Assembly (NCBI GenBank): GCA_910575105.1
Contig: CAJTDK010000004.1
Span: 62,001-126,000, forward strand
DNA: 64,000 nt
Source of the DNA: Lachnospiraceae bacterium
Lineage (GTDB): Bacteria; Bacillota; Clostridia; Lachnospirales; Lachnospiraceae
Direction of reading: 5' to 3'
The notes under the pieces were generated by a model, which worked only from the letters and a program-made list of their open reading frames with translations, was not told the origin of the DNA and did no database searches. Within the stretch, counting starts at the first letter, position 1. Each line of letters starts with the position of its first letter. Below, one piece after another: positions 1 through 64,000 of this stretch. The position numbers were made by a program, and so were the translations under genes.

Positions 1-19
1 ACAGCGGGGAGAGTCAGAT

Positions 20-1171
20 ATGGAGATGAATTTCAAAGAGAAGATAGGAGATACAAGACCGTATTGGAAGGTGGCTGTGAGTTTGGCGTTCAGCCTGGCG
101 GGGACAGTGCTGTTTCTCGTCGTGGGGTACCGGCTGATGGTGTTTTTCATGCCGTTTGTGATCGGATGGGTGATCTCGTCCATCGCGGCGCCATTGGTGA
201 ACCTGCTTGAGAAAAGGGTGAGGATCATGCGCAAGCTTGGCTCGGCGCTGATCATCATCGCTGTTCTTGTCGGGATCATTCTGCTTGTCTATCTGCTTGT
301 CAGTACGCTGAGCAGGGAGATTCAGGCACTGATCTGGGACATTCCTTCCATGTACGAGGATCTGGAGACAGGCTTGCATGAGATCGGGGAAGGGATGCAG
401 GGAATTCATAAAAAGCTTCCGGAAGGCGTTAGGGATGCTGCTGAGGCGCTGCTTTTAAAGCTGGATGCGCAAATGGACAGTATCGTGGGGAATATCAGCA
501 GGCCCACGGTGACTGCCGCGGGAAGATTCGCAAAAAAGATCCCCTCTGTGCTGGTATCGACGATCGTGACTTTTATCTCCGCTTATTTTTTTATCGCGGA
601 CAGGGACGAGGTGCTGCGGCAGGCGAAGAGGATCACGCCAGAGCCGGTGGTCAGAAGGATGACGATGGTGTGTGACAATCTAAAATACGCGGTGGGAGGT
701 TATTTTAAGGCGCAGTTTAAGATCATGGGCGTGGTCTTTTTGCTGCTGGTGATCGGATTTATGCTGATGGGGCTGCATTTTACGTTTCTTTTGGCGATTC
801 TGATCGCGTTTTTGGATTTTCTTCCCTTTTTCGGGACAGGGACGGCTCTCCTGCCGTGGGCAGTCTACAAGCTCCTGGTAGGAAATTATAAGATGACGGT
901 GGGGCTTTTGGCGCTTTATGGGGTGACGCAGCTTGTCCGCCAGCTCATCCAGCCCAAGCTTGTGGGCGACAGCCTTGGGATGAACCCTTTGCTTACGCTG
1001 GTATTTCTTTTTATGGGCTACAAGGCGGGCGGCCTGTTCGGGATGATCTTTGCGGTCCCAGTGGGGATGATTGTCATCAATCTTTATCAGGCGGGTGCCT
1101 TTGACTATATTCTGGACGATGTGCGGATACTGGCGGAAGGGGTGTTAAGCCTCAGGGAGAACAGGGATTGA
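20..1171 (+). CDS. AI-2E family transporter (PerM-like membrane protein)
   Basis: Polytopic inner-membrane protein of 383 residues, the usual length for the AI-2E/PerM family. Hydrophobic pairs lie near residues 20-65 and 75-105. A soluble amphipathic stretch follows (about 110-170), and then the C-terminal membrane bundle, where the family-typical 'FLDFLPFFGTG' and 'QPKLVGDSLGMNPL' are readable. Members have been tied to autoinducer-2 export or Na+/H+ antiport; the substrate cannot be told from sequence. The ATG at 20 follows a GGGGAGAG-like ribosome site. The gene ends 76 bp before the dlt operon, which has its own promoter, so any link to D-alanylation is only positional. Family call is firm, substrate unknown. 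Confidence 0.85.
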   Translation: MEMNFKEKIGDTRPYWKVAVSLAFSLAGTVLFLVVGYRLMVFFMPFVIGWVISSIAAPLVNLLEKRVRIMRKLGSALIIIAVLVGIILLVYLLVSTLSREIQALIWDIPSMYEDLETGLHEIGEGMQGIHKKLPEGVRDAAEALLLKLDAQMDSIVGNISRPTVTAAGRFAKKIPSVLVSTIVTFISAYFFIADRDEVLRQAKRITPEPVVRRMTMVCDNLKYAVGGYFKAQFKIMGVVFLLLVIGFMLMGLHFTFLLAILIAFLDFLPFFGTGTALLPWAVYKLLVGNYKMTVGLLALYGVTQLVRQLIQPKLVGDSLGMNPLLTLVFLFMGYKAGGLFGMIFAVPVGMIVINLYQAGAFDYILDDVRILAEGVLSLRENRD

Positions 1172-1185
1172 TTTGCAGAAAGCAA

Positions 1186-1214
1186 TTGACATTTCACCTG
1201 GGATTCATTAAAAT
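1186..1214 (+). promoter_or_regulatory. Sigma-A promoter of the dlt operon
   Basis: TTGACA (1186-1191), a 17-bp spacer and TAAAAT (1209-1214), placed between the upstream membrane protein and dltA. Near-consensus match, 37 bp before the dltA start. Confidence 0.65.
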
Positions 1215-1250
1215 GTTTTAATGATGTTTGATAGATAGAAGAGGTGCGTG

Positions 1251-2801
1251 ATGCAGAGAAATATATTAGAATACCTGGAGGAATCCGGCAGGAATTTCCC
1301 GGATAAGATTGTGTTTGCGGATGACAGGGCGGCGGTCACCTATGAGGAACTGATCCGGCAGGCTCGGTATCTCGGGGCATATCTCCTTGAGCACAGGAGG
1401 AGCGGAGAAGGATGTGCGCCGGTGGCTGTGTTTATCGACCGTTCGGCTGCCAGCCTGACCGGGTTTTTCGGTGCGGTCTACAGCGGCTGTTTTTATGTGC
1501 CGGTTGACCGTCAGATGCCGGCGGCGAGGATAGAGCTGATCTTGAATACGCTGAACCCAGAGGCGGTACTGGGGGAGGAGAAGGATAAAAAGATTCTTGC
1601 CCAGATGGGGATGGAGGAGAAGCTCACCGTGTTAAGCGGGATTCTTGCTAATGGCGGGGATCTGAGGCTTGGCAAAGAGCAGGAGGAGGCGCTTCGCGGA
1701 GTGCGTATACGGGCGCTGGATACGGATCCTTTGTATGCCATCTTTACTTCCGGCTCCACAGGCGTCCCGAAGGGTGTGCTGGTCAGCCACCGCTCGGTGA
1801 TCAACCTTATCGATAATTTTAAAGAAGAGTTTGCTTTTTCAGCGGATTGTATATTTGGGAATCAGGCGCCTTTTGATTTTGATGTGTCGGTGAAGGATAT
1901 CTATTCCACCATAAAGAACGGGGCCACTATGTACGTGATCCCGAAAGTGATGTTCTCTTTTCCGGCGAAGCTTATCGCGTTTATGAATGAGAAGCGGATC
2001 AATACTATCATCTGGGCGGTGTCGGCGCTTCGGATCATCGAGAACCTGAATGCATTCACCGGGGAGCTTCCGGAGTATTTAAGGACGGCTATGTTCTCCG
2101 GGGAGGTGATGCACAACAAGGTGCTCAATTACTGGAGAAGGTATCTGCCGGATGTCCGGTATGTGAACCTGTACGGGCCTACGGAGATTACCTGCAACTG
2201 TACATTTTATAAGGTGGACCGCCCCTTTGCGGACGACGAGGCGCTTCCTATCGGGATTCCCTTTCAGAATTCCGGCGTATTTTTGCTGGACGGGGATAAG
2301 CTTGTGACGGAAAAGGAGGCGGCAGGGGAGATCTGTGTCAGGGGCAGCAGCCTTGCCCTGGGCTATTACAACAATGAGGAAAAGACGGCGGAGAGCTTCT
2401 GCCAGAACCCGCTGAACCGCGTATATCCGGAGCGGATCTACCGTACCGGGGACATCGGGAAGTACAATGACGAGGGCGAGCTTGTCTTCCTTTCCAGGAA
2501 GGACGACCAGATCAAGCATATGGGCCACCGGATCGAGCTTGGGGAGGTGGAGGCAGCGGCCAATTCCCTTGACCTGCTGGAGGCGGCGGTGTGCATCTAC
2601 GACAAGGCGGAGGGGAAGATTCTCATGTTCTATCAGGCGGTTGCGCCCTGCGATAAGGAAGTGCTGAAGGCTTTGGGAAAGAAACTTCCGAAATATATGT
2701 TCCCTAACAAGCTTTACCATTTTGAGAAACTTCCAATGAACAAGAATAATAAGATTGACCGTACTTATTTGCGGGAGCATTATGTCTCTAGGGATGCCTA
2801 A
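1251..2801 (+). CDS. dltA: D-alanine--carrier protein ligase (DltA-type adenylation enzyme)
   Basis: Cytosolic ATP-dependent adenylating enzyme that would activate D-alanine and load it on the carrier encoded next. Visible adenylation-domain cores: 'FTSGSTGVPKG' (about residues 164-174, phosphate loop), 'YGPTEITC' (about 307-314), 'YRTGDIG' (about 397-403), and the C-terminal 'NKNNKIDR' with the catalytic lysine region. About 516 residues, as expected for DltA. ATG at 1251 is chosen because GAGG at 1241-1244 is then correctly spaced; an in-frame GTG at 1248 is too close to it. The following carrier, MBOAT and DltD-like genes support a teichoic-acid D-alanylation role over an orphan peptide synthetase module. 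D-Ala specificity itself is inferred from context. Confidence 0.88.
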   Translation: MQRNILEYLEESGRNFPDKIVFADDRAAVTYEELIRQARYLGAYLLEHRRSGEGCAPVAVFIDRSAASLTGFFGAVYSGCFYVPVDRQMPAARIELILNTLNPEAVLGEEKDKKILAQMGMEEKLTVLSGILANGGDLRLGKEQEEALRGVRIRALDTDPLYAIFTSGSTGVPKGVLVSHRSVINLIDNFKEEFAFSADCIFGNQAPFDFDVSVKDIYSTIKNGATMYVIPKVMFSFPAKLIAFMNEKRINTIIWAVSALRIIENLNAFTGELPEYLRTAMFSGEVMHNKVLNYWRRYLPDVRYVNLYGPTEITCNCTFYKVDRPFADDEALPIGIPFQNSGVFLLDGDKLVTEKEAAGEICVRGSSLALGYYNNEEKTAESFCQNPLNRVYPERIYRTGDIGKYNDEGELVFLSRKDDQIKHMGHRIELGEVEAAANSLDLLEAAVCIYDKAEGKILMFYQAVAPCDKEVLKALGKKLPKYMFPNKLYHFEKLPMNKNNKIDRTYLREHYVSRDA

Positions 2802-2899
2802 CGCAACAGATTACTGGTGTTTTGACGGCTGTTTGGTAAATGTTACTGGTCACCGGGGTGAGCAGCAGCAAATAGATGACAAAGAAAGGAAAAAGAAAA

Positions 2900-3133
2900 A
2901 TGAGAGAAGAGATTATGGAAATTTTGACGGAGCTTAGGCCGGATGTGGAGTTTGAGAATGAGAAGAAGCTGATCGACGACGGGATTCTGGACTCTTTCGA
3001 CATCGTTTCACTGGTTGGAGAGCTGAATGATGCTTTTGACGTGTCCATCAATGTACAGGACCTGCTTCCGGAGAATTTCAACTGTGTGGATGCCATGGTC
3101 GAACTGATCGAGAACCTTCAGGAAGAGGAGTAA
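2900..3133 (+). CDS. dltC: D-alanyl carrier protein
   Basis: 77-residue acyl-carrier-like protein, matching the family length. The phosphopantetheine attachment site is visible as 'GILDSFDIVSL' with Ser32 as the modified residue. The product would accept D-alanine as a thioester from the DltA-type enzyme and pass it to the membrane acyltransferase. An upstream in-frame ATG at 2876 exists, but the ATG at 2900 follows an AAAGGAAAAAG ribosome site and gives the standard N-terminus, so it is preferred. The gap of 98 bp to dltA contains no other recognisable feature. Confidence 0.9.
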   Translation: MREEIMEILTELRPDVEFENEKKLIDDGILDSFDIVSLVGELNDAFDVSINVQDLLPENFNCVDAMVELIENLQEEE

Positions 3134-3145
3134 GCAAAGCGTATT

Positions 3146-4738
3146 ATGGGTCTTACATCACTGAATTTTTTCCTGTTTTTAGCAGCCAGCCTGGTGGTAT
3201 ATTTTCAGCTGCCTGAAAAGTACCAGTGGCGCTGGCTTTTGGCTGTGAGTTGCTTTTTCTATGTGTACTGTAGCAGGACGCTGTCGGTATTTATCGCGGT
3301 AACCTGTGTGTCGACCTATGTCTTAAGTATCCTGATCGAAAGATCTGAGATCCGGTATAAGGATGAACTAAAAAGGATCAAGGCTGGTGAGCTTACTCTG
3401 GATAAAAAGGCAGCGAAGGCGCAGAATATCCGCAGGAAGCGGGCTTGTATCTGGGCGGCGGCGCTGATCAACGTAGGCATGCTGGTGGTGCTGAAATTCT
3501 GGGATCTGATCTTTTCGGATATCAATACGAGATTTTTCGGGGGAGCGGAGAATTTTGTTCCGCTTCTTCATATCGGCCTGCCCCTTGGGATTTCCTTCTA
3601 TACCTTTCAGGCGGTGGGCTATCTTGTGGATATCTACCGCAAGCAGGCGGAACCGGAGCATAACTTTTTCAAAGCGGCGCTGTTTATCACCTTTTTTCCT
3701 CAGATCGTGCAGGGGCCGATCTCCAGGTTCTCACAGCTCGCGCCGGAGATTTACGGCGGGCACAGATTCGACTTTAAAAATCTTACGGACGGCTTTTACC
3801 TGATGCTGTGGGGGATGTTTAAAAAGATGGTGATCGCTGACCGGGCGGGGATCATGGTGGATTATGTGTTCTATGATTATCAGAATTTTTCCGGCTGGCA
3901 GTTCTGGGTGGCGGCTTTTGCCTATGCGTTCCAGATGTACGGGGATTTCTCCGGGGGAATTGATATCGTGCGGGGAGCGGCGAAGATGTTCGGCATCGAG
4001 ATGGTGGACAACTTCGAGCGGCCTTATTTTTCCAAGGATATCCCGGAGTTCTGGAGACGGTGGCATATGACGCTGGGAACGTGGTTCAGGGATTATCTGT
4101 TCTATCCTATGTCTTTATCTTCCACTGCCCAGAAGGTGTCAAAGTCCCTGCGGAAAAAGGGGCATCTCCATCTGGCGAAGATGCTGCCTGCGCATGTATC
4201 CTGTATCGTCCTCTGGCTTGCCAACGGCGCGTGGCACGGGGCGGGTACCCAGTATATTGTATTCGGGCTCTATCACGGGATACTGACGGTGCTTTCTGAG
4301 GAATATCACGGGAAGCTGGTGCAGCTTGGGGATAAGCTTCACATTAACCAGAAGTGCGCTTCCTGGAGTTTTTTCCAGATGGCAAGGACCTTCTTTCTGG
4401 TGGCTGTGGGGCGTATCATCTATATTACGCCGGATTTCGGGGCGTCGCTGGTTATCTTGAAGTCCATGTTCACGGCGAAGAATGTAGGGATCTTTTTCAA
4501 CGAGGGATTGTATAAACTGGGTCTTGAACGGCCGGATTTTTACGTGCTTGTCTTTGCGTGTCTGGTGCTCCTTGTAGTGGAGATCTTCCAGGAGAGGATG
4601 AAGATCCGCGAGTGGCTGTATGAGCAGAATCTGTATTTCCGGTGGGGACTGGCGTTCGGACTTATCTTTACCGTGCTGATCTTTGGCGTGTACGGGCACG
4701 GGTATGATGCGGCCGGATTTATCTATATGCAGTATTAG
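3146..4738 (+). CDS. dltB: MBOAT O-acyltransferase (DltB)
   Basis: 530-residue polytopic membrane protein of the membrane-bound O-acyltransferase family. It should move D-alanine from the carrier across the membrane toward teichoic acid. The MBOAT histidine is in 'ANGAWHGAGT' (His near residue 364), and the family stretch 'FWRRWHMTLGTWFRDY' lies about 75 residues before it. It starts 12 bp after dltC, with a weak ribosome site, suggesting coupled translation. At 530 residues it is longer than the roughly 400-residue DltB of bacilli and closer to alginate-O-acetylase-like MBOATs. The operon context nevertheless makes DltB the best call. Confidence 0.85.
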   Translation: MGLTSLNFFLFLAASLVVYFQLPEKYQWRWLLAVSCFFYVYCSRTLSVFIAVTCVSTYVLSILIERSEIRYKDELKRIKAGELTLDKKAAKAQNIRRKRACIWAAALINVGMLVVLKFWDLIFSDINTRFFGGAENFVPLLHIGLPLGISFYTFQAVGYLVDIYRKQAEPEHNFFKAALFITFFPQIVQGPISRFSQLAPEIYGGHRFDFKNLTDGFYLMLWGMFKKMVIADRAGIMVDYVFYDYQNFSGWQFWVAAFAYAFQMYGDFSGGIDIVRGAAKMFGIEMVDNFERPYFSKDIPEFWRRWHMTLGTWFRDYLFYPMSLSSTAQKVSKSLRKKGHLHLAKMLPAHVSCIVLWLANGAWHGAGTQYIVFGLYHGILTVLSEEYHGKLVQLGDKLHINQKCASWSFFQMARTFFLVAVGRIIYITPDFGASLVILKSMFTAKNVGIFFNEGLYKLGLERPDFYVLVFACLVLLVVEIFQERMKIREWLYEQNLYFRWGLAFGLIFTVLIFGVYGHGYDAAGFIYMQY

Positions 4739-4810
4739 GGCTGCGATTAAATGCTGCTTTGCCGGCCTGGACTCAAGGACTGGGCGGCAGCATGTGTTAG
4801 GAGTAATAAT

Positions 4811-6334
4811 ATGACGCGGAAAAATGTGATCAAGATGATCTTTGCATCGCTTATTTTTATCATAATATTCGGGATACTGACTGCCGTGCTGGAGCCGAAG
4901 TGGAATTACTACGGCAACCAGACCCAGACCAGGGTTCAGGCATTTTACCGGCAGGAGAAGGGCAGCCATGATGTCATCTACCTTGGCTCGAGCTTTTCCT
5001 ACTGCGGCATTTCTCCCCTTAAGATCTGGGAGGAGCAGAAAATCTCCGGTTATGTATTTTCAAATCCGGCGCAGAAGGCGTGGATCAGCGCCTACTATCT
5101 TGAAGAGGCGTTAAAATACCAGACCCCTGAGGTGGTCGTCTATGAGGCGGGCGCGATCCTGGATGAGGAAGAGACAGACGAGGGGCATAACCGGAAGAAT
5201 ATCGATTACCTGCGCTGGTCGCCCACGAAGCTTAAGGCGATCATGACTGTCTGTGCGAATACCGGGGAGTCGAAAAAGGAGTATCTGTTCCCGCTCCTTC
5301 GGTTCCATTCCAGGTGGAGCGACCTTGACCAGGCAGACTTCCATCTGGCCTGGGATTCTTCTTATTACCTCATGGGGACGGCGCTTAAGCTTACCACGAG
5401 GCCGGCTTCTAAGAAGAATATTGCCAGATATCATGCATGGCAGCCGGGGACCATGGAGACACCCAGGACCGAGGTAGGGCCGAAATGCAAAGATGCGGTC
5501 CTGAAGATGAAAAAGCTCTGCCAGGAGAAGGGGATTAAGTTCCAGCTTGTGCGCATGCCCAGTATGCAGTGGTCGCCGGAGGCAGGCGAGATCGTGCAGC
5601 GGTTTGCCGATGAGAACCAGATCCCGTTCCTGGATATGAATCTTTACCGGGAGGAGATCGGGGTGGACTGGCGGGCAGACACCCACGATAAGGGTATGCA
5701 TCTTAACATCCTGGGCTGTGAGAAGGCTTCTTCTTTTCTCGGGAAATATCTGAAGGAGAACTACGAATTCGAGACAAAGATGAGTGACGATAACCGGAAG
5801 TTCTGGGATACGTCGGCGATGAAGTTCAATTCTCTTGTGGAATCCTATACGCTGCCGGTGATCGGGGACTGTGAGGCTTACGTTGGCGCCCTGGACAATG
5901 AGGACTTTATTACAGCGGTCACCCTGTGCGCTGCGCCGGGAAATGATTTGACGGGAGAGCAGAGGAAGGCATTTTCGGAGCTTGGGCTTAATGTGCCGGC
6001 GGCGGACGCTGGAAAAGGAACGGCTTATCTTGCGCTTCTTGACGGCAGGAAGGTGGTCCGTGAGAAATCTGGAGAAGGTATGGTTAAGAGCAAGCCATAT
6101 ACGTGGGGCGAGGATACCTTCCGAATCGTCAGCGGGGATCCGGTCCACAGTGAACAAACTCTGGTGGCGGTGAGTGAGCGTGAATATGAGGTGAGCAAGC
6201 CGGGAATCAATATAGTCGTGTATGACAAGACGCTGGGCCAGGTGGTAGATGTGGTGAACTTTGATACGGCGCAGAAGAATGCTCCCGCGGAGCATGTGAA
6301 GCAGCCGCTGATCGAGGATGACGGCGGAGAGTAG
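4811..6334 (+). CDS. dltD: DltD-like SGNH protein with extra C-terminal domain
   Basis: Predicted 507-residue protein with one N-terminal membrane anchor (about residues 9-28) and an extracytoplasmic SGNH-hydrolase-like domain. 'YLGSSFSYCG' carries the block I serine (near residue 60), and 'DKGMHLN' carries the expected histidine (near 297). DltD proteins act on the outer face to complete teichoic-acid D-alanylation. Here about 170 residues follow the SGNH core. They contain 'LTGEQRKAFSELG' (about 380-393) and 'GINIVVYDK' (about 465-473), which resemble pieces of the ILEI/FAM3 domain but in swapped order. ATG at 4811 is chosen for the TTAGGAG site 7 bases upstream; an in-frame ATG at 4751 lacks one and would spoil the signal anchor. 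Confidence 0.75.
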   Translation: MTRKNVIKMIFASLIFIIIFGILTAVLEPKWNYYGNQTQTRVQAFYRQEKGSHDVIYLGSSFSYCGISPLKIWEEQKISGYVFSNPAQKAWISAYYLEEALKYQTPEVVVYEAGAILDEEETDEGHNRKNIDYLRWSPTKLKAIMTVCANTGESKKEYLFPLLRFHSRWSDLDQADFHLAWDSSYYLMGTALKLTTRPASKKNIARYHAWQPGTMETPRTEVGPKCKDAVLKMKKLCQEKGIKFQLVRMPSMQWSPEAGEIVQRFADENQIPFLDMNLYREEIGVDWRADTHDKGMHLNILGCEKASSFLGKYLKENYEFETKMSDDNRKFWDTSAMKFNSLVESYTLPVIGDCEAYVGALDNEDFITAVTLCAAPGNDLTGEQRKAFSELGLNVPAADAGKGTAYLALLDGRKVVREKSGEGMVKSKPYTWGEDTFRIVSGDPVHSEQTLVAVSEREYEVSKPGINIVVYDKTLGQVVDVVNFDTAQKNAPAEHVKQPLIEDDGGE

Positions 6335-6359
6335 GCGCATAATAGAAACGGAAGAGGAG

Positions 6360-6395
6360 GAGAGCCGGGGATTTTTGTATCCATGGCTCTCTTTT
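6360..6395 (+). terminator. Rho-independent terminator after dlt operon
   Basis: GAGAGCC (6360-6366) pairs with GGCTCTC (6385-6391), with further pairing of the inner GGAT/ATCC, followed by TTTT. It lies 25 bp after dltD and before the convergent ABC gene. Confidence 0.75.
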
Positions 6396-6420
6396 GAGCT
6401 GCAGACAGGAGAATGCGGAT

Positions 6421-7317
6421 TTAAACTTTTCTGGAGTGAATTTGTGCATGATCCAGATTAATATAAATATACGCGTCTTCTAAAGTAATCTCCGCCGGCA
6501 CGGTACCTGCAAAAGGCTGCTTTTTACTCAATATTTTCAGGCGGATCCCATCTTCTGCGAACTGCTTTGCCGTAACCATATATTTCCTTTCGATCTCTTC
6601 TGCATCTGCCTCAGCTTTTGTACAATAATTCCAAAACTTCCCTTTCGTTTCTGCAATAAGACTGCCCGCATGGCCAGCATATTCTAATTTTCCTTTTTTC
6701 ATGATTAAGATCTGGTCTGTCGTTGCTGCAAGATCTTCTACGACATGCGTAGAAAGCAGCACTGTTCTGTTCTTTGAAAAATCAACTAAGAGTCTTCGGA
6801 TCCGCACCCTTTCTTCTGGATCAAGCCCCGTTGTCGGTTCGTCAACAATCAAAAGTTCCGGTTCATTCAGCAGGGCCTGTACTAATCCTGCACGTCTTTT
6901 CATTCCTCCGGATAATTGCTTATTCTTTTTCCTTTTATGCTCTTCCAGGCCAGTCCGTTTTAAATAGTATGTTACCCTTTTTTCGCATGTTCGCTTTTCT
7001 ACCCCCGACAGGCTCCCCAGATACATCAGTGCGTCCTCGACAGTCAGATTCGGATATAAGTTTAATTCCTGGGGCAGATATCCGATTCTTTTCTGGATCT
7101 CACTGTAGTTTTTTTCTGCATAAGGAATATTTTCAAACATGATCTGTCCTGAGGCAGGCGTAATGATCGTTGTAAGAACCCGCATAAGCGTTGTCTTTCC
7201 GGCTCCATTTTCTCCTAGTAGACCATAGATTCCATTACCGATCCGAAAGCTCATATTTTGTATTCCTCTGCAGCCATTCTTGAACGTTACGGTTAAATTT
7301 CTTGCAGTTAAAAGCAT
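6421..7317 (-). CDS. ABC transporter ATP-binding protein
   Basis: 298-residue cytosolic ATPase. Walker A 'GENGAGKT' (35-42), signature 'LSGGMKRR' (about 134-141) and Walker B 'LLIVDEPTTGLDP' (about 154-166) are all present. The long C-terminal tail is typical of ABC-2 exporters of the antibiotic/bacteriocin resistance kind. It is the last gene of a minus-strand operon, directly after two membrane subunits (1-bp gap). The nearby two-component system suggests a cell-envelope stress or antimicrobial-peptide export module such as BceAB- or lantibiotic-immunity-like systems. The substrate is unknown. Confidence 0.9.
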   Translation of the reverse strand: MLLTARNLTVTFKNGCRGIQNMSFRIGNGIYGLLGENGAGKTTLMRVLTTIITPASGQIMFENIPYAEKNYSEIQKRIGYLPQELNLYPNLTVEDALMYLGSLSGVEKRTCEKRVTYYLKRTGLEEHKRKKNKQLSGGMKRRAGLVQALLNEPELLIVDEPTTGLDPEERVRIRRLLVDFSKNRTVLLSTHVVEDLAATTDQILIMKKGKLEYAGHAGSLIAETKGKFWNYCTKAEADAEEIERKYMVTAKQFAEDGIRLKILSKKQPFAGTVPAEITLEDAYIYINLDHAQIHSRKV

Positions 7318-7318
7318 G

Positions 7319-7978
7319 TTAAATCCTCCTTCTTTTTATCGTCTGCGGTATGAGCAGGGACATCATCAGTACCGCAAGTACAAATCCAATTATCTTTCCC
7401 GGTATCCAGTCGGCGCCGGTTCCTCGCCCATAACTGCGGAATACGTAGGAAAACACATTGTACTTTCCAAACATATCGGCGCCGAACGCTGAATTAAGTA
7501 CCAGCCATATCGTTAATGAAATCCCGATCCCGCACCATATATTTTGAAACAAGTTCGCCCCGGTAATTGCCATACTCCCCCAGAACAACAGTGAGACGCT
7601 TACTGCAGACAAATATTCGAAATACAGCTTCGCCTCAGTTCCCCAGCCCTCCTTAGACGGATTTTGTATAAAAAACAGAAAGTATCCAATGGCCGCCAAC
7701 AGGAACAGATATGCAAATTGTACGAATATCCGCTTATAAACCATGGCTTTCTTTTTATCCAGAGCATAAAGCGCAAATATTTCCCACCTTTGCTCCTTAT
7801 GCTCAATAAGATAAGTATCGACCATAAACACAGCAGATAACGCGGCCAGCATCGGATCTAAGGTAACACCGATTTCTCTTGTATCTGCAATGCCTCGGAA
7901 TATGGACAGAAAGATCATAAAAAGGAGCGGATAGATGATTCTGTAAAGGGGAAACATAATTTTTAGCTCGTTTTTCAT
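7319..7978 (-). CDS. ABC-2 type transporter membrane subunit (small)
   Basis: 219-residue protein with about six hydrophobic segments and no recognisable catalytic motif. By position it is a permease partner of the downstream ATPase. The ATG at 7978 overlaps the stop codon of the preceding permease as ATGA, a sign of translational coupling; a GGAGG lies upstream inside that gene. An in-frame GTG at 7999 is possible but would place the start over the ribosome site. Family-level identity beyond ABC permease cannot be fixed by eye. Confidence 0.7.
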   Translation of the reverse strand: MKNELKIMFPLYRIIYPLLFMIFLSIFRGIADTREIGVTLDPMLAALSAVFMVDTYLIEHKEQRWEIFALYALDKKKAMVYKRIFVQFAYLFLLAAIGYFLFFIQNPSKEGWGTEAKLYFEYLSAVSVSLLFWGSMAITGANLFQNIWCGIGISLTIWLVLNSAFGADMFGKYNVFSYVFRSYGRGTGADWIPGKIIGFVLAVLMMSLLIPQTIKRRRI

Positions 7979-9045
7979 TGTCTTCTTTTCCTCCAGCACC
8001 AGATTCCAATACCTAAAAACAACAGCGTCAGCAATAGCAATGCTATTTGGTTCAGCAGAAAGACAGGAAGAACTTTTGTTTCAAAAAATTTCCCCTCAAA
8101 CCGGAAAAGCATTCCCAATAGCTGCCCGTAAAAACCATAATTCCCATTTGTATCGCAGCTCCCCATATTGGAATAAACAATATACGCCAGGATTAATGGA
8201 ATTGCCGGCAGCGGATTTCTAAACAAAAGGGCGGTCAGAACATAGATGCCTGTAGAGATCAGTACGGTAGGCATGACATATAATAGCGCCGCTAAAAGCA
8301 TATGGCCAAGGCTGTCGACCATACTGATCTGAAGCTCATTGCTTTGGCACAGCACAGCGAATATGACCGTAATGATCAGGACCGCCAGACTCAGCGGCAG
8401 GACCCCGCCCAGATATTTTCCGAGAACATAGCTTTTTGCTGATACAGGTTTCGTATGAAGCAGCTCATAAGTATCTTTTTTCGTATCTCTGACAAATAAA
8501 AATGCAAGTAATACAGTGGCGAAGAAGGCAAGATGAAATCCGATGATATCCACATACTTCTTCGCAAAATAATAAGCATAGGAATGCTCGGATATCTTCG
8601 ATATAATATAATCATTCAGTTCATCCATTGTCCCCTTTTTTTGTTCTGCTTCCTTAAAAACGGCTTTTCCATCGTAAAACTGATATTCATCTTCCAAATA
8701 CTTTATTGTCCCTGCAATAGATAGATTTTGCGCTTTTACATCTTCTATCGCGGCTTCAGCCTCCTGCTCTGTCAGGTCATAGCCGTCAATAAAGGTCTGC
8801 TTGATATCATTTAATCCGATGTCGGTTCTTTCTTCAGATGAAGTCGGAATATAGCCGTTTGTCACATCCGCGTCTGTCGGTCTGGCATTCTTCAATGATT
8901 CTACTTCCTGGCTGCTTGAAAATGTGTGTATCTTCAGATATTCGCTTAAACAACTGTACACACTGAATATAAAAATAACAATTCCGATCCAATACAAAGG
9001 ATTTTTCATATAGTTTTTGAATTCTCTGCATATAATCGCCTTCAT
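7975..9045 (-). CDS. ABC-2 type transporter permease (large)
   Basis: 356-residue membrane protein: one N-terminal transmembrane segment (about residues 18-36), a large extracytoplasmic loop (about 37-150), then five or so clustered transmembrane segments. That is the ABC-2 permease layout. 'KKDTYELLHTKPVSAKSYVLGKY' style residues after the second segment are typical of the family. ATG at 9045 is chosen because GGAGGAG sits 6 bases upstream; the longer frame from 9084 lacks one. First gene of the operon served by the promoter near 9112. It probably forms an exporter with the next two genes. Confidence 0.8.
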   Translation of the reverse strand: MKAIICREFKNYMKNPLYWIGIVIFIFSVYSCLSEYLKIHTFSSSQEVESLKNARPTDADVTNGYIPTSSEERTDIGLNDIKQTFIDGYDLTEQEAEAAIEDVKAQNLSIAGTIKYLEDEYQFYDGKAVFKEAEQKKGTMDELNDYIISKISEHSYAYYFAKKYVDIIGFHLAFFATVLLAFLFVRDTKKDTYELLHTKPVSAKSYVLGKYLGGVLPLSLAVLIITVIFAVLCQSNELQISMVDSLGHMLLAALLYVMPTVLISTGIYVLTALLFRNPLPAIPLILAYIVYSNMGSCDTNGNYGFYGQLLGMLFRFEGKFFETKVLPVFLLNQIALLLLTLLFLGIGIWCWRKRRQ

Positions 9046-9111
9046 AAAAACTCCTCCTGCTGATTTTTCTTCATTTGCATGCAAATTCCTTCTATGATTT
9101 TTCTGGCTTTT

Positions 9112-9146
9112 ATTATACCTTCAAAATATCAACAAATTAGCAACAA
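9112..9146 (-). promoter_or_regulatory. ABC operon promoter with tandem response-regulator boxes
   Basis: On the minus strand, TTGTTGCTAAT (9146-9136) and TTGTTGATATT (9135-9125) form a direct repeat with an exact 11-bp period. They are followed by TTG and a TATAAT -10 box (9117-9112). No good -35 is present; the repeats occupy that place. This is the layout expected of a promoter activated by an OmpR-family regulator, and such a regulator is encoded just upstream. Confidence 0.6.
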
Positions 9147-9179
9147 GAAAAAAATCCGGGATCTATATCCCCGGATTTT
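9147..9179 (-). terminator. Terminator at the end of the histidine kinase gene
   Basis: A perfect 10-bp stem, CCCGGATTTT/AAAATCCGGG on the plus strand (arms 9151-9160 and 9170-9179). On the minus strand it is followed by a T run. The stem overlaps the last codons and stop of the kinase gene, so the two-component operon and the ABC operon are separate transcripts. Confidence 0.75.
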
Positions 9180-10362
9180 CACTGTTAACTTCAAATCTTG
9201 CTACAGCCCGTGCTCCTCCATGCTTCATATTTTCCAGACACAATTCTCCCCGGTGTGCCGAGCATAAGGACTTACTTATATATAACCCAAGCCCATAGTG
9301 GACGTCCCCCTTTTCCTCTTTACGTTTACCGTAGGCCTGCAAAAGCTTTTTGGGTGATTCCTGGAATCCAGGTCCATCGTCCTCAACAACGAGTTCAAGC
9401 TCATCTCCTGCCAGCCCTAAAGAAACGGTTACTTTATTCCGTGCATAACGGAGCGCATTTGTCAGAAGATTTTCTTCGACTTCAATTACGAACACAGGAT
9501 CCACCTGCATTACACAATCCAGATCATGATGTTCGAATGCAAAGTCTTTTTTGCTTTTTTCACAGAGCTCCTTCTGAATCTCATATACTTTTTCGGCAAG
9601 CTTCTTGTATGCCGTCTCTTTATATTCAGGCTCCAGATCGACGATGCTGTTCAAATATTTCATTATATCGACAAAATGCTCTAAATGCTCTACATGCTGA
9701 ATTGTTTTCGTTACGATTTCTGCCACTTTCTCTTCAGACAATTTATGGAGCGGGAAAAATTCATCGATAATCTCTAAGTTCCCCTTCACCAGTGCGACAG
9801 GGGTTCGGATATCGTGCGCGATTGCGGACCGCAGCGTCCGCTCATCTTCGACCAAACGCCAGACTTTCTTTTTATTATTGGCCAATTCCCGTCTCATTTT
9901 CTCAAACTCTTTGCATAAGCGCCCCATTTCGTCTTTGCTCTCATAGGTGACCTCAAACGCCAGATCATTCTCTGATATACGGTTAGAAGCCCTCGAAAGC
10001 ACCCGCAGAGGAGTCCTTAATTTTTTCCGGTAAAAAAGAAATACAGTGATCGTACAAGACATAAATGATAAGATCAGACCTCCCCACGTTTCCATCACAT
10101 CGCAGGCCTCTACGATAAAAACATCCTGGCCAGACATATATTTTGCCGGTATTCTGGGAATGATGGTAAGATAATTATTCCCGCTTTCATGGGCGATGCT
10201 TTCCATATATTCTTCTTTGTCAACATATTTAAACCAAATATCTTCCTGGACGTTTTCTGCATAATGGGTCAGGCTGAAGCTAAGGACGGTACTGATCGCC
10301 AGAGCAGCTGCCATATAGATGATGATTGCCGCTTTTAGAGATAAATCCTTTATTTTTTCCAT
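9163..10362 (-). CDS. Sensor histidine kinase
   Basis: 399-residue membrane kinase. Transmembrane segments lie at about residues 10-30 and 92-112 with a short extracytoplasmic sensor between. A HAMP region follows ('SRASNRISENDLAFEV'), then the phospho-acceptor in 'AIAHDIRTP' (His183). The ATPase part has an N box ('LLTNALRYA') and G boxes ('DDGPGF' and 'GLGLYI'). It should phosphorylate the response regulator encoded upstream. ATG at 10362 is chosen because it gives a membrane-anchored N-terminus; it overlaps the regulator gene by 13 bp. The stimulus is unknown; the flanking ABC operon suggests an envelope or peptide signal. Confidence 0.9.
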   Translation of the reverse strand: MEKIKDLSLKAAIIIYMAAALAISTVLSFSLTHYAENVQEDIWFKYVDKEEYMESIAHESGNNYLTIIPRIPAKYMSGQDVFIVEACDVMETWGGLILSFMSCTITVFLFYRKKLRTPLRVLSRASNRISENDLAFEVTYESKDEMGRLCKEFEKMRRELANNKKKVWRLVEDERTLRSAIAHDIRTPVALVKGNLEIIDEFFPLHKLSEEKVAEIVTKTIQHVEHLEHFVDIMKYLNSIVDLEPEYKETAYKKLAEKVYEIQKELCEKSKKDFAFEHHDLDCVMQVDPVFVIEVEENLLTNALRYARNKVTVSLGLAGDELELVVEDDGPGFQESPKKLLQAYGKRKEEKGDVHYGLGLYISKSLCSAHRGELCLENMKHGGARAVARFEVNSENPGI

Positions 10363-11021
10363 CGATACCCAATTCCCCACACGGTTTCTATATATTCCTG
10401 TTCTGTACATTTTCGGATTTTCTTTCGGATTCTGCTGATCAGAACGGTGATCACCCTGCTTTCCGCATCGCTGTCATAGCCCCCGGTATTCTCATAAATT
10501 TTTTCTGTATCAAACACTCTGCCTGGATTTAACGATAAGAATTCGATGATACCAAATTCTAAGCTTGTAAGCACGAGCTCATGCTCATGATAAAAAAGCT
10601 TTTTTGCAGAGTAGTCGATCAGCAGCCCATCATGGTATTGTATGACACTTTTTTTCTTTGCGCGTTCCTCCCTGTTTAAATGAGCTTTTATCCTTGCTTC
10701 CAGTTCTTTCAGGCTGAAGGGCTTTAGAAGATAATCATCCCCGCCTATTTCCAGTCCTTTTATCCTGTCCTGCTCTTCTTCGCGCGCAGTCAGAAAAATG
10801 ATCGGGCATGATACCAGGTCTCTGATCTTCATACAAACTTCAAATCCATCCATTTTGGGCATATTGACATCCAGCAAAATGATGTCCGGGGCAAACTTGA
10901 TTTTATTTAATGCGGTCTCGCCGTTAAGTGCGGATAAAATCTCATATCCTTTTAAAGATAAATATTCCTGCACCATCGCATTCATATCTGCATCATCGTC
11001 TACGACTAAAATTTTATACAT
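10350..11021 (-). CDS. OmpR/PhoB-family response regulator
   Basis: 223-residue DNA-binding regulator. The receiver domain (about 1-115) has the acidic pair 'VVDDD', phospho-acceptor Asp51 in 'ILLDVNMPKMDG' and the conserved Lys in 'LLKPFS'. The C-terminal winged-helix domain (about 125-223) has the family's 'VISRIRKKI' style recognition helix and 'TVWGIGYRW' ending. The start at 11021 is the only sensible one. Overlap with the kinase gene indicates one operon. Its likely target is the ABC promoter with 11-bp direct repeats at 9125-9146 (inference from repeat spacing). Confidence 0.92.
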   Translation of the reverse strand: MYKILVVDDDADMNAMVQEYLSLKGYEILSALNGETALNKIKFAPDIILLDVNMPKMDGFEVCMKIRDLVSCPIIFLTAREEEQDRIKGLEIGGDDYLLKPFSLKELEARIKAHLNREERAKKKSVIQYHDGLLIDYSAKKLFYHEHELVLTSLEFGIIEFLSLNPGRVFDTEKIYENTGGYDSDAESRVITVLISRIRKKIRKCTEQEYIETVWGIGYRWKK

Positions 11022-11149
11022 ATCGTTCAGCTCTCAATCTTGACTATTGGCAGCGCCCGGTTTGAGCAGTAAATACACAAACCCATGTGTATTATAACAC
11101 AGAATGTAACCGTATGCTTCCAGAGTTTCATATATTTACCAAAATACTC

Positions 11150-11192
11150 TCGACAAGATCAGAGGAATATATTATAATTAAACTAATTCTAA
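11150..11192 (+). promoter_or_regulatory. perR-rubrerythrin promoter with PerR/Fur-like operator
   Basis: TCGACA (11150-11155), 17-bp spacer, TATAAT (11173-11178). An inverted repeat, TTATAATTA (11172-11180), AAC, TAATTCTAA (11184-11192), with one mismatch, covers the -10 box. The TTATAAT core resembles the Per box (TTATAATNATTATAA), though the spacing differs. Autoregulation by the adjacent Fur-family product is inferred. Confidence 0.6.
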
Positions 11193-11210
11193 AATGAGGG
11201 CGGTGTTGAA

Positions 11211-11573
11211 ATGACGAAGTATGCAAAACGGATATTGGAACTGATCGATCAGTCTGATCAGCATATGACAGCGGAACAGCTCTTTTTTGAACTGAAGAAA
11301 ACAGAGCCAAGAGTCGTTCAGGCGACCGTATACAACAATCTGCATACCCTGTACCAGGAGGGCCTGATCCAGAAATTATCTATAGAAGGCTCTGCCGACC
11401 GCTATGATAAGATTCAGAAGCACGATCACCTTGTATGCAAAAAATGCGGCGCAGTGTCGGATAAGAGCTTTAAAGATCTGACAAAGGATCTGGAAAAGCA
11501 GCTTGGAGAAGGAATCGTATCTTATGAGCTGAAGGTATTTTATCTCTGCCCGGAATGCAGAGAGGAAAAATAA
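11211..11573 (+). CDS. perR: Fur-family peroxide regulator (PerR-like)
   Basis: 120-residue metalloregulator. The winged helix is at about 1-60, with recognition helix '[10 protein letters not shown]'. Two CxxC pairs (Cys76/Cys79 and Cys113/Cys116) form the structural zinc site. Residues that align with the PerR regulatory metal site are present: His18, Asp66, His71, His73. That favours PerR (iron/manganese-dependent peroxide sensing) over Fur or Zur. It is about 25 residues shorter at the N-terminus than bacillar PerR. It is followed after 16 bp by rubrerythrin, a classic PerR target in clostridia. Confidence 0.82.
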
Positions 11574-11589
11574 AAAGGAGGAAAGAAAC

Positions 11590-12132
11590 ATGGGAGCAAC
11601 AAAGTATGCAGGAACAAAGACAGAAAAGAATCTGGAGGCAGCATTTGCAGGAGAATCACAGGCGAGGAATAAATATACTTATTTTGCCTCTGCAGCAAAG
11701 AAGGAAGGCTATGAGCAGATTGCGGGCCTGTTTTTGAAAACGGCGGACAATGAAAAAGAACACGCAAAGATGTGGTTTAAGGAGCTTAGCGGAATCGGCA
11801 GCACAAAGGAAAATCTTGCCGAAGCTGCGGACGGTGAGAACTTCGAGTGGACAGATATGTATGAGGATTTCGCAAAGACGGCCGAGGAAGAAGGTTTCCC
11901 TGAGCTGGCAGCAAAGTTCAGGCTGGTGGGGGCCATCGAGAAGCATCACGAGGAAAGGTACCGCGCTCTGCTGAAAAATGTGGAGACGGCAGCAGTATTT
12001 GAAAAGAGCGAGGTGAAGGTGTGGGAATGCCGCAACTGCGGACACATCATCGTCGGGACAAAGGCGCCTGAGGTATGCCCGACTTGCAATCACCCCCAGA
12101 GCTATTTTGAGGTGCATGAAGAGAATTATTAA
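11590..12132 (+). CDS. rbr: Rubrerythrin
   Basis: 180-residue cytosolic non-haem diiron protein that reduces hydrogen peroxide in anaerobes. The N-terminal four-helix ferritin-like domain carries the diiron ligands in '[11 protein letters not shown]' (about 19-29), 'EKEH' (about 56-59) and '[10 protein letters not shown]'. The C-terminal rubredoxin-like domain binds one iron through 'CRNCG' and 'CPTCNHP'. A strong AAAAGGAGG site precedes the ATG. The gene is in an operon with the PerR-like regulator and probably derepressed by peroxide. A second, different rubrerythrin lies at 22544. Confidence 0.95.
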
Positions 12133-12187
12133 GCAGATTTTTCTATACAGAGCTTAAGAAAAGCTGTGGATGATCAGGGCACATCGG

Positions 12188-13570
12188 GTAGTGTAAAATA
12201 GTTTGTGTTTTTGGTAAAAAATGACTCCTTTTTGGTAAGAATTAAGATATGACAATTCTTATGGAAAAGGAGTATTTTTATGGCAGTTGCAAAGGAACAA
12301 ATTCGACAAATCATCTCACAAAATAACATTAGCAGTGTGGCAGATATTTATTCCCTGCTCAAAGAAAGCTTTAAAGACATTCTTCAGGAGCTTATGGAAA
12401 CAGAACTGGATGCTGCTCTTGGTTATGAGAAAAATCAAAAAGGTGGTCTACTGACAGATAATAAAAGAAACGGCCATTCGTCTAAGACGCTTAAAAGTCA
12501 ATATGGTGAGTTTCAGATTGATGTACCCAGAGATAGAAATGGTGAATTTGAGCCAAAGTTAATTCCTAAGTACCAAAGAGATATTTCTGGAATTGAAGAA
12601 AAAGTGATCTCACTATATGCACGTGGAACGAGTACCCGTGATATCCATGACCAGTTAAATGATTTGTATGGGATTGAAGTGTCTGCTGAAATGGTCAGCA
12701 AAATCACGGATAAAATCCTGCCGCAAGTAAAAGAATGGCAGTCTCGCCCTTTAAATCCAATCTATCCTTTTATATTCATGGACTTCATCCACTATAAAGT
12801 GCGGGAATATGGAGGGATCCTGAACCGCGCTGCATATGTTGTGCTTGGTGTTACGCTGGATGGATACAAGGATATCCTGAGCATCACAGTCGGTGCAAAT
12901 GAAACCAGCAAGTTCTGGCTTGGCATGTTAAATGACCTGAAAAACCGGGGCGTAAAAGACGTATTTTTTTCTGCGTAGACGGACCTCCCGGCTTTAAGGA
13001 CGCAATACAGGCTGCTTATCCACAGGCAGAGATCCAGCGGTGCGTGATCCATATGCTGCGGAATTCTTTCAAATATATCAACTAAGCGTATTTCCAAGCG
13101 ATACCTCCTTTGAAAAAATGTTATATCTGGCCAGTGAGAATGTAGTGAAGAAATGGACGCAGAGATATCGGAACTGGGATCAGGTATTGAATCAATTGAT
13201 CGTCCTGTATGGCGAGAGGATAACCGATTACCTGTAAGACAAACGGCGGGATGGCGTCACCACGACCTGCCATCCCACCCTTATTCCATCGGCATCTGTA
13301 TTATTGCCAGACCCCCCCCAATCTTATTCCGGAGACCGGGTGTGGGCAAGAGCCCACGAATAAAAGCAATCAATACAGAGCCTTAATAATTGTGCAAAAA
13401 ATTACAAAAAACAGTATAACTTTACTGGAAATAGTTATACTATAAATACAAAGAAATATTCGACAAAAAATTGACAACACAAAAGATGTAAAACTGACAA
13501 ATATCCCCATACATATCTAATACTTATCAAAAAATTTTAGTTCCTATAGACACAAAACTTTTTACAGCCT
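12188..13570 (+). mobile_element. Decayed IS256-family insertion sequence
   Basis: Bounded by imperfect terminal inverted repeats. The left arm is 12192-12208 and the right arm 13550-13566, sharing 14 of 17 bases (TGTAAAA...TTTGTGT type ends). No target duplication was recognised. The transposase within is frameshifted and internally deleted, so the element cannot move on its own. About 310 bp after the transposase remnant (13238-13550) is AT-rich, with no gene. Confidence 0.65.
12280..13237 (+). pseudogene. IS256-family transposase, frameshifted and internally deleted
   Basis: The first 232 codons (to 12978) read as an IS256/Mutator-type transposase, including 'YPFIFMDFIHYKVREYGG' around the first catalytic Asp. 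At a run of seven T (12964-12970) the frame breaks. Reading resumes one frame over as 'FCVDGPPGFKDAIQAAYPQ' and then 'EIQRCVIHMLRNSFKY' before a stop near 13082. The C-terminal end ('FPSDTSFEKMLYLASENV' and 'KKWTQRYRNWDQV') continues in another frame to 13237. Compared with intact family members, some 85-90 residues, including the region of the catalytic Glu, are missing at the junction near 13080. Two independent lesions make it a pseudogene rather than a recoding case. Confidence 0.85.
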
Positions 13571-13660
13571 CCTTTTCTGTCAAAAAAGTAAGTGGTGTAA
13601 AAAGTGGTCTCAATCTCCAAAATGAACAGATAAGCAGATAATAAGAATCTCTGAAAACCC

Positions 13661-13708
13661 CATAAAAAGGGAGGATGCCGGGTAACCGCTCATCACGGTT
13701 CCCGGCAT
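13661..13708 (-). terminator. Terminator downstream of phosphofructokinase gene
   Basis: Arms 13675-13688 and 13696-13708 (ATGCCGGG..AACCG / CGGTT..CCCGGCAT) pair with one bulge; on the minus strand the stem is followed by CCTCCCTTTTT. It lies about 200 bp beyond the pfp stop. The rest of 13571-13909 shows no gene. Confidence 0.6.
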
Positions 13709-13909
13709 GTATTATGAAAAAGTTTATTCAAAATAGTGTGCTACTACGATAACGTCATTGCTTTCTTTCGATGATTCTATTATACGAATCAGCTATGAAG
13801 AAACCATGTTAAAGGAGTAAAAGAATTTTGAAAGATAAATGAACAAACTGTTAACATACCTCCTGTCCGCTGCTACGTATCCACTGCTTGTCCACTGATT
13901 ACCAGCCAC

Positions 13910-15133
13910 TTATCCGCGGTACGCGAAAAGCGGGATACCATTCTTTGTAGGAAGCTCCACATACCCCTGGGTCAGTGGTCTCGCATAGTCGATAAATGCA
14001 TCGCTGATATCTGACCCTTCGCTAATGATCCACTCTGCCGGGACTGGCTTTTCCTTGTTGCAGATCATATTCACATCCGCAGTACCGTAGGAAAGCTCAT
14101 AAGGTACGCTCTTGTTCCGGACGAATGTGATCATCTTCCCGGTCTCTCCGTCAAGCGCCACCTGGACGGCATATATGCCCGCATTAACCGCCTCGTCAAG
14201 GTCTACCCTGGACAGATGTGCGCAGGAGCAGCGCTGGCATACATTCAGCTCTATGGAGCGCACCTTTACGCCGATCTTTTCTTTCACTAGGTTCTCCAGA
14301 TATTTCCCCGAGCCGGTGAGCATCTTGTGGCCGAAATTATCAACACCAACGTCGCTTGCGTACTCGCAGATAAATGTCCCTTTTCTGTCATGGATACCCT
14401 CTGAGATACAGACCACAAGGTTCGGCGTAGTATCTAAGCAGGCCCTGACTTTTTCGATAAATGCGTCCTGGTCAAAAGCAACCTCAGGAAGATAGATCAG
14501 TACCGGATTGTCGCCTTCGAATTTGCGGGCGAGTATGCTTGCGGCCGTAAGCCATCCCGCATGGCGGCCCATGACCTCCACGATAGTCACCGACTGCTTG
14601 TTGTCGTAGACAGTGGCATCGGTAGCAATCTCCCTGACAACGGTAGCGACATATTTTGCCGCGCTTCCGTAGCCTGGCGTGTGGTCGGTTTCTACAAGGT
14701 CGTTGTCGATCGTCTTCGGGACGCCGATAAAACGGATATCGCTGCCGGCCTTGTCCGCATAGCGGGAAAGCTTGCTTACGGTATCCATGGAATCATTTCC
14801 GCCGATGTAGAAGAAATATCCGATGTCCTTCTCATCAAACTTTTTGAACAGATCCGGGTATACCGGATCGCTAAGGTCTTCTGGAAGCTTATAGCGGCAG
14901 GAGCCAAGATATGCTCCGGGAGTCGTGCGCACAAGTTCCAGCTCATTGGTGGCGTCAAGGGCGCCGATGTCCATAAAATGGCCGTTAAGGAAGCCCTCGA
15001 TCCCATTGATCATTCCGTAGATACGTCCTGCGCCGTCCATGTGCTTTAAGCCCTCCGATACGACACCGTAGAGACTTCCGTTAATAACTGCTGTTGGTCC
15101 GCCGGATTGTCCGACAATTATGTTTTTCTTCAT
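13910..15133 (-). CDS. pfp: 6-phosphofructokinase, probably PPi-dependent
   Basis: 407-residue glycolytic enzyme phosphorylating fructose 6-phosphate. 'VGQSGGPTAVINGSL' (about 6-20) is the phosphate-donor glycine loop, 'IGGNDSMDT' the second donor-site loop, and 'PKTIDNDL' holds the catalytic Asp (TIDND). The Asp in the GGND loop, where ATP-dependent enzymes have Gly (GGDGS), favours pyrophosphate as donor. The length also fits the PPi-type clade better than the 320-residue bacterial PfkA. Donor choice is inference from these residues. Monocistronic, divergent from the glycosyltransferase gene, with a terminator 200 bp downstream. Confidence 0.85.
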   Translation of the reverse strand: MKKNIIVGQSGGPTAVINGSLYGVVSEGLKHMDGAGRIYGMINGIEGFLNGHFMDIGALDATNELELVRTTPGAYLGSCRYKLPEDLSDPVYPDLFKKFDEKDIGYFFYIGGNDSMDTVSKLSRYADKAGSDIRFIGVPKTIDNDLVETDHTPGYGSAAKYVATVVREIATDATVYDNKQSVTIVEVMGRHAGWLTAASILARKFEGDNPVLIYLPEVAFDQDAFIEKVRACLDTTPNLVVCISEGIHDRKGTFICEYASDVGVDNFGHKMLTGSGKYLENLVKEKIGVKVRSIELNVCQRCSCAHLSRVDLDEAVNAGIYAVQVALDGETGKMITFVRNKSVPYELSYGTADVNMICNKEKPVPAEWIISEGSDISDAFIDYARPLTQGYVELPTKNGIPLFAYRG

Positions 15134-15276
15134 ATATCATTCCTCCATCTGTAATAACTATATCGGATATTTGATGATTTTACAATGAATAATTGCTTTT
15201 CTTAAAAATTAGTTGGAAAATCGGTCAGAATGATTTATACTGGAAGGCAGTGCATAAATTCGAGGAGGAGATAAGG

Positions 15277-16293
15277 ATGAAATATATTTCATTTGCAATT
15301 CCATCATATAATTCAGAGGACTATATGTCCCGCGCGGTTGAGAGTATCCTTCCGGGCGGGGAAGATGTGGAGATTATCATCGTCAATGACGGCTCCAGCG
15401 ACCGGACGCTTGAGATCGCCCGCGAATATAAAAAAAATTATCCCGGTATCGTGAAGGTAGTAGACAAGGAGAACGGCGGACACGGAGACGCGGTGAATTC
15501 TGGGCTTGCCAGTGCGTCAGGGAAATATTTTAAAGTCGTTGACAGCGACGACTGGGTTGATCCGGAGGCTTTAGAGAGGATCATTGCTTATCTGAAAGAG
15601 CTGGAGCGGGATGATAAGGAGATTGATATGCTGGTTTCCAATTATGTCTATGAGAAGGTGGGGGCGGCGCGCAAAAAATGCATCCATTACCGCAACGTAC
15701 TGCCTCAGGATAAGATTTTTTCGTGGGATGAGATCGGACGCTTCCGTCTGGACCAGTATATCCTGATGCATTCGGTGATCTACCGTACATCCATGCTGAA
15801 GCTCAGCCAGATGACGCTGCCCAGGCATACGTTTTATGTGGACAACATCTATGTCTATTATCCGCTTCCTTATGTGCGTAAGATTTATTATCTGGATGTG
15901 GATTTTTATCGGTATTTTATCGGACGGGAGGATCAGTCGGTCAATGAAAGGGTGATGATCTCCAGAATTGACCAGCAGATCTTTGTTACGAAGAAGATGA
16001 TCGACATGTACCAGCTTAAGGATATCGAAAGCAGGAAGCTGCGTCACTATATGGTGAATTATCTGGCGATCATGATGACGGTTTCTTCCATCCTGCTCAT
16101 ACGCTCAAAGAAGCAGGAGAATCTGGAGAAGAAGCGGGAGCTCTGGAGATATCTCAAGAAGAAAGATATCAAGACTTACCTGAGGATCCGTTACGGAATC
16201 CTCGGCCAGACGATGAATATCCCGGGGCGGCCGGGGCGCAGGATATCTTCGCTGGCGTATTCCGTAGCCAGAAGGCTGATCGGGTTCAACTAA
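15277..16293 (+). CDS. Glycosyltransferase family 2
   Basis: 338-residue GT-A fold transferase. The N-terminal 'IPSYNSEDYM' and 'IIIVNDGSSDRT' bind the nucleotide sugar, and 'KVVDSDDWVDPE' supplies the DxD-type metal site. 'KENGGHGDAVNSGL' is also typical. No membrane segment is evident, so the enzyme is likely cytosolic or peripheral. The ATG at 15277 follows GAGGAGGAGATAAGG, whereas the longer frame from 15193 has no ribosome site. A possible promoter is TTGGAA (15213-15218) with TTATAC 16 bp downstream. Acceptor and sugar are unknown; there are no neighbouring polysaccharide genes to guide the call. Confidence 0.85.
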   Translation: MKYISFAIPSYNSEDYMSRAVESILPGGEDVEIIIVNDGSSDRTLEIAREYKKNYPGIVKVVDKENGGHGDAVNSGLASASGKYFKVVDSDDWVDPEALERIIAYLKELERDDKEIDMLVSNYVYEKVGAARKKCIHYRNVLPQDKIFSWDEIGRFRLDQYILMHSVIYRTSMLKLSQMTLPRHTFYVDNIYVYYPLPYVRKIYYLDVDFYRYFIGREDQSVNERVMISRIDQQIFVTKKMIDMYQLKDIESRKLRHYMVNYLAIMMTVSSILLIRSKKQENLEKKRELWRYLKKKDIKTYLRIRYGILGQTMNIPGRPGRRISSLAYSVARRLIGFN

Positions 16294-16330
16294 GGGGAGG
16301 CGGCTGTCTGGAAGGGTATTTTCCCTGCCG

Positions 16331-17365
16331 TCACTCTTTTTCAGTAGTTTCCCGTCTTATGAGTATAGGTGTAATGACTTTGTGGACCGGTTCTTTCAGC
16401 GGGACCGGCCTTCTTTTTTTGCGCTCGTTCATCTGCTCCACAAGAAGGCTGACCGCTTCATAGGCGATCTTGTCGATCTGCTGACCGACGGTGCTGATGG
16501 GAATGATGGCCTCCCTGGAGATGAGAGAGTTGTCGAAGCCGACGATCAGGTAATCTTCAGGGAAACACTTATGTTTTTTAATAAGGATATTGAGCAGTAT
16601 GTTAGCCTGTGTATCATTGGAAATGAAAATGCCTTTTTTCATGCCTGCGTATTTCTGATCCAGGTTATCGACGATCTCGCTTAATTGCTTCTGCGCAGTT
16701 TCATAGGTGTCCCCCGTCATTTTTAAATAGACTTCGTGAGGGAGGTGCTTTTCCTGGCAGATATCGATAAAGCCCTGCACACGCCCGTAAGTAGGGGATT
16801 TTTTGTCGCAGGAGGAATTAATGTGTATCAGGATGTCGCAGTTATGGCTTGCGAGAAGGCAGGTCGCCTGGCAGCCGCCCATGTAATTGTCTGTGTTTAC
16901 GCTGCATACATAAGTATCTTCACGCTCTATCGTTACGATCGGTATCTGCAGGCCGGCCAGTTCCTTTGAAGGGATAGTATGGCTTAATATGATCAGCCCT
17001 TCAATCTTGTAGGCAAGAAGCTCGTCAATATAACTGCGTTCATGATCTTCATTCTCATTACCGATGAAGATGAGGAATTTATAGCCGAATTGTTCGTAGG
17101 TGGAGAGGATCCTATCCAGCATCTCAGAATAATAGTTGTTGAACAGATTCGGGAGGATAATTCCGATAAATTCAGTATTCCCGTTTGCAAGTATGCGTGC
17201 CACCTTATTTTCTTTATAGTCTAAGTCAACGAGGGCTTTCGCGATGATCTCCTGGTTTTCAAGGGTCAGGGAATCCGGATTGTTAAAATACCTGGAAATC
17301 GTTGTCTTGGAAAAATTCGTATATTTTGCGATGTCGTTGAAAGTTACATTTTTTTTCTGTCCCAT
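16331..17365 (-). CDS. LacI-family transcriptional regulator
   Basis: 344-residue repressor-type regulator. The N-terminal helix-turn-helix is 'VTFNDIAKYTNFSKTTISRY' (about 7-26), followed by the hinge helix 'KVARILANGN'. A periplasmic-binding-protein-like sugar sensor domain occupies about 62-340. It is transcribed away from the sugar ABC/GH32 operon. The spacer holds five copies of a 12-bp palindromic motif (17633-17656 and 17762-17797) with the central CG step that LacI regulators recognise, so it most likely represses that operon until a fructose-containing sugar is present. The effector is inferred from the GH32 gene. Confidence 0.9.
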   Translation of the reverse strand: MGQKKNVTFNDIAKYTNFSKTTISRYFNNPDSLTLENQEIIAKALVDLDYKENKVARILANGNTEFIGIILPNLFNNYYSEMLDRILSTYEQFGYKFLIFIGNENEDHERSYIDELLAYKIEGLIILSHTIPSKELAGLQIPIVTIEREDTYVCSVNTDNYMGGCQATCLLASHNCDILIHINSSCDKKSPTYGRVQGFIDICQEKHLPHEVYLKMTGDTYETAQKQLSEIVDNLDQKYAGMKKGIFISNDTQANILLNILIKKHKCFPEDYLIVGFDNSLISREAIIPISTVGQQIDKIAYEAVSLLVEQMNERKKRRPVPLKEPVHKVITPILIRRETTEKE

Positions 17366-17384
17366 AGCTGCCTCTTTTCCGTGC

Positions 17385-17546
17385 TAGTACATCAAATAAT
17401 AAGTAACTAGCCATGTCACTTGTCTGATTTCCTGGCTACTGCGTTAGATTTTCTAGCAGTAGCCATCGCTGCGCCGTCGAAAATCTGCCTTGCATCTGAA
17501 AAATTATCCTGCGTGATATAGCCAGATACTTATTTTTCGATGTGCT
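17385..17546. repeat. Intergenic palindromic repeat, copy A
   Basis: About 162 bp with imperfect inverted arms: 17386-17419 against 17513-17546, 27 of 34 positions pairing. An internal hairpin pairs GGCTACTGC with GCAGTAGCC. It begins 20 bp upstream of the LacI-family gene start, so it forms part of that gene's leader. It shares end sequence (TAGTACATC type) and architecture with copy B at 27471. No coding capacity is evident. Confidence 0.6.
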
Positions 17547-17632
17547 CGTAGTGTTAATAGCTGCGAATCTGGTTCGCTCTTTATATTTTTGCTACTCATT
17601 ATTATATCAAAAGAAAAAATCGCGGGCAATGA

Positions 17633-17656
17633 GTAATCGGTTAAGTAACCGGTTTT
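17633..17656. promoter_or_regulatory. Upstream pair of 12-bp LacI-type operators
   Basis: Two contiguous 12-bp units, GTAATCGGTTAA (17633-17644) and GTAACCGGTTTT (17645-17656), variants of the palindrome GTAACCGGTTAC. They lie 129 bp upstream of the downstream triple, which would permit DNA looping (inference). Confidence 0.65.
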
Positions 17657-17719
17657 GTGAAAGGTATACAAGTTTGACGCTGTGAAATCAGACATATTTC
17701 ACAAAGTTGCATTTGCCAA

Positions 17720-17748
17720 TTGACGGGAGGGGGATTCAGTGCTATGAT
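17720..17748 (+). promoter_or_regulatory. Sigma-A promoter of the sugar ABC/GH32 operon
   Basis: TTGACG (17720-17725), 17-bp spacer, TATGAT (17743-17748). The predicted start of transcription is just before the triple operator. Confidence 0.7.
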
Positions 17749-17761
17749 AAACATACAAAAA

Positions 17762-17797
17762 GTAACCGGTTACTTTACCGATTACTTTACCGGTTAC
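17762..17797. promoter_or_regulatory. Triple tandem 12-bp LacI-type operator
   Basis: Three contiguous 12-bp units: GTAACCGGTTAC (17762-17773, perfect palindrome), TTTACCGATTAC (17774-17785) and TTTACCGGTTAC (17786-17797). They sit immediately downstream of the promoter and upstream of the ribosome site, as expected for repression by blocking transcription. Confidence 0.75.
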
Positions 17798-17823
17798 AAA
17801 AAAGAGAACAGGAGGAATGATTC

Positions 17824-19197
17824 ATGAGAAAGAAAGTCATGGCAAGGATTGTCTCAGTAATGCTGGTAGTAGTATTGATGATGACGATGCTGACAGGCTG
17901 CAGGTTCGGATTTGCCAGTGACCCGGACGATCCGAATGAGGAGGAGAAGAAGGAACCGATCGATACATCGATCGATACCTTCGAGTATGACTCGTCCCTG
18001 AACGGGACGAATATCACGCTTCTTAATACGAAAGCGGAGATTCAGGTGGCGCTTGAGGAGATGGGGGCGGAGTACGAAAAGAAGTCCGGTATTCATGTAG
18101 AGATCATGCCGGTCAGCGATGATTCACCCTACACGAAGATGATCAGCCTGTATAATTCAGGCACTCCGCCAACAATCGCGATCCTGGATACCACGGACGT
18201 TATCGCGCTGGCAGAGGAGAAAGCCTTAGATCTGTCCGGGGAGAAGTGGCTTGCAGAAGCAGAAGGGTATACAACCCAGATCAATGGAAAGACGTACAGC
18301 TTTCCATTATGTATTGAGGGCCGCGGGATTATTTACAACAAAAAGGTAATCGAGGAGGCTCTTGGAGAAACCTTTGATCCGGAGTCCATTACCACCTTGG
18401 ACGAGTTTAAAGCCTTTCTTGACAGACTGGTAGACAGCGGGATCGAAAAGCCGGTGTCTATGGCGAAGGAGGACTGGTCTTTAGGCGCGCATCAGCTTCA
18501 GTACATTTACGAGACTTATGACGGAACTAATGAGGGCGCGCAGAAATCCATCGAAGAGATTAAAGCCCACAGGCTGGATCTGAGTACTTATAATCGCATG
18601 TCCGAATTTCTGGATATTTTTGACGTGCTGAAAGAGTATAATGTAGCAAAGGGCGATCCGCTGGGCGCAGATTATGACGAGATGGCGATCGATCTGGCGG
18701 ACGGCAAGACCGCATTCTGGTTCAACGGTAACTGGGCGTGGCCGAACCTTGCTGAAGCGGGGGCTGAGGAGACGGATGAGTATGGTTTTCTCCCATATTT
18801 TATGAACAATGACAAAGATGATTTTGTCAATCAGATGATTCAGGGCGCGCCGTCAAAGCAGGTGATGGTCGACAGGGAGATTGCTACTGAAAAAGAGCAG
18901 GCGGCGGCGAAACAGTTTTTAAACTGGATCGTATACAGCGAGATCGGGCAGCAGATGCTTGTAAAGACATGTAACATCATCCCGCCGTTTAAGAATAACC
19001 CATATGAGCTGAGCGATCCGCTGAGCCGTGACCTTTACGAAAAAGTGCATGATCAAAAAGTGTTCAGCGTATCTGTGATCGTGCCCAATGACCACTGGGC
19101 AGTGCTCGGGGCGGCCATGCAGAAATATCTTGCAGGCAGGAGCGACCGTGCGGAGCTGATGGAATCCATCCAGGATTACTGGGATGAGCAGGAATAG
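17824..19197 (+). CDS. Sugar ABC transporter substrate-binding lipoprotein
   Basis: 457-residue extracellular solute-binding protein (MalE/UgpB-like, family 1). A lipoprotein signal peptide ends in the lipobox 'MLTGC' (Cys near residue 27), followed by an acidic linker and the binding domain with 'YSFPLCIEGRGIIYNKKV' and 'AFWFNGNWAW'. It captures an oligosaccharide for the two permeases encoded downstream. The GH32 enzyme at the end of the locus points to sucrose, kestose or short fructans (inference). First gene after the LacI-type operators. Confidence 0.9.
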   Translation: MRKKVMARIVSVMLVVVLMMTMLTGCRFGFASDPDDPNEEEKKEPIDTSIDTFEYDSSLNGTNITLLNTKAEIQVALEEMGAEYEKKSGIHVEIMPVSDDSPYTKMISLYNSGTPPTIAILDTTDVIALAEEKALDLSGEKWLAEAEGYTTQINGKTYSFPLCIEGRGIIYNKKVIEEALGETFDPESITTLDEFKAFLDRLVDSGIEKPVSMAKEDWSLGAHQLQYIYETYDGTNEGAQKSIEEIKAHRLDLSTYNRMSEFLDIFDVLKEYNVAKGDPLGADYDEMAIDLADGKTAFWFNGNWAWPNLAEAGAEETDEYGFLPYFMNNDKDDFVNQMIQGAPSKQVMVDREIATEKEQAAAKQFLNWIVYSEIGQQMLVKTCNIIPPFKNNPYELSDPLSRDLYEKVHDQKVFSVSVIVPNDHWAVLGAAMQKYLAGRSDRAELMESIQDYWDEQE

Positions 19198-19209
19198 GAG
19201 GAGCAGAAT

Positions 19210-20082
19210 ATGAGAGCAAAAAATAATGGAAAAGATTTCTGCATGTTTGCATTACCGGGAATGTTTTGCTTCTTTGCAGTTGTGATCATACCGTTTATCT
19301 ATGGTGTGTACCTGACGTTCACGGACTGGAACGGTGTGGCTACGGTTAAGAATTTTGTAGGATTTAGGAACTTTGGGGGAGTGGTAAAGGATACCCAGTT
19401 CTGGACTTCTCTCCTTCTGACATTCAAATACGTGATCTTTGTTGTTATTATTGTAAATGTGCTGGCTTTTGCTATCGCATACCTGCTAACCCGCGGTATG
19501 AAGGGAGAGAATTTCTTCCGGGCTGGCTTTTTCACTCCGAACCTGATCGGTGGTATCGTACTCGGATATATCTGGCAGTTTGTATTTTCCAGAGTATTTG
19601 TGAGCATCGGGGAGAGTACCGGGTGGAAGCTTTTTGAAGTGTCGTGGCTGTCCGATCCGACGAATGCGTTTATCGCGCTGGTGGTTGTGTCTGTATGGCA
19701 GTTATCCGGTTATATGATCCTGATCTATGTGGCAGGGTTTATGGGACTTTCTGAGGATGTGATGGAGGCGGCAAGTATCGACGGGGCATCCGGGTTTGTA
19801 AAATTAAAGAGTATTATCATGCCGCTTATGATGTCCTCCATCACGATCTGCTTATTCCTTACGCTGTCCCGTGCATTTATGGTGTACGATGTGAACCTGT
19901 CTTTGACGGCGGGCGCTCCTTACGGGACGACAGAGATGGCAGCGATGCATGTGTATGAGAAGGCCTTTACATCCAGACAGTTCGGTGTCGGCCAGTCTGA
20001 GGCTCTGATCTTATTTATCATCGTAGCATGTATCAGCGGTATTCAGGTATACCTGACAAAGAGACAGGAGGTGGAAGCATAA
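19210..20082 (+). CDS. Sugar ABC transporter permease (MalF/UgpA-like)
   Basis: 290-residue inner-membrane permease with six predicted transmembrane segments. The cytoplasmic EAA loop reads 'MEAASIDGASGFVKLKSIIM' (about 183-202), which docks the ATPase. It starts 12 bp after the binding-protein gene with GGAGGAG before the ATG, and its stop overlaps the next permease start. No ATP-binding subunit is encoded in this operon; a shared MsmK/MsmX-type ATPase elsewhere is probable (known for this transporter class). Confidence 0.9.
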   Translation: MRAKNNGKDFCMFALPGMFCFFAVVIIPFIYGVYLTFTDWNGVATVKNFVGFRNFGGVVKDTQFWTSLLLTFKYVIFVVIIVNVLAFAIAYLLTRGMKGENFFRAGFFTPNLIGGIVLGYIWQFVFSRVFVSIGESTGWKLFEVSWLSDPTNAFIALVVVSVWQLSGYMILIYVAGFMGLSEDVMEAASIDGASGFVKLKSIIMPLMMSSITICLFLTLSRAFMVYDVNLSLTAGAPYGTTEMAAMHVYEKAFTSRQFGVGQSEALILFIIVACISGIQVYLTKRQEVEA

Positions 20083-20942
20083 TGAAGAAGACGACGATCG
20101 GAGGAACGAAGAGAAAAGTCGCGGATTTACTTGCGGTACTAGGTCTTATCATCATCTTTATCGCATATATGTTCCCGTTTATCATGGTGGTGATCAACTC
20201 CCTGAAACAGAAAAGAGATATCATAAAGAGCCCGTTTTCCTGGCTGTTTACGATCAAGGGACTTTCCTTTGATAACTTTGTAAAGGCTTATACCCAGATG
20301 GATTTTTTAAATGCGTTTAAGAACTCGCTGATTGTGACAGTATCTGCGACGGTACTGGTGACGCTGCTTGCGGCGATGCTGGCCTACTATATCGTCCGTC
20401 ACAATAACGGAATATCAAAGCTCACCTTCGGACTGATGGTGGCATCCATGATCATCCCGTTCCAGGCGATTATGATTCCTCTGGTGAGTATCTACGGAGG
20501 CACGCTTAATCTTTTAAACCACAGGCTTACGCTGATCTTTCTACATACCGGGTTTTCCATGGCGATGTCGGTGTTCATGTTCCACGGATTTATCAAGGGA
20601 AATGTGCCGATGGCTCTTGAGGAAGCCGCTTATATAGATGGGTGTACGCATTCACAGACGTTTTTTAAGATCGTACTGCCGCTGCTGAAGCCGATCATAT
20701 CTACTATGGTGATTCTGAACTCGCTGGCATTCTGGAATGATTTCCTTCTGCCGTCTCTCGTACTGACCGACAAGAAGCTGCTTACACTTCCTCTTTCTAC
20801 CTACAGCTTCTACGGAACCTATTCCGCGGATTATGGTACGATCATGGCGGGGCTGCTGTTGTGCGTAGTTCCGATACTTATTCTGTACGTTGCACTGCAG
20901 AAACAGATTATCGGCGGCGTTGTTGCGGGTGCTGTGAAATAA
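20082..20942 (+). CDS. Sugar ABC transporter permease (MalG/UgpE-like)
   Basis: 286-residue permease with six predicted membrane segments and the EAA motif 'LEEAAYIDGCTHSQTFFKIV'. The ATG at 20082 shares a base with the stop of the preceding gene (TAATG) and has AGGAGG a few bases upstream, so the longer frame from 20028 is rejected. It forms the heterodimeric channel with the preceding gene product. A hairpin terminator follows 24 bp after the stop. Confidence 0.9.
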   Translation: MKKTTIGGTKRKVADLLAVLGLIIIFIAYMFPFIMVVINSLKQKRDIIKSPFSWLFTIKGLSFDNFVKAYTQMDFLNAFKNSLIVTVSATVLVTLLAAMLAYYIVRHNNGISKLTFGLMVASMIIPFQAIMIPLVSIYGGTLNLLNHRLTLIFLHTGFSMAMSVFMFHGFIKGNVPMALEEAAYIDGCTHSQTFFKIVLPLLKPIISTMVILNSLAFWNDFLLPSLVLTDKKLLTLPLSTYSFYGTYSADYGTIMAGLLLCVVPILILYVALQKQIIGGVVAGAVK

Positions 20943-20965
20943 GAATATTTTGCGTATCGCCAAAA

Positions 20966-20993
20966 GAGGGTATTGAAAAATACCCTCTTTATT
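20966..20993 (+). terminator. Hairpin between permease and GH32 genes
   Basis: AGAGGGTATT (20966-20975), GAAA loop, AATACCCTCT (20980-20989), then TTATTA. A perfect 10-bp stem that would partly terminate transcription or stabilise the upstream transporter mRNA. The in-frame TTG at 20973 lies inside this stem and is not a start codon. Confidence 0.7.
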
Positions 20994-21035
20994 ACTATAC
21001 TGAATTTAAGAATATATGGACAGGAGATTGGCATA

Positions 21036-22481
21036 GTGAAGAATACATTACATCTGAAGGCACCGGGGAACTGGATTAATGACCCGAACGGGTTTATCTA
21101 TTATAAAGGAAAGTATCATCTGTTCTATCAGCATTTTCCCTATGCTCCCGTGTGGGGGACGATGCACTGGGGACATGCGGTAAGTGAAGACCTGGTGCAC
21201 TGGGAGCATGTGGGGATCGCGCTTTTCCCGACGAGATCTGAGGATCGAAACGGCTGCTTTTCAGGAAGCGCCGTGGAGCATGAGGGGAGGATGCACCTGT
21301 ATTATACGGGGATTCATCACTGTAAGATAAATGCGGAAAATATACATGTTAATGAAGGGGACTATGAAGCTTCCCAGCTTACGATCTCGTCGGAAGACGG
21401 ATATTCTTTTGACAATTTCGCCGGCAAGAGGGTGGCAGTACCGGTGATCAGGGATGGAGAAATGGGAGATCATAAGGATACGAGAGACCCTAAGGTATGG
21501 AAGGAAGGCGATACCTTTTACATGGTTCTCGGCAGTACCTACCGCGGAGAGGTTGGACGGGCGTTGTTTTATCGGAGTGAGGACGGTGTCAACTGGCAGT
21601 ATGCGTCCCAGTACCGGAGCGAGAGGTTCGGGAGGATTCTGGAATGCCCAGATATCTTCCGGACGGGGGACGGCTATATCTTTATCGGGTCGCCTATGTA
21701 TATTGAACAGGAGGCAGGCGGCTATGAACATCATGCGGTCTGCATGCCGGCTGATTTTGAGCCGGAGACTTGCTCGCTGTCTCTTCACGGCAATTACCAG
21801 TATATTGATTACGGCCTTGATCTCTATGCGCCCCAGACAAATGTGGACGCTGATGGAAGGCGTGTCATGATCGCCTGGATGCGTATGCCGAAAGCGGTAG
21901 AGGAGCCGGAAGGTGCGCCGTGGAACGGTATCATGTGCCTTCCGAGGGTTATAGAGATTGAGGGCGGGCATGTCTACTTCCGGGTGCATCCGGAGGTTGA
22001 GCGGTATTTTGGGAAGGAAGTGCTGGGGAAGGAGACGGTATTTGCCGGCGGGGAGGATATGACGGGTATCCTTGACGGAGATGGATTCTGTGAGTCTGGT
22101 GTACTGTCAAAAGAAAATGACGGCGTACCGGGCATCGGTGACGGAAGAGGGGCTGACAGGCCGGGCATCCTGAATGGTGAGCCGTGCCGGGTTCAGGTGA
22201 CGCTTAAGGACGGGGAAAGCATTGATATCGGCGGGTTTAAGATCCGGGCTGAGAGGGATTTTATCCGGACGGACAGGAGCAGTGTGTTCGGCGGTATCGA
22301 AGGGCACCGGCTGGTGAGCAGTACGCCGAAGCTTTACGGCCGTTATAAGCTTGATATCTTTGTGGAGCCGAATCTGATCGAAGTGTTTATCAATGACGGC
22401 GAGTATGTCATCAGCAATGTGGTCTATGGGCTTGGCCAATACATCAGCGGACGGGCGGAAAAAATATTTGCCGGAAAATAA
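21036..22481 (+). CDS. GH32 beta-fructofuranosidase/sucrase-type hydrolase
   Basis: 481-residue glycoside hydrolase family 32 enzyme cleaving terminal beta-fructosyl bonds (sucrose or short fructans). The catalytic triad motifs are all visible: nucleophile in 'WINDPNG' (Asp near residue 16), transition-state stabiliser in 'TRDPKVW', and acid/base in 'LECPDIF'. A beta-sandwich C-terminal domain follows (about 330-481). There is no signal peptide, so hydrolysis should occur after import. The GTG at 21036, with CAGGAG 9 bases upstream, is chosen; upstream in-frame codons lie inside a terminator stem. The enzyme completes the pathway of the preceding ABC importer. Confidence 0.9.
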   Translation: MKNTLHLKAPGNWINDPNGFIYYKGKYHLFYQHFPYAPVWGTMHWGHAVSEDLVHWEHVGIALFPTRSEDRNGCFSGSAVEHEGRMHLYYTGIHHCKINAENIHVNEGDYEASQLTISSEDGYSFDNFAGKRVAVPVIRDGEMGDHKDTRDPKVWKEGDTFYMVLGSTYRGEVGRALFYRSEDGVNWQYASQYRSERFGRILECPDIFRTGDGYIFIGSPMYIEQEAGGYEHHAVCMPADFEPETCSLSLHGNYQYIDYGLDLYAPQTNVDADGRRVMIAWMRMPKAVEEPEGAPWNGIMCLPRVIEIEGGHVYFRVHPEVERYFGKEVLGKETVFAGGEDMTGILDGDGFCESGVLSKENDGVPGIGDGRGADRPGILNGEPCRVQVTLKDGESIDIGGFKIRAERDFIRTDRSSVFGGIEGHRLVSSTPKLYGRYKLDIFVEPNLIEVFINDGEYVISNVVYGLGQYISGRAEKIFAGK

Positions 22482-22543
22482 TCATGTATAAATCTGACAG
22501 CCATGGCACACACTACCAAAAAAGGAAAGAAGGAGTGTGTAAC

Positions 22544-23155
22544 ATGGCTGTTGAATTTAAAGAGAGCAAGACAAGGGAAAATCTGATGAGGGCATTTGCA
22601 GGGGAAAGCCAGGCGAGGAACCGTTATACGATAGCGGCGGAGACGGCGAAAAAGCAGGGCATGTATGCGGTAAACCAGATTTTTTTGTTTACTGCGGATC
22701 AGGAGAGAGGACATGCGGAGAGGTTCTACGGGCTGCTAAATAGCCTGGCGGGGACGACAATCTATATCGACGGCGGATACCCGGTGGATCATTCTGATGA
22801 TGTGGTGAAGCTTTTGCAGTCCGCCCAGCATAATGAGATGGAAGAGTTCGGGGATGTGTATCCTGCGTTTGCAAAGGTTGCGAAGGAGGAAGGATTTTCA
22901 GAGGTGGCGTATGCATTTCAGGAGATTGCGAAGATCGAGGAGATCCACGGAAAACGGTTCGGGAAGCTGGCAGAGCTGATCAGCAATGGCAAGTTCTACG
23001 AAAGAGATGAGGAGCAGGACTGGATGTGCTTAAACTGTGGGCATATCTATCATGGGAAGAGCGTCCCGGTGCAGTGCCCGGTGTGCCTGCATGATAAGGG
23101 ATATTTCATACCGGCGGGGCTTGCGCCTTATCTGGCACAGTGCTGTATGAAATAG
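22544..23155 (+). CDS. Rubrerythrin-family protein (second)
   Basis: 203-residue ferritin-like plus rubredoxin-like protein, probably an NADH-linked peroxidase component. Diiron-site segments: '[11 protein letters not shown]' (about 19-29), 'ERGHAERF', 'AQHNEMEEFGDVYP' and 'IAKIEEIHGKRF'. The C-terminal rubredoxin-like knuckles are 'CLNCGH' and 'CPVCLHDKGYF'. It differs from the rubrerythrin at 11590 by an insertion and longer spacing. The ATG at 22544 has AAGGAAAGAAGGAG upstream; the earlier in-frame start at 22484 is rejected because it overlaps the ribosome-site region. Confidence 0.92.
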   Translation: MAVEFKESKTRENLMRAFAGESQARNRYTIAAETAKKQGMYAVNQIFLFTADQERGHAERFYGLLNSLAGTTIYIDGGYPVDHSDDVVKLLQSAQHNEMEEFGDVYPAFAKVAKEEGFSEVAYAFQEIAKIEEIHGKRFGKLAELISNGKFYERDEEQDWMCLNCGHIYHGKSVPVQCPVCLHDKGYFIPAGLAPYLAQCCMK

Positions 23156-23300
23156 CGGGGAGCAAATGAATTAACCGTACCAATTGCTTGGTTGTTTTGA
23201 GACGGTGAGGATGTCTTTTGTCTTACTTTTTCGGAATGTTTTCACAGGACATGCACGGCTATGCATACGATAGATAGATAAAGGATAATGGAGTAATAGT

Positions 23301-25061
23301 TTGGCAGGTCAGAAGGTAGAAAATCTTTTAAATCTGGCGCTTGACGCCACGGAGGATGAGAGGGAGAAATCTCTGCAGCTTGATATCGGATATGATCCGA
23401 TCGAAAGGTCATGGGAGCTGATCGTAAAGTATTCAGGGAATCTTGACCGGGTGAGGGAGCTTGCGGAGCAGGTGACAGAGCTTATGAATGAATATGCGGT
23501 GATCGTGATCCGGGAATCGCGCATCAGTGAGCTTGCCGCGCTTCCACAGGTGGAATATATCGAAAAACCGAAAAGGCTGTTTTTTCAGACGGCGGACGGA
23601 AGACGGGTATCCTGCATTGACCCGGTGCAGGATACTCGTTTTTCTCTGTTTGGACAGGGGGTTTTTGTGGCAGTGATCGATTCGGGGATCGACTATACAC
23701 TGGCGGATTTTTGCAGTACCGACGGCACGACGAGGATCCGCGCCCTCTGGGATCAGTCTCTGAGGCCGAGAGAGGGGGAGAAGCCGCCAGAGGGGTATGC
23801 GGTCGGAGTCGAATATACGGAAGAGATGATCAATGAGGCGCTGAAGGCGCAGACCCCGGCGGAGAGGGGAAGGCTTGTGGCTTCCAGGGATACTTCCGGG
23901 CACGGGACCGCGGTGGCGGGGATCGCTGCAGGAAACGGCCGGGGAGCGGGCACGGATTACCGCCGCTATGCGGGAGTGGCACCGGAGAGCGGGCTTTTAG
24001 TTGTAAAGCTGGGGAATCCTTCAGGCGACGGCTTCCCCAGAACGACAGAACTGATGATGGGAATTGATTATGTTGTCAGGAAGGCCTTGGAGTATCAGAT
24101 GCCGGTGTCGGTGAATATAAGCTTTGGGAACACTTACGGCTCTCATGACGGCACGTCCCTTCTGGAGCGGTTTATCGACGACATATCCAATGTATGGAAG
24201 AGCTGTATCTGTATCGGGACGGGGAATGAAGCGGCAAGCGCCGGGCATGTGTCTGGGCGTCTTATGGATGACCGGGAGACGGTCATCGAGTTTGCCGTCC
24301 AGGAGAACCAGCCGTCACTGAACGTACAGATCTGGAAGGAATATGTGGATGTGGTAGATATCTCCCTGATATCGCCGTCGGGCATACGGATCGGGCCGGT
24401 GCAGGAGATCTTAGGCCCCCAGCGGTACGTGGCGGGGCAGACGGAGATTCTTTTGTATTACGGAGAGCCTAGCCCTTACAGCACGGCGCAGGAGATATAT
24501 ATCGATATGATCCCAAGAGAGAGCTACATAAACAGCGGTGTATGGCGGATTGTGCTGATTCCGAGAGATATCGTGTCCGGGGAGTTTCAGATGTGGCTGC
24601 CTACCGAGGGAGTGCTTAACCGGGGAACAGGATTTTTGTATCCGACGGATAATCTTACCCTTACCATCCCTTCAACGGCCAGACGGGTGATATCCGTGGG
24701 TGCGTATAACGGGTTAACATTTGCCTACGCGGACTTTTCCGGAAGGGGATCGCTGTCTCGGTGGGGAGAGAATATCGTCAAGCCGGATATCGTGGCGCCG
24801 GGAGTGGATATTACTGCGGCGACGGCAGGCGGCGGGTACGCGGCGGTCAGTGGGACTTCTTTCGCCACGCCGTTTGCGGCGGGCGGGGCGGCGCTTTTGA
24901 TGGAGTGGGGGATTGTGAGGGGGAATGATCCTTATTTGTATGGGGAGAAGGTGAAGGCGTATTTACGGCGTGGGGCGAGGCCGCTTCCAGGGTTTACGGA
25001 GTATCCCAATCCGCAGGTGGGGTATGGGGCGTTGTGTGTGAGGGATAGTTTGATTAACTGA
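23301..25061 (+). CDS. Subtilisin-family (S8) protease, Csp-like
   Basis: 586-residue subtilase with an intact triad: Asp127 in 'AVIDSGIDY', His201 in 'TSGHGTAVAGI', Ser520 in 'SGTSFATPFAAGG'. An N-terminal prodomain-like region (about 1-100) and a long insertion between His and Ser (about 320-460, jellyroll-like) match the clostridial Csp/germination protease group. Members cleave pro-SleC in spore germination or act in the cytosol on other targets. There is no signal peptide, which fits Csp-type proteins. TTG at 23301 is the likely start, with an ATGGAG-type ribosome site. A role in germination is an inference, with no sleC in the window. Confidence 0.85.
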   Translation: MAGQKVENLLNLALDATEDEREKSLQLDIGYDPIERSWELIVKYSGNLDRVRELAEQVTELMNEYAVIVIRESRISELAALPQVEYIEKPKRLFFQTADGRRVSCIDPVQDTRFSLFGQGVFVAVIDSGIDYTLADFCSTDGTTRIRALWDQSLRPREGEKPPEGYAVGVEYTEEMINEALKAQTPAERGRLVASRDTSGHGTAVAGIAAGNGRGAGTDYRRYAGVAPESGLLVVKLGNPSGDGFPRTTELMMGIDYVVRKALEYQMPVSVNISFGNTYGSHDGTSLLERFIDDISNVWKSCICIGTGNEAASAGHVSGRLMDDRETVIEFAVQENQPSLNVQIWKEYVDVVDISLISPSGIRIGPVQEILGPQRYVAGQTEILLYYGEPSPYSTAQEIYIDMIPRESYINSGVWRIVLIPRDIVSGEFQMWLPTEGVLNRGTGFLYPTDNLTLTIPSTARRVISVGAYNGLTFAYADFSGRGSLSRWGENIVKPDIVAPGVDITAATAGGGYAAVSGTSFATPFAAGGAALLMEWGIVRGNDPYLYGEKVKAYLRRGARPLPGFTEYPNPQVGYGALCVRDSLIN

Positions 25062-25079
25062 CGGATATAGAATGAAAAC

Positions 25080-25116
25080 AACGGGGTGCAGGTAACCAGG
25101 CATCCCGTTATTTATT
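25080..25116 (+). terminator. Terminator after the S8 protease gene
   Basis: AACGGGGTGC (25080-25089) pairs with GCATCCCGTT (25100-25109) apart from one mismatch, followed by ATTTATT. It lies 18 bp after the stop and just before the IS630 element. Confidence 0.7.
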
Positions 25117-25126
25117 CGTGAATATA

Positions 25127-26345
25127 GTACTGTATCCGATTAGTAATAATAGTTTACGTTTATAAGGTTTTTCGTTATACTCCATTAAAAACGGTATTGG
25201 AGGATACAGATATGCCACGTTATGTTGTTACTCTGACAGATAACGAAATACAGGAGCTTAAAGCACTCGTGCAGAAAGGCGGGAAAGGTTACCGCATCAG
25301 GCATGCACAGATACTTCTGAAACTGGATCAGAGACCTGAAAACAAATCCTGGACATATGATCGTATCAAAGATGCATATGGTGCCTCTCACAGTACGATT
25401 GCAGCCATTGCAAAACGGTTTGTCATGGAAGGCATGGAAGCCGCCCTCAACAGAAAAAAGCAGGAAAACCGCCGCCGCAAAGTAACCGGAGATGTGGAAG
25501 CCCGAATCTGCACCATTGCGTGTTCTGCCCCTCCTGAGGGTGCCTCCCGCTGGACCATGCAGGCAATTGCTGATGAACTGATTCGTCTGGAAGTAGTCGA
25601 TTATATCACCGACAGCACGGTCTGCGAGGTTATGAAAAAACGAAATCAAACCGTGGCTTGTAAAGGAATGGTGTATTCCTCAGGCAGATGCTGAATTTGT
25701 GGCAAAAATGGAGGATGTACTGGAAGTTTACCATCGGCCGTATGATCCTCTCAATCCGGTTGTCTGCATAGACGAAACAAATAAACAGATGGTAAAGGAA
25801 ATCCGTATTCCCTGTGAACCCGGACGGCCTGAGAAGGTGGATTCCGTATATATCCGCAATGGTGTTGCAGATGTTTCCATGATTTCCGAACCGCTGGCAG
25901 GCAGGCGGGAAACCGTTGTGACGGAAACCGGGACAGCACTGGACTTTGCAGAGATCCTAAGGTATACTTCCGATGTGCTGTATCCGAGGACAGAAAAGAT
26001 TGTCCTTGTTACAGATAATCTGAACACGCATTCACCGGCATCCCTGTACAAAGCATTTGCGCCGAAAGAAGCACGTCGACTGGCAGAACGTTTTGAATGG
26101 CATTATACCCCAAAGCACGGCAGCTGGCTGGATATGGCCGAGATTGAGATCGGTGTCATGAGCCGCCAGGCACTGGGCAAACCGCTCCCGGATATGGAAA
26201 GTTTCAGACAACAGGTCCGTGCCTGGACTGTAAACAGGAATAAAGAACATGTAAAAATCAACTGGCAGTTTAAAACTCAGGATGCAAGAATCAAGCTGGC
26301 AAGACTGTATCCGATTATACTTTGAAAACTAGTCGGATACAGCAC
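25127..26345 (+). mobile_element. IS630-family insertion sequence
   Basis: About 1.22 kb bounded by terminal inverted repeats. The left 19-mer 25125-25143 matches the reverse complement of 26329-26347 at 17 of 19 positions, around a shared CTGTATCCGA core. TA dinucleotides at both outer edges (25125-25126 and 26346-26347) fit the TA target duplication of IS630/Tc1-mariner elements. It carries one DDE transposase gene in two frames. Confidence 0.85.
25212..26325 (+). pseudogene. IS630-family transposase, split by a frame change
   Basis: The first frame (25212-25694) encodes the helix-turn-helix region ('LTDNEIQELKALVQKG', 'ASHSTIAAIAKRFV'). At a run of six A (25635-25640) the reading moves by +1 (or -2), giving 'NEIKPWLVKEW' and then the catalytic part to 26325. 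The DDE residues are visible in 'VVCIDETNKQ', 'LVTDNLNTHSP' and 'GSWLDMAEIEIG'. Ends and catalytic residues are intact, so it is recently inactivated, or expressed by recoding at the A run. The shift is not in the usual -1 phase for A_AAA_AAC slippage, so mutation is more likely. Confidence 0.8.
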
Positions 26346-26347
26346 TA

Positions 26348-26563
26348 GTACCGGCTTAAGTGTAATACCTGTCTCGCTCAGGGAATAATCCGACCCTGGG
26401 AGGGATTTTCGGAAATTTCCGCACGATGTTTCCTGTTGAAATGATTATTGACAGTCATGAGCCTATTATGTTTCCAATGAAGCTGAAGTTGGCGAAGATG
26501 GATGCCGCCGGTCATGATGCGCTTTGGGGGATAAATGGTGTTGTGGCAGAGATAGCGGTATGA
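26348..26563 (+). pseudogene. Remnant of an unidentified gene next to IS630
   Basis: Directly after the IS right end, a coding-like stretch reads 'STGLSVIPVSLRE' and, one base frame over, 'NNPTLGGIFGNF' to '...WGINGVVAEIAV' with a stop at 26561. It has no start codon and at least one frameshift near 26384. It looks like the 3' end of a gene damaged when or before the IS630 copy landed. No matching 5' part is left of the IS. I do not recognise the family. Confidence 0.35.
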
Positions 26564-26595
26564 TAAGATAAATAGGTAAAGGAGGGGTTATCAAG

Positions 26596-27474
26596 ATGGC
26601 ACTAATGCATGTAGATTTTTTTTCAGATGTTCTGGGAATGAGTATGAATATGGATGTGATCCTGCCTCAGCAGACAAAGGGGCAGATCGGTATGGAGGGT
26701 GAGGCAGGGAACGGGCGGTATAAGACGATGTATCTGCTCCACGGTATGAGCGATGACCAGACGGTCTGGCAGCGCAGGACTTCCATCGAGCGCTATGTGA
26801 GCCGGCTTGGGATCGCAGTGGTGATGCCCACAACCCATCTGGGATTTTACACTGATACCACCTACGGTATGCGCTACTGGACGTATATCTCAGAGGAACT
26901 TCCACATATCTGCCGGGAATTTTTCCCGCGCATGTCGGACAGGAGAGAGGATACACTGGCGGCGGGACTGTCCATGGGCGGCTACGGCGCATGGAAGCTG
27001 GGGCTAAGAGCCAGCGGAACCTTCGGCGCGGCAGCGTCTCTTTCCGGCGCTCTGGATATCGTAGACGACTACCGGCGCATTGAAAAAGAACAGGGTGGAG
27101 ATAAAGGCAGGCTGCGGCTGTTCCAGGGAATCTTCGGGAGCGCGGCACAGCTTGAAGGGTCAGACGATGATATCCTCGCGCTGGCGGGCAGGCTGGCAAA
27201 AGACAGCGGCATGACAGATGAGGGGAAAGGCAAGTCTTTGGCAGCAAATGGTAAGCCTTTGGCGGGGCAGTGCAGGCTTCCTAGGCTGTATGCCTGGTGC
27301 GGTACCGCGGACTTTTTGTATGAGGGGAATCAGAGGGTCTGGACACAGGTGAAAAAACTCGGCTATGACCTTACCTGCAGCGAATCTTTTGGAGATCACC
27401 AGTGGAAATACTGGGATGAAAGGATCAGGGATGTGCTGCGCTGGTGGCTGGATACGGATCTGGAGCTTGACTAG
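26596..27474 (+). CDS. Esterase D/tributyrin-esterase-like alpha/beta hydrolase
   Basis: 292-residue serine hydrolase of the esterase family (FrsA/EstA/S-formylglutathione-hydrolase group). Early 'YLLHGMSDDQTVW' supplies the oxyanion region. The nucleophile is Ser126 in 'AGLSMGGYGAWKLG', the acid is in 'WCGTADFLY', and the His in 'GDHQWKYWD'. There is no signal peptide, so it is cytosolic. ATG at 26596 has GGAGGGG upstream. The region after the nucleophile (about 170-225) is longer than usual and low in conservation. Its stop codon TAG lies within the left end of palindromic repeat B. Substrate unknown; acetyl esters of sugars or short acyl esters are typical. Confidence 0.85.
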   Translation: MALMHVDFFSDVLGMSMNMDVILPQQTKGQIGMEGEAGNGRYKTMYLLHGMSDDQTVWQRRTSIERYVSRLGIAVVMPTTHLGFYTDTTYGMRYWTYISEELPHICREFFPRMSDRREDTLAAGLSMGGYGAWKLGLRASGTFGAAASLSGALDIVDDYRRIEKEQGGDKGRLRLFQGIFGSAAQLEGSDDDILALAGRLAKDSGMTDEGKGKSLAANGKPLAGQCRLPRLYAWCGTADFLYEGNQRVWTQVKKLGYDLTCSESFGDHQWKYWDERIRDVLRWWLDTDLELD

Positions 27475-27635
27475 TACATCATTGCATTAATTCTCGAGTA
27501 ATAAGCACTCGCTATCCATACCGTCTGCACACCTGCTAACCTAGACGCAGCCCGCTACGTCTTCGGTTAGCAGATGCACAGATGACACGAATATCAAGCA
27601 CTTATTACTTCAAGATTAATGCAAGGATGTACTAG
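27471..27635. repeat. Intergenic palindromic repeat, copy B
   Basis: 165 bp with inverted arms 27471-27511 and 27595-27635 (33 of 41 positions pair), ending in CTAGTACATC and GATGTACTAG. An inner hairpin pairs CTGCTAACC with GGTTAGCAG. The first bases supply the stop codon of the esterase gene. Same architecture as copy A; the left arm is also nearly repeated at 38000-38029. Confidence 0.7.
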
Positions 27636-27694
27636 CCTGTTCGTACCTTTGTTGAGAATATTTTTGTTCGTTGAAGGTAAGGGAGGGAGAGGTT

Positions 27695-28174
27695 TTGAAA
27701 AGCGAAGAGGATTTAAACAGGGCCATGGAAGCTTACGCCGATATGGTGCGCAGGATATGCTTTTTGCATTTGAAAAATAAGTACGACACAGAGGATGTCT
27801 TTCAGAATGTATATTTGAAATATCTGCTTTATGACAAGCCTTTTGAGAGCGGGGAGCATGAGAAGGCGTGGTTTGTACGGGTGGCGATCAATGCATGTAC
27901 CGACCATCTCAGGTACGCATCCCGCAGGAAATGGGTGCCTCTGGATCTGATCGAGGAGGAGAGGGAGGTTCTTGACGATACGTCCTCGGAAGTCTTAGAG
28001 GCGGTGCTCTCGCTTCCGGAAAAGTACAGGAACGTCATCTATCTGCATTATTATGAGGATTATCCTGCGGTGGAGATTGCCAGGATACTTGGGAAAAAGG
28101 AAAATACCGTTTATTCATGGCTTTCAAGGGCGAGAGAGCTTCTGCGGGAAAGGTTAGGAGGTGAGTGGGTATGA
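27695..28174 (+). CDS. ECF-type RNA polymerase sigma factor
   Basis: 159-residue sigma-70 family factor with region 2 (about 5-70, 'DTEDVFQNVYLKYL' as core-binding and -10 melting helix) and region 4 (about 100-155, 'LPEKYRNVIYLHYYEDYPAV' and 'KENTVYSWLSRARELL'). Regions 1 and 3 are lacking, as in ECF factors. TTG at 27695 is chosen because GGGAGGGAGAGG lies just upstream; the longer frame from 27671 would run through that site. It overlaps the next gene by ATGA, and that gene encodes a membrane protein that probably holds the factor inactive. Confidence 0.9.
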   Translation: MKSEEDLNRAMEAYADMVRRICFLHLKNKYDTEDVFQNVYLKYLLYDKPFESGEHEKAWFVRVAINACTDHLRYASRRKWVPLDLIEEEREVLDDTSSEVLEAVLSLPEKYRNVIYLHYYEDYPAVEIARILGKKENTVYSWLSRARELLRERLGGEWV

Positions 28175-29064
28175 ATGTGATTCGCGATAGCATGAAGGAT
28201 ATCCGGGCATCAGAGGAGCTTAAGCGGAATACGCTGGAGTATCTGAAGGAGCAGAGACGGCGCGGATTAAAGAGGCTGCGCCGCTTAACTCTCGCGGCGG
28301 CAAGTATATGCCTGCTCATTTTTGCGGGAGGATACATGGTGTATGCAAGGCCGGTCTCCTATATTAGCATAGATGTCAATCCTTCGGTGGAGCTTGGCGT
28401 CAACTGCTTTGGGAGAGTCGTGGAGGCAGACGCCTATAACCGGGACGGAAGAGATATCCTTGATCAGGTGTTGCTGAAAAATGTACCTTATCTTAAAGCG
28501 ATCGGCCGCCTGCTCGGGGATGAGAGCGTTTCCGGCTATCTGACCAGAGACTCACGGGTGTTTATCACGGTTATTTCGGACAGCTGGGAGACTATGCTCA
28601 AGGAGATTGGAAGAGATGAGTTGTCCGAAAAGTACGGCGCGCAGACCTATAAAAGCGACTTGGCCAGCAGGGAAGAGGCCCACCGGTACGAGATGTCTTT
28701 CGGGAAATACCGGGCCTGCCTGGAGCTTTCCCAATATGACGGGACCGTTACCGTGGAGGAATGCCACAGAATGTCCATGGGTGAGATCGAGGACAGAATC
28801 AAGACGTGTAAAGGTCATGGGAATGAAGGAGAAGGCGGAGGGCACCAAAGAAGGAACCAGAGAAGGAGCAACTGCCAGAACAGTGAAAGCGATGAAAGCT
28901 TTGGGAGTGCTGAAAGCGGCGGAGATACCGGGAATGATGGGAGCAGCGGGAGTGCCGGAGATACCGGGAATGACAAAAGCAGTAAAGAACCCGGAAATGA
29001 TGAATATGACGATGATGCCGGAAGTTATGGAAGCCATGAGGGACACCATGGACACGGGCACTGA
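28171..29064 (+). CDS. RsgI-like anti-sigma factor with His/Gly-rich tail
   Basis: 297-residue single-pass membrane protein. The cytosolic N-terminus (about 1-36, helical and basic) would bind the sigma factor. A transmembrane segment follows at about 37-58, then an extracytoplasmic domain starting with 'YISIDVNPSVELGVN', the hallmark of the RsgI middle domain. The last 85 or so residues are low complexity, rich in Gly, Ser, Asn and Asp with repeated 'GDTGND' units. They end in 'HEGHHGHGH', a plausible metal-binding or surface-sensing tail. Start ATG 28171 overlaps the sigma gene stop. RsgI proteins pair classically with SigI; pairing with an ECF-type factor here is notable. Confidence 0.8.
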   Translation: MNVIRDSMKDIRASEELKRNTLEYLKEQRRRGLKRLRRLTLAAASICLLIFAGGYMVYARPVSYISIDVNPSVELGVNCFGRVVEADAYNRDGRDILDQVLLKNVPYLKAIGRLLGDESVSGYLTRDSRVFITVISDSWETMLKEIGRDELSEKYGAQTYKSDLASREEAHRYEMSFGKYRACLELSQYDGTVTVEECHRMSMGEIEDRIKTCKGHGNEGEGGGHQRRNQRRSNCQNSESDESFGSAESGGDTGNDGSSGSAGDTGNDKSSKEPGNDEYDDDAGSYGSHEGHHGHGH

Positions 29065-29160
29065 TACCTTACTGAAATTCGACATCAGGCATAGGGCATT
29101 TCCTGTGCAGGAGAACAGTGGAAGCTGTCTGTATGAAAAAAATAATTTTGTCTGCAAGGA

Positions 29161-29190
29161 TTGTAAAAGCCGGGACGTATTATTTATAAA
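29161..29190 (+). promoter_or_regulatory. Possible promoter of the His-rich secreted protein gene
   Basis: TTGTAA (29161-29166), 18-bp spacer, TATAAA (29185-29190), about 35 bp upstream of the start. It could equally be read through from the sigma operon. Confidence 0.4.
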
Positions 29191-29224
29191 AGACAAAATT
29201 TTACAACACAAGGAGGCACTGGAA

Positions 29225-29488
29225 ATGAGGGTATTAAAGAAATGGAAAAAAGCAGTTGCAGCCATGCTGGCCGCCGTCGTTCTGTCGGGAAGCTTCGCCG
29301 CCCCTGCCATGGCCCACGGCCACCACGGCAGCAGCCACCACAGCAGCTCTTACAGCAAGAGCAGCAAGGGAGTCTACTGTCCGTACCATCACAAGCGGCA
29401 TAAGAAAAAAAGCAATTGCAAAAGATACTGCACTGCGCATAAAAAGATTCATAAGAACGGAAAAAGACACCATTTGGGACACCACTAA
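29225..29488 (+). CDS. Small secreted His/Lys-rich protein
   Basis: 87-residue protein with a Sec signal peptide (basic start, hydrophobic 'AAMLAAVVLSGSFA', cleavage likely after 'APAMA', near residue 29). The mature part of about 58 residues is very rich in His, Lys and Ser. It carries three Cys ('VYCPYHH', 'SNCKRYC') and ends in 'HHLGHH'. AAGGAGG precedes the ATG at 29225. No family is recognised. The His and Cys content suggests metal binding. Its position after a sigma/anti-sigma pair whose tail also ends in His-Gly repeats suggests a shared extracellular metal or envelope function (inference). The reading frame extends upstream, but signal peptide and ribosome site fix the start. Confidence 0.75.
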   Translation: MRVLKKWKKAVAAMLAAVVLSGSFAAPAMAHGHHGSSHHSSSYSKSSKGVYCPYHHKRHKKKSNCKRYCTAHKKIHKNGKRHHLGHH

Positions 29489-29492
29489 AAGC

Positions 29493-29544
29493 ATCCCCGC
29501 AGGAATCCGTAAACAACCATAACGGTCTGGATTCCTGCGGGGAT
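29493..29544. terminator. Long perfect hairpin after the His-rich gene
   Basis: A 16-bp perfect stem: ATCCCCGCAGGAATCC (29493-29508) and its complement (29529-29544), 20-base loop, little U tract. Probable terminator or mRNA-stabilising structure 4 bp after the stop. Confidence 0.65.
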
Positions 29545-29620
29545 ATTTGCGCTCTTGTATCACTTCCGCGCAGTCTGTGCAGTTTAGTGCACAAGCACAG
29601 TGTTTACTTTCAGACAAGCC

Positions 29621-29833
29621 TTACTCCTCAGAATCAATATTTGACACATCTGAGTTCGGCGGGAGAAAATGATACAGGTCCTCATAGGACTCAAGCTCTG
29701 CTGCGGACTCGGGCACGGACGGGATCAGCCCGGTGCAGTCCTGCATGGACGCCGCACTGGACAGATAATCATAGGAATCAATGATTTCCTGATTAGTCTT
29801 TTCCTGCTGGTTTTTTCTGTTTTTTTGCTCCAT
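29621..29833 (-). CDS. Conserved-looking small protein with 'DCTGLIP' motif
   Basis: 70-residue acidic, soluble protein with a charged N-terminus and 'YDYLSSAASMQDCTGLIP' in the middle, then 'YEDLYHFLPPN'. GAGG lies upstream of the ATG at 29833. Similar short proteins with a DCTGLIP-like core seem to be common in Lachnospiraceae (recollection, not verified). No function can be assigned. It is coded opposite to its neighbours and convergent with the His-rich gene. Confidence 0.6.
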   Translation of the reverse strand: MEQKNRKNQQEKTNQEIIDSYDYLSSAASMQDCTGLIPSVPESAAELESYEDLYHFLPPNSDVSNIDSEE

Positions 29834-30033
29834 AATGTTTATACCTCGTTTTGATTTTAGATTTAAAAGCCAATAATGGATATTTTTTACCGAATGAAAA
29901 AAATGTATGCATATTCCGGCGATTTATCGGTGAGTTTGGTCGGATTAAGATTTCACTATGGAGAAAAATGTCAGATAGTGTTACAATAAGTATGAAGGCA
30001 GAGAGAAATTCCTGAAAGAAAGAGGGGGCTTTT

Positions 30034-31026
30034 ATGAAACGGATATCTTTGGAGCGGCTGGTTTCTGCTAAGGGGGAGCTTTCGTACAGCCAGCAGTATG
30101 AGTACGTTACGGAGCTGATAAAAAAGGGAAAGATCAAGCCCCTGAAGGCTTCAAAGACCAACGGGAAGAAGCCGGCGCTGTACCGGGAATACTGGCTTAC
30201 CGGGCCGAAGAAGGATTACAGCGCCCTCGAAGAGGAATTAAAGTACCGCCTGCATTCTCTGATCGCCGTGGACTATTATCTGGCCCATCCAAAAGTCTAT
30301 GAGCGGGAGAGAGCGTGGGTGATAAAGCTCAGTGATTACCTGAAGAAGAACAGGGAAAAACTGGAATATAGAGTGTCGGTAAATGAACGGAGCTTTGAGA
30401 TCTGGAGCCGGGAGAAGTTTCTTTCAAGGGAGCAGGGGAAGGCGGTATTAAAGCACTGCGGGCTTGGGGAGGAATTTCTCAATATGTACGGGACGAGCGA
30501 GCCGTTAGCTTACTATTCCCGCACGGAAGATACGCCCCAGAACATGGTCATCCTGGAGAATAAGGATACTTTTTACAGTATGCGCGGCTATCTGCTCAAG
30601 GGCGGTGAAAGGATCTTCGGGATGCCGGTAGGGACACTGCTCTACGGCGCGGGGAAAGGGATCATTAAGCGGTTTGAGGATTTTGACCTCTGCGTGGAGC
30701 CTTATCTGGCGGATAAGGAGAATGGGATCTACTATTTCGGGGATCTGGATTACGAGGGGATCGGAATCTATGAGCGTCTGGCCGCTTCGTTTCAGGAGGA
30801 GTGGGAGGTCATTCCCTTTGTCCGGGCGTATGAACGGATGCTTGAGAAAGCTTTGGATATCGGCTTAGAGGGGCTTCCGGAGACGAAGGAAGGGCAGAAC
30901 CGGAATATAAGCGGAGAGTTTTTCCGGCATTTTTCCGGGGAATCTGCGGACAAGATGAAGGCAGTGATAGTGAGCGGAAGGTATATTCCGCAGGAGATTT
31001 TGAATATATCGGATTTTTATCGGTGA
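30034..31026 (+). CDS. jetD: Wadjet nuclease subunit JetD (Toprim-type)
   Basis: 330-residue protein with an N-terminal winged-helix-like region and a C-terminal Toprim-like nuclease fold of the DUF3322/DUF2220 type. The acidic metal site shows as 'YYFGDLDYEG' (Asp237, Asp239), with a conserved Glu upstream in 'VILENKDTF'. JetD is the DNA-cleaving subunit of Wadjet, which cuts small circular DNA after SMC-driven loop extrusion. Start ATG follows GAGGGGG. It is first in the operon, 15 bp before jetA, so the order is D-A-B-C. Confidence 0.87.
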   Translation: MKRISLERLVSAKGELSYSQQYEYVTELIKKGKIKPLKASKTNGKKPALYREYWLTGPKKDYSALEEELKYRLHSLIAVDYYLAHPKVYERERAWVIKLSDYLKKNREKLEYRVSVNERSFEIWSREKFLSREQGKAVLKHCGLGEEFLNMYGTSEPLAYYSRTEDTPQNMVILENKDTFYSMRGYLLKGGERIFGMPVGTLLYGAGKGIIKRFEDFDLCVEPYLADKENGIYYFGDLDYEGIGIYERLAASFQEEWEVIPFVRAYERMLEKALDIGLEGLPETKEGQNRNISGEFFRHFSGESADKMKAVIVSGRYIPQEILNISDFYR

Positions 31027-31041
31027 TAATTGAGGAAAAAG

Positions 31042-32661
31042 ATGCAGTATGAATTTTTGAAATATTTTCCCAGAAGGATGAAGAACGTGGGGTTGTATGC
31101 GCTGATCATACAGAACAGCGCCCAGAAGACGATCTGGAAGCAGTACGGCTTCCAGAGGCTTGACGAGCAGCTCAACGTGATCTTTGCAGTGATGCTCTAT
31201 ATCATGGAGCAGTCGTTAAAGGAGGAAAACTGTGTGATGGACGATATCGGGGCTTATATCGATACCGTCAATATGCAGTATTTCCGGAAGGATATGACTT
31301 ATGACGACTGCAGGAAGCTGGGAGATTTTATTGTAAATGTGGTGCTGTCGAATGAAGGAAAGGTTATGCATTTTGACGGCTTTGATTTTGGGAAGAACGG
31401 CTACCAGAGTATGCATATCAGCTATGTGGCCAACCGGATCGTGTACATCGACCGGGAGATTAAGCGGACGTCCTATTATCTGACGGACGACGGGTACAAC
31501 CTGATGCTTGCGACCCTTGAGATCGAGAATAATATGAAGCTGACGATCCACGAGATGATCTTCCAGATGCATCTGGAGAAGCAGAGCTACGACAAGGCAG
31601 TGGATGAGATTAAGAATGTATTCAACCTGCTGCGCATCCAGCTTCAGAAGATCCAGGAGGCTATGGGAAAGATCAGGCGCAATGCCCTGAATTATTCGGT
31701 GAAGGATTACGAGGATATTCTCAGGGAGAACCTTCAGACCATCGATGAGACGAAGCAGAAATTCCAGAATTACAGAGACCGGGTAAAAAGCCGGGTGAAG
31801 GAGCTTGAGCATGAGAATATCGACGTGAAGCGGCTGGATACGAAGGACGAGGAGAAGCTTAACTATCTGCGGGAGATCGAATCATACTTAAACCGTACGA
31901 TCGATGAGCACCAGAAGATACTGGGAAGCCATTTTGATCTTAAGGCGCTGTATACGAAGGAGCTTGAGGAGCTTATCCAGATGTCCTTTATCAAGCGGTT
32001 TTCCCTGCGTGCGGAGCTTTATGACAAGGTGCTTGAAAATCCTAAGGCCCTTGAGAGCCTGGACTATTTTTTGCGGCCGCTTTTCGGGCGGGAGCTGGAC
32101 AAGACCTACAACCTGAATAAGGCGTTTCAGCTCCAGCGTCCGGTGAGAAAGAAGCGGGAGGAGGATACCCAGGAGGAGCTCGACTTTGACGAGGAGGAAT
32201 GGCAGCTTGAGCAGGAGAGGCGTTTGAAGAAAAAGCTTAAGCGGTACGAGATGAGCCTCGGCTTTCTCCTCAGGGAGACTAAGGGCAGAGGGGAGCTTAC
32301 CCTTAAGGAGCTTGGCGCCCGCTTAGAGCGGTCGGGGCAGGATAAGGAGCAGTTTATTCCCACCGCAGAGATCTTTAAGGAGATCATGGTGGAGCTGATC
32401 AAGAACCGGGAGATCGATATCGATGCCCTGAAAAAGGAGCGGAGCGAGTATATCCAGGACCGGCGGGGGGAGTTCCAGCTGAATGAGATGCTGTTGTATC
32501 TGGTGGAAGAGTTCCCGGAGAACAGTGATATAAAGAGGATAGAGGTCAACCGTATCGAGGATGGGAGTACAGTGGTCTTTGACGGCGTTCTGAATGAGGA
32601 CGGCGTCAGGAAGAGCATCCGCTGTTCCAATGTATCGGTGCGGATAGAACGAAAGGAATAG
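31042..32661 (+). CDS. jetA: Wadjet kleisin-like subunit JetA
   Basis: 539-residue cytosolic protein with extended helical and coiled-coil stretches (about 165-310), an acidic patch ('EEDTQEELDFDEEE', about 372-385), and winged-helix-like ends. JetA is the kleisin-type subunit that closes the SMC ring. No enzyme motif is seen. ATG at 31042 is preferred with GAGG 6 bases upstream; an in-frame TTG at 31030 is possible. Identity rests on size, coiled-coil form and position between jetD and jetB/jetC; the gene appears complete. Confidence 0.82.
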   Translation: MQYEFLKYFPRRMKNVGLYALIIQNSAQKTIWKQYGFQRLDEQLNVIFAVMLYIMEQSLKEENCVMDDIGAYIDTVNMQYFRKDMTYDDCRKLGDFIVNVVLSNEGKVMHFDGFDFGKNGYQSMHISYVANRIVYIDREIKRTSYYLTDDGYNLMLATLEIENNMKLTIHEMIFQMHLEKQSYDKAVDEIKNVFNLLRIQLQKIQEAMGKIRRNALNYSVKDYEDILRENLQTIDETKQKFQNYRDRVKSRVKELEHENIDVKRLDTKDEEKLNYLREIESYLNRTIDEHQKILGSHFDLKALYTKELEELIQMSFIKRFSLRAELYDKVLENPKALESLDYFLRPLFGRELDKTYNLNKAFQLQRPVRKKREEDTQEELDFDEEEWQLEQERRLKKKLKRYEMSLGFLLRETKGRGELTLKELGARLERSGQDKEQFIPTAEIFKEIMVELIKNREIDIDALKKERSEYIQDRRGEFQLNEMLLYLVEEFPENSDIKRIEVNRIEDGSTVVFDGVLNEDGVRKSIRCSNVSVRIERKE

Positions 32662-32665
32662 GGCT

Positions 32666-33382
32666 ATGGCTTATGAATTGGATGAAATAAAGGCGAGCCA
32701 GGAGATCTTTTATTATCTTCTGGAAAACCACGAGCTCCGTGAGGAAGAGGAGATGCTTCTTTATAAGGCATACACGGAGGAGGAAGAGGTTCAGAACCTG
32801 GTGAAATCCCAGGGGGAGATCGCAGGCAGCACCATCGAGCGGTACGGCAACGTGATCTACCTGATCCCTAAGGAGGAGAATAATTTTCTTGGATTTTCAA
32901 AGGCGCAGCTTAAATCGGCGCTCTGCAGGTCGGGGGCTACGGACAAGGATTATTATCTCTCTCAGTTCGTGATCCTGACTTTGCTGGTGGAATTTTTTGA
33001 CGGGCAGGGGAGCAGTAGCAAGGCGAGGGAGTATATCCGGGTAGGAGAGTTGCAGAACCTTGTTGCCGGCCATCTCAAGGAAGGGGCGGAGAATCTTGGT
33101 GAGGAGGAAGAGGAACAGGCGGGGATAGCATTTTCCAACATGTATGAGGCATATGAGGCGCTTAAGTCAGATGAGAAGGGCTCCCGCGCCAAGACGACGA
33201 AGGAAGGATTCCTCCATCATATCCTGCTGTTTCTGCAAAAACAGGGGCTGATCGAATATGTGGAGCAGGATGAGATGATCAAGACCACCAAGAAGCTGGA
33301 CAGCTTCATGGACTGGAATCTCTTGAACCAGAACAATTATCAGAGAGTGCTGCGTGTACTGGGGGTGACGGAAAATGAGTAA
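32666..33382 (+). CDS. jetB: Wadjet KITE-like subunit JetB
   Basis: 238-residue acidic, mostly helical protein, 4 bp after jetA and overlapping jetC by 8 bp. JetB is the KITE-type tandem winged-helix partner (MukE/MksE-like) of the kleisin and SMC subunits. The predicted wings, around 'FLHHILLFLQKQGLIEYV' and after, fit. Sequence alone would leave it as hypothetical; the operon position makes the call. Confidence 0.8.
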   Translation: MAYELDEIKASQEIFYYLLENHELREEEEMLLYKAYTEEEEVQNLVKSQGEIAGSTIERYGNVIYLIPKEENNFLGFSKAQLKSALCRSGATDKDYYLSQFVILTLLVEFFDGQGSSSKAREYIRVGELQNLVAGHLKEGAENLGEEEEEQAGIAFSNMYEAYEALKSDEKGSRAKTTKEGFLHHILLFLQKQGLIEYVEQDEMIKTTKKLDSFMDWNLLNQNNYQRVLRVLGVTENE

Positions 33383-36300
33383 GATACAGACAGTCAGGCT
33401 GATCAATATCGGCTATAATAATAATGCGATGCGCATCAGTGACGAGTGCTTCCACATGAACGGGGAGAGCACCCTGTTATCCCTGCGCAACGGCGGCGGA
33501 AAATCAGTGCTGGTGCAGATGATGACGGCGCCCTTTGTGCATAAGCGGTACAGGGATACGAAAGACCGGCCTTTCGAGAGCTATTTTACCACCAATAAGC
33601 CGTCGTTTATCCTGGTGGAATGGGCGCTTGACAATCAGGCAGGCTTTGTGCTCACCGGGATGATGGTCAGAAGGAGCCAGGATACGTCGGAGGGTAACAA
33701 TGAGAATCTGGAGATGGTGAATCTCGTCTGTGAGTACAGTGGGCCATGCGAGCAGGACATCCACCACCTGCCAGTGGTGAAGAAGGAGAAAAAGGAGATG
33801 ATCCTGAAAAACTACGCCGACTGCAGGCAGCTCTTTGAGGGCTATAAGCGGGACCGATCGAGGAAATTTTTCTGCTATGATATGACTAATGCGGCTCAGT
33901 CTAGGCAGTATTTTGAAAAGCTTAAGGAATACCAGATCCACTACAAAGAGTGGGAGACCATCATCAAAAAGGTGAATCTAAAGGAGTCCGGCCTGTCGGA
34001 GCTTTTTTCCGACTGCAGGGATGAGAAGGGGCTGGTGGAGAAATGGTTCCTTGACGCGGTGGAAAGCAAGCTCAATAAAGAGAAGAACCGCATGAAAGAA
34101 TTTCAGGATACGCTGGAAAAATATGTGGGCCAGTACAAGGAGAATAAATCCAGCATCAGGCGGTATGACACGATCCAGAAGTTCAAGGAGGAAGCGGTAA
34201 GGATCCGGGAGCAGGCTCGGGAGTATCAGCGGGCGGAGGAGGAAAAGGGGGAACAGGAGAACCTTGTGGCCTGCTTTATCGCGCAGCTGAACCGCCTCCA
34301 TGAGGAAACGCACAAAGAGCTTTTACAGACTCAGGAGCAGGAGGACGAAGTCTTAAGGCAGATGGAACGGGTGGAGTATGAGCGGCTGTCAAGCGAGATC
34401 CACAGGCTGGATAAGGAATGCCGTTTCCATATCAGCAGCAGGGACATGCTCGACAGCGAGAAGGAAGGCTTAGAGCACGAGGTGGAGAGAATTGAGCGGA
34501 AGCTTAACCTTCTGTTCTGTGCGAAGCAGGAGAAGATCCTTAAGGAAGAGGAGGACGAGCTTGAATATATTCGCCAGAGGCTTCAGGTAGTGAGGAAAAA
34601 GGAAGAGGACTTAGGGCCGGAGAGGAATTATCTTGGCTATATTTTGCGGCGCTGGTATGAGTCTCTTCTGGAAAAGAACAAAAAAGAATACGGGCAGAAT
34701 GAGAAAGACTGCCGCAGACTTTTAGAGGAGCTTATCCGCGAGCGGGTGAAGCTGTCCGACCTGGGTCAGAAGCTTTATGATAATGCATCGAGAGAAGGAG
34801 CGCTTAAGAGCAGGACCGGCTTTTACGACGACCGGGAGGATGAGTTCAACCAGCGCTACGGGGAAGAGCTGGCGCGCAACATTCTCGGGGAGTATGAGCC
34901 GGGGATGCTGGACATTAAGCAGGCGTCATATGAAAAGGCTCTCAGTGAGGAGACGAGAAAGCGTCTCGGTATGAGAAAGCAGCAGGAGCAGGAGCGTGAG
35001 AAAGCAAAGAGCATGGAGCGCAGCCTTGAGGATATGCGTACGGACAAGATCAAAAAGAGCGCCGGGTTCTCGCAGCAGAAAAAGATAAGGGAAGATTATG
35101 AAAAGGAGCTCGAGGACCGGCGGGTGATCCTGCGGTATCTGAACCTGGAGGATTCCCTTCTTTTTGAGCGGGAGGAGATTCTGCGTGTATCGGAGAGAAA
35201 ACTTTTGGAGATCGATGGTGTCCGGCGGAATCTTGAAAAGGAGGAGGACGCTCTCCAGAAGGAGTATCAGCGCCTGACTCAGGGAAAGGTATTAGAGCTT
35301 TCCGAGGAGCTTAAGACCGGCTTTGAAGAACTCGGGATCCATGTGGTGTACGGCATGGAGTGGCTTAAGAAGAACGGCTATTCAAAGCGGCGTAATCAGG
35401 AGCTTGTGCGGAGCAATCCATTTCTCCCCTATGCCTTGATCTTGTCCGAGCAGGAGCTTGGCAAGCTGGCCGAAAGCGGGAAGGAGCTTTACACATCCAC
35501 CCCGATTCCGATCGTTTTAAGGGAGACGCTTGAGGAGGGCAGGGAATCCGACGGCGGCGGAGTCCAGGTATTTTCAGGGGTCAGCTTCTATGTATTCTTT
35601 AATGAGAATCTGCTGGATGAGGAGAAGCTTAGTCTCCTTGTGCAGGAAAAAGAACGGCAGATTCAGAAAAAACAGGAAGCGCTTTCGATCCGCCGGACGG
35701 AATATAAGGAATACTTTGAACGTCAGGAGCAGCTTCGCAACCAGCGGGTGAATAAGCTTAACTGGGAGCAGAACGAAAAGGCCATAAAGAAGCTGGAGAC
35801 AGAGATCGGTACTCTGGAGGACGAGATCAGAAAGACATCCGGCAGCCTTTCAAAGCTTAAGGACGAGGTCGAGAAGCGGGACCAGGATATCCGCCGGGCA
35901 GAAAAGGAGATCGAGCGCCAGAAGCGGCGCCTTGAAGATTTCCATAGGCTTTATCAGGCTTATGAAGCCTATGAGGCCAGCAGGAGGGAGCTTGAGAAGT
36001 GCCGCCAGGAGAGGGAGAAGCTTGAGGAGCGCCAGAAGCTTGCCAGGAATCAGGAGCAGAGGCTTCTGGACGAGCAGAGGACGAAGGAGGCCAAAAAGGA
36101 CAGCCTTGCAAGAGAGCAGGAAAAGATCTGTGAAAATATCCGCAGATACGAGCGGTATCAGAGCCTTCCCGCGAATGCGGTTAAGCCGAAGATCCTCAGA
36201 GACGGGAACGCACAAGCCTGGGCAAAGTTCCAAAAGGATGCCGGAGAGGACGGGAATAAGACCGGGGACGATGAAGCGGCGGACATAGATAGCGCGGATA

Positions 36301-37898
36301 TTGATGCCGCGGATATCCGGGAGCTGGAGGGCAGGTATGCTGCCATCACCATGAGTATGTCCCAGGAGCTTCAGGATCTGGAGGAGCAGGAGCAAAAGGC
36401 TGCGAAGCGGTACCAGAGTGCATCTGATGAGCTTATGCAGCTCGGGGAGAAGTACGGCCTTAAGCCGGATGACTGGAAGAACGTTACCTACAGCCGCAAG
36501 GAGGAGCAGCATCAGGAGAGCATGCAAAAGATCAGGCGGGAAAAGATCGCGCAGAAGCAGCGTCTCTGGAATGAGGAGGACAAAAAGATCGCCCTGACGC
36601 TTCAGAGAAGGGACGACCGGAAAAAAGAGATGCTTAAGGAATGTGGACAGGATACGCCGCTTTCCGAAGACAAGATCCAGAATCTGGATTTTGCCGCCAG
36701 AAAAAATAAGCTGATTTATGAGAAAAATGAGCTCCACCGTCAGGGCGAGGGCTTTAAGGAACGGATGAAAAGCTATGACGAGAACCTGACGGCGCTCTCT
36801 GAGTATAGTGATTTCAAGATCGCCGCTGAGGTAAAATGGGAGCAGGACTTCGGCGCCATGGACGGCCGGAAGCTGCGTGATTTTAAAGGAATACTCATCA
36901 GAGATTACAACCAGAGGATGAGAAAAAGACAGGAGGAGAAAGAGCGCCTTACCCATGTGCTCAACCGTGTTGTGCGGCTGGAGGACTTCCAGGAGGATTT
37001 CTATAAGAAGCCTTTAGAGGCCATGCTTGAGCTTACCGATGATGCTTCGCAGGTACTTTTGCAGCTTTCCACAACGATACAGTCTTATAACAGCCTGATG
37101 GAGAAGCTTAAGGTGGATGTGTCGCTGGTAGAGCAGGAGAAGGAGAACATCGCGGGGCTTTTGGAGGATTATGTGAAGGAGGTTCACCGAAATCTGGGTA
37201 AGATCGACTGCAATTCTACGATCACCATCCGCAGCCGTCCGGTGAAGATGTTAAAGATCCTGCTTCCGGAGTGGGAGGAGAATGAGAACCTATACCGTAT
37301 CCGTCTGCAGGATATGATCGATAAGGTGACCCAGAAGGGTCTGGAGCTGTTTGAGAAGAATGAAAATGCCCAAGAATATTTCGGTATCCAGATCACAACG
37401 AAGAACCTATACGATACAGTCGTCGGTATCGGAAATGTGCAGATACGCCTCTATAAGATCGAGGAGCAGCGGGAATATCCCATTACCTGGGCAGAGGTGG
37501 CGAGAAACTCCGGCGGCGAGGGCTTTTTGTCGGCATTTGTCATACTCTCAAGCCTTCTTTATTATATGCGCAGGGACGATACAGACATCTTTGCGGACAG
37601 GAATGAAGGCAAGGTGCTGATTATGGACAACCCATTTGCTCAGACTAACGCAGCCCATCTGCTTAAGCCGCTGATGGATGTGGCGGAAAAGACCAATACC
37701 CAGATGATCTGCCTGACCGGGCTTAGCGGGGAATCTATCTACAACCGGTTTGACAATATTTATGTGCTGAATCTGATCGCGGCGGGCCTCAGGGGCGGCA
37801 TGCAGTATCTGCGGGCGGACCATATGCGGGGGGATGAACCGGATACGATGGTGCTATCGCAGATTGAAGTGATCGAGCAGCAGGAGTTGGTGTTTTAA
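33375..37898 (+). CDS. jetC: Wadjet SMC-like ATPase JetC
   Basis: 1507-residue SMC/MukB-like protein. Walker A 'NGGGKSVLVQ' lies near residues 39-48. Long coiled coils rich in Glu, Lys and Arg span about 230-1000 and 1030-1290, with a non-coiled hinge-like part around 640-760. The ABC signature 'NSGGEGF' is near 1378 and Walker B 'KVLIMDNPF' near 1413. JetC extrudes DNA loops with ATP, and the complex recognises small closed circles, so plasmids are destroyed. The gene is intact with no frameshift, and the four-gene set seems functional. Confidence 0.9.
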   Translation: MSKIQTVRLINIGYNNNAMRISDECFHMNGESTLLSLRNGGGKSVLVQMMTAPFVHKRYRDTKDRPFESYFTTNKPSFILVEWALDNQAGFVLTGMMVRRSQDTSEGNNENLEMVNLVCEYSGPCEQDIHHLPVVKKEKKEMILKNYADCRQLFEGYKRDRSRKFFCYDMTNAAQSRQYFEKLKEYQIHYKEWETIIKKVNLKESGLSELFSDCRDEKGLVEKWFLDAVESKLNKEKNRMKEFQDTLEKYVGQYKENKSSIRRYDTIQKFKEEAVRIREQAREYQRAEEEKGEQENLVACFIAQLNRLHEETHKELLQTQEQEDEVLRQMERVEYERLSSEIHRLDKECRFHISSRDMLDSEKEGLEHEVERIERKLNLLFCAKQEKILKEEEDELEYIRQRLQVVRKKEEDLGPERNYLGYILRRWYESLLEKNKKEYGQNEKDCRRLLEELIRERVKLSDLGQKLYDNASREGALKSRTGFYDDREDEFNQRYGEELARNILGEYEPGMLDIKQASYEKALSEETRKRLGMRKQQEQEREKAKSMERSLEDMRTDKIKKSAGFSQQKKIREDYEKELEDRRVILRYLNLEDSLLFEREEILRVSERKLLEIDGVRRNLEKEEDALQKEYQRLTQGKVLELSEELKTGFEELGIHVVYGMEWLKKNGYSKRRNQELVRSNPFLPYALILSEQELGKLAESGKELYTSTPIPIVLRETLEEGRESDGGGVQVFSGVSFYVFFNENLLDEEKLSLLVQEKERQIQKKQEALSIRRTEYKEYFERQEQLRNQRVNKLNWEQNEKAIKKLETEIGTLEDEIRKTSGSLSKLKDEVEKRDQDIRRAEKEIERQKRRLEDFHRLYQAYEAYEASRRELEKCRQEREKLEERQKLARNQEQRLLDEQRTKEAKKDSLAREQEKICENIRRYERYQSLPANAVKPKILRDGNAQAWAKFQKDAGEDGNKTGDDEAADIDSADIDAADIRELEGRYAAITMSMSQELQDLEEQEQKAAKRYQSASDELMQLGEKYGLKPDDWKNVTYSRKEEQHQESMQKIRREKIAQKQRLWNEEDKKIALTLQRRDDRKKEMLKECGQDTPLSEDKIQNLDFAARKNKLIYEKNELHRQGEGFKERMKSYDENLTALSEYSDFKIAAEVKWEQDFGAMDGRKLRDFKGILIRDYNQRMRKRQEEKERLTHVLNRVVRLEDFQEDFYKKPLEAMLELTDDASQVLLQLSTTIQSYNSLMEKLKVDVSLVEQEKENIAGLLEDYVKEVHRNLGKIDCNSTITIRSRPVKMLKILLPEWEENENLYRIRLQDMIDKVTQKGLELFEKNENAQEYFGIQITTKNLYDTVVGIGNVQIRLYKIEEQREYPITWAEVARNSGGEGFLSAFVILSSLLYYMRRDDTDIFADRNEGKVLIMDNPFAQTNAAHLLKPLMDVAEKTNTQMICLTGLSGESIYNRFDNIYVLNLIAAGLRGGMQYLRADHMRGDEPDTMVLSQIEVIEQQELVF

Positions 37899-37914
37899 GC
37901 AGGCTTTGCGTTGG

Positions 37915-37964
37915 AAAAACCCCTGGACGGCCTTGGATAAAGGGCTGGTTTCAGGGGTTTTTAT
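37915..37964 (+). terminator. Terminator after the Wadjet operon
   Basis: AAAAACCCCTG (37915-37925) pairs with CAGGGGTTTTT (37952-37962), a bidirectional-looking terminator between jetC and the convergent gene. Confidence 0.75.
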
Positions 37965-37999
37965 CTGCACAGGAGATGACCGGGCGCGGATAGGGAGAA

Positions 38000-38029
38000 C
38001 TTATTCCTCGAGAATTAATGCAATAATAT
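38000..38029. repeat. Intergenic palindromic repeat, copy C (single arm)
   Basis: About 30 bp whose reverse complement nearly repeats the left arm of copy B, including TTGCATTAATTCTCGAG. No second arm is visible nearby, so this is a fragment. Confidence 0.6.
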
Positions 38030-38046
38030 GCCGGTGCTTTGCCGGA

Positions 38047-39312
38047 TCAGGTCAGCTCCGCGATCCTTGAGACGCCCACGTAGATTTCTGATATTTTGTA
38101 CCAGGTGGGGTAATCCACGATTCCGGTCTGGGGAAGCCCGAACACGGACTGGAATACCCGGACGGCCTGGGCGGTCTTAGGGCCGTAGATGCCGTCGGCA
38201 GCGATCTTCGGGATCGCAGGATAGGAGCCGGCGATGACAGCAAGCTGCTCCTGCATCTGCCGTACCTTGCTGCCGGTGGAACCCTGGGTCAGGTTATAGC
38301 CGGGCCAGGATGAAGGTATGCCGGAGATGGCCTCGGCAGTATTGATGTACATATTATCCCCGTAGTAGTAGCGGAGGATCTGGATGGGGGTGTAGCCTTG
38401 GTCGCCTAAGGACTTGGACCCCCACTGAGTCATCCAGTTCGGACACTGCACCTGCCGCCCGTCACAGTACTGCGTAAGAATCGGCTGGCGGACATTAGGT
38501 CTTGACAGGTAATTTGGAAACAGCTCATCTACGATGACAGAGATCGTATCATAGATATTGCGGTTCGGGATCCATTTGTGGTCAAAGGCGGTGGAGGAGG
38601 TGATGGTGAAGTCATACCCCTTGTTCCTGTACCATTCCGTGTAGACCCGGTTCAGTGTAAATGACATGATCGCCAGTACATTTGCCCGGATGGTATCGGC
38701 GGGCCAGGTGGCGTAGATTTCGCTGGAGGCTACATTTTTGATGTAGTCTTTATATTTTACATAATAATCCTTGGCGGTGGAATCCCTGGGGCTTCCGTCG
38801 TGAACGACGATGTATTCGGGGATCACCACGCGGTTCAATACGATCTCGCCGGTTTCTGTGACAGGCTTTATTTCATCTTCCGGAATTTTCGGAGGATATG
38901 TCCCGTATAATGTATGTGCAGGGATGACAAATACTTCCTCTGCCCCTTCGTCTGTTGTAACCGGGCGCATCCGGATATTCTGGAGCGCTTTGATGGTGGG
39001 GAGGATCTCGGCGCCGGCCACGCTGACAGGCTCATAGCCTGGAGCAGTCACGTCGATGGTGTATTCCGCGTAAGGCTGGATCTCATTGTCAGGATCCAGG
39101 CTGTATTCCAGGGGCGGGGCATCAAGGTCGATGGTCTCTGTCTGGCCGGAAGAATCGGTGGTAAGCTGTTCCAACTGGCTGTCAGGCACACCGGTATAAG
39201 AGATGCTTATACTGGCGTCAGCGATCGGGGATGAGGTGACCTCAGAGGTAAGGTTTATCTGAAGCTGGCCCTTATCCGAAGTGTCTGTAGTGGAAGAATT
39301 AGGTGTAGGCAT
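38047..39312 (-). CDS. SpoIID-like and peptidoglycan-binding domain protein
   Basis: 421-residue protein. The N-terminal third (about 1-110) looks like a carboxypeptidase-regulatory-type beta domain ('ASISISYTGVPDSQLEQL'). The middle (about 140-310) resembles the SpoIID/LytB-type region, with 'NVASSEIYATWP' and 'ANVLAIMSFTLNRVYTEWY'. The C-terminus (about 345-410) is a PG_binding_1 repeat ('GSTGSKVRQMQEQL', 'DGIYGPKTAQAVRVFQ'). The protein likely acts on or anchors to peptidoglycan, perhaps in sporulation. No signal peptide is clear from the ATG at 39312, which has GAGG upstream; the longer frame to 39756 lacks support. Proposed role is inference. Confidence 0.7.
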   Translation of the reverse strand: MPTPNSSTTDTSDKGQLQINLTSEVTSSPIADASISISYTGVPDSQLEQLTTDSSGQTETIDLDAPPLEYSLDPDNEIQPYAEYTIDVTAPGYEPVSVAGAEILPTIKALQNIRMRPVTTDEGAEEVFVIPAHTLYGTYPPKIPEDEIKPVTETGEIVLNRVVIPEYIVVHDGSPRDSTAKDYYVKYKDYIKNVASSEIYATWPADTIRANVLAIMSFTLNRVYTEWYRNKGYDFTITSSTAFDHKWIPNRNIYDTISVIVDELFPNYLSRPNVRQPILTQYCDGRQVQCPNWMTQWGSKSLGDQGYTPIQILRYYYGDNMYINTAEAISGIPSSWPGYNLTQGSTGSKVRQMQEQLAVIAGSYPAIPKIAADGIYGPKTAQAVRVFQSVFGLPQTGIVDYPTWYKISEIYVGVSRIAELT

Positions 39313-39398
39313 AAAGCAAACCTCGAAAAAGACTATATCAGTATCAGCATATTCCGGGAAAAGGGAAGGTGTGCGAAGATGGGGACGGATTTTTTTGA

Positions 39399-39427
39399 TT
39401 GCTATTTGGGCGGCATGTCCGTATAAT
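39399..39427 (+). promoter_or_regulatory. Sigma-A promoter of the transglutaminase-like gene
   Basis: TTGCTA (39399-39404), 17-bp spacer, TATAAT (39422-39427), 32 bp before the gene start. Confidence 0.6.
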
Positions 39428-39459
39428 AAAAGAGAATATTTTGTCGAAAGGAAGCGGTT

Positions 39460-40671
39460 ATGGGACAGGTAAAACGAAAAAAGAAAAAAAAGCACGGATG
39501 TCTCTGGACGATATTCTGGGTATTGTTTGTCCTGATCCTGGCGGAGATTGCGGCAGGAGCAGTGATATACCGGGATAAGATCACGGAGGAGGTGAAAGAC
39601 CGCCTGGCTCCGGACGTGCCTTATCAGGAAGTCAGCATAGAAGAAGCGGATATTAAGCAGAAGTATTACTACGGGCAGCTTGAGAAAGAGGAAAAGACAG
39701 TATATAAGGAGATCCTGCAGGGCATACAGGACCTTTCCCCGGAAATTTACATACATTCTTCGGACGCCAGACGTACCAATGAGATCTTTGAGAGCGTGTT
39801 AAGGGACAGCCCGGACGTGTTCTGGTGCGACGGGACGGCAAAGACGACACATTACGAGGGCAGGGAAGAGTACACGGTCCTGGAGCCGGTCTACGGCTGT
39901 ACGCCGGAGGAAAAAGAGGAACGCCAGGCACAGATTGAAGAGGAGGCAGAGAAGTGTCTGTCGGAGATCTCCTCATACGCGTCGGATTACGATAAGATCC
40001 TCTATGTATTTGAATATATTGTGAATACGGTGGAATATGATGCAACGGCGGAGGACAACCAGAATATCTACAGCGTATTTGCCCACAAGCGCTCAGTATG
40101 CGCAGGATATTCCAAGGCGGCGCAGTATCTTTTGGAGCGGCTGGATGTGTTCTGTACGTATGTGACCGGAGTGGTCAGAAGCGGGGAGAACCACGCCTGG
40201 AACCTGGTCATCTGCGAGGGAGATTACTACTACGTCGATACGACATGGGGGGATCCGGTATTTTTAAGCTCTGCGGAGGCTATAGACAATGATTATATCA
40301 GCTATGATTATCTTTGCTGCAATGACCAGGAGCTTTTAAAGACCCACAAGCCGGATGCGGATATCCGCCTTCCGGAGTGTACGAAGATGGATTACAATTA
40401 TTATGTGGTAAATGGCTTATATTACGGGGAGTACGACAGCAAGCAGGTGCTTCAGGAGATGAATGATACGATCGCGGCAAAGGAGAATCCTTCCGTGTTC
40501 AAATTCGCGGACGATGAAAGCTACGAGGAGGCTCACAGCGGCATCTTCGGCAAGCTGATCGATAAGGCGGCGCAGAATCTTGCCAAACAGTATGACTTAG
40601 GACAGGTGAAGTACACCTACATGGATGATCCGGAGCTGAATAAGATCGTCATCTACTGGCAGTATGAGTAA
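39460..40671 (+). CDS. Membrane-anchored transglutaminase-like protein
   Basis: 403-residue protein with a basic N-terminus, one transmembrane anchor (about 14-36) and an extracytoplasmic transglutaminase-like domain. The Cys-His-Asp triad is readable: Cys in 'RSVCAGYSKA' (near 214), His in 'GENHAWNLV', Asp in 'YVDTTWGDP'. Such proteins are usually peptidases or cell-wall amidase-like enzymes rather than cross-linkers. There is a good promoter and GAAAGG site; it appears monocistronic. The biological substrate is unknown. Confidence 0.82.
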   Translation: MGQVKRKKKKKHGCLWTIFWVLFVLILAEIAAGAVIYRDKITEEVKDRLAPDVPYQEVSIEEADIKQKYYYGQLEKEEKTVYKEILQGIQDLSPEIYIHSSDARRTNEIFESVLRDSPDVFWCDGTAKTTHYEGREEYTVLEPVYGCTPEEKEERQAQIEEEAEKCLSEISSYASDYDKILYVFEYIVNTVEYDATAEDNQNIYSVFAHKRSVCAGYSKAAQYLLERLDVFCTYVTGVVRSGENHAWNLVICEGDYYYVDTTWGDPVFLSSAEAIDNDYISYDYLCCNDQELLKTHKPDADIRLPECTKMDYNYYVVNGLYYGEYDSKQVLQEMNDTIAAKENPSVFKFADDESYEEAHSGIFGKLIDKAAQNLAKQYDLGQVKYTYMDDPELNKIVIYWQYE

Positions 40672-40694
40672 GTAGGCATTTCCCAAATTGATGG

Positions 40695-40723
40695 TTGAAA
40701 ATCACAGGCAGATGTAGTATAAT
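40695..40723 (+). promoter_or_regulatory. Sigma-A promoter of carAB
   Basis: TTGAAA (40695-40700), 17-bp spacer, TATAAT (40718-40723). It gives a leader of about 130 nt that contains an attenuator. Confidence 0.7.
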
Positions 40724-40809
40724 CTTTACAATTTGGAAGGACATATGTCGCTGATCACGGAGTGAAGGGTAATCGATATATCTGTCCGGGGCAACGGAGT
40801 TAACAACAG

Positions 40810-40841
40810 GGCGGTTGTGCATGCACATACTGCCTTTTTTA
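40810..40841 (+). terminator. Attenuator in the carAB leader
   Basis: GGC...GTTGTG (40810-40819) pairs with CACA..AC.GCC (40824-40834) with one bulged T, directly followed by TTTTTT (40835-40840), 20 bp before carA. A terminator inside the leader implies regulated readthrough, probably by pyrimidines or arginine. A PyrR-binding loop was looked for and not convincingly found. Confidence 0.65.
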
Positions 40842-40861
40842 TGGAAGGAAACGGGTGGATG

Positions 40862-41932
40862 ATGAAAGCATTTCTTATTTTGGAAGACGGAACAGTATTT
40901 GCCGGAACCAGTATCGGTTCAACAAAAGAGGCAGTCAGCGAGATCGTCTTTAACACCTCTATGACGGGATATCTGGAGGTGCTCACAGACCCTTCTTATG
41001 CAGGGCAGGCGGTAGCGATGACCTATCCCTTGATCGGAAATTACGGGATCACGCCGGATATGGAGTCGGAACGGGCATGGCCTAAAGGCTACATTGTGCG
41101 GGAGCTGTCAAGGATACCAAGCAATTTCCGGAGTGAGGGGACGATTCAGGATTTTCTGGAAAAGCAGGATATCCCGGGGATCGCCGGGATCGATACGCGG
41201 GCATTGACGAAGATCTTGCGGGAGAAGGGAACCATGAACGGGATGATCACGGTCAATGCAGATTATGATCTGGATGAGATCCTTCCCCGGCTGAAGGGCT
41301 ACCGCGTAGGGGATGTGGTGGCGGAGACGACCTGCAGGAAGCCTTACACGATAGCAGGCAGCGGGCCGAAGGTGGCGCTTATGGACTTCGGGGCGAAGAA
41401 GAATATCGCCAGGTCGCTTAACTGGCGTGGGTGTGCGGTTACCGTGTATCCGGCGTTTACCCCGGCAGAGGAGATCATCGCTTCGGCGCCGGACGGCATC
41501 ATGCTGTCTAACGGGCCGGGCGACCCGGAGGAATGCGCGGCTGTTATTGAAGAGATCAAGAAGCTCTATGACACGGACATTCCAATCTTTGCCATCTGTC
41601 TCGGCCATCAGCTTATGGCGCTGGCCAACGGCGCGAAGACTTACAAGCTAAAATACGGACACCGGGGCGGGAACCATCCGGTCAAGGATTTAAGCAACGG
41701 AAGAGTATATATTTCCGCCCAGAACCACGGGTATGCGGTGGATGCCGCTACCCTTGACGCCTCGGTGGCCAAAGAGGCGTTCGTCAATGTCAACGACGGG
41801 ACCAATGAAGGATTTTCCTATGTGGGGAAGAATATTTTCACGGTGCAGTTCCACCCGGAGGCATGTCCGGGCCCCCAGGATTCAGGGTATCTGTTTGACC
41901 GGTTTATGGATATGATGAAAGGAGCGAGATAA
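40862..41932 (+). CDS. carA: Carbamoyl-phosphate synthase small subunit
   Basis: 356-residue glutaminase subunit that releases ammonia from glutamine for carbamoyl phosphate synthesis (pyrimidine and arginine pathways). The class I amidotransferase domain is C-terminal: nucleophile Cys in 'FAICLGHQLMALA', and His/Glu in 'QFHPEACPGP'. The N-terminal domain begins 'MKAFLILEDGTVF', the standard start. ATG at 40862 is used; an adjacent ATG at 40859 is equally compatible with the GGAAGGAA site. The stop overlaps the carB start (TAATG). Confidence 0.95.
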   Translation: MKAFLILEDGTVFAGTSIGSTKEAVSEIVFNTSMTGYLEVLTDPSYAGQAVAMTYPLIGNYGITPDMESERAWPKGYIVRELSRIPSNFRSEGTIQDFLEKQDIPGIAGIDTRALTKILREKGTMNGMITVNADYDLDEILPRLKGYRVGDVVAETTCRKPYTIAGSGPKVALMDFGAKKNIARSLNWRGCAVTVYPAFTPAEEIIASAPDGIMLSNGPGDPEECAAVIEEIKKLYDTDIPIFAICLGHQLMALANGAKTYKLKYGHRGGNHPVKDLSNGRVYISAQNHGYAVDAATLDASVAKEAFVNVNDGTNEGFSYVGKNIFTVQFHPEACPGPQDSGYLFDRFMDMMKGAR

Positions 41933-44900
41933 TGCCAAGAAATAATGAAATCAAAAAAGTGTTAGTGATCGGCTCCGGTCCTATCGTCATCGGGCAGGCG
42001 GCGGAATTTGACTATGCAGGAACCCAGGCGTGCCGTTCTCTCAAGGAAGAGGGGCTTGAGGTGGTGCTCCTTAACTCCAATCCGGCTACGATCATGACGG
42101 ACAAGGATATTGCGGACCGGGTCTACATCGAGCCTCTTACCGTGGAGGTGGTGGAGCAGCTTGTCTTAAAGGAAAAGCCGGACAGCGTACTGCCTACCCT
42201 GGGCGGGCAGGCGGCTCTTAATCTCGCCATGGAGCTTGAGGAGAATGGATTTTTAAGAAGGAATAATGTGCGCCTGATCGGCACGACTTCTGAGACGATC
42301 AAGAAGGCGGAAGACCGGCTGGAATTTAAGACAACGATGGAGAAGATCGGCGAGCCGTGCGCGGCTTCTCTTGTGGTGGAGAGCGTGGAGGAGGGCGTGA
42401 GGTTCGCGGAAAAGATCGGCTATCCCGTAGTGCTTAGGCCTGCCTATACCCTGGGCGGAAGCGGCGGCGGCATCGCGAAGAACCGGGGACAGCTTATGGA
42501 GATCTTAGAAAACGGGCTTCGTCTTTCTCGTGTGGGGCAGGTGCTCGTGGAGCGCTGCATTGCGGGCTGGAAAGAGATCGAGTACGAGGTGATGCGGGAT
42601 GGCGCGGGCAACTGTATCACCGTGTGTAATATGGAAAATATCGACCCTGTAGGCGTCCATACGGGGGACAGTATCGTCGTTGCGCCCTCGCAGACTCTGG
42701 GGGACAAGGAATACCAGATGCTGCGTACTTCTGCCCTGAATATTATCAGCGAGCTGAATATCACCGGCGGGTGCAACGTGCAGTATGCCCTCCACCCGGA
42801 GACCTTCGAGTATTGTGTCATCGAGGTCAATCCCCGGGTCAGCCGTTCCTCGGCGCTGGCATCCAAGGCGACGGGCTATCCGATCGCAAAGGTGGCGGCA
42901 AAGATCGCCCTGGGATATACGCTGGATGAGATTAAAAATGCAGTAACGAAGAAGACCTACGCAAGCTTCGAGCCTATGCTTGATTATTGCGTGGTCAAGA
43001 TCCCGCGACTCCCCTTTGACAAATTTATCAGTGCCAAGCGGACGCTGACAACCCAGATGAAGGCCACCGGAGAGGTGATGAGCATCTGCGATAATTTTGA
43101 AGGGGCGCTGATGAAGGCGATCCGTTCCTTGGAGCAGCACGTGGACAGCCTGATGTCCTACGACTACTCACATTTGCCGCAGGAGGAGCTTTTGGAGGAG
43201 CTGGCGGTGGTGGATGACCGCAGGATCTGGAAGATCGCAGAGGCGCTCCGGCGGGGGATAAGCTACGATGAGATCCATGAGATCTCACAGATCGACAAAT
43301 GGTTCATCGATAAGCTTGCAGTCCTTGTGGAGATGGAGGCGCGTCTTAAGAAAGAGCCTCTGACCAGGGAGCTTCTTAAGGAAGCTAAGCGGATAGAGTT
43401 CCCGGATCAGGTGATCGCACAGCTTGCAGGAAAGACAGCTCAGGAGATCAGCAATATGCGTTATGCTGATGGCATCACTGCTTCTTATAAGATGGTGGAT
43501 ACCTGTGCGGCGGAGTTCGCGGCGCAGACGCCTTACTATTACTCGGTGTACGGCAGTGAGAATGAGGTGGAAAAGACCTCTGGCAGAAAGAAGGTGCTGG
43601 TTCTTGGCTCCGGCCCGATCCGCATCGGGCAGGGGATCGAGTTCGACTTCTGTTCTGTGCACTGTACCTGGGCATTTTCCAGGGAGGGGTACGAGACGAT
43701 TATCGTCAATAATAATCCGGAGACGGTGAGCACGGATTTTGATATCGCGGACAAGCTTTACTTTGAGCCGCTGACGCCGGAGGATGTAAGGAGTATCGTT
43801 GATCTGGAAAGACCCGACGGGGCGGTGGTGCAGTTCGGCGGGCAGACAGCCATCAAACTGACGGAGTCGCTGATGAAGATGGGAGTTCCGATCCTCGGCA
43901 CTTCTGCGGAGAATGTAGACGCTGCGGAGGATCGGGAGCTGTTTGATGAGATCCTGGAAAAATGCGGGATACCAAGACCTGCAGGCGGCACAGTATTTAC
44001 CGCAGAGGAGGCGAAGAAGGTGGCCGATGAGCTGGGCTATCCGGTGCTGGTGCGCCCCTCCTACGTGCTTGGCGGCCAGGGAATGCAGATCGCCATCAAT
44101 GACCATGACATCGAAGAGTTTATCGGTATCATCAACCGGATCGCCCAGGATCATCCGATCCTGGTAGACAAATATCTCCAGGGCAAGGAGATCGAGGTCG
44201 ACGCAGTGTGCGACGGGGAAGATATCCTGATTCCGGGAATTATGGAGCATATCGAGCGGGCGGGCATTCATTCGGGCGACAGTATTTCCGTGTATCCGGC
44301 CCGGAGCATTTCCGAAAAGACGAAGCGGACTATCGAGGAATATACAAAGAAGCTGGCAAGGTCGCTTCATGTCATAGGATTGATCAATATTCAGTTTATC
44401 GTGTGCGGGGAAGAGGTGTATGTGATCGAGGTTAATCCCCGTTCCAGCCGGACGGTTCCTTATATCAGCAAGGTGACGGGCATACCGGTAGTTTCGCTGG
44501 CGGCGAAGGTGATCATCGGCGGAAAGATCAGAGAGCTTGGCTATACGCCGGGACTTGCGCCGGAGGCGGACTACTTTGCGGTCAAGATGCCGGTATTTTC
44601 CTTCGAGAAGATCCGCGGCGCGGATATCAGCCTGGGGCCGGAGATGAAATCGACGGGAGAATGTCTTGGTATTGCGAAGACATTCGATGAGGCGCTTTAT
44701 AAAGCGTTCTTAGGAGCGGGTATCAAGCTGCCGAAGCATAAGAACATGATCATCACAGTCCGGGACGAGGACAAGGAGAAGGCAGTGGAGATCGGGCGGA
44801 GGTTTGAACGGATCGGATACCGTATCTTTGCCACAAGAGGAACTGCGCAGGCCATGAAGGCGGCAGGCGTCAGGGCGAACGCGGTCAGTAAGATCGAACA

Positions 44901-45132
44901 GGAGTCACCGAACCTGATGGATCTGATCCTCGGGCACAAGATCGATTTGATCATCGACACACCGCCTCAGGGCGCGGAGCGTGCGAAGGACGGCTTCGTG
45001 ATCCGCAGAAATGCTATTGAGACAGGGGTGAACGTGCTGACGGCCATTGATACGGCAGAGGCACTGATCGAGAGCCTGGAGAATACGAATATCCGGAAGC
45101 TGACGCTTATAGACATTGCTGCGGTGGGGTAA
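41932..45132 (+). CDS. carB: Carbamoyl-phosphate synthase large subunit
   Basis: 1066-residue synthetase, full length. Two tandem ATP-grasp halves: carboxyphosphate half about 1-400 ('LVIGSGPIVIGQAAEFDYAG') and carbamate kinase half about 550-935 ('LVLGSGPIRIGQGIEFDF'). They are joined by the oligomerisation domain and followed by the C-terminal MGS-like allosteric domain (about 936-1066) that binds UMP or ornithine. It forms a heterodimer with CarA and channels ammonia to carbamate and carbamoyl phosphate. It is translationally coupled to carA and followed by a strong terminator. Confidence 0.97.
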   Translation: MPRNNEIKKVLVIGSGPIVIGQAAEFDYAGTQACRSLKEEGLEVVLLNSNPATIMTDKDIADRVYIEPLTVEVVEQLVLKEKPDSVLPTLGGQAALNLAMELEENGFLRRNNVRLIGTTSETIKKAEDRLEFKTTMEKIGEPCAASLVVESVEEGVRFAEKIGYPVVLRPAYTLGGSGGGIAKNRGQLMEILENGLRLSRVGQVLVERCIAGWKEIEYEVMRDGAGNCITVCNMENIDPVGVHTGDSIVVAPSQTLGDKEYQMLRTSALNIISELNITGGCNVQYALHPETFEYCVIEVNPRVSRSSALASKATGYPIAKVAAKIALGYTLDEIKNAVTKKTYASFEPMLDYCVVKIPRLPFDKFISAKRTLTTQMKATGEVMSICDNFEGALMKAIRSLEQHVDSLMSYDYSHLPQEELLEELAVVDDRRIWKIAEALRRGISYDEIHEISQIDKWFIDKLAVLVEMEARLKKEPLTRELLKEAKRIEFPDQVIAQLAGKTAQEISNMRYADGITASYKMVDTCAAEFAAQTPYYYSVYGSENEVEKTSGRKKVLVLGSGPIRIGQGIEFDFCSVHCTWAFSREGYETIIVNNNPETVSTDFDIADKLYFEPLTPEDVRSIVDLERPDGAVVQFGGQTAIKLTESLMKMGVPILGTSAENVDAAEDRELFDEILEKCGIPRPAGGTVFTAEEAKKVADELGYPVLVRPSYVLGGQGMQIAINDHDIEEFIGIINRIAQDHPILVDKYLQGKEIEVDAVCDGEDILIPGIMEHIERAGIHSGDSISVYPARSISEKTKRTIEEYTKKLARSLHVIGLINIQFIVCGEEVYVIEVNPRSSRTVPYISKVTGIPVVSLAAKVIIGGKIRELGYTPGLAPEADYFAVKMPVFSFEKIRGADISLGPEMKSTGECLGIAKTFDEALYKAFLGAGIKLPKHKNMIITVRDEDKEKAVEIGRRFERIGYRIFATRGTAQAMKAAGVRANAVSKIEQESPNLMDLILGHKIDLIIDTPPQGAERAKDGFVIRRNAIETGVNVLTAIDTAEALIESLENTNIRKLTLIDIAAVG

Positions 45133-45231
45133 CCGGCTGACCTATGGGGCAGAGAGAGGATCAAAGCCGCTGCCGGTCACGGAGCGGACAGTGACTTGAA
45201 GCCGGCGGATATGGTGAAAATGAAATCGAAT

Positions 45232-45275
45232 AAGAGCCTGACCGCGGAGAAACTTTTGTGGATCAGGCTCTTTTT
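45232..45275 (+). terminator. Terminator of carAB
   Basis: AAGAGCCTGA (45232-45241) pairs perfectly with TCAGGCTCTT (45263-45272), followed by TTT. Located 100 bp after carB. Confidence 0.85.
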
Positions 45276-45344
45276 ATGAGAGACGATTGAAGCGGCATAG
45301 ATATTCGCCGTGCAAAGCTTGTTTCTGACTGAGGAAGTATGATT

Positions 45345-45605
45345 TTAAGCTTGCTTTGACTTCCTGACTGCCTCCTCAAGGTCAAAGGTCATACTGCCGT
45401 CTTCGAAGACGAAACAGGGAATCCCGATATTCCCTTTCTCCTTTGCCGGGCCAAATTCCTTGTGACTGTCCCGGAATCGTAAAAATTCCTTCAGAACTTC
45501 TATAGATTCTGTGAAATCGGTATATTCGTATGCGATACCTTCATGATCAAGTGTCTTTTTTGCTTCGCGGCAATCGGTACACAGATCTGTTCCGAGCATC
45601 TTCAT
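45345..45605 (-). CDS. Glutaredoxin-like small redox protein
   Basis: 86-residue thioredoxin-fold protein with the redox motif 'DLCTDCREA' (Cys9 and Cys12) and cis-proline region 'GIPCFVFEDG'. The second half ends in a helix as in glutaredoxins. AAGGAGGAGCC upstream of the ATG at 45605 supports the start. It probably reduces disulfides or reports redox state; its partner is unknown. Monocistronic, convergent with carB. Confidence 0.82.
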   Translation of the reverse strand: MKMLGTDLCTDCREAKKTLDHEGIAYEYTDFTESIEVLKEFLRFRDSHKEFGPAKEKGNIGIPCFVFEDGSMTFDLEEAVRKSKQA

Positions 45606-45752
45606 CGCGGCTCCTCCTTTGTGTATTAAAAATTTTTCTCATTCTATTATAACCAAAAAGGGGCTGATTTTCAAATAGACTAAACAAATAAATGGCGGTG
45701 ATTTATCAGTAACCTGATGGTGTCAAAACCTGGGAAATCAATGCGTAAGGTA

Positions 45753-45781
45753 TTGTCAGCCCCACAACCTTAAGTTATAAT
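45753..45781 (+). promoter_or_regulatory. Sigma-A promoter of the cupin gene
   Basis: TTGTCA (45753-45758), 17-bp spacer, TATAAT (45776-45781), followed by an AAAGGAGG site and the ATG at 45819. Confidence 0.7.
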
Positions 45782-45818
45782 CAAAAGCACAAGTATATGA
45801 ACAAAGGAGGCGTTTACT

Positions 45819-46163
45819 ATGACAAAAGCTGGACAAAGAGAGATCATCAAAGCTGAGCATGCCTACGGCGGCGAGGGGTATATCACAAAGGAGATGCTCA
45901 TCTCCGACGAGGCCCGCGGGGAGCACTGCAAGATGTATGCAAAGGTGACCGTGCCTGTCGGCTGCGAGATCGGCTATCACGTACATCATGGAGATGAGGA
46001 AGGCTACTACATCCTGACCGGAACCGGAGTTTACAATGATAACGGTACAGAGATGCCGCTTGACCCCGGCGATTCCTTCTTCTGCAAAGAAGGTGACGGG
46101 CACGGCATCAAAAATACCGGCGGGGAAGATATCACTTTTGTAGCATTGATTCTGAAGAAATAA
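45819..46163 (+). CDS. Cupin-domain protein
   Basis: 114-residue single-domain cupin. Motif 1 'GYHVHHGDEEGYYILTGTG' supplies His, His and Glu metal ligands, and motif 2 'PLDPGDSFFCKEGDGHGIKN' the last His. Such small proteins bind a divalent metal and act as isomerases, dioxygenases or sensors; the reaction cannot be deduced. It has its own promoter and a hairpin terminator 38 bp after the stop. Confidence 0.85.
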   Translation: MTKAGQREIIKAEHAYGGEGYITKEMLISDEARGEHCKMYAKVTVPVGCEIGYHVHHGDEEGYYILTGTGVYNDNGTEMPLDPGDSFFCKEGDGHGIKNTGGEDITFVALILKK

Positions 46164-46200
46164 GTGCAGATTTCTGGTATGCCAGAACAGATATCATGAT

Positions 46201-46222
46201 AAGCCCGTCTTTCGGCGGGCTT
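46201..46222. terminator. Shared hairpin terminator, cupin/aminotransferase
   Basis: AAGCCCG (46201-46207) pairs with CGGGCTT (46216-46222). It sits between convergent genes and is usable from both sides, though U tracts are short. Confidence 0.6.
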
Positions 46223-46243
46223 ACAGTTCATCATCTCTTATTT

Positions 46244-47332
46244 TCAGATCTTCGCAAGCACCGACAAAAGCCGCGTATTATCCTCCGGCTTCATCACACA
46301 GAATCGTACAAATTCCCCTTCAAGGCTCTGGAAGGAGGAGCAGTCCCGGATCATCAATTTTTCCTTAACCGCCGTCTCGAATACTTGAAAAGAATCCACC
46401 CCTTCCTTGAGAATCTTAAGCAGGATAAAGTTGGCATAAGCCGGATATACTTTAAAGGAATCAAGAGCTTTAAGTTCCCGGCACATTCTGGTGCGCTCGG
46501 CATCGATCAGACGGCGTGTCCGCCCGATATATTTTTCGTCCTTAAGCATAAGCTCCCCCGCGAATGCGCCGACGCTGTTTAAGCTCCAGGGATTCTGGTG
46601 GGTCAGCAGCATGGACAAAAATTCCTTGTTGCTGGTGATGCCGTATCCGAAACGGAGTCCCGGGGCGGCGAAGAATTTGGATACGCCGCGGATGACCATG
46701 AGATTGTCATAGCGTTTTGTTATGGGGACGGCGGTGATCTTTTCAGTGTTCGGCGCGAATTCTACATAAGTTTCGTCGATCATGACAAAGATATTTCTTT
46801 TCTGGCAGAAGTTGACGATCTTTTCCATATTTTCTTGATGGACGGCAGAGGAGGTAGGATTGTTGGGGTTGCAGATAATGACAAGATCCGCGTCCTCAGG
46901 AATGGAATTGATAAAATCTTCGGTATCGAGTATAAAATTATCAGATTCCTTCAAATTATAATAGGAAAGAAGCCCTCCGGTCAGGGCAAGCTCCCGTTCG
47001 TATTCCGAATAGGTGGGGCCGAGGACGAACGCCTTTTTGGCGGAGCGCTGGCTGATCAGCAAAGAGATCAGCTCCGTGGAGCCGTTGCCGACGACGATCG
47101 TTTCCGGGCTACATCCGCAGTAGCGGCTTATGGCCTGCTTAAGGGAAGTGTAGCTGCGGTCGGGATAGCTGCTGATGATGTCTAAATGGGCAGCAAGCGT
47201 TTGTTTGACAGCGTCTGAGAGTCCGAGGGGATTGACGTTAGCCCCGAACATGACGATCGCCTCTTTGGGAATGTGGTAGTATTCTGCGATCTTTTCAAGA
47301 TCGCTTCCGTGAAATTCAACTTTTTTTGACAT
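46244..47332 (-). CDS. HisC/CobD-like PLP-dependent aminotransferase
   Basis: 362-residue fold-type I aminotransferase. Motifs: 'NVNPLGLSDAV' (substrate region), 'GNGSTELISLL', 'CNPNNPTSS', 'MIDETYVEF' (PLP-binding Asp and Tyr) and the Schiff-base Lys in 'RGVSKFFAAPGLRFGY'. The N-terminal 'FHGSDLEKI' resembles the 'HGGN' start of CobD threonine-phosphate decarboxylases as much as histidinol-phosphate aminotransferase. No his or cob genes adjoin, so substrate is uncertain. GGAGAG upstream of ATG 47332. Confidence 0.82.
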   Translation of the reverse strand: MSKKVEFHGSDLEKIAEYYHIPKEAIVMFGANVNPLGLSDAVKQTLAAHLDIISSYPDRSYTSLKQAISRYCGCSPETIVVGNGSTELISLLISQRSAKKAFVLGPTYSEYERELALTGGLLSYYNLKESDNFILDTEDFINSIPEDADLVIICNPNNPTSSAVHQENMEKIVNFCQKRNIFVMIDETYVEFAPNTEKITAVPITKRYDNLMVIRGVSKFFAAPGLRFGYGITSNKEFLSMLLTHQNPWSLNSVGAFAGELMLKDEKYIGRTRRLIDAERTRMCRELKALDSFKVYPAYANFILLKILKEGVDSFQVFETAVKEKLMIRDCSSFQSLEGEFVRFCVMKPEDNTRLLSVLAKI

Positions 47333-47406
47333 TTTGTCTCTCCTTGTTTATACTATTATAGCGGATAAATGATTATTCGTGATGCAAATCAGTATGCTGC
47401 CGGCTT

Positions 47407-47548
47407 CTGTTCACAGGGCGGGTATGCGCACTGGGTGTACCTTCCGTGAGAACAGGATACAGGAGTGAGGAGTGGCTTTTGCGCAGCAAAACTTGGAATG
47501 CCGCCACGAATCGTTGCTATGAGCAGCCCTTGGGCTGTGAATAGCAAC
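47407..47548. other. Gene-free spacer with nested hairpins
   Basis: The 336-bp gap between the divergent aminotransferase and giant repeat protein genes holds two foldable segments. CTGTTCAC (47407-47414) pairs with GTGAGAACAG (47446-47455). GTTGCTAT (47513-47520) pairs with ATAGCAAC (47541-47548), enclosing a second stem GCAGCCC/GGGCTGT. No reading frame or known RNA family is recognised. Confidence 0.45.
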
Positions 47549-47587
47549 AAGGTTCTACATATATTTTCAAGATTTTGTGTTTCGGCA

Positions 47588-47617
47588 TTGCCATAAGCTA
47601 TATAATAATGCTATAAT
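47588..47617 (+). promoter_or_regulatory. Promoter of the DUF5717-like operon
   Basis: TTGCCA (47588-47593), 18-bp spacer, TATAAT (47612-47617). It implies a start of transcription near 47624. Confidence 0.5.
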
Positions 47618-47668
47618 TTATTATAGTATGTTTTGAAAAAAAAGCAACGAAAGAAGCAGGTGTCAGGC

Positions 47669-50600
47669 TTGAAAAATAAGATTCAGAAATTTTCCAAGGG
47701 AGACTTTCGACTTGTCAGGCCGGATGTAGAGTTTGAAGAAACGAATCTGGTACTGATCATCGGCGAAGGAGAAGTATATAAGACCGGCTTCCAGATCAGG
47801 AGCAGGAATGATAGTAAGATCAGGGGACTTATCTACCCCTCTTCTTTTCGTGTCTCTTTTAAGGATCAGGGATTCGAGGGGAATCCTGCGCGGGTGGAAT
47901 TCACCTATGACGGCAGGGGGCTTAAGCCTGGACATGTGGAGAAAGGGAAGTTTACCGTCGTATGCTCAGGAGGTGAGTATGAGCTTCCCTTTACGGCGAT
48001 CATAGAAAAGCCGTATATTATGACGGCCTACGGCAAGGTGCAGAGTACGGACGACTTCCGTAAGCTTGCGGTCAAGGATTATTCGGAAGCAGGACGGCTG
48101 TTCCGTTCGAAGTCCTTTTATGAGATATTGAAGTATGAGAATGAACGTATTTTCTATCTGTATGACAATATGCGCCGCTGGTCTCTGGGCGAGCAGGCGA
48201 TGGAGGAGTTTTTGGTCGGCATTAAGCAGAAGGAGTGTATCTTTCTGACCCTTGCGGGGGAAGGGATGCTTTTTGAGGATATTGACGAGCCGACGAAGGG
48301 TATTATCTCCGTGATGAAGAATACCTGGGGGTATATGCCCATTAAGATCAGGGCGGAGGGAAGGTTTTTGAAGGTGATGCGCCCGGAGATCACGACGGAG
48401 GATTTCGTGGGCAATACGCTGGAAGTGGAGTACTTGGTGCGGCCGGAGCATTTGCACGGAGGGCGCAACTATGGGTCGATCCGCTTTATCACGCCCTACG
48501 AGGAGATCACCTATGAGGTAGAGGTCCTACAGAGCATGGAGTATGATGAGAACCATCATCTTCCGGAGCTTCTGTGCGCCCAGGTGCTGAAGGAGTATAT
48601 CAGCTATGTGGGCGGCAGGAAGGAACTTAAGGCATGGGTGGACAGCGCGGAGGAGAAAGTAGCCTCCTTGAGGAAGCTTGACCCTAACAGCGAGCTTTAT
48701 CAGCTCCTTCAGGCGCACATTTACATTAAGGGGCGCAAGATGGAGGAGGCGAAGTGGATTTTGGAAAATTTTAACTATAACCGCTTTGCCATTGGTAAGG
48801 ATCCCATCATTAACTGCTATTATCTGTACCTGACTGCGCTGATCAGAGGAAAGGGAAGTCACACGGAGCGGGTCCTTGACGAGATCGGCAAGACCTATAT
48901 GCGCTACCAGGACTGCTGGATGCTGCTGCAGATGCTGATCCACCTGGACCGCAGGTACCGGAATCCCTATAAGAAGCTGGAGGTCTTAGAGCAGCAGTTT
49001 GAGTTCGATTGCCATCAGGTGATGTTCTATCTGGAGGCGTACCTCTGCTATCAGGAGAAGCCCATACTCCTGAAAAAATTAGGAAAATTCGAGATACAGG
49101 TGCTGGAGTTCGCCTCCAAGTACCGGCTGATGTCCAAGGAGCTGGCTCTTTATGTGGCGAATTTTGCCAGCCAGCAGAAGTCCTACAGTGAGCCGCTGTT
49201 CCGCATCTTGGTGCGTATCTATGAGATGTACCGGGAGAAGATGATCTTGAACACGATCTGTACGCTGCTGATCAAGGGCAATAAGATGCAGAGGAAATAT
49301 TTTATCTGGTATCAGCGTTCTGTGGAGGCGGGGCTTAAGATTGCGCAGCTTTACGAGTATTATATGGTTACCCTGGATACGTCTTCGGTGAGAGGTGCTT
49401 TGCCGAAGTCTATTTTCCTATATTTTATGCACGGGAATTCACTGGATTACAAGAAGACGGCCTTTCTGTATGCCAATCTTTTGACCTATGAGGTGGGCGG
49501 TGAGGATCTGTTCCTCAACTACCGGGAGCAGATGGTCTCCTTTACCTGGGACCAGCTCATGAAGCGGCATATCACGGAGCATCTGCGGGTGCTCTATAAG
49601 CGGTTCTGCATAAAGGAGGAGATGACGGATGAGCGCATGGAGGCCATGCGGGATATCTGCTTTTCCTACAGCGTGACCACGAAGGTCTCGGATATGAACT
49701 ATGTGCTGGTCATTGAGAAGAACGGCGAGGCGAAGCAGAAGGTTCCTTATGAGCATGACGGTACGACCATCATCTGTCTGTACAATAAAGAATCGCGTAT
49801 TGTGTGGGAGTCGGTTTCGGGAAGGTATTATACCGATTCTATTCCCTATGAGACGAAACGGCTGTTTTACGAGCCGCGTTTCCTTGAGATGTGCAAGAAA
49901 TACGAGGAGACAGAAGGAAAGGGGCAGGAATTCCAGGCGAAGGAAGAGCTGACGCTGGAGAATGTCCGGGAGAAGGGAATCGGTGCCTTTGATGAGCAGG
50001 AGGTATTCCGGTTCTGCAGCCATGTGGTGAGGGATACTAATTATAAGGAAGATGAATTTCTCACTCATCTGTGCTTTGCGCTGTTTGGGCTTGGACAGTA
50101 CGACAAGGCGACGCTGATGTATCTGGCCAACTGGTACTGCGGCGCCACAGACGATATGAAGAAGCTGTGGGCGGTACTGAAGGATTATGAGATTCCGTCG
50201 TATAAGATCGGGGAGCGCATTATCACGCAGATGGTCTTCTCGGAAAATTTGTTTGACGAGGAGAAGATATTTGAGGATTACTATCTGTCAGATAATACGT
50301 ATTTCCGGCTGAAGCAGGCGTATCTGGCCTATGTTGCCAGGGAATACCTTGTGTTTGGGCGCGAGACGAAGCGGTGTGTGTTTGATATCATTGCCAATGA
50401 GTGTGAGCAGGGGGAGGAGCTGCCGGATATCTGCAAGGCGGCGCTTCTTAAGTATTTTTCCAGACAGAGCTTTTCGGCTGACTATGAGCCGGTGCTCCAT
50501 CAGGTGCTGAGGGAGATGTGCGAGCGGCAGCTTGTATTCCCGTTCTATCTGAACTACGATGAGGCATGGCTTCGTGAGCTGCAGCTTTATGATAAATCCA

Positions 50601-50959
50601 TGGTGTTTTACCAGGGAGAGCCGGGTAGCAGCGTGGAGCTCTATTACAAGATGCGCCGCGGCGGGAGAGAGGAGCTGGGATATCATAAGGAGACGCTTCT
50701 TCCGGTATTCGAGAATTTATATGTGAAGCAGTTTGTGCTGTATGACGACGAGCATGTAAGCTATTATTTCCAGGAGACCAGGGGCAAGAAGGTGACGGCC
50801 TCTGAGAAGGCGGTCCTTGACGGAAGGAAGAAGACTGCCGCCGGAAAATACGGGAGGATCAACGCATTGATCCGCATGTCCCCTGCAAGCCGCAAGAAGA
50901 TGATGGCGGTTTTTGAGGAGGATGAACGGATGGCGGATAGGATGTTTAAAATATATTAA
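47669..50959 (+). CDS. Giant repeat protein, DUF5717-like
   Basis: About 1096 residues, cytosolic (no signal peptide or membrane segment). Two beta-sandwich-like domains (about 10-110 and 195-300, ending in 'ELPFTAIIEKP' and 'EEITYEVEVLQ') precede a very long helical solenoid (about 310-1000) of TPR-like character rich in Tyr, Leu and Glu. No catalytic motif is seen. I take it as the DUF5717 family (recollection). TTG at 47669 with CAGGTG upstream is preferred; TTG at 47633 would lie about 10 nt after the predicted transcript start with no ribosome site. It is followed by an actin/Hsp70-fold-like protein and a TPR-like protein, probably as one complex. Confidence 0.7.
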   Translation: MKNKIQKFSKGDFRLVRPDVEFEETNLVLIIGEGEVYKTGFQIRSRNDSKIRGLIYPSSFRVSFKDQGFEGNPARVEFTYDGRGLKPGHVEKGKFTVVCSGGEYELPFTAIIEKPYIMTAYGKVQSTDDFRKLAVKDYSEAGRLFRSKSFYEILKYENERIFYLYDNMRRWSLGEQAMEEFLVGIKQKECIFLTLAGEGMLFEDIDEPTKGIISVMKNTWGYMPIKIRAEGRFLKVMRPEITTEDFVGNTLEVEYLVRPEHLHGGRNYGSIRFITPYEEITYEVEVLQSMEYDENHHLPELLCAQVLKEYISYVGGRKELKAWVDSAEEKVASLRKLDPNSELYQLLQAHIYIKGRKMEEAKWILENFNYNRFAIGKDPIINCYYLYLTALIRGKGSHTERVLDEIGKTYMRYQDCWMLLQMLIHLDRRYRNPYKKLEVLEQQFEFDCHQVMFYLEAYLCYQEKPILLKKLGKFEIQVLEFASKYRLMSKELALYVANFASQQKSYSEPLFRILVRIYEMYREKMILNTICTLLIKGNKMQRKYFIWYQRSVEAGLKIAQLYEYYMVTLDTSSVRGALPKSIFLYFMHGNSLDYKKTAFLYANLLTYEVGGEDLFLNYREQMVSFTWDQLMKRHITEHLRVLYKRFCIKEEMTDERMEAMRDICFSYSVTTKVSDMNYVLVIEKNGEAKQKVPYEHDGTTIICLYNKESRIVWESVSGRYYTDSIPYETKRLFYEPRFLEMCKKYEETEGKGQEFQAKEELTLENVREKGIGAFDEQEVFRFCSHVVRDTNYKEDEFLTHLCFALFGLGQYDKATLMYLANWYCGATDDMKKLWAVLKDYEIPSYKIGERIITQMVFSENLFDEEKIFEDYYLSDNTYFRLKQAYLAYVAREYLVFGRETKRCVFDIIANECEQGEELPDICKAALLKYFSRQSFSADYEPVLHQVLREMCERQLVFPFYLNYDEAWLRELQLYDKSMVFYQGEPGSSVELYYKMRRGGREELGYHKETLLPVFENLYVKQFVLYDDEHVSYYFQETRGKKVTASEKAVLDGRKKTAAGKYGRINALIRMSPASRKKMMAVFEEDERMADRMFKIY

Positions 50960-50982
50960 GTGTTGTTTTAGGAGGAAATGGG

Positions 50983-52269
50983 ATGGAGCGAGGGAGTATC
51001 CTTGGATATGACCTGAATGAAAAATACTGCCAGATCAGTTATTATAACGAAGCTAAGAATGAGCCGGAGACTCTGGAAGTTTCCTCTGACAATTATCAGA
51101 TCCCCCTTTCCCTCGGGAGGATGGACGGGCAGTGGGTCTATGGTATGGAGGCGGAGTGCTTAAAGGCGGTGGATGACAGCCTTTTTGTGGAGGATTTGTT
51201 TGTCAATGCGTTCTATCACAGGAAGGTTTCTCTGGGAAGGAAGGTCTACGATGCCGTATGGCTCCTGGCAAAGTTCATCAAGCTTACTTTAGAAAGGTTT
51301 GACGAGATCGAATATCTGACCTTTTCCACGCCCTTTACCAGTGTGGACATGTCTAAGATGTTAAAAAGCATCGGCAGGCATCTTGGGATCCCGAAGGATA
51401 AGATCTATGTGCAGGATTACAAGGAGAGCTTTTGCCAGTATATGTTCTACCAGCCAAAGGAGCTGTGGCAGTACGAGTCTGCGCTGATTTTCTGCGATGC
51501 ACAGAAGATCAAGGCATTTATGCTGAAACGGCTTCATGTGGTGAACAACCGTGACAAGGAAGTGTTTGTGACGGTGGATGAGGTGGCGAAGGCGCATATT
51601 AAGGAACTTGAGGCCATCCATCTTCTGCTTGACGACGAGGAGAAGGCCCGGAGTGCGGACGAGACTTTCAAGGCATTTATCCAGAGTGTGTTTGAGAAAA
51701 AAGTGATCTCCTCGGTGTATCTGACCGGCGAGGGATTTGAGAATAACTGGTATCCGAATTCCCTCAAAGTGCTCTGCAACGGGCGGAGGGCATTTGTGGG
51801 GAATAATCTTCACAGCAAAGGTGCTTGCTATACTTCTGTACGTGTATGCAGAGATGACAATGAAGGGCCGGTCTATCTGGATGAGTCGAAGATGACTCAG
51901 CAGATTTCCCTGCGGATGCGGGTGAACGGCAAGGAAGGGTGGTACCCGGTGGTGTCCTGGGGTACCCGCTGGTACGAGGCAGACGGGGAATGGGAGGTGC
52001 TTCTTGAGGACGATTCGGATCTGGAGGTCCACATTGAGTCACTTGCAGGAGAGGAGCTCCAGGTGGAGCGGATATCCTTAAAGGGGCTGCCTGAACGGTC
52101 GGATTATTCCCTGCGGCTTAAGATAGAGATCATGTTTCTGGAGGAGCGTCTCTGCAGGCTGACGCTTAAAGACATCGGCTTCGGGGATTTTTATCCTCCT
52201 TCCGGATTTTCCGTGACAAAGGATATACATTTAGGAGGGATCAATGGGCAGTTTAATTCTATGTCATAA
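50983..52269 (+). CDS. Degenerate actin/Hsp70-fold-like protein, DUF5716-like
   Basis: 428-residue cytosolic protein. The start 'SILGYDLNEKYCQISYY' imitates the phosphate-1 loop of the actin/Hsp70/sugar-kinase fold (Asp kept, following Gly-Thr lost). 'LIFCDAQKIKAFML' sits where the phosphate-2 strand should be but lacks its glycines. 'VYLTGEGFENNW' resembles the adenosine motif. The C-terminal 120 or so residues are beta-rich, like an Hsp70 substrate-binding lobe. So it is likely an Hsp70-like scaffold with weak or no ATPase activity (inference). GGAGG precedes the ATG; it lies 23 bp after the giant repeat gene. Confidence 0.65.
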   Translation: MERGSILGYDLNEKYCQISYYNEAKNEPETLEVSSDNYQIPLSLGRMDGQWVYGMEAECLKAVDDSLFVEDLFVNAFYHRKVSLGRKVYDAVWLLAKFIKLTLERFDEIEYLTFSTPFTSVDMSKMLKSIGRHLGIPKDKIYVQDYKESFCQYMFYQPKELWQYESALIFCDAQKIKAFMLKRLHVVNNRDKEVFVTVDEVAKAHIKELEAIHLLLDDEEKARSADETFKAFIQSVFEKKVISSVYLTGEGFENNWYPNSLKVLCNGRRAFVGNNLHSKGACYTSVRVCRDDNEGPVYLDESKMTQQISLRMRVNGKEGWYPVVSWGTRWYEADGEWEVLLEDDSDLEVHIESLAGEELQVERISLKGLPERSDYSLRLKIEIMFLEERLCRLTLKDIGFGDFYPPSGFSVTKDIHLGGINGQFNSMS

Positions 52270-53041
52270 TAAGAGGGCGCAGCAGCCCTACGAGATCGGC
52301 CGCATCCATTTGCGCATTTATACAATAGAAGAATTGTGTTATTATGTATGTAACAATCTCTATCTGATCGACCATACGATTATGAACCGCCAGCTCTGTG
52401 AATGGATATCCACGGAGCTTCACCTGGACGCGCTTGCGGAGAAGCTGAGGGAGGAGCTTTCGAAAAACTGCTCGGAGGAGCAGTTCGTGATCTCGCTGCT
52501 CCGGGGGTCCTATATCTACGCCCAGTCGGAGATCAATAAGATCCAGGGTCTCCTTGAGAACCTTAGAAACCAGAGGGAAGTAGAAAAGATTAAGTTTAAA
52601 GGGGATACGCTGCTTAGGAGCGGTGAGTATTCTGCGGCGATCCTGGTCTATCAGTCCATCGTGAATGCGGAGTGGGACGATTCTGCAGGAAAGAGGTTCT
52701 ACGGGCATGTCTACGGATGCATGGGGTCTTCGTACGGGCACTTGTTCCTCTATGAGGAGGCGCTGGCTGCGTACAAGGAGGCATATTATCTCTGCGAGGA
52801 GCCAGATATGCTGAAGGCTTATCTTTATTGCTGTTATCAGGCGTATACGAGAAAGGATTACACGAAGATGCTGTCGGGGAATCCTTTGTTTCTCAGTATG
52901 GCGTCAAAGCTTAAGGAAGAGATGAAAGAGGTGCATGAAAAGATAGACCCGGATGTGCCGGAGGAGAAGCTTTCACAGTGGAAGAATGATTACCGGAGGC
53001 TTGACAGCCGCAAGGGGATGAAGAGTACAGTGAACGGATGA
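52244..53041 (+). CDS. TPR-like helical protein
   Basis: 265-residue cytosolic protein overlapping the preceding gene by 26 bp, with AGGAGG before the ATG. Residues about 115-215 contain TPR-like helix pairs ('KGDTLLRSGEYSAAILVYQS', 'LFLYEEALAAYKEAYYL'). The N-terminal 100 residues are helical without a known motif. The overlap suggests tight co-production with the Hsp70-like protein, with a co-chaperone-like or adaptor role (inference). Family not named with certainty. Confidence 0.7.
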   Translation: MGSLILCHNKRAQQPYEIGRIHLRIYTIEELCYYVCNNLYLIDHTIMNRQLCEWISTELHLDALAEKLREELSKNCSEEQFVISLLRGSYIYAQSEINKIQGLLENLRNQREVEKIKFKGDTLLRSGEYSAAILVYQSIVNAEWDDSAGKRFYGHVYGCMGSSYGHLFLYEEALAAYKEAYYLCEEPDMLKAYLYCCYQAYTRKDYTKMLSGNPLFLSMASKLKEEMKEVHEKIDPDVPEEKLSQWKNDYRRLDSRKGMKSTVNG

Positions 53042-53066
53042 ATAAAAAATTAAAGAGGAGATAAGT

Positions 53067-54503
53067 ATGATGACGAATGACAGATACCAAAGTCCGCTCT
53101 CAGAGCGGTATGCCAGCAAGGAGATGCAGTACATTTTTTCGCCGGACAAGAAGTTTTGTACATGGCGCAGGCTGTGGATCGCGCTTGCCGAGACGGAGAG
53201 GGAGTTGGGGCTTAATATCACTGAGGAGCAGATTGAGGAGCTAAAGGCCCATGCAGAAGATATCAATTATGATGTGGCAAAGGCGCGGGAAAAGGAAGTG
53301 CGCCATGATGTCATGTCTCATGTCTATGCTTATGGGCAGCAGTGCCCGAAGGCCAAGGGAATCATCCATCTCGGGGCGACCTCCTGTTATGTAGGCGACA
53401 ATACGGATATCATCCTGATGTCGGAGGCGCTCAAGCTGGTGCGGAAAAAGCTGGTGAATGTCATTGCAAAGCTGGCAAGGTTCGCTGATGAGTATAAGAG
53501 CCTACCCACCCTTGCTTTCACGCATTTTCAGCCGGCACAGCCTACGACGGTGGGAAAGAGGGCGACGCTTTGGATGCAGGAATTTGAGATGGATCTGGAG
53601 GATCTTGAGTATGTGATGAAAAGCCTTAAGCTTCTGGGGTCTAAGGGGACGACGGGGACACAGGCAAGCTTTCTTGAGCTGTTCGACGGGGATCAGGAAA
53701 CGATCGATAAGATCGATCCGATGATCGCGGAAAAGATGGGCTTTCCGGCATGTTATCCGGTATCCGGGCAGACCTATTCCCGCAAGGTGGATACAAGAGT
53801 GCTAAACGTCCTTTCCGGCATCGCGGCCAGCGCCCACAAGATGTCCAATGATATCCGCCTTCTCCAGCACCTTAAGGAGGTAGAGGAACCATTTGAAAAA
53901 TCCCAGATCGGCTCTTCTGCCATGGCTTACAAGAGGAATCCCATGAGGAGCGAGAGGATCGCCTCTCTTTCCAGGTATGTGATGGTCGATGCACTGAATC
54001 CGGCGATCACCTCTGCCACCCAGTGGTTTGAACGGACACTTGACGATTCTGCCAACAAGCGTCTTAGTGTGCCGGAGGGCTTTCTTGCTGTCGACGGCAT
54101 TCTGGATCTGTGCCTGAACGTAGTGGACGGGCTGGTCGTGTATCCGAAGGTGATCGAGAAGCGTCTGATGAGCGAGCTTCCTTTTATGGCTACGGAAAAT
54201 ATCATGATGGATGCGGTGAAGGCAGGCGGGGACAGGCAGGAGCTTCATGAGCGCATCCGCGAGCTTTCTATGGAAGCGGGGCGTAATGTGAAGGAAAAAG
54301 GACTGGATAATAACCTTCTTGAACTGATCGCGGCAGATCCGGCATTCGGCCTGACCTTAGATGAGCTGAAGCAGACGATGGACCCGTCCAGATATACCGG
54401 GCGCGCTCCCCTGCAGGTGGAGGAATATCTTTCGCAGGTCATCCGTCCCCTTCTTGAAGAGTACAAGGACGTGCTGGGGGTAAAGGCAGAGATTAATGTA
54501 TAA
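53067..54503 (+). CDS. purB: Adenylosuccinate lyase
   Basis: 478-residue cytosolic enzyme of the fumarase/aspartase superfamily, acting twice in purine synthesis (SAICAR to AICAR, adenylosuccinate to AMP). The family signature loop is '[18 protein letters not shown]' (about 285-302), with the catalytic His region in '[15 protein letters not shown]'. At 478 residues it belongs to the longer type common in clostridia. It starts 25 bp after the TPR-like gene with GGAGATAAG, so it may be cotranscribed with that trio; the functional link is unclear. Terminator at 54609. Confidence 0.95.
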
Positions 54504-54608
54504 GCGGATGTGGGGATAAGCAGATGGCAGTTATCATCGGACAGAAGTTTGATAAAAAAATAGCAAAATGCCGAAAATAAAAAATTATCTATCGGCAAAT
54601 AGTAAGAA

Positions 54609-54645
54609 GCAGCGTGAAAAACCTTTATTTTCCGCTGTTTCTTTT
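54609..54645 (+). terminator. Terminator after purB
   Basis: GCAGCGTGAAAA (54609-54620) pairs with TTTTCCGCTGT (54628-54638) allowing one mismatch, followed by TTCTTTT. Confidence 0.65.
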
Positions 54646-54716
54646 ATTGAGAAAATGATTGACAAATGGGAGGATTAGGAAAATTGACGAAAATTATTCA
54701 TGAAAAGTCAGAAATG

Positions 54717-54745
54717 TTGAAAAAGTATCATTGAAATGTTAAAAT
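54717..54745 (+). promoter_or_regulatory. Sigma-A promoter of the symporter gene
   Basis: TTGAAA (54717-54722), 17-bp spacer, TAAAAT (54740-54745), 63 bp before the symporter start. The rest of the 305-bp spacer holds only the purB terminator. Confidence 0.55.
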
Positions 54746-54808
54746 GATGTCTATAAACACAATGATGTTATTAATAATATCTATAATGAGAAAAGGGGGA
54801 ATTACAGT

Positions 54809-56167
54809 ATGGAAGCATTAAATAACATTGTTTTGACCATTCAGCATTATCTGGCAGATTACATCCTGATCGTTGCACTTCTTGGAGGCGGTATCTGGTT
54901 TTCTGTTAAGCTTGGCTTTATCCAGATCAGGGGCTTTGGAGAGGGAATGAGAAGGACCTTCGGCGGCCTGTTCTCCAAAAAGGGAGAGGCGGGGGCGGAC
55001 GGGATGTCGTCTTTCCAGGCGCTTGCCACAGCTATCGCGGCGCAGGTAGGTACCGGCAATATCGCCGGGGCAGCCACAGCTATCGCTATCGGAGGCCCGG
55101 GAGCGATCTTCTGGATGTGGATCGCAGCATTTTTAGGGATGGCGACGATCTTCGGCGAGGCGGTTATGGCGCAGAAGTATAAGCAGGTAGGTGCGGACGG
55201 GGAGATCACCGGCGGACCGGTATATTACATACGGGCAGCATTTACAGGGGCTTTCGGGAAGATCCTGGCAGGACTCTTTGCCGTGCTTCTGATCTTCGCC
55301 TTAGGCTTTATGGGCAATGCAGTTCAGGCGAACTCTATCGCGGCGGCGTTCAATACCGCTTTCGGCCTGCCGCAGATCGCTATGGGCGTTATCCTTGCAG
55401 TTCTGGCGCTGTTCGTATTTATGGGCGGTATGCAGCGTATCGCGAAGGTTACAGAGACGATCGTTCCGGTTATGGCAGCTTTATACATTGTAGGCGCGCT
55501 TATCGTGATCATTGCTAACTTCAGCCAGATACCCTACGCGTTCTATTCTATCGTTGTAGGTGCGTTTGCTCCTTCCGCGATTACCGGCGGCGCTGCAGGC
55601 GCGACCATTAAGCTTGCCCTGACAAAGGGTGTTGCCAGAGGTCTGTTCTCCAATGAGGCAGGTATGGGTTCTACTCCTCACGCACATGCAGTTGCAAAGG
55701 TTGACCATCCGGTAGAGCAGGGCTTTGTTGCCATGATCGGTGTATTTATCGACACCTTTGTGATCCTGAACCTGACGGCGCTTGTTATCATTACGACGGG
55801 CTCGATCCCAAGCGGCAAGACCGGCGCGGAATTAAGTCAGTATGCTTTCTCTACGTTGTACGGTAAGGGCGGGGATATCTTCATCGCAATCTGTATGTTC
55901 TTCTTCGCCTTCAGTACCATCCTCGGCTGGTATTTCTTCGGTCAGGCGAATGTTAAGTACCTGTTCGGCGTGAAGGCGGTTAAGGTCTATTCCATTCTTG
56001 TTGCCGTGTGCGTATTGCTCGGCTCTCTGGCGCAGGTAGACCTTGTATGGAACATGGCGGACTGTTTCAACTCCATGATGGTTATCCCGAACATCATCGC
56101 CCTGTTTGCGCTCAGCGGGACGATCAAGAAGGTTCATGATGATTATTATAAGAACCACAAGAAGTAG
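54809..56167 (+). CDS. Sodium:alanine/glycine symporter (AGCS family)
   Basis: 452-residue membrane protein with about ten to eleven transmembrane segments. AGCS signatures: 'SSFQALATAIAAQVGTGNIAG' region (about 66-86) and 'GLFSNEAGMGSTPHAHA' (about 276-292), which line the Na+ and substrate site. It imports alanine or glycine with Na+. It stands directly upstream of the glycine riboswitch and glycine reductase operon, so glycine uptake for Stickland-type metabolism is the probable role (inference). It has its own promoter and a ribosome site of AAAAGGGGG type. Confidence 0.92.
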   Translation: MEALNNIVLTIQHYLADYILIVALLGGGIWFSVKLGFIQIRGFGEGMRRTFGGLFSKKGEAGADGMSSFQALATAIAAQVGTGNIAGAATAIAIGGPGAIFWMWIAAFLGMATIFGEAVMAQKYKQVGADGEITGGPVYYIRAAFTGAFGKILAGLFAVLLIFALGFMGNAVQANSIAAAFNTAFGLPQIAMGVILAVLALFVFMGGMQRIAKVTETIVPVMAALYIVGALIVIIANFSQIPYAFYSIVVGAFAPSAITGGAAGATIKLALTKGVARGLFSNEAGMGSTPHAHAVAKVDHPVEQGFVAMIGVFIDTFVILNLTALVIITTGSIPSGKTGAELSQYAFSTLYGKGGDIFIAICMFFFAFSTILGWYFFGQANVKYLFGVKAVKVYSILVAVCVLLGSLAQVDLVWNMADCFNSMMVIPNIIALFALSGTIKKVHDDYYKNHKK

Positions 56168-56266
56168 GAAGATTATAGTAAATACAATAAAATAGGGAAA
56201 TTTATACAAAACAGAATATCTATTTTTGTGCGGAATAACCAAAATATGAGATAATAAAATAAGTGG

Positions 56267-56295
56267 TTGAAAAACATTTGACAATAGGTTATTAT
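56267..56295 (+). promoter_or_regulatory. Promoter of the glycine reductase operon leader
   Basis: TTGAAA (56267-56272), 17-bp spacer, TATTAT (56290-56295). The transcript would begin about 55 nt before the riboswitch. A TTGACA at 56278 lacks a properly spaced -10. Confidence 0.55.
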
Positions 56296-56355
56296 AGAAA
56301 CAGGCAATGGAACTAATCAGAGTTGTCTATGAATATAACCAAATAGTGGGTTGAT

Positions 56356-56460
56356 GTTTTCCGAGAGAGATCTGTCGCAGTACAGGCGCCGAAGAGGCAA
56401 GCTTCTGTGTGTTGGTGGCACACTGGCGAGTGAAACTTTCAGGCAAAAGGACCGGGAAAC
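56356..56460 (+). ncRNA. Glycine riboswitch aptamer
   Basis: Hallmark conserved segments GCGCCGAAGAGGCAAG (about 56386-56401) and AAACTTTCAGGCAAAAGGAC (about 56433-56452) are present in the right order. GTTTTCC (56356-56362) and GGGAAAC (56454-56460) close the P1 stem. Only one clear aptamer is visible; the next 70 nt may hold a reduced partner. It is followed by a terminator at 56530-56574, so glycine binding should allow readthrough into grdX and the operon. Confidence 0.88.
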
Positions 56461-56529
56461 GTACCACATTCTGAATCTTGTGCTGTATGGTAAGCGTTTA
56501 ACAGACCAATTATCGGGGCAAAAGACAGG

Positions 56530-56574
56530 AAGGACGGTTTAGGGCACGGAAAGTGTTTTGAAGCGTCCTTTTTT
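56530..56574 (+). terminator. Expression-platform terminator of the glycine riboswitch
   Basis: AAGGACG (56530-56536) pairs with CGTCCTT (56564-56570), followed by TTTT. Placed between aptamer and grdX, it is the likely glycine-controlled terminator. Confidence 0.8.
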
Positions 56575-56615
56575 ACATTTCAAAATCCAATGCCGGGAAA
56601 GGAGAAACGTATAAT

Positions 56616-57005
56616 ATGAACAGGGGAAACTATATTATCGTGACGAACAATCCGCTGGTTTTGGAAAAGCATGGGGACACGCACAATGTGATCTACAAGG
56701 AAGTCTCCTATGAAGATGTATTAAGAGAGGTAAGAGACAGGATTCACGAAGGACACTCGATGCTGACACATCCGTTGTCGGGAAGTGTCAAGCCAAATGA
56801 AACACCGTATAAATCAATTATGATTTCAGCAGAGAGGAGGGCGATAGACGGGGAATCGGTCGCGCTGATCGAGAACGCCATACATGCCTGCGGAAAGTTT
56901 GAATTTAAGTCAGACCGTTACCGGCCGGAAGTGTATGAGGATTTCAGGCTTATCGACTGTACCCTGATAGAAAGCGGGATGGCATCGGCAGATGCACTGC
57001 ATTAG
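56616..57005 (+). CDS. grdX: GrdX family protein
   Basis: 129-residue small cytosolic protein of the GrdX family, which regularly heads glycine reductase operons and has no established function. Readable family features are 'YIIVTNNPLVLEK' at the start, 'GHSMLTHPLSGSVKPNETPY' in the middle and 'PYKSIMIS' after. GGAAAGGAG lies upstream of the ATG. First gene behind the glycine riboswitch, 109 bp before grdE. Confidence 0.88.
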   Translation: MNRGNYIIVTNNPLVLEKHGDTHNVIYKEVSYEDVLREVRDRIHEGHSMLTHPLSGSVKPNETPYKSIMISAERRAIDGESVALIENAIHACGKFEFKSDRYRPEVYEDFRLIDCTLIESGMASADALH

Positions 57006-57114
57006 GCGGCGGTCGCACGCCGGATGTCTGGTGCAGAGGTGAAGTCAGGAGAGGTTATAAAACATTGCAGTTTTTAACAATAATATCTATAAAATTAAAG
57101 GAGGGAAACTAAAA

Positions 57115-58395
57115 GTGAGATTAGAATTGGGACACATTTACATTAAGGATATCCAGTTCGCAGCAGAGTCTAAGATTGAAGACGGTATCCTTTATGTATC
57201 AGAGGAGGCTGCTAAGGCGGTTGCGCTTGAGGATGAGAAGATCAAGAGCGTATCATTTGACATCGCAAAACCGGGAGAGTCTGTAAGAATCACTCCGGTT
57301 AAGGATGTGATCGAGCCACGTGTGAAGGTAGAAGGAAGAGGAGGAATCTTCCCGGGAGTTATCGCAAAAGTTGATACTGTAGGAGACGGTAAGACTTACG
57401 CCCTTAAGGGAATGGCTGTGGTTACGGCCGGAAAGATCGTTGGTTTCCAGGAAGGTATCATCGATATGACAGGTCCTGGAGCTGACTATACTCCGTTTTC
57501 ACAGACACTTAACCTGGTTATGGTATGTGAGCCGGTTGACGGGATCAAGCCGCATGACTATGAAGCAGCAGTAAGGTTCGCAGGGTTCAGGGTAGCGACA
57601 TATATTGGGGAATTGGCGCGCGACCTGACTCCGGACGAGACAAAGGTTTATGAGACATGTACCATCAAAGAAGGTATGGAGAAATATCCGGACCTTCCGA
57701 GAGTTGCTTATGTACAGATGCTCCAGAGCCAGGGTCTTCTTCACGATACATATGTATACGGCGTAGACGCTAAGAAAATTGTTCCGACAATCATGAGCCC
57801 GACAGAGGTTATGGATGGGGCCATCGTATCCGGTAACTGCGTATCCGCATGCGATAAGAATCCTACCTATGTACATCTTAACAACCCGGTTGTTCACGAT
57901 ATGTTCGAGCAGCATGGCAAGACGATTAATTTTGTCGCTCATATCATCACTAACGAGAACGTATATCTGGCGGACAAGCAGCGTTCCTCTGACTGGACGG
58001 CTAAGCTCTGCAAGATGTTAGACCTTGACGGCGCGATCGTTTCTCAGGAAGGATTCGGTAACCCGGATACGGATCTGATCATGAACTGCAAGAAGATCGA
58101 AGCTGAGGGTGTTAAGACAGTTATCATTACCGATGAGTATGCAGGACGCGACGGAAAGTCACAGTCGCTGGCAGACGCAGATCCGTCCGCAGACGCAGTA
58201 GTAACCGGCGGTAATGCAAATCAGGTGATTATCCTGCCGAAACTTGATAAAGTAATTGGAACTTTGGATTATGTGACAAAGATTGCAGGCGCAAGCGAGG
58301 ATACCCTCCGCGAGGACGGATCTCTTGAAGTGGAACTTCAGGTGCTTACCGGCGCAACGAATGAGACTGGTTTCAACAAGCTGAGTGCAAGATAG
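57115..58395 (+). CDS. grdE: Glycine reductase component B precursor GrdE (pyruvoyl-type)
   Basis: 426-residue proprotein of the two small subunits of glycine-specific protein B. It is cleaved before Cys242 in 'SGNCVSACDKNPTY', forming a carbonyl cofactor that binds glycine as a Schiff base. The cleavage position agrees with the characterised Clostridium sticklandii protein (from memory). Start is GTG at 57115 after AAAGGAGGG. Together with selenoprotein GrdB it transfers a carboxymethyl group to GrdA selenocysteine. The gene is complete and precedes grdB by 17 bp. Confidence 0.93.
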   Translation: MRLELGHIYIKDIQFAAESKIEDGILYVSEEAAKAVALEDEKIKSVSFDIAKPGESVRITPVKDVIEPRVKVEGRGGIFPGVIAKVDTVGDGKTYALKGMAVVTAGKIVGFQEGIIDMTGPGADYTPFSQTLNLVMVCEPVDGIKPHDYEAAVRFAGFRVATYIGELARDLTPDETKVYETCTIKEGMEKYPDLPRVAYVQMLQSQGLLHDTYVYGVDAKKIVPTIMSPTEVMDGAIVSGNCVSACDKNPTYVHLNNPVVHDMFEQHGKTINFVAHIITNENVYLADKQRSSDWTAKLCKMLDLDGAIVSQEGFGNPDTDLIMNCKKIEAEGVKTVIITDEYAGRDGKSQSLADADPSADAVVTGGNANQVIILPKLDKVIGTLDYVTKIAGASEDTLREDGSLEVELQVLTGATNETGFNKLSAR

Positions 58396-58412
58396 GAAGG
58401 GAGGATAATACA

Positions 58413-59723
58413 ATGGCTAAATTAAAAGTAGTTCATTACATCAATCAGTTCTTTGCACAGATTGGTGGAGAGGAAAAAGCAGATTATCCGGCAGAGATCC
58501 GCGTTGGCGAGGTTGTTGGACCGGGTATGGCATTGACACAGAAATTCGGCGATGACGCTGAGATTATTGCTACTATCGTATGTGGCGATTCATATTTTAA
58601 CGAGAATCTGGAAAAGGCTAAGGCGGACATCCTAGCGATGGTTAAGGAGCAGGCTCCGGACGTATTCGTAGCAGGACCGGCGTTCAATGCGGGACGTTAC
58701 GGCGTTGCGTGTGGAACGATCGCGGCAGCGGTTCAGGAAGAGCTTGGAATCCCGGCTGTAACCGGTATGTATGTTGAGAATCCGGGCGCAGATATGTTCA
58801 AGACCCAGGTTTACATCGTTTCCACAAAGAACAGCGCGGCAGGTATGAGAGACGCGGTTTCTAAGCTTGCTCCGTTAGCGGTTAAGGTGGGAAGAGGAGA
58901 GGCGATCGGCGCATCCGCACAGGAAGGCTACATCCCGAACGGCGTTCGTGTGAACTTCTTCGAGAAGGAGAGAGGCTCTAAGAGAGCGGTTAAGATGCTC
59001 CTTAAGAAGCTGGCGGACAAGCCCTTTGAGACAGAGTTCCCGATGCCTGATTTTGACAGGGTTGACCCGAATCCGGCAGTTAAGGACTTAGCTCACGCTA
59101 AGATTGCCCTTGTGACATCCGGCGGTATCGTGCCGAAGGGAAATCCGGACCACATCGAAAGCTCCAGCGCGTCCCACTACGGCGAGTATGACATCGCAGG
59201 AGTTATGGATCTTACAGAGGAGACATACGAGACCGCTCACGGCGGATACGATCCGGTATATGCTAATGAAGACTCTGACCGCGTGCTGCCGGTTGACGTT
59301 CTTCGTGATATGGAAAAGGAAGGAAAGATCGGGGAGCTTCATCACCTGTTTTACACAACGACAGGAAATGGAACTGCAGTTGCATCCTCCAAGGCATTTG
59401 CGGCAGAATTCTCTGCAAAGCTTAAGGCAGACGGTGTTGACGCGGTAATCCTCACCTCCACATGAGGTACCTGTACTCGTTGCGGTGCAACGATGGTTAA
59501 AGAAGTAGAGAGAGCAGGAATCCCTGTAGTACATATCTGTACGGTAACTCCTATTTCCATGACAGTAGGCGCTAACAGAATCGTGCCTGCTATCGCAATT
59601 CCACATCCTCTTGGAAATCCGGCTCTGGATAAAGGTGAGGAAAAAGAACTCCGCCGCAGGATTGTAGAGAAAGCGCTCGACGCCCTCACAACCGAGGTGG
59701 ACGGACAGACAATATTCGATTAG
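58413..59723 (+). CDS. grdB: Glycine reductase component B selenoprotein GrdB
   Basis: 436-residue selenoprotein, the large subunit of protein B. An in-frame TGA at 59463-59465 (codon 351) encodes selenocysteine in 'LTST-Sec-GTCTRCGA', and reading continues in the same frame to the TAG at 59721. Without recoding the gene would be split into 350 and about 86 residues. The CxxC after Sec and the downstream 'ICTVTPISMTVGANRIV' block are conserved in the family. It needs SelB and an mRNA SECIS hairpin directly after the TGA. It attacks the GrdE-bound glycine and passes carboxymethyl to GrdA. Confidence 0.95.
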
Positions 59724-59867
59724 AGCACTTGGCGAGATCTTTTCGAGCTTAGTGCAAAACACATCTGTCCACTTGACGAAACATTGAACACTTGGCGAGG
59801 TATTATCTAGCCTAGTAAGAAAGCTCACCCTTGCGGTGTGTTCTTTCGAGCTGAGTGGAGCAGATGC
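59724..59867. repeat. Structured repeat element upstream of trxB
   Basis: A hairpin of GCACTTGGC/GCTTAGTGC type (about 59725-59755) is followed by a 106-nt unit (59761-59867). In that unit ACATCTG plus CCACT (59761-59773) pair with AGTGG plus CAGATG (59854-59866). Inside lie a CACTTGGC/GCCTAGT stem and a CACC/GGTG hairpin. The same unit occurs twice in the spacer before grdC. It ends 10 bp before the trxB ribosome site. Confidence 0.65.
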
Positions 59868-59893
59868 TACCTTATAAAGGAGAGTAACAGACA

Positions 59894-60838
59894 ATGAGCA
59901 AAATTTATGATGTTATTGTTCTTGGTGCAGGTCCTGCCGGTTTGGCGGCGGGACTGTACGCAGGAAGGAGCCGTCTTTCTGTTCTGATTATTGAAAAGGG
60001 ACAGGACGGCGGACAGATTGCAATTACGGATGAGATCGAGAACTACCCGGGACAGATCGTTGAGGGCGAGTCAGGCCCGTCCCTGATCGCAAGAATGACC
60101 GAGCAGGCTAAGAAGTTTGGTGCTGAGAGAGTATCCGATACCATTAAGGAAGTAAGCCTTGATGGCGAGGTTAAGATCTTAAAGAGCGAAAAGGCTGAAT
60201 ATCAGGGCAAGAATGTGATCATTGCCACCGGTGCGCATGCAAGGCCGATCGGCTGCAAGGGAGAGGCAGAGTTTACTGGAAAGGGTGTTTCCTACTGCGC
60301 GACCTGTGATGCGAACTTCTTCGAGGACTTTGAAGTGTATGTTGTAGGCGGTGGCGATTCCGCTGTTGAGGAAGCGATGTACCTGACCAAGTTCGCAAGA
60401 AAGGTAACGATCATCCACAGAAGAAATGAGCTGCGTGCGGCAAAATCCATCCAGGAGAAAGCGTTCAAGAATCCGAAGATCGCATTTATGTGGGATTCTG
60501 TTGTGGAGGAAGTCGGCGGAGACGACATCCTGCAGTGGATGAAGGTTAAGAATGTTAAGACCGGCGAGATCACTACGGTTGAGGCTGACGAGGACGACGG
60601 AATGTTCGGTGTATTCGGATTTATCGGAACGATTCCTAACAGTAAGCCGTTCGAGGGCATTATCGATATGGATGAGCGCGGATATATTAAGACGGATGAC
60701 GATATGCATACCAACATCCCGGGCGTATACGCAGCAGGCGATGTGCGCATCAAGAGTCTCCGTCAGGTAGTAACGGCAGCGGCGGACGGCGCGATCGCGG
60801 CAGTTCAGGTAGAGCGCAGCATGTCGGATTACTTCTAA
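59894..60838 (+). CDS. trxB: Thioredoxin reductase (glycine reductase-linked)
   Basis: 314-residue FAD/NADPH flavoprotein. FAD motif 'VLGAGPAGLAAGLYA' (about 8-22), redox pair 'YCATCD' (Cys135, Cys138), NAD(P)-binding 'VVGGGDSAVEEA', and C-terminal FAD motif 'GVYAAGDVR'. It reduces the adjacent thioredoxin that regenerates GrdA. The position inside the grd operon is as in other Stickland-fermenting clostridia. It is preceded by a structured repeat element, and AAAGGAGAG precedes the ATG. Confidence 0.94.
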   Translation: MSKIYDVIVLGAGPAGLAAGLYAGRSRLSVLIIEKGQDGGQIAITDEIENYPGQIVEGESGPSLIARMTEQAKKFGAERVSDTIKEVSLDGEVKILKSEKAEYQGKNVIIATGAHARPIGCKGEAEFTGKGVSYCATCDANFFEDFEVYVVGGGDSAVEEAMYLTKFARKVTIIHRRNELRAAKSIQEKAFKNPKIAFMWDSVVEEVGGDDILQWMKVKNVKTGEITTVEADEDDGMFGVFGFIGTIPNSKPFEGIIDMDERGYIKTDDDMHTNIPGVYAAGDVRIKSLRQVVTAAADGAIAAVQVERSMSDYF

Positions 60839-60952
60839 GATGTATCATTGCTCATGAAGTAAGCGTGCTTAAGTTCCGGCAGATGTGGAAATGCTTTGCG
60901 CTGATGCGTCAGGCATATTCTATATATTTTATAAAGTAAGGAGGAGATTCCA

Positions 60953-61270
60953 ATGTTAGATTTAGACAAGACCAATTTTGAGGCAGAGGTGCTTAAGGCA
61001 GAGGGATATGTATTCGTAGACTTCTACGGTGACGGATGCGTTCCGTGCCAGGCTCTGATGCCGAAGGTACATGAATTTGCAGACACCTACGGTGACAAGC
61101 TGAAATTCACGTCCTTGAACACAACAAAGGCACGTCGTCTTGCTATCGCACAGAAGGTTCTTGGACTTCCGGTTATGGCAATCTATAAGGATGGAGAGAA
61201 AGTAGAAGAACTGGTTAAAGATGACTGCACACCGGAGACGATTGAGGCGATGATTAAGAAATACGTTTAA
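60953..61270 (+). CDS. trxA: Glycine-reductase-type thioredoxin (GCVPC)
   Basis: 105-residue thioredoxin. The active site reads 'GDGCVPCQ' in place of the canonical WCGPC, the variant known from glycine reductase operons. The cis-Pro loop '[12 protein letters not shown]' is standard. It passes electrons from TrxB to the oxidised selenide-sulfide of GrdA. AAGGAGGAG precedes the ATG. The 239-bp gap to grdA holds small hairpins (for example GCAGCTTTAGCTGC) but no gene. Confidence 0.93.
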
Positions 61271-61509
61271 ACAGGCGTTTTCTCTATCATATAATATCAA
61301 TTTTTACAACAGTTCAGTCGGACATGATGTGTGATATGCTCTGTTCATGCTTGCATGGTAAAGAGAATATCATACATCATGGAATGGAGCAAAGCACCCA
61401 TTTAGCGAGAAACGTAGCAGCTTTAGCTGCGGAAGAGCTGCGTAAGCAGCGGTTTGGAGCCTGGCTGAACGCAAAACAAACGAACATCAATGAAAGGAGA
61501 AGAATAATT

Positions 61510-61983
61510 ATGGCTATATTAGAAGGAAAAAAAGCAATAATTATCGGTGACCGTGACGGAATACCGGGACCGGCTATCGCTGAATGTGTTCAGACAGCCG
61601 GCGCGGAAGTGGTATTCTCATCAACGGAATGTTTCGTCTGAACGAGCGCAGGCGCAATGGATCTGGAAAACCAGAAGAGAGTTAAGGAGTTTGCTGAGGA
61701 ATACGGCGCAGAGAATTTAGTAGTAATTCTCGGTGCAGCAGAAGGCGAAGCTGCAGGCCTTGCAGCAGAGACTGTTACAGCAGGAGATCCGACTTTCGCA
61801 GGTCCGTTGACAGGGGTCCAGCTTGGACTCACGACATATCACGTTTGTGAACCAGAGATGAAAGAAGAGTTTGACGAAGCAGTTTATGACGAACAGATCA
61901 GTATGATGGAAATGGTACTCGACGTTGATGACATCATCAGTGAGATGAGCGCCATCAGGGATGAGTTCTGTAAGTTTTTATAA
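61510..61983 (+). CDS. grdA: Glycine reductase selenoprotein A (GrdA)
   Basis: 157-residue selenoprotein. An in-frame TGA at 61639-61641 is codon 44 and encodes selenocysteine in the redox motif 'STECFV-Sec-TSAGAMD', with Cys41 as partner. The reading frame continues to the TAA at 61981. The position matches characterised GrdA proteins. GrdA accepts the carboxymethyl group from protein B and presents a ketene equivalent or thioester to protein C. AAAGGAGAAG precedes the ATG at 61510; an open frame running upstream to 61324 is not coding. Confidence 0.95.
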
Positions 61984-62005
61984 ACGATAAAGTTGGCTTA
62001 AAATG

Positions 62006-62045
62006 GGGCAGACCCGATGGTGACCCGCCGTGGGTCTGCCCTCTT
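62006..62045 (+). terminator. Hairpin between grdA and grdC
   Basis: Perfect 10-bp stem GGGCAGACCC (62006-62015) with GGGTCTGCCC (62032-62041), then TCTTT. It may partly terminate, raising grdA levels relative to grdC/D. Confidence 0.65.
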
Positions 62046-62051
62046 TGTGTA

Positions 62052-62256
62052 GAGCACTTGGCGAAATATTGAACACTTGGCGAGGTATTATCAAGCCTAG
62101 TGAGAAAGTTCACCCTTGTGGTGTGCATTTTCGAGCTTAGTGCGAACCACATCTGACCACTTGGTGAAACATTGAACACTTGGCGAGGTATTATCGGGCC
62201 TAGTGAGAAAGTTCACCCCTACGGTGTGTTCTTTTCGAATCTAGTGGAGCAGATGT
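62052..62256. repeat. Two structured repeat elements upstream of grdC
   Basis: Two successive copies of the unit also found before trxB. The first is about 62052-62145, closed by GCACT/AGTGC. The second, 62149-62256, is closed by ACATCTG and CCACT (62149-62161) pairing with AGTGG and CAGATGT (62243-62256). Each holds the core stem CACTTGGC...GCCTAGTG and a CACC/GGTG hairpin. The element ends 17 bp before the grdC ribosome site. Confidence 0.7.
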
Positions 62257-62287
62257 AACCTCTAATTATAAGAAAGGCGGAAAACCA

Positions 62288-63826
62288 ATGAACAGTGTAA
62301 TTAAAGGCGCAAGCTATGTACTGGCACATACCCCTCAGATGGTGGTATATAACGGAACAACTCAGACGACAGAAAGGATCGTCAATCCGGAGTCTGAATA
62401 TTTAAAGGAATTAGAAAGCCATCTGCGTTCTTATGAAGAGTGCGTGAATTACTGGCCGAATCAGGTATATATCGGAAACGCAACGCCGGAAGACCTTGCA
62501 GGCGTAGAGTTCCCATACTATGACAAGGCAAAAGAGGGTGCCCAAAGATACGGAAAATACGGCGAGATCATGCCGGAGGAGGAGTTCATCCTTCTCGTAC
62601 AGGCCTGCGATCAGTTTGAAGTTGTAAAAGTTGATAAAGAATTCGTAAGCGCCCACAAGGCAGCACTTGCAGCGGACCCGATCATCACAGAGGACATCAT
62701 TGCAAGGGTTGAGGAGGGCGTGGAGCTTTCCGAGATCGAAACAGCGGTGAAGGATGAGCATGCAGAAGGGATCTATGTTGCAGGAAAGCTTGTAGCATGT
62801 GTAAAGAGGGCCCACGATATTGACGTGAACTTATCTGCGCATGTTATGCATGAGAATCTGATGAGCAAGGCATCCAGTGTGCTTGCTTTATTATACGGCA
62901 TAAAGAATGCAGGGATCAGCAAGGACGATGTGGAGTATGTCATTGACTGTGCGGAAGAGGCATGCGGTGATATGAACCAGAGGGGTGGCGGTAACTTCGC
63001 AAAGGCAGCGGCAGAGATCGCGGCGCTTAACAATGCGACAGGCTCCGACTCCCGCGGTTTCTGTGCAGGACCGTCCCACGCCCTTATTGAGGCGGCAGCT
63101 TTAGTTAAATCCGGCGCGTACAAGTGCGTAGCCGTTACCGCTGGCGGATGTACGGCAAAACTTGGAATGAACGGAAAGGATCATGTAAAGAAGGGCCTTC
63201 CGATCTTAGAGGACTGTCTGGCAGGCTTCTGCGTGATATTGTCTGAGAACGACGGCGAGAATCCGGAGATCAACCTTGACATCTTAGGACGCCATACGGT
63301 AGGGACCGGAAGCGCTCCGCAGAACGTTATCGGAAGCCTTGTTGCAGACCCGCTTGAGAGAGCCGGACTCAAGATCACTGATATTGACAAATTCTCTCCG
63401 GAGATGCAGAATCCGGATATCACAAAGCCGGCAGGAGCAGGAGACGTTCCGCTTGCGAACTACAAGATGATCGCGGCGCTGGCAGTGAAGCGCGGTGAGT
63501 TAGACCGTAAGGAGTTAGCGTCATTTACTACAGGACACGGCCTTACCGGATGGGCGCCGACACAGGGACATATCCCGTCAGGCGTACCCTACATCGGATT
63601 TGCGAGAGAGGATATCCTTGCAGGTAAGATCAAGAATGCCATGATCATCGGAAAGGGAAGTCTGTTCCTTGGACGTATGACCAACTTGTTTGATGGTGTT
63701 TCTTTCGTTATCCAGGCAAATACAAAGGCAGAATCGGAAGCAGCGGCAGGTGTGTCTGAGGAAGAAGTAAAAGGATTGATCGCAAAAGCGATGAAAGATT
63801 TCGCCGCATCCCTGCTGGAAGAGTAA
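62288..63826 (+). CDS. grdC: Glycine reductase component C, GrdC
   Basis: 512-residue beta subunit of protein C, related in fold to FabH/thiolase-type condensing enzymes. It takes the carboxymethyl-selenide from GrdA, forms an acetyl-enzyme thioester and, with GrdD, releases acetyl phosphate. Family-like segments: 'YVIDCAEEACGDMNQRGGGN', 'GPSHALIEAAALV', 'GHGLTGWAPTQGHIPSGVPY'. AAAGGCGG precedes the ATG. grdD follows after 14 bp. Confidence 0.93.
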   Translation: MNSVIKGASYVLAHTPQMVVYNGTTQTTERIVNPESEYLKELESHLRSYEECVNYWPNQVYIGNATPEDLAGVEFPYYDKAKEGAQRYGKYGEIMPEEEFILLVQACDQFEVVKVDKEFVSAHKAALAADPIITEDIIARVEEGVELSEIETAVKDEHAEGIYVAGKLVACVKRAHDIDVNLSAHVMHENLMSKASSVLALLYGIKNAGISKDDVEYVIDCAEEACGDMNQRGGGNFAKAAAEIAALNNATGSDSRGFCAGPSHALIEAAALVKSGAYKCVAVTAGGCTAKLGMNGKDHVKKGLPILEDCLAGFCVILSENDGENPEINLDILGRHTVGTGSAPQNVIGSLVADPLERAGLKITDIDKFSPEMQNPDITKPAGAGDVPLANYKMIAALAVKRGELDRKELASFTTGHGLTGWAPTQGHIPSGVPYIGFAREDILAGKIKNAMIIGKGSLFLGRMTNLFDGVSFVIQANTKAESEAAAGVSEEEVKGLIAKAMKDFAASLLEE

Positions 63827-63840
63827 GGGGGTGGCAAAAG

Positions 63841-64000
63841 ATGGCTAATAGTATTGAAAAGATGATTGCCGATACCTTTATGCAGATGGCTGAGGGGTTA
63901 GAGACCGGGAGTTTTGGAAAGAGGCCGAAGGTAGCCCTTACCGGCATGGGCAGCGAGCACGGAGAAGAAAACTCTATGGCTGCGGCTGTTGAGGCGGCAA
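63841..64000 (+). CDS. grdD: Glycine reductase component C, GrdD (5' part)
   Basis: Only the first 53 codons are in the window. They begin 'MANSIEKMIADTFMQMAEGL' and include 'KVALTGMGSEHGEE', as in GrdD alpha subunits (PlsX-like acyl phosphate formation). It is in step with grdC, and the gene runs off the window end. Confidence 0.85.
   Translation, partial: MANSIEKMIADTFMQMAEGLETGSFGKRPKVALTGMGSEHGEENSMAAAVEAA

Follow-up and report, generated by a model that had tools for sequence, protein, structure and literature searches.

Correia-type elements, RUP and ERIC are examples of MITEs. Stem-loops at the 5′ end of transcripts have been reported as mRNA stabilizers (excerpted text of PMC7509114), and for REPs a role in stabilizing mRNA is a hypothesis according to the abstract of PMC3733652, whose main text lacks the words Firmicutes, Clostridi- and Lachnospir-. 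Here we analyzed a 64-kb stretch of Lachnospiraceae DNA (the window) in which an earlier note had pointed out three repeated units in two spacers of a glycine reductase operon. We propose that these elements are tandem and nested copies of a Lachnospiraceae repeat family, which we call HP and which may be a functional analogue of REP elements.

The operon carries a glycine riboswitch (56352-56464) and a SECIS_4 element (59466-59503), both detected with Rfam 15, and the end of GrdB, TrxB, TrxA, GrdA and GrdC were matched by NCBIfam models, the 85-residue GrdB end passing the cut-off only for the wider selenoprotein B subfamily model. The elements sit in the grdB-trxB and grdA-grdC spacers, where we found a 107-nt repeat family at 59740, 62025 and 62128, with ungapped identities to the first copy of 69% and 90%. 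This family, together with the stems, confirms the three units (one before trxB, two before grdC) that had been described from the sequence. The 107-nt repeat resolves in turn into modules of HP, a 29-nt imperfect hairpin with consensus NRCTTRRYGA-loop-GARYYTAGYN, so that the core unit is smaller than the unit of about 105 nt first proposed. Its stem presents, in order, four pairs, a T·T mismatch, three pairs, a tandem G·A/A·G mismatch and a closing pair with the loop. What had been taken for distinct outer and inner stems is one motif nested in itself: the outer stem (CCACTTGG.../...CTAGTGG) is an HP whose loop holds the insert AACATTGAA-HP-AGAAAG-CACC/GGTG hairpin, and the inner stem (CACTTGGC/GCCTAGTG) is the HP of that insert.

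Using a model of the hairpin trained on 46 sequences (R1), we detected four HP cores in the window, with E values from 1.9e-6 to 1.3e-3, all on the forward strand. The best of them is a simple copy at 59726-59754 (41.4 bits, E 1.9e-6; itself a training sequence of R1, L001), which the earlier note had not listed beside its three units. It is the first hairpin of a double unit in the grdB-trxB spacer, starts 2 nt after the GrdB stop codon (TAG, 59721-59723) and folds into the expected structure at -8.6 kcal/mol, a modest stability. The second part of that double unit is a composite at 59762-59866, bounded by the arms CATCTG (59762-59767) and CAGATG (59861-59866), with outer HP arms at 59770-59779 and 59846-59857, a weak nested HP at 59789-59817 (27.8 bits) and, by sequence pairing, the CACC/GGTG hairpin of the insert module at 59826-59838. 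In the grdA-grdC spacer, unit A (62055-62142) has outer HP arms at 62055-62064 and 62131-62142 that enclose a nested HP at 62074-62102 (38.5 bits) and a CACC/GGTG hairpin at 62111-62123. Unit B (62149-62256) is bounded by ACATCTG (62149-62155) and CAGATGT (62250-62256), and contains outer HP arms at 62158-62167 and 62235-62246, a nested HP at 62177-62205 (37.8 bits) and a CACC/GGTG hairpin at 62214-62226.

The pairing plan described for the three units thus holds for the stems, with two corrections. The ACATCTG arms are missing from unit A, and the plan is not fully conserved in the trxB-spacer composite, which is partly decayed (its outer right arm reads AGCTGAGTG and its nested copy ends in TAGTA) and whose minimum-energy fold departs from the plan internally. 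The folds are more stable than those of shuffled sequences, with z values of -3.5 (59757-59868), -2.3 (62052-62145) and -1.9 (62146-62257). Eleven composites from the genus adopt a three-way fold with 98.6% of all cells paired and double changes in three of the seven pairs of the outer helix; covariation among these eleven is weak, being reached by 45 of 500 shuffles. As had been noted, the units do not look like terminators: there is no U-tract after them, a simple terminator scan makes no call there, and we rejected a rho-independent terminator on the lack of the U-tract. By-eye comparison of the spacers within the genus revealed neither terminal inverted repeats nor a target duplication at the window copies. 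Besides, the trxA-grdA spacer (61300-61480) carries another repeat-like element (ACAGTTCAG...CTGAAC, CATTTAGCGAG and GCAGC hairpins), which in sister species is present, shortened or nearly absent.

The module itself is under structural constraint, as judged from how its bases change. In an alignment of 46 copies, hand-chosen for diversity, 99.5% of cells are paired and six of the eight pairs change on both sides. The covariation score was 0.451, against 0.223 in shuffled alignments, and none of 500 shuffles reached it, while the number of pairs with double changes was reached by 29 of 500. CTT, GA, GA and TAG were fixed by the search patterns, so the ten invariant bases of this alignment are built in. 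When the fetched loci were scanned with these ten bases fixed, 187 of 242 matches had all five variable pairs in Watson-Crick form and 26 had four, most loci having been fetched with a pattern that fixes many of the same bases; the reversed-sequence control gave no five-pair and one four-pair case among 49 matches. Among the 86 of these matches that lie outside the fetch pattern, the same R-Y exchanges occur. With the mismatch positions left free and the fetch-pattern copies removed, GA/GA occurred in 82 of 474 matches and T·T in all 82, versus GA/GA in 0 of 156 in the reversed control, in a set to which R1, a model biased towards these very bases, had contributed some of the loci. Pairs thus change while mismatches stay, and this led us to reject quasi-palindrome correction alone, which would also have repaired the T·T and G·A mismatches. 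Regarding the strand, among 299 copies we counted 16 G·T versus 5 A·C pairs on the CTT...TAG strand (p 0.027), with 22 other mispairs, an excess which indicates that CTT...TAG is the folded strand, as RNA or as single-stranded DNA.

HP is an intergenic, dispersed, multi-copy palindrome, with 19 of 200 clusters lying inside called frames of more than 120 codons. In the window's own genome, the first copies in the pta-ackA spacer (two copies), in the triple array of contig C2 and at C5:113957 are sense and start 1-2 nt past stop codons; weak copies were also found at C5:120592 and C5:120698, the latter antisense in a called 185-codon frame. R1 detected HP in 6/6 genomes of the genus (E up to 0.1, 9 to 18 copies per genome), in 28/120 genomes of the family (E up to 0.001, up to 31 copies) and in 3/249 genomes of the phylum, namely the window's own genome and two out of three other members of the family that were listed. 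A pattern search gave matches in 17 of 150 family genomes and none with the reversed control pattern. One of these 17, G005, has its matches beside rRNA genes and no R1 match. At one of its loci (L024), the antisense strand carries, directly before the 16S rRNA, an HP-like palindrome whose loop is extended by a stem and which may be an unrelated processing stem; the flanks of another locus (L035) are nearly identical, so this is probably a second rRNA operon. A named scan retrieved HP in at least 120 stretches. Among the 80 matches listed, titles were mostly of Lachnospiraceae (Butyrivibrio, Acetatifactor, Enterocloster, [Clostridium] symbiosum and others), plus some titles of lower resolution and a Heliobacteriaceae MAG; among viral contigs, only 2 stretches matched. 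In this MAG (L056), which falls outside the main family, HP variants are linked to CCCTCTCC...GGTGAGGGGG palindromes. The earlier idea of a structured, repeated, RNA-like element is supported by these further copies and by the covariation.

Rfam 15 at gathering score matched only SECIS_4 and the glycine riboswitch in the window, and its three sub-threshold matches in 59700-62300 (E up to 5) all lie away from the elements; in 16 loci from relatives it returned only 16S rRNA and tRNA. Literature searches gave no description of HP among the matches listed, and a text search for five HP DNA words matched 158 papers, of which the 20 listed were, judging by title, primer or other chance matches. The earlier remark that no described family has this form is in line with the absence of Rfam 15 matches at the elements, and HP is apparently a so far undescribed repeat family of gut-type bacteria.

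It had been suggested that the units set subunit ratios in the glycine reductase operon, and the comparison across relatives does not support this. HP is present in both grd spacers of the genus wherever these are covered, in 6/6 and 5/5 genomes (one of the latter decayed; the sixth genome, G153, was read only into trxB). The number of units, their tandem copies and their inserts differ within the genus, while the compared portions of the Grd and Trx proteins share 94.7-100% identity. At 23 GrdC loci from 22 family genomes (1.5 kb on each side where the contig allows, one locus at a contig edge, the trxB spacer lying outside), HP was found only in the two loci of the window's genus, so here it is a genus-level acquisition and not an ancestral part of the operon. 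An element specific to grd was rejected on the same grounds, with no HP found around grdC in other genera, and a grd-specific subunit-ratio role is not supported; a putative role in processing or stability, which had also been put forward, is plausible. The spacer holds a better candidate for setting a GrdA excess, a GC-rich terminator-like hairpin after grdA at 62005-62042 on the forward strand (-30.4 kcal/mol, z -4.8); its T tail is weak, and the simple terminator scan leaves it uncalled. Of the 20 non-genus loci readable upstream, 18 have, in the 260 nt before grdC, a hairpin of at least 15 kcal/mol that is followed by a T-rich tail.

HP occurs in four architectures, as defined by class rules of our own, set after viewing the sequences. 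In class a, TGGTATAAT is followed by 5 nt and HP, often in tandem. Class b is CATTGAR-HP, then often a GTTC...GAAC hairpin, and class c comprises MITE-like elements in which a long stem is capped by HP. The window belongs to class d, GAG-HP1-CGARCC-arm-HP2-arm', and among 53 double units the arms pair with a mean stem of 4.1, compared with 2.4 for shuffled partners (maximum of 200 shuffles, 2.9). Of 23 class a clusters (with TATAAT or a close variant), 20 point the same way as the downstream gene and 0 the opposite way (by copy, 22 to 1 and 15 to 1, 37 to 2 together), a bias that in part follows from having a promoter, as the class is defined by its TATAAT. Class b clusters are co-directional with the downstream gene 15 to 2, of 20; classes a and b are both small. 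Class d follows the upstream gene 17 to 5 and the downstream gene 16 to 8, of 25 clusters. We observed no orientation bias in class c (19 to 22, 45 clusters) or in the unclassified clusters (39 to 33, 87 of the 200). The remaining clusters of each class have no neighbour or lie inside a called frame of more than 120 codons; two of class a and three of class b are antisense inside such frames. Sense orientation is thus pronounced in the promoter-linked and CATTGAR classes and less so in the class of the window. Pooled non-MITE clusters were sense versus antisense 28 to 19 (p 0.24), a figure that, with the bias visible after splitting by architecture, we no longer read as against an RNA.

The position of the copies points in the same direction. 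Among 307 copies, orthologous ones included, 27 have a TATAAT 5-6 nt before HP; on the other side, no copy has an antisense -10 within 12 nt. In this same set, sense stop codons (frames of at least 90 codons) lie no more than 13 nt before 30 copies, at 1-3 nt in 16, compared with 8 on the antisense side. An extended -10 (TGn) accompanies 23 of 26 TATAAT boxes, and further upstream most loci are unrelated by eye. Over 101 loci, the HP strand showed positive GC skew in 60 and negative in 41 (p 0.07), and coincided with the majority coding strand in 61 versus 40 (p 0.046).

Sense orientation, promoter spacing and strand asymmetry favor a role as RNA, and dispersal and nesting make HP REP-like. 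We therefore lean towards HP being a REP-like, repeat-spread mRNA hairpin that would shield RNA ends or bind a protein, a reading of the sequence patterns to which we give somewhat less than an even chance. Weighing against it are the lack of orientation bias in the unclassified and MITE-like clusters, the moderate bias of the window's class, the antisense copies inside called frames, the modest stability of HP, the weak covariation in the eleven composites and a copy number that is free to vary among sister species. HP would work as the single-stranded RNA of the CTT...TAG strand. At promoters, its stem would begin at the expected transcription start, as we infer from the distance to the -10 box, and give the mRNA a base-paired 5′ end. 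Within operons, where HP often starts within a few nt of a stop codon, it could shield processed ends, protecting the upstream 3′ end from 3′-5′ exonucleases and the downstream 5′ end from RNase J-type decay, with a possible effect on the expression of trxB and grdC. A candidate protein would perhaps read the T·T and tandem G·A mismatches. A bolder version, in which HP is a portable Lachnospiraceae RNA end-signal, read by a dedicated putative protein, adopted by promoters, spacers and transposons and multiplying by self-nesting, is in our opinion doubtful.

The foremost alternative, possible but on balance unlikely, is a selfish REP/MITE-like DNA repeat, with HP as the core and its structure serving mobility, moved as single-stranded DNA or by hitch-hiking on transposons, with the grd copies lacking a host function. 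The earlier note had considered a mobile RNA-like repeat, and mobility fits well: HP units show turnover among sister species and are found nested in the loops of other HPs, and the family distribution is patchy (28/120). The class c element of genome G111 measures 174 bp and carries terminal inverted repeats as well as HP at its apex, and five of the seven elements recognised in 40 loci have at least 7/8 identical flanking bases, that is, 8-bp target duplications (checked by script in the MITE class only); two of the five measure 244 bp and contain an insert in the HP loop. Both orientations of HP occur in MITE-like elements, and the trxB-trxA spacer of G057 contains a class c-like element that is missing from the three other relatives compared and from the window. 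GNA-type triloops, which are stable in DNA hairpins, occur in some copies and would suit such a route. Against a purely selfish repeat stand the strong sense orientation of the promoter-linked and CATTGAR classes, with their fixed 5-6 nt spacing to -10 boxes, and the lack of a linked HUH transposase: Y1_Tnp is present in 7/17 pattern-positive (a set that includes G005, not confirmed by R1) versus 13/17 pattern-negative genomes, and 30 Y1_Tnp loci had no HP nearby. A RAYT/Y1 transposase as mobilizer was rejected for want of this association. In L084, two class c elements flank a gene, which raised the idea of an autonomous element; we discarded this, as the gene, judged from its translation alone, reads as a host thiamine pyrophosphokinase-like protein and not as a transposase.

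Some further observations concern the MITE-like elements. Elements with different ends (L254-L265 and L286-L292 in G111, L266-L273 in G115 and L274-L285 in G060) have in common a core made up of ACGYCGG-HP-TCCGCTRCGT and a GAGCGAGAGCG hairpin; their long stems are largely copy- or subfamily-specific. Rfam 15 gave no match in six other loci of this kind.

That HP is an RNA binding site for a regulatory protein or a small molecule, with the HP genes forming a regulon, seems improbable. The T·T found with GA/GA in all 82 copies does resemble a recognition surface rather than a device for mere stability. However, ten of the 17 genes extracted after TATAAT-linked HPs were scanned and the nine with a Pfam match belong to unrelated families; moreover, the copies come single, tandem and nested, with no conserved expression platform seen. 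Least probable is a double-stranded DNA operator bound by a repressor at the transcription start: the palindrome does overlap the expected start in class a but the G·T/A·C asymmetry and the retained mismatches point to a single strand, and many copies lie in operon spacers beside a stop codon.

Were the mRNA hairpin reading true, an abundant gut and rumen family would have a repeat-borne RNA signal that is missing from Rfam 15 and that sits at promoters and in central-metabolism operons such as glycine reductase and pta-ackA. Its retained mismatches make a candidate binding protein directly searchable, and the occurrence of one hairpin in promoters, spacers and MITEs alike would illustrate how RNA control elements can come from a mobile repeat.

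By comparing HP with known systems, we find partial likeness to three of them. Like the 5′-terminal stabilizer stem-loops of the ompA, papA and aprE leaders, it is a hairpin at or near an expected 5′ end, the start site of HP being deduced from the -10 spacing. To our knowledge, however, the known 5′ stabilizers are single leaders and not a sequence-conserved family across unrelated genes and operon spacers. The class c elements of G111 are alike to MITEs in their 174-bp length, terminal inverted repeats and 8-bp target duplications, but HP is common to elements with different ends. With REP/BIME (PMC3733652), HP shares a 20-40 bp palindrome that is intergenic, often near stop codons, often in pairs or tandem, dispersed and plausibly transcribed. 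It differs from the GTAG and CGTC super-families in that the flank composition of 163 copies holds no GTAG or CGTC tag, and from the GTAG super-family also in having no association with RAYT (Y1 tyrosine transposase). Some class c elements have, by eye, CGTC beyond the outer stem. Finally, unlike REP/BIME, the pairs of the window are direct and not head-to-head, and HP has T·T and tandem G·A mismatches, a promoter-linked class and copies nested in its own loop.
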